28,191 nucleotides of DNA. Origin: a virus. The position numbers and the translations under genes are program-made. The stretch lies in IMG/VR virus record IMGVR_UViG_3300036845_000089, positions 1-28,191 of that record. The stretch is one strand, 5' to 3'. Under the pieces are notes generated by a model. It was not told the DNA's origin. It searched no databases and was given only the letters and a program-made list of their open reading frames with translations. Below are positions 1 to 28,191 of this stretch, in pieces (position 1 is the stretch's first letter; each line of letters starts with the position of its first letter).

Positions 1-1927
1 CGGAGAACGCTTGGTATACCGCGAGCAGTTCGTTGGCGTTGCTGGCAGGGGAGAAAAATTCAACTGCCTTCTCGGTGTTGTTCCCGAACGGATCGCTCTT
101 AACGTGCCAGCGCTTCCATGGGTACATATCCTCGCCGTTCTCGCCGTCGCCTAGCCGGTCATCGTTGACGACGACCTGCGGGCCAGAGCTAATCGAGAGG
201 TTATTAACCAATGCGCGCAGCGTAGCATTAGCCACCGAAGACACGTCTGCGAGTAGATCAGGCAAGCCGTTTCCAGCCGGTGTGCCGGGGACCTTCTCGA
301 AGCTGGTGATGTAGTATTGGTGGCGCTTGCGGGGCGAGGGGATAAGCTGGACTTTGATAATGTGTCGTCCAATAAGCCAAGCATTGCAGAAATAATCTCT
401 AAGAGGATCAGGAATTTCACTCGGGTCCATTCCGAGATCGAGTAGGAACCGTCCCTGCGCATTCCCCTGAAACTCCAAGCAGGCTATAAGGCCACTCTGA
501 TTAAAACGCGGGTCTTCACGCCCTTCAAGTATTGAACGCTCGCTGTCGGTTTGGTCCCAGTTGTCAACCAGACCGCCTCGACCATATTCGTCCAATACGG
601 CTCGGACTTCTTCCGTGATGAAGCCCGGTAAATCCAAGAGTGTGTTAATCTCAGAGCGTGTAAGACGACTACGCTGGATGATGTTGGCATCTTCGATCTG
701 CGCTACGCCGGGGGTCCAGTATACATCGAATGGGCTAACCCGCTCCCAACACAGCACCGGCACGTCTTGTACGGTCGGTTTGGCCAACTGGGGTTGTTTT
801 AGGGGGGCGGCCGGGGTGGCACTGCTACCGCCCGGACTTACTCCGGGGGTAACCCCCCCAGCGCCAAATGACGGTCCTTGTGCCGCGGATGCTGGCGAAC
901 CATCAAGAGGCGAACTGGGCATTGGTAGATCGGTTTGAGGATTAGAAGGTAAAGCCGGGTTGTTGGAGTTCGCCGGGAACGGCGATACGTCTTTTGTCCA
1001 CTTGACCTGTGTCTTGATTCGAACCGTAGGCCCCTTCATGCAGGCGTACGGGAACATCGGTAGATCGACTAGGAACTCCGCGAGGGCGGTATAGAACCCG
1101 CCCATCGCCAACAGTTCCTCAAGCTTGTCCTGCGATACCTTGCACTGCTCGTTGGCCTTGCGCTTCGCCTCATCGCGGGCGTCGCTCATCATCAGGTCAT
1201 ACACATCCCGCACCTGATTTGGATCAGGTAAGGGAGGCGTAGGAGGAGGCGGCGGCATCCCAGCGCCAGCACCCGGAGGCGGCGATGCACCGGGTGGTAT
1301 CGCCCCAGTATGCATGCCTTGTGATGGCCCGGACGCCGAGGGGATCGCTTGGTCAGTGAACGCTGGCGACACGCCTTGGCGTGCGCCAGCAGCTTGTGCT
1401 GCCGCAGTGCCGATCTGGTGGGCGACGTTAGCCGTTGCGGCTTGAAAGTGCGACGTTATCTGTTGGGTGACAACCTCGCCAATATGTTGCGCAATCGCCT
1501 GCACAACCTCGTCAGGAACGTCGGGGTCGCTCGACGGCTCCAACCCCCAAGGTTTGTCTGTTCCAAGGTACACGTCCCTAAGCAGGGCGCTGGTGCCCCG
1601 GCATTTCATTGCGATGATGCGGGCGTAGACGTTCGATCCGCCGAACTTCTTTATTTCCTGAATAACGTTGGTGTCGTAGATACCATTGAAGGCGCGCAGG
1701 CTTGCTAATAGTCGGTCGCTCCACCCGCGCCCCACAGTGTCGCGGTGTCTTCGCATTAAGCTGTATTGGTCGGTGACGAACCCAGCTAGGCCGACCGGGG
1801 GGAGTGAAGCGCTGTCAGCGGGGCGAGCGTAAGCCTGCGCTCGCGTGGCGTCCATAACCTGTTGCTGGGCCTGAGTGTCGTCCCTCCCGACAACCCTCAA
1901 GGCCGGTGCATTCGGTAACGCCGCCAT
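1..1927 (-). CDS. Portal protein (head-tail connector), 3' end beyond the window
   Basis: The minus-strand frame is open from the ATG at 1927 to the left edge (642 codons, no stop), so the C-terminus is missing. The protein is read as a phage portal, the dodecameric ring through which DNA is packaged and ejected. Support is its length, the pairing with a large terminase, and portal-like segments such as ERVSPFDVYWTPGVAQIEDA followed by a helical stretch around SSVANATLRALVNNLSISSG. Two Pro/Gly/Ser-rich linkers (about residues 205-245 and 330-385) interrupt the core and are unusual. One of them encodes a copy of the dispersed palindrome (838-852). The ATG is preceded by a purine-rich AAGGGTGGGG ribosome-binding site. 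A sigma70-like promoter lies upstream at 1990-2018, with another palindrome between promoter and start. The fold assignment is from sequence feel, not from a search. Confidence 0.75.
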   Translation of the reverse strand, partial: MAALPNAPALRVVGRDDTQAQQQVMDATRAQAYARPADSASLPPVGLAGFVTDQYSLMRRHRDTVGRGWSDRLLASLRAFNGIYDTNVIQEIKKFGGSNVYARIIAMKCRGTSALLRDVYLGTDKPWGLEPSSDPDVPDEVVQAIAQHIGEVVTQQITSHFQAATANVAHQIGTAAAQAAGARQGVSPAFTDQAIPSASGPSQGMHTGAIPPGASPPPGAGAGMPPPPPTPPLPDPNQVRDVYDLMMSDARDEAKRKANEQCKVSQDKLEELLAMGGFYTALAEFLVDLPMFPYACMKGPTVRIKTQVKWTKDVSPFPANSNNPALPSNPQTDLPMPSSPLDGSPASAAQGPSFGAGGVTPGVSPGGSSATPAAPLKQPQLAKPTVQDVPVLCWERVSPFDVYWTPGVAQIEDANIIQRSRLTRSEINTLLDLPGFITEEVRAVLDEYGRGGLVDNWDQTDSERSILEGREDPRFNQSGLIACLEFQGNAQGRFLLDLGMDPSEIPDPLRDYFCNAWLIGRHIIKVQLIPSPRKRHQYYITSFEKVPGTPAGNGLPDLLADVSSVANATLRALVNNLSISSGPQVVVNDDRLGDGENGEDMYPWKRWHVKSDPFGNNTEKAVEFFSPASNANELLAVYQAFS

Positions 1928-1989
1928 CCCCACCCTTACTCTATGGGTAATTTAAAGCTTGACTTATGCCCAAATTTATGCCAACATTC

Positions 1990-2018
1990 CCTATACCACA
2001 TAAAAATCGGCTTGTCAA
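1990..2018 (-). promoter_or_regulatory. Sigma70-like promoter for the portal gene
   Basis: On the minus strand a perfect -35 TTGACA (2018-2013) is followed, after exactly 17 bp, by TATAGG (1995-1990). The predicted transcript would start near 1983. It would carry one copy of the dispersed palindrome (1936-1950) in its leader just ahead of the ribosome-binding site, a position where a bound protein could control it. Confidence 0.6.
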
Positions 2019-2040
2019 CCCCCCTAGGAAAATAAATTTT

Positions 2041-2622
2041 ATGACCCCTGTTTCTGAGCAAATGCTCACAAAAGACGACGAAAAACGGCTGCGGGATTTG
2101 GCTTCCGGGCTTATTCGCGGCATAGAGGAACCTGAAACGGTCATGAGCCGCTGCGGGTTCAGCCCCGGCGATTACACGGAGCTGTGCGAGACCCGCATGT
2201 TCCGCCAGATGCTCACCGAGGCGCAGGAGGAATGGGAGGGTGCGCGGAACACCCACAAGCGTATCAAACTAAAAGCCGCCGTCAACATTGAGGAAGCACT
2301 GCCGCATTTCTTTCAAGCGATGACGGACCCTAAGGAGCCGCTTAGCTCCAAGGTCAAGGCGTTTGAAGTTGTCTCCCGTGTCGCCGGGTTGGGCAACCCC
2401 GAGCCAGTAGCGGCAGGGAATGGCCAGTTCTTCAAATTGGAAATCAATCTGGGCGGGGGCGTCCCTTCGCTAGTATTGCAAAATGGTCGTGTAGACGATC
2501 AGATTGAAAATGTAACCATCGAGCATGAGGCGCTTGCGAGTGGAGCGGCAGCGTACACTCGCCGCTCAGATGTGTTCACGCAGAGCAGTCTGTTCGACGC
2601 GCTACCGCTTGAGGATTTGTAA
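2041..2622 (+). CDS. Putative terminase small subunit
   Basis: 193 aa from the ATG at 2041. An AGGA lies 11 bases upstream. The in-frame ATG at 1966 would run through the portal promoter and is less likely. The N-terminal half is helical, with a helix-turn-helix-like segment (EPETVMSRCGFSPGDYTELC). Next comes a charged helical region ending in AFEVVSRVAGLGNPE, a pattern common in small terminases, and then a beta-rich tail (FFKLEINLGGG). Small terminases bind the packaging site and hand DNA to the large subunit. The gene is placed between portal and large terminase but on the opposite strand to both, which is unusual. Its end overlaps a minus-strand ORF by 47 bp. An unrelated DNA-binding protein remains possible. 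Confidence 0.45.
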   Translation: MTPVSEQMLTKDDEKRLRDLASGLIRGIEEPETVMSRCGFSPGDYTELCETRMFRQMLTEAQEEWEGARNTHKRIKLKAAVNIEEALPHFFQAMTDPKEPLSSKVKAFEVVSRVAGLGNPEPVAAGNGQFFKLEINLGGGVPSLVLQNGRVDDQIENVTIEHEALASGAAAYTRRSDVFTQSSLFDALPLEDL

Positions 2623-2830
2623 TTAGGTCACCGTCACACACAGCGAGCACCAGCCACTCGACACACTCGATGCGAGTGTTCGAAGCATCGACACTCGTAG
2701 TGGCCATCTTGGCGACGCATGTTACGGCAAGGGAGATATCCTCGGTTTCTTCTTTGTCAATGTCGAACATGTTCGTCACCGGCCATATCCCGCCCTCGTA
2801 CTTTACGTACACGATCTTTTGGCCATTCAT
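2576..2830 (-). CDS. Small protein of unknown function (84 aa)
   Basis: 84 aa, starting MNGQKIVYVKYEGGIWPVTN. The ATG has a very good Shine-Dalgarno sequence (GGAAGGAG, about 7 bases ahead), which is the main reason to accept it. No family is recognised. It is the last gene of the minus-strand group of tiny ORFs behind the terminase. Its 3' end overlaps, tail to tail, the putative small terminase gene by 47 bp, and no terminator is visible between them. Confidence 0.6.
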   Translation of the reverse strand: MNGQKIVYVKYEGGIWPVTNMFDIDKEETEDISLAVTCVAKMATTSVDASNTRIECVEWLVLAVCDGDLITNPQAVARRTDCSA

Positions 2831-2927
2831 CTAGATGCTCCTTCCATCTTATCGCGGGATCGTATCGGGGCGGCAGGAGGACGCACACCACCGCAATTAC
2901 CCCGAGGGTAAGTCCGAACCAGTCCAT
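2757..2927 (-). CDS. Possible small single-span membrane protein (56 aa)
   Basis: 56 aa beginning MDWFGLTLGVIAVVCVLLPP: one hydrophobic helix (residues 4-20) followed by a charged tail rich in Lys, Arg, Asp and Glu. Its ATG overlaps the TAA of the ORF upstream (TAATG), which suggests translational coupling. Residues 7-11 are encoded by a copy of the dispersed palindrome (2897-2911). Its last 74 bases overlap the 84-aa ORF in another frame. Small phage membrane proteins next to packaging genes can be lysis or superinfection proteins, but nothing here proves that. Confidence 0.4.
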   Translation of the reverse strand: MDWFGLTLGVIAVVCVLLPPRYDPAIRWKEHLDEWPKDRVRKVRGRDMAGDEHVRH

Positions 2928-3049
2928 TAGTAGACCCCGCCTGTGTATGTCTTTTTGAATTGAATAAGCTCCACGTACCCTGAACGCTCCCATATCACGT
3001 CCCGATACCCCATCGGCTCGATGCAGAAGCGCCAGCTTTGATCGGTCAC
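2927..3049 (-). CDS. Possible tiny ORF upstream of the membrane peptide
   Basis: About 40 aa if started at the GTG at 3049 (VTDQSWRFCIEPMGYRDVIW...), or 28 aa from the ATG at residue 13. The stop TAA overlaps the ATG of the next ORF. No clear ribosome-binding site is visible. The GTG sits directly behind a palindrome copy (3052-3067). Kept only because of the tight stop/start overlap and a plausible amino-acid composition. Confidence 0.25.
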   Translation of the reverse strand: MTDQSWRFCIEPMGYRDVIWERSGYVELIQFKKTYTGGVY

Positions 3050-3126
3050 AGTTACCCACGTGAGTAACTGATAGCGTGGCCACCCACGGTCGTGGCGGTT
3101 GGGAGATAAGTTACTCTCAGGGTAAC

Positions 3127-3201
3127 TGGGGCCGGTTGGAAGGGTTGAACTCCCGACCTTCGGTTTACAGGACCGCTGCTCTACCACTGAGCTAAACCGG
3201 C
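3127..3201 (-). tRNA. tRNA-Thr (anticodon TGT), with encoded CCA
   Basis: A full cloverleaf can be drawn on the minus strand. The acceptor stem GCCGGTT/AACCGGC is perfect. The D arm is GCTC-AGTGGTA-GAGC, and the T arm GGGAG-TTCAACC-CTTCC has one G-U pair. The anticodon arm GCGGT-CCTGTAA-ACCGA has a G-A mismatch at its base. The anticodon (+ strand 3167-3169) reads TGT, for threonine ACA codons. The 3' CCA (3127-3129) is encoded and directly abuts a copy of the dispersed palindrome. Position 33, almost always U in tRNAs, is C here (base 3170). The tRNA could supply a codon rarer in the host. Confidence 0.85.
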
Positions 3202-3350
3202 TCATGTCGAACTCTTATTGGGTGGGCGTCACTCCATATCGTCAGATGATGGTTCAGCCACGCCCAGCAATGCCAGTTACTCTGAGGGTAAGTGCGGCGG
3301 TGCACCGCCATAAGCGTGCGCTCCCAATCGCAGATAGCTCTCAGGTCCAT
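3192..3350 (-). CDS. Possible small protein coupled to the terminase (52 aa)
   Basis: 52 aa, MDLRAICDWERTLMAVHRR..., Trp- and His-rich. The ATG (3350) lies inside the last codons of the large terminase gene in another frame, giving an 8-10 base overlap typical of translational re-initiation. There is no separate Shine-Dalgarno. Its stop (3192-3194) falls within the 5' acceptor end of the tRNA gene. Residues around YPQSN are encoded by palindrome copy 3277-3291. No family is recognised. Confidence 0.35.
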   Translation of the reverse strand: MDLRAICDWERTLMAVHRRTYPQSNWHCWAWLNHHLTIWSDAHPIRVRHEPV

Positions 3351-4945
3351 GCGAGCGCACTCGGGGCTACTCTCATTGGCCGACGTGGCCTGAGGCTCTG
3401 CACGATCCGCCCCAACACCCATGCGTATGCTCCCGCGTTCCCCGTCACCAAGCACACATATTGGAGGCAGTCCGCCACGTCCGACCAAGGGTGGAGTTTT
3501 TCTGGTATAGACTTCTGGTAGATGCCTCCGGACTTGTCTCGGTCAACCTCGAATTTATACTGCCCATTGAGCGCCGCCACGAGGGTAGGGCACCGCGTCC
3601 CATCGATCAGTATAGCGGGACCCCCAGAAATATTCCGAATGAAAAACTGCTCCACCCCCCTTAACCTTGGGTCCAAGTCGTTTGTTGGCGCTGGCTCCGC
3701 TGCAAGCCCACAATTTTTCAGAACATCAAAACTATTCCACTCAAACAGGCTATCCTTCGCCTGCCCGCTCGGGTCGCCAACGATCCCAATTGGCCTCCCC
3801 GCAAACCGAGGCCCTAAAAGCACAGGTATCAAGTTCTGCTTACAGTGCTGCTCCAACCCAATATTCTCCCCTGTCGCCCCCCTGCCGGGAACCTCCTCTA
3901 AGACCAAGAGGCGACCAGAGTGGTCGAGTTGGCATATGAGGGACCACGGCGACCTCCCGAAATCCTGCCCCACCACAAGCATGCGGCTATACACAGGCTC
4001 CAAAGGAGTGGCGCTAACATGGTAGTCATATTTGAAACTCTCCGCGAACACGGCTGCACCGGATGGATCACGCCCAAACTCACTCCACACATAACGCCTA
4101 ATGTAGTCGGGGCTTCCCACCGAGAGAAGCCTGTCGTAGTACCCCATCCCCTGCTTGAGGCGTATCGGGTCGTTCTCCGGCAGGAGAACTGTTTCGGCTG
4201 TTTGGTTAAGGTGGGGTAAATTCTCAGCACCGCTTACTTGTACTCTTATAGTGGCTCGTTCTCCCTTACTCGCGAGGATCGCTCGGTCGAACTCGCTTAC
4301 GCTGGGGTCGTCAACTTCTGCGAAGGTGGGGAATATGTGCCCACCCGGTTGATGATACACCTGCCACTGGGGCGGCGGCGCTTCGAGGAAGGACGCCCAC
4401 GGCGTTGACATTATCGGCGCGTTGGTGTCCGCCCATATCCCCGACCAGCTACAAACGCCTTGGTCATTGTTAGGATAGCGGCCCACACGACCGGCAATAT
4501 CAGAAAGAAGGTTTATGTCCGTCTCAATGCACTCGTTTATATAAGCAGCAGTGAGTTGCAGCGACAATAAGCGCTTCACGTCGTCTGGCTCGTCAAGCGG
4601 TATAAACGGCCATTCTGAGTATACGTCGCCATATTGGAGGTACAACGTGCTTTCAGAAACCCTCCAGTCGGCAATAGAGCCGAACCATCCACGTACGTCC
4701 TTAAGCACGGTGGCTTTGGCGTCCTTGAGGCTCTGTCTTACGATAGCGATGCGCGTGTAGCGTATACCATCGGCAGCAGGAGCTTGCTGCGCCATACGTC
4801 TCGCCGCCTCTACGATACAGCCGGTCGTCTTACCCGATCCCACTGGCCCCCAAATCAGTCGTCCAAACGCGTCGGATTGCAAGAAACTGGCAATGGTGGG
4901 AGGGGCGTTGTATTTCCAATGTTGTCGTACGCCGCCGCTTCTCAT
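3341..4945 (-). CDS. Large terminase subunit (ATPase and nuclease)
   Basis: This is the DNA-packaging motor: an ATPase that pumps DNA through the portal, fused to a nuclease that cuts the concatemer. From the ATG at 4945 (534 aa) the Walker A is GPVGSGKT (33-40), followed by a Walker B-like AAYINE (about 133-138). An RNase H-like nuclease follows, with GQDFGR (Asp328), VGDPSG (Asp391) and HPWSDVADCLQY (Asp489/Asp492) as likely metal ligands. Upstream in-frame starts are an ATG at 5002 and a TTG at 5026. Neither has a ribosome-binding site, both overlap a promoter-like sequence and a palindrome copy (4983-4997), and the extra residues look non-coding, so 4945 is preferred. The start remains uncertain. 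A 52-aa ORF and a tRNA follow. Confidence 0.9.
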   Translation of the reverse strand: MRSGGVRQHWKYNAPPTIASFLQSDAFGRLIWGPVGSGKTTGCIVEAARRMAQQAPAADGIRYTRIAIVRQSLKDAKATVLKDVRGWFGSIADWRVSESTLYLQYGDVYSEWPFIPLDEPDDVKRLLSLQLTAAYINECIETDINLLSDIAGRVGRYPNNDQGVCSWSGIWADTNAPIMSTPWASFLEAPPPQWQVYHQPGGHIFPTFAEVDDPSVSEFDRAILASKGERATIRVQVSGAENLPHLNQTAETVLLPENDPIRLKQGMGYYDRLLSVGSPDYIRRYVWSEFGRDPSGAAVFAESFKYDYHVSATPLEPVYSRMLVVGQDFGRSPWSLICQLDHSGRLLVLEEVPGRGATGENIGLEQHCKQNLIPVLLGPRFAGRPIGIVGDPSGQAKDSLFEWNSFDVLKNCGLAAEPAPTNDLDPRLRGVEQFFIRNISGGPAILIDGTRCPTLVAALNGQYKFEVDRDKSGGIYQKSIPEKLHPWSDVADCLQYVCLVTGNAGAYAWVLGRIVQSLRPRRPMRVAPSALAWT

Positions 4946-4997
4946 TCTTGTCGCTCGCTTCGCTCGCGGGCGCTCCGCGCCCTTACCCCGAGAGTAA

Positions 4998-5026
4998 GCC
5001 ATAGCACAGGCGTTAGGGGTTGTCAA
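4998..5026 (-). promoter_or_regulatory. Possible promoter for the large terminase
   Basis: TTGACA (5026-5021) and TATGGC (5003-4998) are separated by 17 bp on the minus strand, with a palindrome copy (4983-4997) directly downstream. The order is the same as at the portal promoter. The -10 is weaker than consensus. The -35 overlaps an opposing plus-strand TTGTCA. Confidence 0.4.
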
Positions 5027-5047
5027 GTGGGATAATGTACATATAGA
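5020..5047 (+). promoter_or_regulatory. Possible promoter for the structured RNA
   Basis: TTGTCA (5020-5025) and TATAGA (5042-5047) with a 16-bp spacer. This would start transcription near 5054, ahead of the structured region at 5111-5550. The -35 shares its bases with the divergent terminase promoter, so the two would compete. Confidence 0.35.
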
Positions 5048-5110
5048 AATGGGGTAATATTCTGGGGTCCCAGAGATTTCGTGGCTACCTAAAGGCCGCG
5101 CCCCCGGTCC

Positions 5111-5550
5111 CTGCCTTGGTCCAGATAGGGTTACCCCTAGGGTAAGAACGCCGTGTCAGTATGATGTAGCTAGGCCAGTCTGATACAACGGGGCAAGGTA
5201 AGCTACCACCAACGCGAGGAGCGGCCCTAAGGCGGGCGTGGTGAACGGTCAAGCATACAAGAGTATGCCGACGCGCTAATGTGCCTGCGAACCCCCGAGC
5301 ATGGGGAGGAATGCAGAGAGCGCGGAAGCCCTGACATGGCGACGCTACGGAGCGTTTCTGATCAGGGGCGCGGCAGAGGGTAAGATGTAGGCCGGGTGGC
5401 GCAATGTGCAGTAAGGGTTGACAACCCTAGGCTGAAGGCCACTAAATCAGGGTTATACTCTGACTTTCAACATTTGGTGGTGCGGATCGCACCTAGGTAA
5501 GAGCCCTGAGCAGACACGATATGCTGCTAATAAGAGGCAAAGCTAGGCAG
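5111..5550 (+). ncRNA. Candidate large structured RNA (~440 nt)
   Basis: No reading frame with coding character crosses this stretch, yet it is packed with perfect helices. They are: 5111-5116/5545-5550 (closes the whole element), 5153-5159/5180-5186, 5197-5200/5204-5207, 5207-5215/5236-5243 (one bulged A; shares C5207 with the previous helix) around 5224-5226/5231-5233, 5253-5258/5263-5268, 5293-5296/5303-5306, 5329-5334/5362-5367 around 5342-5346/5351-5355, 5396-5400/5438-5442 enclosing 5401-5403/5407-5409 and 5414-5419/5423-5428, 5447-5452/5458-5463, and 5479-5484/5488-5493. Many are capped by 3-5 nt loops. A promoter-like sequence lies upstream and a terminator downstream, both on the plus strand. 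It does not match the conserved cores of RNase P, tmRNA or group I introns as I remember them. Large phage RNAs of the GOLLD/ROOL kind are a possible comparison. Confidence 0.65.
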
Positions 5551-5616
5551 TGTCCATAAAAACTTACTCTCAAGGGTAAGTTGCCAATAAAAATTAAGTC
5601 TTATTGACAAAATCAA

Positions 5617-5656
5617 CCGCCGGGGAGCAATTCCCGGCGGTGTTTTACGTTGTTTT
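5617..5656 (+). terminator. Rho-independent terminator
   Basis: An 8-bp GC stem (CCGCCGGG 5617-5624 / CCCGGCGG 5633-5640) is followed by TGTTTTACGTTGTTTT. It would end the structured RNA. On the other strand it is followed by a shorter T-rich run, so it may work in both directions. Confidence 0.75.
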
Positions 5657-5659
5657 GTA

Positions 5660-5695
5660 GTCTTATTAGTCTTATCAGTCTTATTCGTCTTATCA
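5660..5695. repeat. Four tandem 9-bp repeats (GTCTTATYM)
   Basis: Units GTCTTATTA, GTCTTATCA, GTCTTATTC and GTCTTATCA follow each other without gaps. A fifth, isolated GTCTTATTG lies at 5599-5607, before the terminator. Short direct repeats beside AT-rich DNA can be replication-initiator or regulator sites. A coding role is unlikely. Confidence 0.6.
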
Positions 5696-5778
5696 GAACA
5701 GTGTTCTTGTCCTGTTTCTACCTACTTCCGAAAAAGACTAAATTCCCGCTAAGACACTGGCAGGAGAGGGCTTTTTAT

Positions 5779-5853
5779 ATGTATGAGTTAGTCATAAGTA
5801 TTATTATAATAGAGACCAAACATAGGAACCCCAATTTACCCACGGGGATTTAG
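5779..5853 (+). CDS. Possible 24-aa peptide
   Basis: ATG at 5779 with a GAGAGGG 8 bases ahead. It encodes MYELVISIIIIETKHRNPNL and four more residues, ending inside a degenerate palindrome copy. The hydrophobic core is too short to judge. It is listed because the ribosome-binding site is good, and could equally be chance. Confidence 0.2.
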   Translation: MYELVISIIIIETKHRNPNLPTGI

Positions 5854-6048
5854 GGTAACTTTTCCCCTCCCCCATGCCACCCTCTAGAAATTCCCATAAT
5901 ACTAACACTAACGTGGATTTTCCTTAATGATATCAATAGGTTACCTAGTCTTTGTTCTTGTCGTGTTCTCATAATACAACCTCGCTAACTTAAAATACAA
6001 CCTATGGTTGGTTGTGTTTATAAATAATATGGTGTATGTAAACCATCT

Positions 6049-6060
6049 TGTTTATAAACA
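6049..6060. promoter_or_regulatory. 12-bp perfect palindrome before the RMF-like gene
   Basis: TGTTTATAAACA reads the same on both strands and ends 11 bases before the start codon at 6072. The related TGTTTATAAA at 6015-6024 makes a pair of possible operator sites. Confidence 0.35.
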
Positions 6061-6071
6061 TGAGGCTAATC

Positions 6072-6458
6072 ATGGCTAAAGGATCAAATCCCTACAACGT
6101 AATGGTGCGTATGCTTATTGATGCACGACGCCTAGATCAGTGGGCACAAGATAACGGCTCGCCTAAGCAACGTGAGTTTGCAAGCAACTTGCTCAAGGTA
6201 TGTGAACACGCTACCGATACGCAAGTATTTACAACCAACCAATCCCCTGCCGTCTCAAGAGCAGGTTATGTAAGAGTGACCTTAGAGCAAATGTCGCCTA
6301 TAAGCCGCGAGAACGCCAAGCTAGAAGGCGGTGCAGCTTACTCTACTGGGTTACCTTTAGGGACCTGTCCGTATGCAAAAACTAATCCGCTCCGTGAGGC
6401 GTGGACACGCGCATGGATGGATGCTGAGAAAGAAGCTATTAACCCTGAGAGTAACTAA
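6072..6458 (+). CDS. Protein with a ribosome modulation factor-like C-terminus
   Basis: 128 aa, starting at MAKGSNPYN with GAGG six bases ahead. An upstream in-frame TTG (6048) would start inside a palindrome and is rejected. Residues 86-118 (GGAAYSTGLPLGTCPY, then NPLREAWTRAWMDAE) match the pattern of bacterial ribosome modulation factor: a Gly-rich turn, CPY, then R..W..GW-like helix. RMF binds 70S ribosomes and drives inactive 100S dimers. The phage protein has about 85 extra N-terminal residues not seen in host RMF. Its role could be to alter host translation during infection, which is inference. It heads a chain of coupled small genes, and its last codons lie in palindrome copy 6440-6454. 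Confidence 0.75.
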   Translation: MAKGSNPYNVMVRMLIDARRLDQWAQDNGSPKQREFASNLLKVCEHATDTQVFTTNQSPAVSRAGYVRVTLEQMSPISRENAKLEGGAAYSTGLPLGTCPYAKTNPLREAWTRAWMDAEKEAINPESN

Positions 6459-6559
6459 TGTTCAACTTCTCCACCCGGCGCGTCGGCGGTTTGCGCTTTA
6501 TCAAAATTGGCCGCTTTACCATCATGTTTTGTCTGTCGAGGGAGTACAAGCCGCTATGA
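6458..6559 (+). CDS. 33-aa conserved-looking basic peptide
   Basis: ATG at 6458 overlaps the upstream TAA (TAATG), and the TGA overlaps the next ATG (ATGA). The product starts MFNFSTRRVGGLRFIKIGRF and ends SREYKPL, with Arg/Lys clusters and aromatic residues. I have an impression of similar short peptides in other phages but cannot name a family. Being locked between two coupled genes argues strongly that it is translated. Confidence 0.7.
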   Translation: MFNFSTRRVGGLRFIKIGRFTIMFCLSREYKPL

Positions 6560-6786
6560 CGCGCAAAGCGAAATTCTATCTAACCCGTGTGTATGTGAAC
6601 GCGGGCGGGTACACTTCAACTGGCTATTATTATGGTATTGGTAAACCGCTCTTTTCGTTTACCTCTGCCGATGGCAGCGACGGTGCAACATTCCGCGCCG
6701 CTAATCGTGACGCCGCGAAGGCGCGTGTTCGTGCGCGTATAATCGATGGCGGGTTTGGTCATGCAACTGCGGAGTTTTACCGATGA
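6556..6786 (+). CDS. Small protein of unknown function (76 aa)
   Basis: 76 aa starting MTRKAKFYLTRVYVNAGGYT. A beta-rich N-terminal half is followed by an Ala/Arg-rich helix (RAANRDAAKARVRARIIDGG). Start chosen at the ATGA overlap with the 33-aa gene. The frame is open upstream to 6373, but that part runs through other coding sequence. The stop overlaps the next ATG. No family recognised. Confidence 0.65.
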   Translation: MTRKAKFYLTRVYVNAGGYTSTGYYYGIGKPLFSFTSADGSDGATFRAANRDAAKARVRARIIDGGFGHATAEFYR

Positions 6787-6980
6787 ACCTTCGTGTCGGA
6801 CAACGGATCGAATTGCCTGTGCATTACGATGCATGGATGCAAGGCGCTCGCACTGGCGTTATCACGTCAATTCGTCGCAATCGTCCGGGCTTGTCGGATT
6901 GTGCTTATGTCAAGTGCGATCACCCCGGTATGCGTCGGCGTGTGAAATTGTGGCGGCTTGATTGGAGCTACTGCAAGTGA
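6783..6980 (+). CDS. Small basic beta-rich protein (65 aa)
   Basis: 65 aa starting MNLRVGQRIELPVHYDAWMQ. ATGA overlap with the gene before and GTGA overlap with the gene after. The pattern of short strands with Gly and basic residues (ITSIRRNRPGLSDCAYVKCD) suggests a small barrel-like, SH3- or Tudor-like fold. That is only an impression. Function unknown. Confidence 0.65.
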   Translation: MNLRVGQRIELPVHYDAWMQGARTGVITSIRRNRPGLSDCAYVKCDHPGMRRRVKLWRLDWSYCK

Positions 6981-7159
6981 ACCACATCCAACATCTCACC
7001 GAGCAGCGCGACGAAGCGCTGGCCGCAAAGGCGGAAGCAATTCGATTGCTGTGCGAACTAGAGGCATACTTGTTATCTCCTAAGTTCTACGACGATACGA
7101 CCGTGCAGATTGCGGACGTATTGCGTAGGCTTGCGCCTGTTCGATACGCATTACTCTAA
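6977..7159 (+). CDS. Small helical protein (60 aa)
   Basis: Starts at GTG 6977, overlapping the previous TGA, with GGAG about nine bases ahead. An in-frame TTG at 6962 is less likely. The product is almost entirely helical (HLTEQRDEALAAKAEAIRLL) with coiled-coil character, like the short helical peptides common in phage early regions. Function unknown. Confidence 0.6.
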   Translation: MNHIQHLTEQRDEALAAKAEAIRLLCELEAYLLSPKFYDDTTVQIADVLRRLAPVRYALL

Positions 7160-7174
7160 CAACGGGAGGACATT

Positions 7175-7192
7175 ATGTCACCCGCTAGCTAA
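7175..7192 (+). promoter_or_regulatory. Possible 5-codon leader ORF with a strong ribosome-binding site
   Basis: A GGGAGGA is placed correctly ahead of ATG TCA CCC GCT AGC TAA (MSPAS). Its stop lies inside a hairpin (7184-7188/7196-7200). Either this is a leader peptide that controls the RNA structure behind it, or a ribosome-binding site left over from a lost gene. Confidence 0.3.
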
Positions 7193-7292
7193 AGCCTAGC
7201 ATCAATAGCGTCATGGCGACCGTCCCGAAAGGCGCGGCGCTGTGTCGCTATTGGTAGTGGGCTTTTCCACGACGGTCTACACCGCCTTGTAG
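7184..7292 (+). ncRNA. Candidate structured RNA with crossing helices
   Basis: Perfect helices are 7184-7188/7196-7200, CAATAGCG 7203-7210 with CGCTATTG 7246-7253, GACCGTC 7218-7224 with GACGGTC 7271-7277, 7257-7260/7267-7270, and CTACA 7277-7281 with TGTAG 7288-7292. The 8-bp and 7-bp helices cross each other. They therefore form either a pseudoknot or two alternative folds. The element ends five bases before a palindrome copy whose right half is the ribosome-binding site of the next gene. It could be a cis-acting leader or a small RNA. Confidence 0.5.
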
Positions 7293-7316
7293 CTTTTAAC
7301 CCTGAGGGTAACTGAA

Positions 7317-7409
7317 ATGAAATACGTTGTTGCTTTCTCTATCGCTGCCTGTGTCATGGTGATCGGCGTCAACCTCACCCTTCTCGCTGCCGAGTTCGGG
7401 CTAATCTGA
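7317..7409 (+). CDS. 30-aa single-span membrane peptide
   Basis: ATG at 7317, with GAGGG from the palindrome copy 7297-7311 serving as Shine-Dalgarno. The peptide, beginning MKYVVAFSIAACVMVIGVNL, is one hydrophobic helix and could also be read as a signal-like sequence. TGATG overlap with the next gene supports real translation. Function unknown. Confidence 0.55.
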   Translation: MKYVVAFSIAACVMVIGVNLTLLAAEFGLI

Positions 7410-7660
7410 TGTTTGAACGATTGCGGTATAACGCATATCTCAGCAAGGTGAACGTCGCCTATTCCGAAATGTGCCCCGGCCAGCGCGTGCTATCCATGCA
7501 AATGATGGGACCGCGTTACGACGACTATAACAATGCGTCCTATGTTTGTTTCAAGGAAGGCGTTGAGCCGCGCACACTCGCGATGATATGCCGCGTGGCG
7601 TTGGATACCGATAAGACGGTGCTTCATGTTATCGAAGCAATGAACCAAGCTGCCGCTTAA
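7409..7660 (+). CDS. Small protein of unknown function (83 aa)
   Basis: 83 aa starting MFERLRYNAYLSKVNVAYSE. Mixed alpha/beta composition with several Met and Cys residues. Start set by the TGATG overlap with the membrane peptide. Last gene of the first coupled cluster; no terminator visible behind it. No family recognised. Confidence 0.65.
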   Translation: MFERLRYNAYLSKVNVAYSEMCPGQRVLSMQMMGPRYDDYNNASYVCFKEGVEPRTLAMICRVALDTDKTVLHVIEAMNQAAA

Positions 7661-7721
7661 TCGTTACTCAACTTATACGCGTACACCTAACACGTTTGCG
7701 CGCATTGGTTGCGTAAATAAA

Positions 7722-7740
7722 TGTCAATACCCTATTGACA
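7722..7740. promoter_or_regulatory. Perfect inverted repeat covering a -35 box
   Basis: TGTCAATA-CCC-TATTGACA, 8-bp arms and a 3-bp centre. The right arm contains the consensus -35 TTGACA, but the expected -10 position (7758-7763, CAATGT) is poor. It may be an operator controlling the gene at 7817. Confidence 0.45.
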
Positions 7741-7816
7741 AGGCCCCTTTCCTATGCCAATGTAGGAATGACGCAACGGCACTCCGCGTAAGTGAGTGTC
7801 AACAGGAGTAGTGGTA

Positions 7817-8989
7817 ATGGTAAGACGACCCACGCTGGCTAACACCGGCAATGAGAATGAGGACGGCAGCGAAGGCGGGTTCGCACCCGGCGTTGCTGAG
7901 CATATCGCTGGCGACATGAGCGGCGAAGCAGGCGAGACTGAGCGGTTCGATGCAAGCGAAGGCGAGCCAACGCAGGAAGAAGGCCCGGACGTTGCGACAA
8001 TCACGGACAAGCCGACGCGTCCCGCTGCTAACCCGCAGGGTAACGGCAGCAACGCACCGCGCGCCGTGTCATCCAAGACAGCGTATAACACGCTGAAAAA
8101 GAAGGTGCAGGACCTTGGCGAGCAGCTTGGAGGCGGCAAGACCAGCATGATCAAGCTGGCTGAGATCGTCACTGAGTATGCGCAGGACGGCACGATCACA
8201 GTCGAACAGGTTCCCGAGATTTACGACCGCTTCAAGGCGGGCGCGTCGAAGGGTTCGACCATGATTGAGGTTGGCGAAGTCTCCGACGATGCAGCAATGG
8301 GCATGGTGTCGGCGAAGTCAATCGATCAGCAGTTGTCGAAGCTGCGTCAGTTCGTCATCCTTGGCGGCAAGTACGAGAGCGATGCGCTCGATCTTGTCTA
8401 CAAGGCGCGCAACATGCACATTGAGTTGCTGCGTGCTGCGAACGCCACTTCAAACGAGAAGGAAAAGGCCGAACTCAAGAAAGGGATCAAGCCCGGTTCA
8501 ACGTACAGCGTGCTTGTTGACGTGGCCCGCGCCCAACTCAAGAAGCAGAAGGAAGCCGTCGAAGCTGGCAAGAAGTCCGGCGTCAAGCATACCGGCCTCG
8601 CGCCGTTACTGTCTGATAACGAGCTTCGCGATCTCATGACGCAGGAAGTCAAAGAGCCTGTGGACAAGACCGGCGAAGACTATCTTCTCGACACGCTGAT
8701 CAAGGCGCGTGCAACCGCCAAGGGCAGCGACAAACGCAACGCGATCACATGCGTTGAACTGGACAACGCCATCGAGTGGCTGCGTGCAGCAATGGGCGTG
8801 GTTGCGCCCGACATGCTGGCGGAATACGACGCTGAGGAAGCCAAAGCGGTGCAAGCCAAGGAAGCCGCCAAGCAGGCGAAAGCGGAGGCCGACGAAATCA
8901 GGGCCGCCAAGGCTGGTGAAGTGAAGCCCGCCAAGGAAAGCAAGGCAGAGCGGCAGGCGAAGCTTGCCACCGAGCAGCCCGCCGCCTGA
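7817..8989 (+). CDS. Charged helical protein of unknown function (390 aa)
   Basis: 390 aa from ATG 7817, with GGAG in the usual position. A GTG at 7796 lies ahead of the ribosome-binding site and is rejected. The first ~90 residues are acidic and disordered-looking (Gly, Glu, Asp, Asn). The middle (about 95-270) is helical and contains QLSKLRQFVILGGKYESDAL. The last ~60 residues are an Ala/Lys/Glu-rich helix that could form a coiled coil. It stands alone between an inverted repeat and a strong terminator, which suggests a separate, possibly abundant transcript. The architecture recalls structural or nucleic-acid-coating proteins, but I cannot name it. Confidence 0.75.
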   Translation: MVRRPTLANTGNENEDGSEGGFAPGVAEHIAGDMSGEAGETERFDASEGEPTQEEGPDVATITDKPTRPAANPQGNGSNAPRAVSSKTAYNTLKKKVQDLGEQLGGGKTSMIKLAEIVTEYAQDGTITVEQVPEIYDRFKAGASKGSTMIEVGEVSDDAAMGMVSAKSIDQQLSKLRQFVILGGKYESDALDLVYKARNMHIELLRAANATSNEKEKAELKKGIKPGSTYSVLVDVARAQLKKQKEAVEAGKKSGVKHTGLAPLLSDNELRDLMTQEVKEPVDKTGEDYLLDTLIKARATAKGSDKRNAITCVELDNAIEWLRAAMGVVAPDMLAEYDAEEAKAVQAKEAAKQAKAEADEIRAAKAGEVKPAKESKAERQAKLATEQPAA

Positions 8990-8994
8990 ACTTA

Positions 8995-9019
8995 CTCTCA
9001 GGGTTACATACGCTGAGAG
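8995..9019 (+). other. Hairpin formed with a palindrome copy
   Basis: CTCTCAG (8995-9001) and CTGAGAG (9013-9019) are perfectly complementary. The left arm is part of a palindrome copy with one altered half (8992-9006). It sits just ahead of the terminator. Confidence 0.4.
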
Positions 9020-9026
9020 GGATTAG

Positions 9027-9056
9027 CCCGCGCCTAACCAGCGCGGGTTTTTTGTT
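9027..9056 (+). terminator. Strong rho-independent terminator
   Basis: 7-bp GC stem CCCGCGC/GCGCGGG with a 7-nt loop and six T residues directly behind (9048-9053). Ends the transcript of the 390-aa protein. Confidence 0.9.
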
Positions 9057-9064
9057 GCACACCT

Positions 9065-9086
9065 ATCATCAACGCATCATCAACGC
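9065..9086. repeat. Tandem duplication of an 11-bp unit
   Basis: ATCATCAACGC occurs twice in direct contact (9065-9075 and 9076-9086). A hairpin AACGC-CGCA-GCGTT follows at 9096-9109. Confidence 0.5.
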
Positions 9087-9142
9087 CAACCGTAAAACGC
9101 CGCAGCGTTGCTTATCGTCCAGCCCTATCCTCTTAACGCATG

Positions 9143-9331
9143 TGCGTGCAAGCGCCTGCGGCACTTACACTTCGCCGTAAGTAAACATGCGCACGCAATT
9201 GCCGTCAAGTCCCCAAGCAACTGGGCGTTGCATCCCCCGCAACGAAATTGACGGCAAGGGCGGCAGGGACGTGGCCGCAACCGTATCCCTGCCGCCCACT
9301 CTCTACGCTACTCGCACGGGCGTTATCGTGC
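9143..9331 (+). ncRNA. Candidate structured RNA or leader (~190 nt)
   Basis: No gene is visible between the terminator at 9056 and the start at 9356. Perfect helices are TGCGTGC 9143-9149 with 9191-9197, around ACTTAC 9163-9168 with 9177-9182. TTGCCGTCAA 9199-9208 pairs with 9248-9257 and encloses CGTTGC 9226-9231 with 9239-9244. The 12-bp GGGCGGCAGGGA 9258-9269 pairs with 9286-9297, and GCACG 9314-9318 with 9327-9331. A 10-bp and a 12-bp perfect stem side by side are very unlikely by chance. It could be the leader of the 9356 gene or an independent RNA. No promoter was recognised. Confidence 0.6.
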
Positions 9332-9355
9332 ACTTTAACCCTTGGAGTAACTGAC

Positions 9356-9610
9356 GTGTCAAAATCGGTAAAACCTGCAATCACAATCGTCTTGCGCAAC
9401 CCAACGCAGCTTAACCCCAGCTATTTTTGGGAAGTGCAGCCCTATTTCAACTTCCCATTCAAAAAGAACGTGCCATTCACCAAACAAATCGAGGACATTG
9501 AGCGCAAAGTCAAGCGCATAATGTGCAGCGACAAGCATTGGGACGTGTGCATGCCCAGACACAACGAGCGTGTCATTACCATCGATGATACGGACGACTG
9601 CGAGGAGTAA
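9356..9610 (+). CDS. Small protein of unknown function (84 aa)
   Basis: 84 aa from GTG 9356. The GGAG used for initiation is part of palindrome copy 9336-9350. Starts SKSVKPAITIVLRNPTQLNP after the initiator, contains two Cys, and ends in an acidic tail (DDTDDCEE). The open frame extends upstream through the structured region, but no start there has a ribosome-binding site. TAATG overlap with the next gene. No family recognised. Confidence 0.6.
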   Translation: MSKSVKPAITIVLRNPTQLNPSYFWEVQPYFNFPFKKNVPFTKQIEDIERKVKRIMCSDKHWDVCMPRHNERVITIDDTDDCEE

Positions 9611-9915
9611 TGCGCAACCTTCGTGTAATGCGACGCGGCGACGACATGCCCATGTATGGCACGGTTACGCGTGTCGGCAGGAATAAATACGAGGTTGTCA
9701 TCAAGTTCGTCAAATCGAAGCGCATTCTGCACAAGGAGCAACTTCCCCTGCCGACACGCGAGGCGGTGCAACGGTTCTTCGCTCGCGAGTATCCATCGCT
9801 CACATGGGGCGAGCCTAAGGTTAAGGTTCGCATCAAGCTAGCGCGCATCAAGCCACCAAAGAAGAAGGTTACCCGCAAGGGTAAGCGCAAACCAAGAAAG
9901 GAAACAAAACGATGA
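9610..9915 (+). CDS. Very basic small protein (101 aa)
   Basis: 101 aa. ATG at 9610 overlaps the upstream TAA, with GAGGAG immediately ahead. The N-terminal half is strand-rich (MYGTVTRVGRNKYEVVIKF). The last 30 residues are almost all Lys, Arg, Pro and Thr, which suggests nucleic-acid binding. Part of that tail (VTRKGK) is encoded by palindrome copy 9869-9884. Stop overlaps the next ATG. Function unknown. Confidence 0.65.
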   Translation: MRNLRVMRRGDDMPMYGTVTRVGRNKYEVVIKFVKSKRILHKEQLPLPTREAVQRFFAREYPSLTWGEPKVKVRIKLARIKPPKKKVTRKGKRKPRKETKR

Positions 9916-10058
9916 GCCATATGTTCGACGGACCCTTCTGTCGCAGACAGCGCAAGCTGGCCAAAATATGGCGGGCTATCGCGCGGCGGTGGCGCGATGC
10001 GCCATTGCATCGTATCGTCGTCACCTATCATGACGGCGGCGACGATTGGGAAGTTTGA
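9912..10058 (+). CDS. 48-aa basic peptide
   Basis: ATG at 9912 forms an ATGA overlap with the previous gene. The product starts MSHMFDGPFCRRQRKLAKIW and ends with an acidic segment (HDGGDDWEV). Arg/Trp-rich centre. Accepted because of the coupling. No family recognised. Confidence 0.5.
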   Translation: MSHMFDGPFCRRQRKLAKIWRAIARRWRDAPLHRIVVTYHDGGDDWEV

Positions 10059-10106
10059 CGTTGCGATAATCAGAATGTCACCCCGCATTTTTCTGAACTT
10101 TCCATC

Positions 10107-10134
10107 TTGACAGCACCTTACGGATATGTAAGAG
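10107..10134 (+). promoter_or_regulatory. Possible promoter for the MoxR/VWA operon
   Basis: Perfect -35 TTGACA (10107-10112) and TAAGAG (10129-10134) with a 16-bp spacer. A palindrome copy (10151-10165) lies between it and the start codon at 10187, the same order as at the portal promoter. Confidence 0.4.
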
Positions 10135-10186
10135 TGTGTCATCAACCCAGTTACCCCACGGGTAACGCAGCTTAGAAAGACCGACG

Positions 10187-11296
10187 ATGAAACTGAACCA
10201 ACTCACCGCGCGAATACCGGCGCTGTACTATAGCGCGTTGGAGACGGGCGGGCCGTCCTATATCACCGAAAGCGCGCCGGGGCGTGGCAAAACCTCTGTC
10301 TGGTGCCAGTTCCCTAAAATCATGAAGCGGATTGACCCGCAGGGTAACTATGGATTGAGCGTCATCAATGGCGCGAATTTCACGCTGATGACAGCGATGG
10401 GGTTCATGGTCCCCGTCACTGACGAGAACGGCAGACAGGTATCTCAGTTCACTCTGCCGTATTGGTGGATGACGACCGAGGGCAAGCCGCTTGATGCGTA
10501 CGATGGCGGGATCATCCTTGTTGACGAGGCCGACAAGCTTGGTATGGATGAAAAGAAGATCGTTGGCGAAGCGGCGCTGAGCAAGATACTGGGCTCGCAT
10601 CGGTTCCCTCCGGGCTGGGTGGTTATCTTCGCCGCCAATCGCATGTCGGATCGTTCAGGCTCAACGCGTGACTTGGATCATCTGATCAATCGTCGCATCA
10701 GAATTGAGATTACCGACGATGTTGAAAGCTGGGTGGAATGGGCGCTAGCTGAGAAGCTATTGCCCGAGACGATCCAGTTCGGCGAAGAAAATCCGCAGCT
10801 ATTGTTTGAGCCGAAGCCGGATGATCAGCGCCCATGGTGCACTCCAAGGTCACTACACCAGATTGACATTCATCTGCAAAGCTTGATGCGTTCGTTCGGC
10901 ACTGACAAGATACCGACTGATCCTCTCACACAAGAGGAAGTCAAGGGCGGGATCGGTGCGCCAGCATGTGCGCAGTTCATGAAGACGATCCGATTGGGGC
11001 AGGAGCTATCGAGCTACGAGGATGTTATCGCCAACCCAACGAAAGTTACTCTGCCGGGTAAGCCTGACGCGATGCGATTAATGAGCTACAAGATCGCCAG
11101 CCGCGTGTCACCCGAGGATGCGAAGCAGGCGCTCACGTTCATGGCTCGCATGCCGATGGAACACCAGACCATCTTCGTGAGGATGGCAATCCAACGTCAA
11201 TATCAGTTGGCGTTTCAAGCTGACTTTGCGGCATGGTGCGGCAGGAATACCGCGCTGATTGCTATCCTCAACCGTTACAAGACGGAGAACAAATGA
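10187..11296 (+). CDS. MoxR-type AAA+ ATPase
   Basis: 369 aa. Walker A APGRGKTS (30-37), Walker B IILVDEAD (109-116), sensor 1 Asn in FAANR (148-152) and a double Arg at 169-170 as likely arginine finger. The length and the FPPGWVVIFAANR stretch fit MoxR-like chaperone ATPases. These work with a VWA-domain partner to remodel or insert metal centres into target proteins. Exactly such a partner (11875-13263) lies two short genes downstream, so both probably act as one complex. The target in a phage is unknown. A palindrome copy lies in the coding sequence at 11046-11061 (VTLPGK). The start has a weak AGAAAG ahead. ATGATG overlap with the next ORF. Confidence 0.85.
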   Translation: MKLNQLTARIPALYYSALETGGPSYITESAPGRGKTSVWCQFPKIMKRIDPQGNYGLSVINGANFTLMTAMGFMVPVTDENGRQVSQFTLPYWWMTTEGKPLDAYDGGIILVDEADKLGMDEKKIVGEAALSKILGSHRFPPGWVVIFAANRMSDRSGSTRDLDHLINRRIRIEITDDVESWVEWALAEKLLPETIQFGEENPQLLFEPKPDDQRPWCTPRSLHQIDIHLQSLMRSFGTDKIPTDPLTQEEVKGGIGAPACAQFMKTIRLGQELSSYEDVIANPTKVTLPGKPDAMRLMSYKIASRVSPEDAKQALTFMARMPMEHQTIFVRMAIQRQYQLAFQADFAAWCGRNTALIAILNRYKTENK

Positions 11297-11364
11297 TGGA
11301 TATGCATACTGTCTACATTGTCATGATGCTGGTTTTCTTTTGCGTTGCCGCCGACGGTAAATAA
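11293..11364 (+). CDS. 23-aa membrane peptide
   Basis: ATG overlaps the stop of the ATPase gene. The peptide begins MMDMHTVYIVMMLVFFCVAA and is one hydrophobic segment. Its TAA stop is the first three bases of palindrome copy 11362-11376. Tiny, but coupled and compositionally sensible. Confidence 0.45.
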   Translation: MMDMHTVYIVMMLVFFCVAADGK

Positions 11365-11490
11365 CCCAGTGGGTAAGGCGAAGATCGATGGGTGGTGGAT
11401 GCAGTCCACTAAAGGACTAGCGGCGGAGCCTCCAACTAGAATGGTTACCCTGTACCACAACCCACCTTCCGCCTTACCCCAAGACTGCCA
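11362..11490 (+). ncRNA. Candidate long hairpin RNA built around palindrome halves
   Basis: GGGTAAGGCG (11371-11380) is perfectly complementary to 11470-11479. The stem continues with GGGTGGTGG (11390-11398) against CCACAACCC (11455-11463), with one mismatch. A small hairpin AGTCC/GGACT (11403-11407/11414-11418) lies in the loop. The outer arm is the right half of a palindrome copy, and its partner contains an isolated left half. No good ORF fills this gap. It may be a processing site, an attenuator or a small RNA between the ATPase and the next gene. Confidence 0.45.
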
Positions 11491-11551
11491 AGTGTCAGCC
11501 ACACTTAATGAGACATTGCTTCTTGTCGATACAATTATAGGACCTGCCACC

Positions 11552-11770
11552 ATGCGACTTGTATTCAACACCACGTTAACTGTGGACGTGAGCGCCAACG
11601 ATGATGAACTGCGTAAGGCGTTCATGGAGTTGGTCGCCCAGTCCGCGCGTACGGTCTATGGACCGGCAGCGATGTTGGCCAAGTCCCGACCGACCATCAA
11701 GATCACGGAGACTTCGCGCGATGGCATGGTGGACATTGACTTGTTCGACGAAGCGTTACCCAATGGGTAA
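11552..11770 (+). CDS. Small protein of unknown function (72 aa)
   Basis: 72 aa starting MRLVFNTTLTVDVSANDDEL, with AGGA about ten bases ahead. The frame is open back to 11345, but only through the long hairpin and without a good start. Strand-helix-strand pattern. Ends LPNG with its stop in the right half of palindrome copy 11756-11770. The next start codon lies in the centre of the same copy. No family recognised. Confidence 0.6.
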   Translation: MRLVFNTTLTVDVSANDDELRKAFMELVAQSARTVYGPAAMLAKSRPTIKITETSRDGMVDIDLFDEALPNG

Positions 11771-11951
11771 CGACCGGCTGCACCCTGAAACGATGCATAC
11801 ACTTCGCCAGCTTGTCCGCCTGCACGGCGCGGACGATCTAATCATCGCCATTCAAGATATAGAGAAAGACGACAATGCCCTTAGCTCAACACGAGATGGA
11901 AGCGTCGCCAGTCGCCGGAGAGATCGAGACGTGGCCCCAACTAAAGCTTAG
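11763..11951 (+). CDS. Small helical protein overlapping its neighbours (62 aa)
   Basis: 62 aa. The ATG is the centre of a palindrome copy (CCCAATGGG), overlapping the previous gene by 8 bases. The segment TMHTLRQLVRLHGADDLIIA is a convincing helical phage-protein pattern. The tail is Arg/Asp-rich and overlaps the first 77 bases of the VWA protein gene in another frame, which is a long overlap. Function unknown. Confidence 0.5.
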   Translation: MGNDRLHPETMHTLRQLVRLHGADDLIIAIQDIEKDDNALSSTRDGSVASRRRDRDVAPTKA

Positions 11952-13263
11952 CGCGCCGCATGAGAAGCAGTGGGCCGAGTTCAAAGCGTGCATGCTGTGG
12001 GCGGTGCCATCGTTCAGCGACATATGGCTGGCGATGATGGTGGACAAGTATTGCGATCACGCATGGTTCACCGACTGCATCCCGACAGCAGCAACAGATG
12101 ATAAATATCTTTATGTAAATCCTACATGGTTCTTCGCCCTCACACTTGACGAGCAACTGTTCGTCGCCTGCCATGAAGTTGAGCATGCGATGTATGGACA
12201 CGCTGGGCTGGGTTACTCTCTGAGTAAGGAAGGCAAGGTTCGCTACAACGATGGCGTCTCCCTGCCGTACGACAGCGACTTGATGAACGTGGCGATGGAC
12301 TACGTTATCAATGATCAATTGATCCAAGCCAAGATCGGCAAGATGCCTGATGGTGGATGCCATTGGCCGAAGGTTGTCAACGGCGACATGGGCGTGCTGG
12401 ATGCGTACCGCGCATGCTATAAGCAACCGCCTCCCCCGCCTCAAGGTGGTAAGAGCGGGAGCAGCAACGGTGAAGGTGATGGCAAGGGTGGTAAGGGCAA
12501 CCAACCGGGTAACCCTCAGGGTAACCCATGCAATGGTCCCGGCCAACCATTCGACAAGCTGTTGCGCCCCGGTCAAGGCAGAGGCAAGAGCGCCAACAAA
12601 GCTGTGAGTGAGCGGTCGCAATCTGAGTGGGACACAACTATCACGGCGGCGATGGAAAGCGCCAAACTTCGCGGGCAGTTGCCAAGCAATCTCGACCGGG
12701 CGTTCAACAAGCGCTTGCAGCCTAAGGCTGACTGGCGCGATCTTTACATGCTGGCAGTGAGCAGAAAAATTGGTAATGACCGCTATACTTGGGACATACT
12801 CAATCAACAGCTTGCTTATCGTGGCATTGGTGCACCGGGGCGAACTTCGTATGGTTGTGATCTTGTCGTTATTGCAGTGGATACTAGTGGCAGCATTGGC
12901 CAAAGAACTCTCGACGTATTCCTAGCTGAGACGACGGCGTTGCTTGAGCAGGCTAAGCCGAAGCGCGTCATCTTTGCGCAGTGCGACGCCAAGATACATG
13001 AGTGGGACGCTATCGAGGGCACCGATGACTTGTTCGGGCGCAAGCTTAAGGGCGGCGGTGGCTCGCGCACTGAGCCAGTGTTTGACCGAATTGACGAGGA
13101 AGGGCTTATCCCCGATATGCTTGTGTATCTTACGGATGGGTATATCTCGTATCCTCCGCAAGCGCCAAGCTTCCCAGTCGTGTGGGGGTTCGTTGACAGC
13201 GGCGACAATAAGCCGCCATTCGGCGAGCTTGTCCACGTGCCAGCGCAACATGAGTTACCCTGA
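11875..13263 (+). CDS. Metallopeptidase-like/VWA-domain protein (MoxR partner)
   Basis: 462 aa. The N-terminal half holds a zinc-peptidase-like motif HEVEHAMYGH (100-109; His100, Glu101, His104, His109). A Gly/Pro-rich linker spans residues 184-245. The C-terminal half is a VWA-like domain with the MIDAS motif DTSGS (336-340) and a later YLTDG. This domain order is that of the VWA-like metallopeptidases of the DUF2201 type, which occur next to MoxR ATPases. Whether the peptidase is active cannot be told. The linker is encoded by one palindrome copy (12510-12524) flanked by extra half-sites, and another lies at 12213-12227. The stop TGA is the centre of copy 13255-13269. Confidence 0.8.
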   Translation: MPLAQHEMEASPVAGEIETWPQLKLSAPHEKQWAEFKACMLWAVPSFSDIWLAMMVDKYCDHAWFTDCIPTAATDDKYLYVNPTWFFALTLDEQLFVACHEVEHAMYGHAGLGYSLSKEGKVRYNDGVSLPYDSDLMNVAMDYVINDQLIQAKIGKMPDGGCHWPKVVNGDMGVLDAYRACYKQPPPPPQGGKSGSSNGEGDGKGGKGNQPGNPQGNPCNGPGQPFDKLLRPGQGRGKSANKAVSERSQSEWDTTITAAMESAKLRGQLPSNLDRAFNKRLQPKADWRDLYMLAVSRKIGNDRYTWDILNQQLAYRGIGAPGRTSYGCDLVVIAVDTSGSIGQRTLDVFLAETTALLEQAKPKRVIFAQCDAKIHEWDAIEGTDDLFGRKLKGGGGSRTEPVFDRIDEEGLIPDMLVYLTDGYISYPPQAPSFPVVWGFVDSGDNKPPFGELVHVPAQHELP

Positions 13264-13312
13264 GGGTAAGATGAAAATCAAACGTGCCCTTAACTCACAT
13301 TGGAGGGAGTTC

Positions 13313-13627
13313 ATGAACGTAGAGACGAAACGTTTCATTGAGGAACGCAACGACTTGTTCCGTAACCCAACCAATGAAGCGGCGACGGAGTGGTGGGTCA
13401 ATAAGGGTTTACCTGAACCACTCCACCCCTCCGGGCCGCTCGCCACCGTGCACAAGGCGCGGCTGCAATGGCTGGACGCCACCGACGATATGATTGCCCA
13501 GAGCATGGCGTGGTTGCTGGCGAATGGGTATGCCACTACGTGCAACGGCGCACCGCCGCTCACGCCAGAGCGACGTGACGCCGAGCGTGCGCGCCTTGGC
13601 AGACCGCCGCTTGGCACGGTGATGTAA
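13313..13627 (+). CDS. Protein of unknown function (104 aa)
   Basis: 104 aa from ATG 13313, preceded by an excellent GGAGGGAG. An in-frame ATG at 13271, just behind palindrome copy 13255-13269 (GAGGG as Shine-Dalgarno), would add 14 residues and is a real alternative. Starts MNVETKRFIEERNDLFRNPT. Helical, Trp- and Arg-rich, ending RLGRPPLGTVM. TAATG overlap with the next gene. No family recognised. Confidence 0.65.
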   Translation: MNVETKRFIEERNDLFRNPTNEAATEWWVNKGLPEPLHPSGPLATVHKARLQWLDATDDMIAQSMAWLLANGYATTCNGAPPLTPERRDAERARLGRPPLGTVM

Positions 13628-13818
13628 TGCAAGGGATCATACTTCTCATTATCCTCATTGCCGTGGTGTGGGGGCCGCGCGCCGCCAAGCGGTTCATTGG
13701 GTTCTGGATCAAGCTTGTGCTTGTCGTAATCGTGATCGTACTAGGTGGCGCGTTCCTTGCTGACCTGACTGACAGTCACCCGGCTAACCCACAGAGTAAG
13801 CATGCCCAAGCCAAGTAA
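13627..13818 (+). CDS. Small membrane protein, two hydrophobic segments (63 aa)
   Basis: Residues 4-16 (IILLIILIAVVWG) and 27-47 (KLVLVVIVIVLGG...) are hydrophobic, with a basic loop (RAAKRF) between them. The hydrophilic C-terminal tail is encoded in part by palindrome copy 13785-13799. Coupled to the gene before (TAATG); overlaps the gene after by 17 bases. A holin-like role is possible but unsupported. Confidence 0.65.
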   Translation: MQGIILLIILIAVVWGPRAAKRFIGFWIKLVLVVIVIVLGGAFLADLTDSHPANPQSKHAQAK

Positions 13819-14020
13819 CCAACAAGTGCCATTCAGGCTTATCCAAATGCCGTGCTGCCATATCCTCATATGCTGGGTGAACCCACGGCGTCCGAACTAT
13901 TGCCCCGAGTGTGGTACGAGGAACATACTCCACTTCCCTAAGGAACGCTGGGAAGCTACGTTCTCGCCTGCATGGTTGCAGATCGAGGATGACGCCAAAG
14001 CGTTCTATAGTTGCGAGTAA
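13802..14020 (+). CDS. Zinc-ribbon-like small protein (72 aa)
   Basis: Cys18-Cys19-His and CPECGT (about residues 34-39) form a likely zinc knuckle. The start lies just behind palindrome copy 13785-13799, whose AGAG can act as ribosome-binding site. The TAA stop is the first three bases of the next copy (14018-14032). Probably binds nucleic acid or another protein. Exact role unknown. Confidence 0.6.
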   Translation: MPKPSNQQVPFRLIQMPCCHILICWVNPRRPNYCPECGTRNILHFPKERWEATFSPAWLQIEDDAKAFYSCE

Positions 14021-14024
14021 CCCT

Positions 14025-14246
14025 ATGGGTAATTACCCAGAACATGGATGGCGTATCATGGCTTGTCCAAAATGCGGTGGCCCATGGGGCCGTCAGAGTG
14101 GCCTTAGACGCTGCAAGAAATGCGGGTATGTGTATGGCTCGCAAGTGCGCAACACTCCCAATGCCGAGACCCAAGCCGCCATGCGTGAGCGGCCCTCAGC
14201 ATCTTTTGCTACAACCAAGGAACTAATGAAGGATTTAAATTCGTAG
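14025..14246 (+). CDS. Zinc-ribbon small protein (73 aa)
   Basis: The ATG is the centre of palindrome copy 14018-14032 (CCCTATGGG). Two CxxC knuckles, CPKCGG (15-20) and CKKCGY (31-36), make a classical zinc ribbon, followed by a polar helical tail. A later ATG at 14058 (MACPKCGG) has no ribosome-binding site. Follows another zinc-ribbon gene directly. Function unknown. Confidence 0.6.
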   Translation: MGNYPEHGWRIMACPKCGGPWGRQSGLRRCKKCGYVYGSQVRNTPNAETQAAMRERPSASFATTKELMKDLNS

Positions 14247-14248
14247 CT

Positions 14249-14415
14249 CCCACCAAGGGGTTCTCTACCGGCAGCGGGAGCGGTGGCACCGGCTAGTTAG
14301 TGGCTTGTCCGTCCCCGGACAGGTGCATGGGACTTCAAGGTTAGGTTCGGGTCCTTGGTGGGGTACTTAGGTACGTCCCCGTGAAACCTAACAAACCACC
14401 GTCTATCTTTTTTCT
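14249..14415 (+). ncRNA. Candidate structured RNA/leader (~165 nt)
   Basis: CCCACCAAGG (14249-14258) pairs perfectly with 14353-14362, and TGTCCG (14306-14311) with 14316-14321. CGGT-GGC-ACCG (14281-14291) makes a small hairpin. GTTAGGTT (14340-14347) pairs perfectly with 14385-14392 and encloses GTAC-TTAG-GTAC (14363-14374). The 8-bp helix encloses one strand of the 10-bp helix, so the two compete or form a pseudoknot. A run of six T residues follows (14408-14413), then a palindrome copy and the start at 14455. The layout resembles a terminator/antiterminator switch. Confidence 0.55.
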
Positions 14416-14454
14416 CTTACCCCAAGGGTAACAAACTTTAGAGAAGTAACCGAC

Positions 14455-15309
14455 ATGAACCATCATCTTATAACCCACGTGGATGCGTGGCTAGACAATG
14501 CGGCGAAATATGTGAGCGCCTACATGCCAGTGGACCTTACGATTGACAACGCCTACGAGGAAATGCTTGGCTGCACTACAATCAACACCGAGGCGATGAT
14601 CGCCGCGTTCCATGAAGCTGTGAAGTATCTACAGCCGCAAAGCCAATTCAAGTGGTTCAACTTCATACTTCCCGATGGACGCACCGCCACCATTCAGGCG
14701 CGGTTTAGTCCAACCGCGAAGTGGCCCGCATTCCTTATGCCCAACCAGAACCTTGTGATTGACCCTGAGGGTAAGTTCGCTGCGTTACTCGACACACCTA
14801 TTCGTGTGGCGACTGAGTGGATACATCTGGAATATATCTGGCAGCAGTTGCGCATGTATCAGCATGAGCTAAGCAACGACCAGCTTGTCTATCTCATGCC
14901 ATGGTTGCGCGAGTGTCTGGCGGACTTCGACACCACTTCCCTGCCGGTTGACGTGAGGATCGCTGACCGCAAGGCAATCGCCAAAGAACATGCAACTATC
15001 ATGCATGACGCGAACGTGCTGTTTTTCCCGCGCTTGTCCAAGTCGCTCATGGCGGTGGCGCGTTCGGGTAGAGTGCTGATAAGCCAGTATCGAATGATCG
15101 AGGCTGCGTACACGCGCGATACGCTGAAACAATCGCCCCTCACGGTAGACCGCGCGATGGGGCTGGTTGAGCCGTGGGTGAAGGAACACTTCGCCGAAGC
15201 GATGAGTGAATGGGAGCAAGACAGGATTGAGCGTTCAGTACGGAAGATGGAGGCAATCAATATGCGCGCCCTCGCAAAATTAGACAGAGCTAACCCTAAG
15301 GGTAACTAA
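14455..15309 (+). CDS. Protein of unknown function (284 aa)
   Basis: 284 aa starting MNHHLITHVDAWLDNAAKYV, with GAGAAG about eight bases ahead. Mostly helical. A central segment (FKWFNFILPDGRTATIQARF) looks like a beta sheet. Residues IDPEGK are encoded by palindrome copy 14760-14774 and the C-terminal NPKGN by copy 15291-15305. Its expression may be controlled by the structured leader at 14249-14415. I do not recognise a family. Confidence 0.7.
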   Translation: MNHHLITHVDAWLDNAAKYVSAYMPVDLTIDNAYEEMLGCTTINTEAMIAAFHEAVKYLQPQSQFKWFNFILPDGRTATIQARFSPTAKWPAFLMPNQNLVIDPEGKFAALLDTPIRVATEWIHLEYIWQQLRMYQHELSNDQLVYLMPWLRECLADFDTTSLPVDVRIADRKAIAKEHATIMHDANVLFFPRLSKSLMAVARSGRVLISQYRMIEAAYTRDTLKQSPLTVDRAMGLVEPWVKEHFAEAMSEWEQDRIERSVRKMEAINMRALAKLDRANPKGN

Positions 15310-15319
15310 GGAATAAGCC

Positions 15320-15640
15320 ATGGCTGGGTTCACCTATAAGTCGTATAACTTCATCGACAAAGACCCGATGATTGATCAGGTCCGCACCATTGTGCAGGAT
15401 AGCCATATGACCTACAAGGCTATCTCCGAAGCGAGTGGCGTGAGTACGCAGACATTACGCAAGTGGCTGGACGGCGAGACGAAGAAGCCACAAGCCGCAA
15501 CGTTCAACGCAGTGCTGCGCACGTGTGGTTACAAGCTGAGCATCCGCCCCATCACCGAGGCTGACATAGTTGCGCCGACCATCACCATGCGCCACGTGGT
15601 GCAGATCGCCAAGTACCGCACCAAGAAGAAGCACGCTTAA
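15320..15640 (+). CDS. Helix-turn-helix DNA-binding protein (106 aa)
   Basis: The segment MTYKAISEASGVSTQTLRKW (about 30-49) is a clear Cro/C1-type helix-turn-helix, followed by LDGETKKPQAATFNAVLRTC. The tail is basic. Such proteins bind palindromic operators as dimers, so this is one candidate binder of the dispersed palindrome (inference). The TTGACA-like and palindrome elements near its own start do not identify a clear promoter. Confidence 0.75.
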   Translation: MAGFTYKSYNFIDKDPMIDQVRTIVQDSHMTYKAISEASGVSTQTLRKWLDGETKKPQAATFNAVLRTCGYKLSIRPITEADIVAPTITMRHVVQIAKYRTKKKHA

Positions 15641-15646
15641 CATCAT

Positions 15647-15670
15647 GCATGTGCGTTTACGCAAACATGC
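15647..15670 (+). other. Intergenic hairpin
   Basis: GCATGT-GCG with loop TTTA pairs with CGC-(AA)-ACATGC: nine base pairs with a two-base bulge, no T run behind. It shares GCATGTGCGT and AAACATGC with the start of the structured region at 9138-9190. Confidence 0.4.
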
Positions 15671-15691
15671 TAAACGCATAGGGAGAGTAAA

Positions 15692-16141
15692 ATGCCAGTG
15701 AAATTCAAGCTTGGATTTACTATTGACGCCGAGACGCTTTTCGGTATAATGTCCAAATTCCTGCCGGTAGAGGACTTGGTGGTGGAAGAACTCGCGCCTA
15801 CGCCAGACCTATCAATACGGTTTGATAAGCGGTTCGGCCTGCCGAAGCCCGTACGCACGAGACAAGTACGCGCTAAGCGTGGCAGCGGCTACGCCATGAA
15901 CCTGCACGCAGGCGCGAACGCTATCATCATGGCGATGTTCAGCGACGACGAAGAACATACCGGCTTGGAATGCTTGCCAGCGTTGAGAGCGGCAGGGTAT
16001 TCCACCAATGGCACCTACGGCAGGTTTGAGCGTTTGAAGCGCCACGGGGTAATAGTCTCCCTCCGCAGGGGGAAATGGAAACTTACCCCCAAGGGTAAAG
16101 CGTTATGGGAGCAGAAACCACTACAGGAGAATGCAGCTTGA
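15692..16141 (+). CDS. Putative winged-helix protein (149 aa)
   Basis: 149 aa, GGGAGAG ahead of the ATG. The N-terminal 70 residues are of unknown type. Residues ~90-145 (ECLPALRAAGYSTNGTYGRF, then RLKRHGVIVSLRRGKWKLTPKGKALW) have the helix-helix-wing layout of a winged-helix domain. KLTPKGK is encoded by palindrome copy 16083-16098. A likely regulator or DNA-binding protein. Overlaps the upstream extension of the next ORF. Confidence 0.6.
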   Translation: MPVKFKLGFTIDAETLFGIMSKFLPVEDLVVEELAPTPDLSIRFDKRFGLPKPVRTRQVRAKRGSGYAMNLHAGANAIIMAMFSDDEEHTGLECLPALRAAGYSTNGTYGRFERLKRHGVIVSLRRGKWKLTPKGKALWEQKPLQENAA

Positions 16142-16256
16142 TCTTCGCACAACGTGGGGCGACCTCGTGGGGCTTTCAGGTAGGACGATACTACGCCTAT
16201 CTGAATTATCCAAGCTTCTGGCGACGCTGTGGCCTAGGCACATGGGGAGTTCAGCA

Positions 16257-16844
16257 ATGATCGAGCTACCTGACCGCATGAAACATCTGGACCGCGATCA
16301 TCGCGGCTATCCGATACCGTATATTGTGTTCCGCGACAGCGACGGCAAGCCACACTTCACGATCAATGACGAGTATAAGGTGCAGCGCTGCAAGAAGCAT
16401 GAGCTATGTTCGATATGCGGCGCGAGGTTATTGCGCGGGCGCTGGTTCGTCGGCGGACCCATGTCGGCGCTTGCGCCCACGGGCGCGTACGTTGACCCAC
16501 CATTGCACTATGAGTGCATGCAGTTCGCGTTACAGACCTGTCCATATCTGTTGTCCGCCAAATACCAAGGGCGGCTGGACGGTGCGACGTTAGACCCAAA
16601 GAAAGCACCGGGCGTGATCGGGCTGCTCGACACCACCATGATCCCCGAGCGACCAAAGATATTCATAGGCGTCATGGCGGTGGGTCAATTCTACACCGAC
16701 CGTGGTTATATCGTGCCGAAGAAACCATTCCGCGCCATGGAGTTCTGGCGTGACGGCAGGTTGGAAAAGCGGTTTGAGCGCGACGTGATCGCGGCGGCGA
16801 TGCAACAGGCAGCAATAGCTTTCCAGAAAGCTGGCATGCTCTAA
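16257..16844 (+). CDS. Cys-containing protein of unknown function (195 aa)
   Basis: 195 aa from ATG 16257, with GGGGAG seven bases ahead. The in-frame ATG at 16131 has GGAG too close and would add a poorly conserved-looking 42 residues. The start IELPDRMKHLDRDHRGYPIP followed by a CSICG knuckle and a second Cys region (HYECMQFALQTCPYL) is a pattern I have seen in several phage and actinobacterial proteins of unknown function. It probably binds zinc. No enzyme motif is visible. 16142-16256 holds nothing else. Confidence 0.65.
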   Translation: MIELPDRMKHLDRDHRGYPIPYIVFRDSDGKPHFTINDEYKVQRCKKHELCSICGARLLRGRWFVGGPMSALAPTGAYVDPPLHYECMQFALQTCPYLLSAKYQGRLDGATLDPKKAPGVIGLLDTTMIPERPKIFIGVMAVGQFYTDRGYIVPKKPFRAMEFWRDGRLEKRFERDVIAAAMQQAAIAFQKAGML

Positions 16845-16864
16845 ACGCAATAGGAGGTTACCCA

Positions 16865-17239
16865 ATGGGTAAGAAGAAATCGAATAAGGAATGGCGAGAG
16901 GACGTTCTCAAAGACGTATGCTTGCACTGTGCATTCTTCAACATCCACAAAGATAAGTGGCCCGACTGGAAGCCAAGCGGCGACAACAAAACAGACGACG
17001 CGTTCAACGACTTGGTGCGCAGCACCATTAAGATCGTCGCTGAAGTGTTCACTATGCTAGACCCGATGGGCCAGATGAAGTTCATGCGCCGGGTGATGGA
17101 GACATACGCAACCTCAGAAAGCGACGCACCGCAGACACTTGCGGAACTGCTTAAGGTGTTCCACGCAACAGAAAAAACCAAACACACATTTGAGGAAATA
17201 CTTGAGGCGCACATCGCAAAAGACGAAACCAAACACTGA
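16865..17239 (+). CDS. Helical protein of unknown function (124 aa)
   Basis: The ATG is the centre of palindrome copy 16858-16872, with GGAGG overlapping the left side of that copy as Shine-Dalgarno. Starts MGKKKSNKEWREDVLKDVCL. Contains CLHC, amphipathic helices and an acidic/basic C-terminal helix. No family recognised. Confidence 0.65.
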   Translation: MGKKKSNKEWREDVLKDVCLHCAFFNIHKDKWPDWKPSGDNKTDDAFNDLVRSTIKIVAEVFTMLDPMGQMKFMRRVMETYATSESDAPQTLAELLKVFHATEKTKHTFEEILEAHIAKDETKH

Positions 17240-17263
17240 CTTACCCACGGGGTAAATATCTTC

Positions 17264-17277
17264 GCTCTATATAGAGC
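17264..17277. promoter_or_regulatory. 14-bp perfect palindrome
   Basis: GCTCTATATAGAGC, just behind palindrome copy 17241-17255 and 46 bases before the next start codon. Possible operator, or a short RNA hairpin. Confidence 0.35.
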
Positions 17278-17322
17278 AAGCGTGGCGACGGGACGCATTG
17301 ATCGAAGGCAAGGACAGTACAG

Positions 17323-17928
17323 ATGTACATTAGTATCATAATCGAAGGCATCACGCCGTTGATTTGTAACAAGTTCACTGATGCGGCGGCGCTTATCGCC
17401 AGCGATGGTAATCGCGGTTCGTCGGCGGCGATAGATCGTGGCACGCCACAGGAAATTGCGACCAGCAAACTCTACATAGGGCTTGATGGCATGCCGATGA
17501 TCCCGTCGCCTAACCTCATGCGCTGCATTGTGGACGGTGGGCAGTTCCACAAGGCGGGCAAGAAGCAGATTACCACCAAGAAAGAGAGTATGATGTATTC
17601 CTGTCTCGCCATCGAGGCAGCAGAAATTAAGATCATCCACAAGCAACCGTGGAAGGTGGACACGCGCGCCGTGCGCATCCCTGCCACTGGCGGGCGCATC
17701 CTTGCGCATCGCCCAATGTTCGATGACTGGACACTGATGTTTGAGTGCGAGCTTGATACAACGATTTTGAACACCAAGCTGTTCCGGCAGATTGTGGATG
17801 ATGCTGGCAAACGGGTTGGGTTGGGCGACTTCCGCCCAACAACCAAAGGACCCTATGGGCGCTTCGTAGTTAACGCATGGCGGGAGCAGGCGATGCCGTT
17901 CACCGAACATGCGTTAGCTGCCGAGTAA
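17323..17928 (+). CDS. Phage protein of unknown function (201 aa)
   Basis: 201 aa starting MYISIIIEGITPLICNKFTD. Mixed strands with a conserved-looking close, VGLGDFRPTTKGPYGRFVVN. I have the impression that proteins with this start and this GDxRP...GPFGRF-type ending recur in phage replication regions, but I cannot assign a function. It lies directly before the G-rich array and the polymerase gene, so a role in replication is possible. AAGGACAG is the likely ribosome-binding site. The stop TAA begins palindrome copy 17926-17940. Confidence 0.65.
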   Translation: MYISIIIEGITPLICNKFTDAAALIASDGNRGSSAAIDRGTPQEIATSKLYIGLDGMPMIPSPNLMRCIVDGGQFHKAGKKQITTKKESMMYSCLAIEAAEIKIIHKQPWKVDTRAVRIPATGGRILAHRPMFDDWTLMFECELDTTILNTKLFRQIVDDAGKRVGLGDFRPTTKGPYGRFVVNAWREQAMPFTEHALAAE

Positions 17929-17944
17929 CCCATAGAGTAACCCC

Positions 17945-18303
17945 GGCACTGCCCAGCTATGTTTGGTAAGGCGTGGCATGGTGAGGTATGGCTTGGCATG
18001 GCGCAGCAGGACGATGTTAGGCGCAGCGCGGTAAGGCAATGTCTGGCGAGGTACGGTCTGGCTTGGCCAAGCGCGGCGGGGCGTAGCAAGGATTGTTTGT
18101 TAGTTTAGCGCGGCAGGGCAAGGACGGGTACGGCACGGTGGGGCACGGTGGGGCAAGGCACGGCACAGTCTGGCGCTGACGGGCGAGGTTATCGGTGCGA
18201 GGTATGGCACTGTATGGCGGGGCTAGACGTTGCCGGGTCCGGCAAGGCTATGCAAGGCTATGCAAGGCACTGACCGGCGCGGCACAGCGTGGCAAGGCAA
18301 GGA
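17945..18303. repeat. Degenerate 5-bp periodic G-rich array before the polymerase gene
   Basis: About 360 bp in which GG (usually GGC or GGT) recurs every five bases: GGCAT, GGTGA, GGTAT, GGCTT and so on. There is one phase break near 18090-18115. The + strand is strongly enriched in G over C. No ORF with coding character is present. The GG-N3 pattern repeated tens of times can in principle fold into two-layer G-quadruplexes on single strands. An origin of replication, a recombination site or a translational control element are all possible. Confidence 0.75.
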
Positions 18304-18324
18304 TTTAACTCTGAGGGTAACTTC

Positions 18325-20238
18325 ATGCTGCGCATCTTTGGGGACTTCGAGAGCTACTACGACACCGTGTACTCACTTAAGAAAATGTCGCCAGTTGAGT
18401 ACATTCTTGACCCACGGTGGGAGACGTTGGCGTGTTCCGTGGCTATCGACCACGAGCCGCCAACCCTCCTGCCGCAAGACGAGATAGCGAAGTTCCTCAG
18501 GGATATAAAGCAACCATATTGTTTCATCTCACATAACGCTCTATTCGATGCCTGCGTGCTGGCGTACCGCTACGGCATACACCCGCCCGCACTGCATTGT
18601 ACGCTGAGCCTAGCACGAGCGACGATCTACCACCAGATACCTAACGGTAGGCTGAGCCTTAAGAACGTGCTTAAGCACCTTGGGCTGGGCGAGAAGGGTG
18701 ACTTCATTCACCAGATGCGTGGCAAGCGTTGGACTGACTTGGTTGCCGATCCCGGCCTGATGATGCTGTTCTCTGCCTACGCGCACAACGACAGCACTGG
18801 GTGCAGGGATATATTTTTCTACCTGCGTCAATACTTCCCTAACCAAGAGGCAGTCGTGATGGATCGCGTGATCCGCATGGCGACCTCGCCAGTGCTGCAA
18901 GTCGATGCGGCTGGGCTACAGGTCTATCGTGAGGAAGTGCGAGCGAAGAAAGCCGCCTTACTCTCTAGGGTAACTTTGACAGACCCCGGCAGTCTGGCGA
19001 GCAGCACCAAATTCGCCACCATGCTGCAAGCGCTGGGTGTTGACCCACCAATGAAGGTGTCGCCATCTGATCCTGATGGCAAGAAGATGACCTACGCATT
19101 CGCTAAGTCTGACCAAGCGTTCACCGACCTGTTGGAGCATGACGACCCGATGGTGCAGGCGCTGGTGTCCGCGCGCCTTGGTATCAAGTCAACCATTGAG
19201 GAAACACGCTCCACTAGATTTATCAGTATCGCGCTAGCGACCAACGCCAACCTAGGCGCACCCTACATGCCTGTGCCGCTCAAGTACAGCGGCGCGCATA
19301 CTCACAGATACAGTGGCGACTGGCTTCTCAACATGCAGAACCTATCGGCCCGCAAGAGTAAGGCGATACGCCAATGCCTCTATGCACCCGAAGGCTTCAC
19401 GATTGTGGCAGTGGATGCCGCACAGATCGAGGCACGCATCGTTGCGTGGCTAGCGCAACAGATGGATTTGCTCGACATGTACATCATGGGCGAGGACACG
19501 TATAAAGCCTTCGCTGCCGACATATTCGGGATCGCGCTTACCCTAGTGAGTAAGGTGCATCGGTTCGTGGGCAAGACGTGCATCTTAGGGCTGGGCTTCG
19601 GCATGTCGGCAAGGAAGCTTTTCTTCACCATTCGTACGCTAGCCCGCGAGCAGGGGATTGATCTTGGGTTCGAGTTGACTACCGAAATGTGCAACGACTG
19701 GGTGATGACGTACCGCCGCAAGTTCGGCTACATTCAGCAGCTATGGAATGACTTAAACCACCTTATCACGTTGATGGCGCAAGAGCAAGCGCAGAACTAT
19801 ATGATTGGGCCATGTATTGTGGATGGCACAACTATCATACTGCCGAGCGGCTTGCGGCTGTTCTATGACAATCTGCGGTTTGAAGTTAACCCACAGGGTA
19901 AGGGCAACTACGTTTATGACCAAGCTCAGTTCACTAAGCGTCTATACGGCGCGAAGCTACTTGAGAATATCGATCAGGCGCTCGACCGACAGCATGTCAT
20001 TGAAGCTGGATTGCGCACGGAGATGCGCGCGCTGGCGATGGGTATACCCGACCCACGCGTGCTGCTCAATATTCACGACGAAAACGTTCACTGTGTCCCA
20101 GATCGATATGCTGAGAAGCTAGCCGCCATAGCGCTTGAGGAAATGGGGCGAAACACGGAGTGGAGCGAAGGGTTACCTCTCAGCGCCGAAGTAAAACTTG
20201 GGAAAAACCTAGCGGAGATGGTCGAATGGAAACCTTAG
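18325..20238 (+). CDS. Family A DNA polymerase with 3'-5' exonuclease domain
   Basis: 637 aa from ATG 18325. Its GAGGG Shine-Dalgarno comes from palindrome copy 18306-18320. A GTG at 18289 lies in the G-rich array and is rejected. Exonuclease: Exo I GDFES (Asp7, Glu9), Exo II HNALFDACVL (Asp75), Exo III YAHND (Tyr152, Asp156). Polymerase: motif A VDAAQIEAR (Asp364), motif B around RFVGKTCILGLGFGM (413-427), motif C HDE (584-586). There is no 5'-3' exonuclease domain, as usual for phage enzymes. Three palindrome copies lie inside the gene (18958-18973, 19538-19553, 19887-19901), one just before motif B. This is the replicative polymerase of the phage. Confidence 0.95.
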   Translation: MLRIFGDFESYYDTVYSLKKMSPVEYILDPRWETLACSVAIDHEPPTLLPQDEIAKFLRDIKQPYCFISHNALFDACVLAYRYGIHPPALHCTLSLARATIYHQIPNGRLSLKNVLKHLGLGEKGDFIHQMRGKRWTDLVADPGLMMLFSAYAHNDSTGCRDIFFYLRQYFPNQEAVVMDRVIRMATSPVLQVDAAGLQVYREEVRAKKAALLSRVTLTDPGSLASSTKFATMLQALGVDPPMKVSPSDPDGKKMTYAFAKSDQAFTDLLEHDDPMVQALVSARLGIKSTIEETRSTRFISIALATNANLGAPYMPVPLKYSGAHTHRYSGDWLLNMQNLSARKSKAIRQCLYAPEGFTIVAVDAAQIEARIVAWLAQQMDLLDMYIMGEDTYKAFAADIFGIALTLVSKVHRFVGKTCILGLGFGMSARKLFFTIRTLAREQGIDLGFELTTEMCNDWVMTYRRKFGYIQQLWNDLNHLITLMAQEQAQNYMIGPCIVDGTTIILPSGLRLFYDNLRFEVNPQGKGNYVYDQAQFTKRLYGAKLLENIDQALDRQHVIEAGLRTEMRALAMGIPDPRVLLNIHDENVHCVPDRYAEKLAAIALEEMGRNTEWSEGLPLSAEVKLGKNLAEMVEWKP

Positions 20239-20405
20239 AAACTCTGCGTAAGCGCATCGAGGAATTGGAGAACGTACTTCAGAATATCTGTACTAAATGC
20301 CGCTCCAACGAGTGGGGGACAGATACTCCACGTAAGGAAATTCTCAACACAATACATGATATGGCAGCGGAGGGGCTTGATCCAGAACAACCACAAGTTG
20401 AGTGA
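20226..20405 (+). CDS. Small coiled-coil protein (59 aa)
   Basis: ATG at 20226 with GGAG eight bases ahead, overlapping the end of the polymerase gene by 13 bases. A helical N-terminus (METLETLRKRIEELENVLQN) with coiled-coil heptads is followed by CTKC and an acidic tail. Unknown function; may accompany the polymerase. Confidence 0.6.
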   Translation: METLETLRKRIEELENVLQNICTKCRSNEWGTDTPRKEILNTIHDMAAEGLDPEQPQVE

Positions 20406-20406
20406 A

Positions 20407-20453
20407 ATACAACCTCTAGTATACTTGACAACTCGTTACGCTTGTGTTACATA
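20407..20453 (+). promoter_or_regulatory. Sigma70-like promoter with upstream ATACAACCT
   Basis: TTGACA (20425-20430) and TACATA (20448-20453) with a 17-bp spacer. The motif ATACAACCT (20407-20415), also found twice in the control region at 5974-6003, lies nine bases upstream of the -35 and may be an activator site. Transcription would start near 20460, just before a 12-bp palindrome. Confidence 0.55.
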
Positions 20454-20468
20454 TATTTACGGTCAAGG

Positions 20469-20480
20469 ACCTATATAGGT
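20469..20480. promoter_or_regulatory. 12-bp perfect palindrome at the start of the transcript
   Basis: ACCTATATAGGT lies between the predicted transcription start and the start codon at 20491 of a winged-helix protein. A good position for autoregulation. Confidence 0.4.
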
Positions 20481-20490
20481 GGGTAGTAAA

Positions 20491-20802
20491 ATGGTGAATT
20501 TTGTGACCGTGGAGCCGTCCGTTGACGTTCCCGCCGACGAGAAGACGCTTATCCTTGCGTTCGGGGTCACCCCCATGGAGGCAAGGTTTATACAGGCGAT
20601 GCTGAACACGACCGATTGGATCGGCAAGGATGAACTACCCGAAATCAAATACAGCATCCGTCAAATCATCTACACGCTACGCTCGAAACTAGAGAAATAT
20701 AAAATTTGGGTGATCAACGATGGGAACGGTCGATATTCTATCCCGCCTGCGTGTAAAGAAATCATCCGACGGACAATCGAAGCCACCTTACCCACAGAGT
20801 AA
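20491..20802 (+). CDS. Winged-helix DNA-binding protein (103 aa)
   Basis: 103 aa, AGGTGGG ahead of the ATG. An in-frame GTG at 20479 overlaps the ribosome-binding site and is rejected. The segment SIRQIIYTLRSKLEKYKIWV followed by INDGNGRYSI has the recognition helix and wing of OmpR/PhoB-type effector domains. There is no receiver domain. Promoter plus palindrome in front suggest autoregulation. The stop TAA is the right end of palindrome copy 20788-20802. Confidence 0.7.
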   Translation: MVNFVTVEPSVDVPADEKTLILAFGVTPMEARFIQAMLNTTDWIGKDELPEIKYSIRQIIYTLRSKLEKYKIWVINDGNGRYSIPPACKEIIRRTIEATLPTE

Positions 20803-20827
20803 CCCCCCTACACTGAGAGATTATCAA

Positions 20828-21274
20828 GTGGCGCTTGGCGTTCCCCCGGACAATTTTGGCGCTCTCGCCGGTATCGCAGGCACGCCGGATATGTGGGCGC
20901 ATATCTACCGGACAGAGAGTGAACAGGAGATGTTGCGCAATATGGCGCAGGCGCAGTCACAGATGAACGCGAGCATGCAAGCCGTACAATCGTCCCCAGT
21001 AGCGCTGACAAGCCCGCCCAACAGGCCCGCCGGTGGCGCTACGCTATCGGGGGTTCTATCCGCGCGGGCACGCGAGATGTTCCTCAAGCGCATGGGTGGA
21101 CTACGGCAGGAGATGACAATTGCGGCAGAGGATTATCTTCACTGCCATATCTTCGGCGACAAGGTGTTTCTGTTCTATTGCTTCGCTGGGCGCGACGGAT
21201 GCGTGAAGGAAGATATCGACCTGTTCCCGAGCGATCAGTTGATTACGCAGTTTAGAATGGTTCTCTCGACATGA
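20828..21274 (+). CDS. Protein of unknown function (148 aa)
   Basis: The frame is open from an ATG at 20720, which would overlap the winged-helix gene by 83 bases. A GTG at 20828 with GAGAG eight bases ahead is preferred, though the choice is uncertain. The N-terminal part is Gln/Met/Ala-rich. The C-terminal part (EDYLHCHIFGDKVFLFYCFA) looks like a small folded domain. ATGA overlap with the next gene. No family recognised. Confidence 0.55.
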   Translation: MALGVPPDNFGALAGIAGTPDMWAHIYRTESEQEMLRNMAQAQSQMNASMQAVQSSPVALTSPPNRPAGGATLSGVLSARAREMFLKRMGGLRQEMTIAAEDYLHCHIFGDKVFLFYCFAGRDGCVKEDIDLFPSDQLITQFRMVLST

Positions 21275-21756
21275 TCTGCATGGGATGCCATGGCAAGGGA
21301 CTTCAAATTTGGGATGCATACACGCATATCGTCTGTTGGGAATGTCAGGGCTGCGGGTTTATATATTGTTGCGAGGGACTTACCCAAGGGGTAACACCAG
21401 TGTCTACACCTACACCCACCAGAGTTGAATACTGGCACGACAACGAGACGCCCGACAACACGGGCTGGTATATCTGCCACTACGGCAACATGGCGAACTT
21501 ACTAGCAAAATCGCCAGAGGACACTATCGGTCCTTACGACACCGAGACTGAGGCGAAACGCGTGCTTGCCGAAACGTCCGATCTAGACGAGAACACGACC
21601 AAGAGGAAAGTCTATGACCCTAGCCGCGACCCAGCCCCAACCCTCGACGCCGGTATCCCGACCGACAACGACGACTGCGAAGGTGAAGGGGTTCAGTTGG
21701 AGCTACAGCAAACTGAAGAACTACGAGACGTGCCCACGGAGGTACAAGGCGATTGA
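21271..21756 (+). CDS. DnaJ-type zinc-finger protein (161 aa)
   Basis: Starts MICMGCHGKGLQIWD and has CWECQGCGF at about 22-30. Together these make a CxxCxGxG-type zinc knuckle of the kind found in DnaJ and many small phage proteins. The middle (EYWHDNETPDNTGWYICHYG) is a second small domain. The C-terminal ~47 residues are acidic and overlap the first 143 bases of the nuclease gene in another frame. VTPV near residue 42 comes from palindrome copy 21380-21394. Role unknown. Confidence 0.6.
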   Translation: MICMGCHGKGLQIWDAYTHIVCWECQGCGFIYCCEGLTQGVTPVSTPTPTRVEYWHDNETPDNTGWYICHYGNMANLLAKSPEDTIGPYDTETEAKRVLAETSDLDENTTKRKVYDPSRDPAPTLDAGIPTDNDDCEGEGVQLELQQTEELRDVPTEVQGD

Positions 21757-22384
21757 TGTTGACAAGTCTGTTGAACAACCCCGGACTGCCGACTTGGATC
21801 GGGGCGACGAACTGCATGCTGCAATGCAGAAACGGGTGCAGGGTACGACACCACTTCCTCCACACTTGATCTATATGGAGTCATGGGCTGAGAAGTTAAC
21901 GCGCGTCCTGCACCCGTTCCAAATCATCCAGTGCGAACTGAAACTATCCATGAACAAGGCAGGTGCGCCTACAGGGTACTTCGACAAGACGACTTGGTAT
22001 CGCGGCAGGATAGACTATTTTCGTCTCATGCCTACGGGCGTGGAGGGCGTGGACTATGGGCATATCGTTGACTACAAGACCGGCAAACCGCCAAGGTTCC
22101 CCGACAACACGCAACTCATGCTCAGTGCATGGACAATCTTCCAGCACTACAAGACAGTGCAGAACGTCCGGGTGGATTATCTATGGACTGAGTATAACGA
22201 CACGTCACATGAGAACTATTCACGCGATGAGATGCCTGCGCAGTTAGAGCAACTTACCCCACGGGTAACTGCCCTAGAGACGGCGCACCGTAACGATGAC
22301 TTTCCGCCCAAACCTAACGGGCTGTGCTACGAGTATTGCGACGTAATCAAATGTGAGTTTCACGGTAAGCGTCCAAAGAGGTAG
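21614..22384 (+). CDS. PD-(D/E)XK nuclease of the Cas4/RecB-like kind
   Basis: 256 aa. ATG 21614 has a strong GAGGAA eight bases ahead despite the 143-base overlap with the previous gene. Motifs run in family order: SYSKLKNYETCPRRYK (Cys40), GDELH (His68), Glu108, RGRID (Asp134), VDYKTGK (Asp153, Lys155) and Gln167. Three further cysteines follow near the end (238, 242, 247). Cys40 plus the three terminal cysteines fit the iron-sulfur cluster of Cas4 and AddB nucleases. It likely trims DNA ends for phage recombination, or supplies nucleotides from host DNA. No cas1 or cas2 is nearby, so CRISPR adaptation is not implied. Confidence 0.85.
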   Translation: MTLAATQPQPSTPVSRPTTTTAKVKGFSWSYSKLKNYETCPRRYKAIDVDKSVEQPRTADLDRGDELHAAMQKRVQGTTPLPPHLIYMESWAEKLTRVLHPFQIIQCELKLSMNKAGAPTGYFDKTTWYRGRIDYFRLMPTGVEGVDYGHIVDYKTGKPPRFPDNTQLMLSAWTIFQHYKTVQNVRVDYLWTEYNDTSHENYSRDEMPAQLEQLTPRVTALETAHRNDDFPPKPNGLCYEYCDVIKCEFHGKRPKR

Positions 22385-22418
22385 TGTCCTAAATAGGGGG
22401 GTCCAATGGGGTGGTATT

Positions 22419-22562
22419 ATGCCACTGGACCCTGATGACGGAGGCTCTGAATTAGGGCCATATCGTCCGCTGCATCCAATGCTAGAAGGGTTCACGATGG
22501 GTATAGCATTTACCCTCGCCGTGGAAGTTATGGTCTGGCTCATATATAAGGCGTGGCAATGA
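22419..22562 (+). CDS. Small membrane protein (47 aa)
   Basis: 47 aa from ATG 22419, with GGGGTGG ahead. A polar, Pro-rich start (MPLDPDDGGSELGPYRPLHP) is followed by one hydrophobic helix (FTMGIAFTLAVEVMVWLIY). ATGA overlap with the nuclease gene behind. Function unknown. Confidence 0.55.
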   Translation: MPLDPDDGGSELGPYRPLHPMLEGFTMGIAFTLAVEVMVWLIYKAWQ

Positions 22563-22951
22563 CACCAGAGGGCAGGGTTAAAAAGAAGGTGACCGAGCTA
22601 CTGAAAACGTTTCCCTCAGTCTACTCTTTCATGCCGGTGCAACACGGCTTAGGCGCGTCAGGGCTGGACTACCACTGCGTGGTAGGGAAGATGTTTCAGT
22701 TTGGTATTGTTGCTGAAATGATCCCTATAGCGTTCTTCATTGAGACGAAGAAACCGGGTGGCGAGCCGACTCAACGGCAGGAGGATTTTATTAAAGAGCG
22801 TTATGTGAAACAGAATGCACGCACGTTTATAATTGATGAAGACCCAAGCATTAACAAGGGTAAGGGGCTGGATGATTTAGCCCTATGGTTGGGAGAGATT
22901 GAGCGCAACAATGAACGTATCCTTAACGTCTTCGCCACCATTAACCCATAG
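22559..22951 (+). CDS. VRR-NUC-like nuclease (130 aa)
   Basis: 130 aa from the ATGA overlap at 22559; a GTG six bases earlier is in frame but less likely. The core fits the VRR-NUC branch of PD-(D/E)XK nucleases: GASGLDY (Asp38), FFIETKKPGG (Glu62, Lys64) and TQRQ (72-74). Related small phage enzymes cut branched DNA such as Holliday junctions. Directly followed by the helicase gene, which starts inside it in another frame. The stop TAG is the centre of palindrome copy 22942-22956. Confidence 0.8.
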   Translation: MTPEGRVKKKVTELLKTFPSVYSFMPVQHGLGASGLDYHCVVGKMFQFGIVAEMIPIAFFIETKKPGGEPTQRQEDFIKERYVKQNARTFIIDEDPSINKGKGLDDLALWLGEIERNNERILNVFATINP

Positions 22952-24368
22952 GGTAACTGCCAGCGCGAACCAAGCCGGGGCGGCAATGCTCACGGCGGGA
23001 TACGCGTTCCCTGAGGGTGCGTTTCAGGTGCAGAAGTGGACAGCCGCGCTGTTCATAGAAAACCCGCGTGGGTACTGCATCAATGAGCTAGGCACGGGCA
23101 AGACGCGCAGCATCCTGTTTGCGTTCGACGCGCTCAAGAAAGCAGGGCTGGTGCAGCGGATGATTGTGCTGTGCCCACTGACCGCGATGCGGCGGACGTG
23201 GTATCGGGAAATCCTTCTGTACTTCCCATGGCTAAAGGCGATAATCCTACATGGCTCTAACAAAGCCGCGCGCTCCAAAAAGCTATTTGAGAAGGTTGAT
23301 ATCTACATCATCAACCACGATGGGCTTGAAGTGCTGCAAGAGAGCCTGATGGAGCGTGACGATATCGACTGCGTATGCGTTGACGAGATTGGCGGCTACC
23401 GGAACGGACGGGCTGAGAAAACCAAGCTATTGCGTACGTACGTCGCATCGAGAGACTACGTGTGGGGGCTTACTGGTAGTCCTATCCCCCGTGCTGTGAC
23501 GGACGTGTGGGGGCCATGCTCGTGCCTCACCCCCCACACCGTGCCGAAGTTCTTCACCATCTTCCGCGATCAACTGATGCTCAAGAAAGGTCAATTCAGG
23601 TGGGAGGCTAAGCCCGGTGCGGAGGAACGCGCCGTATCGTGCATGCAGCCTAGCGTGCGGTTCAAACTGTCGGACGTGACCGAGTTACCCGAGAGGGTAA
23701 TTAAGTATTACCAAGCGGACCTGACGCCCAAACAGAGCTACGTATACGAGGCGATGCGCAAGCAGTCAATTGCGCTGGTGGGGGAACATAAGATCGATGC
23801 GCTGAACGCGGGCGCAGTGCTGAGTAAGCTGATGCAGATCGCCATCGGCTACGTGTACACACGCGACGGCAAGACGATCTATATGGATAACACGCCGCGC
23901 TTGCAGTTGATCCTAGACCTGATCGACAGCACGCAGCGCAAGGTGCTTCTGTTCGCGCCATTCAAGTCGGCAGTGAGTGCGTTTAGCGCATTCCTGACTT
24001 CTAACAAAATCTCTCATGCCGTAGTGACGGGTGACACCACGCTTAAGAAGCGAGACGAGATATTCAGCGATTTTCAGGATACGCCAAAATACAAAGTTAT
24101 CGCGGCGCACCCCGGATGCATGTCTCACTCGCTCACGCTGACAAAGGCGAATACGACGATATGGGCCGGTCCAGTGACTTCACTGGAGACGTTCCAGCAG
24201 GCGAACGGGCGGACGTACAGAGTAGGGCAGGACGACAGGACGTTAGTGGCGATGGTTGGCGGTACAGCGATGGAAGAAAAGATGTACAAACTGCTAGCCG
24301 CCAATGAGAAACTACAAAATAGATTTTTAGAGATTGTTGAGGCGATCACGGAGGAACTTACCCAGTGA
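22911..24368 (+). CDS. SNF2-type helicase/ATPase
   Basis: 485 aa from ATG 22911; a TTG at 22899 and a downstream ATG at 22987 are alternatives. Motif I ELGTGKT (59-65), Ia LCPLTAM (87-93), II VDEI (157-160), III LTGSPI (187-192), V around HPGCMSHSLTL (400-410) and VI QANGRTYRVGQ (430-440) define a superfamily 2 SNF2-like enzyme. It likely translocates on double-stranded DNA to remodel replication forks or branched intermediates. The VRR-NUC-like nuclease partner overlaps it by 41 bases, a pair often seen in phages. Palindrome copies lie at its N-terminus, internally (23685-23700), and at its stop (24358-24372). Confidence 0.9.
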   Translation: MNVSLTSSPPLTHRVTASANQAGAAMLTAGYAFPEGAFQVQKWTAALFIENPRGYCINELGTGKTRSILFAFDALKKAGLVQRMIVLCPLTAMRRTWYREILLYFPWLKAIILHGSNKAARSKKLFEKVDIYIINHDGLEVLQESLMERDDIDCVCVDEIGGYRNGRAEKTKLLRTYVASRDYVWGLTGSPIPRAVTDVWGPCSCLTPHTVPKFFTIFRDQLMLKKGQFRWEAKPGAEERAVSCMQPSVRFKLSDVTELPERVIKYYQADLTPKQSYVYEAMRKQSIALVGEHKIDALNAGAVLSKLMQIAIGYVYTRDGKTIYMDNTPRLQLILDLIDSTQRKVLLFAPFKSAVSAFSAFLTSNKISHAVVTGDTTLKKRDEIFSDFQDTPKYKVIAAHPGCMSHSLTLTKANTTIWAGPVTSLETFQQANGRTYRVGQDDRTLVAMVGGTAMEEKMYKLLAANEKLQNRFLEIVEAITEELTQ

Positions 24369-24577
24369 GTAAAGTCACCTGTGAAGTTGATGAAGTTCAA
24401 CAGCAGGGGGACTATGGTCGCGTATGGGGGGTAGAAGTAGCGTGTACCAAATGCGGGCATATTACAGAAAGTCACGGCACAGGTGGCGCTTCTATTCGCC
24501 GCTGCCTTGCGATGATGCGAGAAGAATGTCCAGAGGGTGAAAACAATTTTTATGTCGCAGAGGGTAGTGAGGATTAG
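24365..24577 (+). CDS. Small zinc-ribbon-like protein (70 aa)
   Basis: GTG start overlapping the helicase stop (GTGA), located in the centre of palindrome copy 24358-24372. CTKCGH (about 27-32) plus two later cysteines (RRCLAMMREECP) can bind zinc, giving a motif frequent in short phage proteins. Acidic C-terminus. Function unknown. Confidence 0.6.
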   Translation: MSKVTCEVDEVQQQGDYGRVWGVEVACTKCGHITESHGTGGASIRRCLAMMREECPEGENNFYVAEGSED

Positions 24578-24591
24578 GGCGATAAAAATAC

Positions 24592-24609
24592 CCCAAAAAA
24601 TTTTTTGGG
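24592..24609. other. A-tract/T-tract inverted repeat
   Basis: CCCCAAAAATTTTTTGGG: complementary arms CCCAAAAA and TTTTTGGG with almost no loop. As RNA it could act as a weak bidirectional terminator. As DNA the A/T tract is bent or easily opened. Confidence 0.4.
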
Positions 24610-24642
24610 AATTTAGGAACCTAATAGGTGAAAAGAGAAGGT

Positions 24643-25161
24643 ATGCGGGAGTACGCGATGGAGGATAGGCTTGACCGCGAGCAAGCCGCCTCTATCAATG
24701 AGTTCTATAACAGGCACGGAGATACAACTATCATGGCGTCGTTTGATTTGGGTGAGCGCATTAAACAGGTGCGTGACATTGAGAAATACATCGAGGATAA
24801 ACAGGAAGAATTGGATACGTCGCTCGCAAAGCATCACGAGTTCGTGAAGCTGGGGCGGGCGGAAATCCTACAGTTCCTCAACCAAACCAACCAGAAGTCA
24901 TCCAACACCGAGTACGGTGGGTGCTACTGGAAGCCGAAGGTCACATACCGCGTGGAAGATAAGGACGCTTTCAGACGGCACGTGATTGGGGCAGAGGCGT
25001 GGGAGTTGATCACTTGGGCGTCGGCTCCCGTTAACTGTGAGGCGTTCACCGAGGAACACAAGATGCCACCCCCCGGCCTCGTGCGTAACGCGGTGAACAT
25101 TCTCTACATCACCCCGCCAGTCAAGCCCAAGGGCAAAAATAAGGTCGTACAGCAACCGTGA
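24643..25161 (+). CDS. Coiled-coil protein of unknown function (172 aa)
   Basis: Start taken at ATG 24643 with GAGAAGG close by. A GTG at 24628 and an ATG at 24658 are in frame. Residues ~35-70 (RIKQVRDIEKYIEDKQEELD) form a coiled coil. A compact domain with TEYGGCYWKPKVTYRVEDKD and ...MPPPGLVRNAVNILYI follows. This layout recurs in phage replication regions and recalls Gam-like or DNA-binding accessory proteins, but no function can be assigned. Lies just before the putative ssDNA-binding protein. Confidence 0.65.
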   Translation: MREYAMEDRLDREQAASINEFYNRHGDTTIMASFDLGERIKQVRDIEKYIEDKQEELDTSLAKHHEFVKLGRAEILQFLNQTNQKSSNTEYGGCYWKPKVTYRVEDKDAFRRHVIGAEAWELITWASAPVNCEAFTEEHKMPPPGLVRNAVNILYITPPVKPKGKNKVVQQP

Positions 25162-25193
25162 ACTTACCCGCAGGGTAAAGAAAGGATAGTACA

Positions 25194-26408
25194 GTGGCAA
25201 ATCAAGTAACGAATAGGGGCAACGGGGCGCAGGCAATCATGCCGCAGTCTCAGTTGTTCGACCAACTGCCCGCAGAGTGGGATGACTTGACGGCTAATGT
25301 AGCCATCAGCTTCCCCATCCTTGGTATCAAGGGCGGCAAGTGGCACTATAGGTTCCGAGGCGAGGAGCATATTCTTCTGGACGCACAGGGCCGGTTCCCC
25401 ACCCCTGCCGTTCATGTCGTCATCCTCAAGGCGCAAAAGGAACTGTCCCGCACGTACTACGCGACGGGCTATGTGGAGGGCGCGAACGCTCCCCCGGATT
25501 GCTGGTCGTCTGATGGCGTTGCCCCCGATGTTTCGGTGGCGCAGCCGATGAACCCGGTGTGCGCGACGTGCCCGTGTGACGCATGGGGTTCAGGCGCTAC
25601 GCCTGCCGCGCCCAAGGCGAAGGCATGTCAGCAGCGTCGTCGCACTGTCCTTGTGCCGTACAGCCCCGACCTTACGAATGAGCAGGGTGGCGGGCCTGTC
25701 CTCTTGTCGGTGCCGCCCGGTTCACTCACCAATCAGGTGGCGTATGGCAACATGCTGCGCGACAATCGCGTGCACTATGCTGGCGTCGTCACCGAGTTGA
25801 GCTTCACGCAGGACCCAAGCATCGCATTCCCTAAGATCGAGTTCTCTTATGTGAAGTCGATCACGGATGACGAGGCGCAGGTGATTATCGAAATGCGCGA
25901 ACACGAACAGGTGGGTCGTATTCTGCAATCGAAGATGGTCCCTGCCGAGATGGACAACGCCCCGCCGCCAGAGGCAGGCCAACCGGCGACGCAAGCGCCG
26001 CCCCGACCGGCAGCGCAAGCAAGACCGGCACCGCGTCCCAGCGTAGTGCGCGCCCCCGTACCGCAGGCGCAACAGCAGCCAGCCGCAGCGGCTCCCCCGC
26101 CACCGCCGCCCCCACAAACCACCGCAGCGCCACCCCCGCCGCCGCCACCGCCCACGGTTAACCGTGTTGGCGGGTTCGCGATGGCCCCCGTAACGAGAGC
26201 CGCGCCGCCACCGCCATCGCCGCCGGATACTATCGCGGGCGCAATGCGTACGCCAGCCGCTCCACCGCCTACCCAGCGTACGATTAAGACGATGGCTCCC
26301 GCTATTGTCGAACCGGAAGGAGATGATCAGACCGGCGAGCCGGAAGTCACTGAGGGTGCGGTCCCTCAGGACTTGAACAAGTTGTTCGGCAACCTGATGA
26401 CTGGTTAA
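25194..26408 (+). CDS. Putative single-stranded DNA-binding protein with Pro-rich tail
   Basis: 404 aa from GTG 25194, with AAGGA nine bases ahead. The N-terminal ~230 residues look like an OB-fold-type core with a zinc knuckle (CATCPCDAWGSG, then KACQQRRRTVLVPY), a pattern I associate with phage proteins beside replication genes. Residues ~260-365 are a long, low-complexity Pro/Ala/Gln linker with runs of seven and eight prolines. The C-terminus is acidic before ending in LFGNLMTG. Core, flexible linker and acidic tip match the architecture of SSB proteins that recruit partners. That function is inferred. Confidence 0.55.
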   Translation: MANQVTNRGNGAQAIMPQSQLFDQLPAEWDDLTANVAISFPILGIKGGKWHYRFRGEEHILLDAQGRFPTPAVHVVILKAQKELSRTYYATGYVEGANAPPDCWSSDGVAPDVSVAQPMNPVCATCPCDAWGSGATPAAPKAKACQQRRRTVLVPYSPDLTNEQGGGPVLLSVPPGSLTNQVAYGNMLRDNRVHYAGVVTELSFTQDPSIAFPKIEFSYVKSITDDEAQVIIEMREHEQVGRILQSKMVPAEMDNAPPPEAGQPATQAPPRPAAQARPAPRPSVVRAPVPQAQQQPAAAAPPPPPPPQTTAAPPPPPPPPTVNRVGGFAMAPVTRAAPPPPSPPDTIAGAMRTPAAPPPTQRTIKTMAPAIVEPEGDDQTGEPEVTEGAVPQDLNKLFGNLMTG

Positions 26409-26429
26409 TTTTAACCCACAGAGTAAAAA

Positions 26430-26448
26430 GGGCGGGGCGAACCCGCCC
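26430..26448 (+). terminator. GC-rich hairpin between SSB-like and primase genes
   Basis: GGGCGGG (26430-26436) pairs with CCCGCCC (26442-26448) around a GCGAA loop. There is no proper T run (ATCTCTTGCTT follows), so it may be a weak terminator, attenuator or mRNA-stabilising hairpin. Confidence 0.5.
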
Positions 26449-26473
26449 ATCTCTTGCTTACTGGGAGGTAAGT

Positions 26474-28191
26474 ATGAGCGACATGTTGCGGTTCATGAAT
26501 ATGGTTGCACCCGTGGCTGCGGAAACGTGGTTCACAATACATCACCGCACCTTCGTGCCGGGTAGGGTGGACCCTATATTCCCCGGCAATGCGCACAAGA
26601 CAATCAAGAGCGCGATGAATGACGCTCAGTATTGGGCGCAGCGTGGCCACTGTGTTTACATATCGATGGGCATGTACCGCAACGCTGGTCAGGTGACAGG
26701 GATTTATCCGAAGGCTGACCGCTCGTACCCTAATCTTGTCGCCTGCAAGAACCTTTACATGGACGTGGACGTAAAACCAGATGCGTACCAGACCCACGAG
26801 GCTATGAAGGCCGCAGTCTTTGGCTTTCTCAAGTGGTTTGGGTTATGGCCGACCGTCATAGTCGGCAGTGGATCGGGCGGGTGGCACCTGTACTGGACCC
26901 TAAGCGCCACGGTTGACGAGCGCGAGTTCAAGAACCTCGCAGGGCGGTTGATCAATGCCGGTACAGAGTACGGCCTGCTGTTCGACAAGCAATGCTCGCG
27001 TGACGCGGTGCGGTTGCTTCGCGTGCCGGGAACATGGAACTTCAAGCACGCCACTGACGACGTGCCAGCTTCGCCCGTGACGTTGGAGCATAGCAGCGAC
27101 GGCGTTCATATCGAGATTGATGCAGGGCGTAAGCATTTGGAGCGCTGGCCTGCCGCAGTTACCCTTGGGGTAAGTCAACCCAAGACTGGTGGAGTGGACG
27201 CCCACGGCTTACCGCTTGACGAGAACGCCGACCTGACTGGGGGTATGAAGAAAGAATATGCACCCGTATCTATTGATGAAGTCGCCGTTCACTGTCCTTT
27301 TGTTAGAAATACTCTGGATGCTGGGGGAGCTAATCTGGTGGGCGACCCGCAGTGGCATACGGTCGTGGCGCTCGCGTGCCATACCACGGACCCACGGGGA
27401 ACGGCGCACCGGCTGTGCAACAAGTCGCCTTACTACACCGAGGAAGGAACTGACGACAAACTTACCACCGCGCAGTTGGCGCGGGAGCAGCGCCCGGAAA
27501 TTGGGCCGCCGAAGTGCGCCACCATCGCCATCGAGCGGGAGGAATGCAAGACGTGTCCACATTTGGCTCTTGCTACCACCCCATTGGCAGTTGGTTTTAA
27601 GCGGACCAACGGTCACGCTTATCAACCCTTCACCGCCGCCCCCGGCGCGCAAGCAATCGAACTACCTCACCCCTACTACCAAGACGCCACCAGCTTCCTG
27701 ATATTCAAGCCGCCAGTAGACAACGGTAAGGCTAACGAGACGGGCGGGCTGGTGTTTGAGTACCCATTGCTGCCGGGTGCCATGCTTGAGGTAGGGTATC
27801 CATCATACCAGTTCATCCTCAACACTATGCAGGGAGGTAAAGAAGTGACCAAGCAGTTCGATAGCTCCATCGTTGCTGACAACATAACCTTTGCTAGAGC
27901 GTTCTCCGCTGCGGGTTTGCCGCTCACAGTAAAGCCAATCGACATGCCTAGACAATTCATGACTAGCTATATCAAGCAGCTACAGGATAAGCCAGAGACC
28001 CTTATCACTGTGCCCGCCTTCGGCTGGTCGCCAGATACGAATGGAGACATTGGGTTCGCCTTCGCTGGCGAGTATGTCTCCCCTGCCGGTACGTCTAGGT
28101 GCGCTCACCCGTCAGGCGGTACGTCGAACTACAGAGTAATGGGCGACGAGCAGGTATGGAGGGATTTAGTAAAGCTTATCGTCACCCCTGA
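26474..28191 (+). CDS. AEP-type primase/helicase, 3' end beyond the window
   Basis: ATG 26474 with GGAGG; 572 codons without a stop to the right edge. Residues 95-101 (YMDVDVK, Asp97/Asp99), SGGWHLYW (His138) and DAVRLLRVPGTWNF (177-190) are the three catalytic motifs of archaeo-eukaryotic-type primases. A Cys cluster (CATIAIEREECKTCPH) lies near the middle. The visible C-terminal part (ITFARAFSAAGLPLTVKPID, then TVPAFGWSPD) resembles the start of a DUF927-type helicase domain. The full protein would then be a primase-helicase that primes and unwinds phage DNA. Residues VTLGVS come from palindrome copy 27159-27173. Confidence 0.8.
   Translation, partial: MSDMLRFMNMVAPVAAETWFTIHHRTFVPGRVDPIFPGNAHKTIKSAMNDAQYWAQRGHCVYISMGMYRNAGQVTGIYPKADRSYPNLVACKNLYMDVDVKPDAYQTHEAMKAAVFGFLKWFGLWPTVIVGSGSGGWHLYWTLSATVDEREFKNLAGRLINAGTEYGLLFDKQCSRDAVRLLRVPGTWNFKHATDDVPASPVTLEHSSDGVHIEIDAGRKHLERWPAAVTLGVSQPKTGGVDAHGLPLDENADLTGGMKKEYAPVSIDEVAVHCPFVRNTLDAGGANLVGDPQWHTVVALACHTTDPRGTAHRLCNKSPYYTEEGTDDKLTTAQLAREQRPEIGPPKCATIAIEREECKTCPHLALATTPLAVGFKRTNGHAYQPFTAAPGAQAIELPHPYYQDATSFLIFKPPVDNGKANETGGLVFEYPLLPGAMLEVGYPSYQFILNTMQGGKEVTKQFDSSIVADNITFARAFSAAGLPLTVKPIDMPRQFMTSYIKQLQDKPETLITVPAFGWSPDTNGDIGFAFAGEYVSPAGTSRCAHPSGGTSNYRVMGDEQVWRDLVKLIVTP

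Follow-up and report, generated by a model that had tools for sequence, protein, structure and literature searches.

The DNA analyzed here, a viral sequence record 28,191 bases long that we call the window, very probably encodes a noncoding RNA of about 500–550 nt with a conserved multi-domain fold, the member of an undescribed family that occurs in a single group of tailed phages. An earlier note on the sequence had proposed a large structured RNA here, possibly of a new class, and the proposal holds: homologues with conserved structure occupy this slot in related phages, Rfam has no matching family and no ORF fits. Behind a constant 5′ head, the bodies of these RNAs appear to be exchanged between phages, which is a new variation among the large ornate RNAs of phages.

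The locus and its surroundings

The RNA occupies the gap between two divergent gene blocks and runs on the + strand, away from the leftward gene of the terminase large subunit (TerL). To the left of TerL there are a portal/adaptor gene and a tRNA-Thr gene, while the replication genes to the right of the RNA include an ATPase, a VWA-domain protein and a family A DNA polymerase, as well as a SNF2-type helicase, an exonuclease and a primase-like protein. The closest cultured TerL proteins are those of Rhizobium phages (43% identity), and our guess is therefore that the host is alphaproteobacterial. The same slot, at the same position and on the same strand, was found in 16 related phages gathered by a TerL search, whose TerL proteins are 60–85% identical to that of the window (71–85% across most of the group). 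The comparison thus covers 17 distinct slots, window included.

The location given in the earlier note, 5111–5550, is correct, but the bounds are too short, since homology begins at ca 5068–5087 and the terminator ends at 5641. We infer that the RNA gene spans about 5087–5641/5645 (+). The clear terminator expected after it is indeed there, in the form of a strong GC hairpin with a T-rich stretch behind it (Table 1). The promoter-like sequence claimed before it could not be recovered, as no sigma70-type promoter was found in 4500–6500, where 2.4 would be expected by chance. The conserved 5′ block may instead be a candidate promoter or start of a non-sigma70 type; that it is a repeated phage promoter is excluded by its single copy per genome. 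Judged from these elements, rightward transcription would begin at the 5′ block and stop at the GC hairpin, giving a stable product.

Table 1. Features of the RNA and of its immediate surroundings, in window coordinates.
Feature	Position	Strand	Remarks
tRNA-Thr	3127–3201	-	ca 2 kb from the RNA
TerL gene	3341–5026	-	PHROG phrog_2, E 5e-15; divergent neighbour marking the RNA slot
Conserved single-copy 5′ block, CC..A.AT.TT..8..ACCTAAA	5068–5093 (ACCTAAA 5087–5093)	+	aligned in all 17 slots
P1 hairpin, GGTCCCT 5106–5112 with AGGGTTACC 5127–5135	5106–5135	+	loop carries invariant GGTCCA (5118–5123)
TTACCCCTAGGGTAA, dispersed operator-like palindrome	5131–5145	.	just inside the RNA
P2 pseudoknot (H-type), P2a 5151–5154/5188–5191 crossing P2b GTAGCT 5166–5171/AGCTAC 5201–5206	5151–5206	+
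Three-way junction, P3 (5207–5211/5239–5243), P4 (5213–5223), P5 (5224–5237)	5207–5243	+	in the MFE fold
P6 hairpin, GTC/GAC and GCATAC/GTATGC	5248–5272	+	by inspection
P8a-P8b-P8c stack with conserved GAAC and AGCAT	5273–5323	+	core covariation, model R1
P9a-P9b: stem, ACATGGCG/TTCTGATC internal loop, hairpin	5328–5369	+	most widely shared core element
P10, GTGGC 5396–5400 with GCCAC 5438–5442	5396–5442	+	model R2 match
3′ domain hairpins	5447–5463, 5480–5492, 5509–5528, 5562–5581	+
AGTCTTATT-type direct repeats, period 9, AT-rich, iteron-like	5597–5695	+	adjoin the 3′ side of the RNA, outside it
Intrinsic-terminator-like GC hairpin with T-rich tail	5616–5641	+	candidate transcript 3′ end; identical in L008

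No ORF of at least 60 aa overlaps 5111–5550, and none of at least 20 aa on the + strand is common to the window and L008, the locus most closely related to it; the indels between these two are mostly not multiples of three. The statement that no protein gene fits here is thereby upheld. With Rfam 15 (copy current on 30 Sep 2026), the whole window gave only the tRNA at gathering score, and the region 4980–5800 gave at E≤10 only weak unrelated matches around 5564–5722. The loci of the relatives, searched at gathering and at permissive thresholds, returned only tRNAs and sub-threshold sRNA/miRNA chance hits. The models for RNase P, tmRNA, 6S, group I–II introns and HEARO have no match in the RNA of the window, which agrees with the earlier note for the first three and for the introns, and the novelty of the RNA survives the Rfam check. 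Compared at the DNA level with cultured phages and plasmids, the sequence gave short chance hits or none, and no equivalent of the RNA is described in the literature searched.

A few other features of these loci can be recorded here. A promoter-like sequence for leftward transcription of TerL is located at ca 5003–5028 (- strand; TTGACA, 17 nt, TATRNT-like) and is kept in L008, L004 and L007 by inspection of the aligned gap. HNH-type endonuclease-like genes, recognized by sequence motif, separate TerL from the RNA head in L026 (3103–3672) and L031 (3391–4038), a placement that resembles homing elements. Just 3′ of the RNA, L009, L025, L026, L004, L007, L034 and L006 carry short ORFs that encode small basic proteins ending, for example, in RRVKKGRKFIRRITYK; in most cases a very small conserved ORF of the kind MNREQEELDRYDALQRWLDAQ comes next. 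In the window and L008 the small basic ORF was not seen. Four of the proteins were searched against Pfam, with no match. The small basic protein is a possible RNA-binding partner of the RNA.

Five of the six GTCTTAT sites of the window lie within the repeat region after the RNA, where the GC content drops to 34–41%. Similar repeat clusters are present in the L008 contig, and AGTATTA repeats in L005/L015. AT-rich clusters of AGTCTTATT or AGTATTA type also lie 3′ of the slot in L016 (3968–4367) and L005 (3173–3534). Such clusters downstream of the slot are a candidate replication origin.

The palindrome TTACYC-N3-RRGTAA has 75 strand matches in the window, where 0.3 would be expected, and its ca 37 sites are scattered throughout, for example at 838–852, 1936–1950, 3111–3125, 4983–4997, 5131–5145, 10151–10165 and 27159–27173, and often at gene junctions. 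Its sites number about 50–64 per contig in L008, L005 and L011 and far fewer in L009, L035 and L036, and variants such as TCACTC are found in L026 and L035. This distribution suggests an operator/stoperator system that spans the genome and uses a different site from phage to phage. A small HTH protein at 15320–15640 (+), a PHROG transcriptional regulator (E 1e-7) with Pfam HTH_3 just below the cut-off, is a candidate for the protein that reads it.

Covariation, held-out detection and distribution

Base pairs were counted in alignments of three to four sequences each, which were hand-curated to the structure and padded with N; the held-out model searches described below serve as an independent check on the bias that this may introduce. 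In the core at 5273–5391, compared between the window, L008 and L035, all of the 23 pairs can form in every sequence (100% paired) and 14 are changed on both sides. None of 500 shuffles reaches this covariation, and sliding the pairing partner by 1–3 columns leaves 32–60% paired and 1–3 double-changed pairs. A second alignment without the window (A10; L008, L035, L034 and L003) has 16 pairs, nine of them double-changed, and is likewise 100% paired. The P2 pseudoknot covaries over two body types (window, L008, L004, L007), with double changes in half of its ten pairs and 100% pairing; in the window and L008, P2a is lengthened by GTGTCAG 5153–5159 pairing with CTGATAC 5180–5186. G-U pairs occur several times in the helices of the core, P2 and A10, and because these would be A-C on the - strand, the RNA must be read from the + strand.

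Covariance models, calibrated briefly, lead to the same result. The model R1, built from the window and L008, recovers the held-out L035 (E 2e-15) and also L034 (E 9e-4), whose body is of another type (D), both in the right slot and on the right strand. The model R2 was built from L008, L035, L034 and L003, with the window left out, and matches the window at 5324–5446 with an E-value of 5e-7. The model R3, which is a sequence-only version of the alignment of R2, fails to find the window, and its detection therefore rests on base pairing.

Other elements were compared one by one. For the three-way junction, inspection of L008 and L035 shows unlike stems in an unchanged topology, and in P6 the GTC/GAC pairing is kept in L008 while the inner stem differs. 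For the multi-branch junction suggested at 5396–5442, the base pairing is real, but the inner hairpins belong to an insertion at 5401–5437 that is specific to this phage and lies inside the conserved P10; it comprises ca 35 nt (34 nt in the model match) and forms two extra hairpins. The 6-bp closing helix that had been suggested (presumably CTGCCT 5111–5116 with AGGCAG 5545–5550) fared less well, as five of six pairs form in L008 and there is no compensatory change. In the 3′ domain, 5469–5561 is nearly identical between the window and L008.

The dense helices noted earlier on the + strand are seen also in the folding energy. The region 5090–5600 has an MFE of −199.2 kcal mol−1 (z −3.9), which none of 100 shuffles equals, and its - strand folds with z −2.6. 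Segments of 200 nt inside 5071–5570 have z-values of only about −1.2 to −2.3 until they take in the last 3′ hairpins, to which the strong score is due; the folding of a 420-nt piece is modest (z −1.9 for the window). Folding energy alone is weak evidence for structure, and at the level of sequence it is the covariation, not the energy, that proves it. The MFE fold was rejected as the true structure, since a fold made to contain the conserved helices is less stable by 14 kcal mol−1.

Neither R1 nor R2 detects the RNA in the 68 TerL loci of more distant relatives (L054–L121, TerL identity at most 51%); in their 511 kb, R1 gives nothing at E≤1, and the head motif is absent in the 15 of these loci that were checked. 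A scan of 2.9 million viral contigs with the 5′-block pattern returned this phage group, two unplaced contigs (L041, L051) and L040, the last being a chance hit in coding sequence. The P9 motif, run against all viral contigs, gave six matches outside the group that lack the head and are missed by R1 and R2, and these were taken as chance. Among 84,980 bacterial and archaeal genomes, the head pattern gave nine scattered matches, none backed by R2 in a consistent position, and the TerL search found no prophage-type relatives in bacterial genomes. As judged by these searches, the family is restricted to a single group of tailed phages.

A constant head and exchangeable bodies

The first ca 80 nt of all 17 RNAs form a constant head, in which ACCTAAA is followed 29–30 nt later by GGTCCA. 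The latter is present in all slots at constant spacing and is usually placed in a hairpin loop, and the former is intact in 16 of the 17. The stem of this hairpin, P1, varies in sequence among the phages (its covariation across types was judged by eye only). The loop UGGUCCA is self-complementary around one U-U mismatch and could thus pair with itself, so that one may speculate on loop-loop dimers formed through the head.

Behind the head there are at least six types of body that are mutually unalignable: A (window, L008, L035, L030), B (L009, L025, L031, L026), C (L004, L007), D (L003, L034), E (L032) and F (L027, L028), with L006 and L053 standing apart. What ties B, C, E and F to the RNA of the window is only the head or the pseudoknot; the link does not extend to the fold as a whole. 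The first ca 80 nt can be aligned in nearly all 17, while farther 3′ the sharing is patchy: A and C have the pseudoknot in common, A and D have P9–P10, and the middle of L006 is that of L026. We read this pattern in the sequences as mosaic exchange of RNA modules between phages. The natural variation at the slot reveals which part of the RNA is fixed and which is free, and it offers ready-made swaps.

Possible roles and comparison with known RNAs

On what the RNA does, the reading that we favour, though tentatively, is action in trans: during infection it would serve as a folded RNA body, as has been proposed for GOLLD and ROOL (PMC12286853). The head would then be a constant shared interface, whose UGGUCCA loop could pair between molecules, and the exchangeable body would bind or sequester a host component. 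This would explain why the body turns over fast beside a strongly conserved terminase.

It is unlikely, in our estimate, that the RNA is instead a cis-acting leader of the rightward early operon that controls elongation or translation, by HK022 put-like antitermination or as a long riboregulator. The RNA does stand first in the rightward gene block, with the operator-like palindrome just inside it and, in types B, C and D and in L006, a small basic ORF within a few hundred nt downstream. However, a strong terminator follows it in the window and L008, where no such ORF was seen, and no alternative anti-terminator helix was seen either. Known put elements, moreover, need far less than 500 nt of pseudoknotted structure.

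Somewhat less likely still is the more specific idea that the interchangeable bodies, swapped or evolving fast by recombination on the constant head, serve as an RNA weapon or decoy against host defences or rival phages, with the self-pairing GGUCCA loop possibly building multimers.

We give a low probability to an origin-associated RNA, that is, a pre-primer or replication regulator for the neighbouring iteron-like, AT-rich region, by analogy with ColE1 RNA II. RNA II is similarly structured and close in length (ca 550 nt), and the RNA of the window also lies next to a candidate origin, given the AGTCTTATT repeats at 5597–5695, the clusters in L008 and L005/L015 and the GC content of 34–41%. 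Several observations do not fit: in the window the terminator comes before most of the repeats, short ORFs separate the RNA from the repeat region in relatives, no antisense partner was seen, and the phage has its own family A DNA polymerase and primase-like protein.

A packaging RNA, working as part of the terminase motor like the pRNA of phi29, is very improbable. Both are phage RNAs, and that of the window is encoded beside packaging functions, always next to TerL and only in phages with closely related TerL proteins. On the other hand, the bodies are unalignable between phages whose TerL proteins are 71–85% identical, and the RNA has no Rfam match. The phi29 pRNA is ca 120–174 nt long and bound to the portal in phi29-like phages, the only phages for which, to our knowledge, pRNA has been described; the RNA of the window is about three times longer and multi-domain, and the TerL beside it falls in phrog_2. 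We therefore do not place it with the pRNAs.

Finally, it is hardly credible that the head is a DNA element (promoter, pac or cos) and the rest fast-drifting intergenic DNA with chance hairpins, since the fixed ACCTAAA-GGTCCA spacing and the modest energy of the 420-nt fold would suit this, but drift is not expected to leave compensatory changes or to make detection of the window depend on structure, and for the body this refutes it; the head may be a DNA element as well.

We return to the large ornate RNAs, of which we know only a handful in phages, none with an assigned function. ROOL is marked by its homo-oligomeric nanocage. The suggestion that the present RNA could be GOLLD or ROOL is not borne out, as the window has no match to either at the gathering threshold, nor has 4980–5800 at E≤10, although Rfam includes profiles of ROOL, GOLLD and OLE (PMC12286853). 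The tRNA gene 2 kb away, which had been taken as a sign of such RNAs, does exist, but the argument is weak, because it is a single tRNA on the other strand; among the relatives, one locus examined has any tRNA (L031), away from the RNA, and none lies near the slot in L002–L011. ROOL is a large, highly structured and pseudoknotted noncoding phage RNA without assigned function, solved for one of 659 nt (PMC12286853). The RNA of the window is likewise large, structured, pseudoknotted and phage-borne, and differs in its length of ca 500–550 nt, in having no Rfam match and in not lying near a tRNA island. GOLLD, often longer than 800 nt, has one universally conserved region, at the 3′ side, and a variable remainder (PMC12286853). 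Here, too, one region is constant and the rest variable, but the constant part is the ca 80-nt 5′ head, the RNA is shorter and Rfam finds no match. A cultured member of the family would make the purpose of giant phage RNAs directly testable. By its sequence, the RNA is plausibly a large ornate phage RNA in the general sense, being long and noncoding, with covarying structure and pseudoknots.
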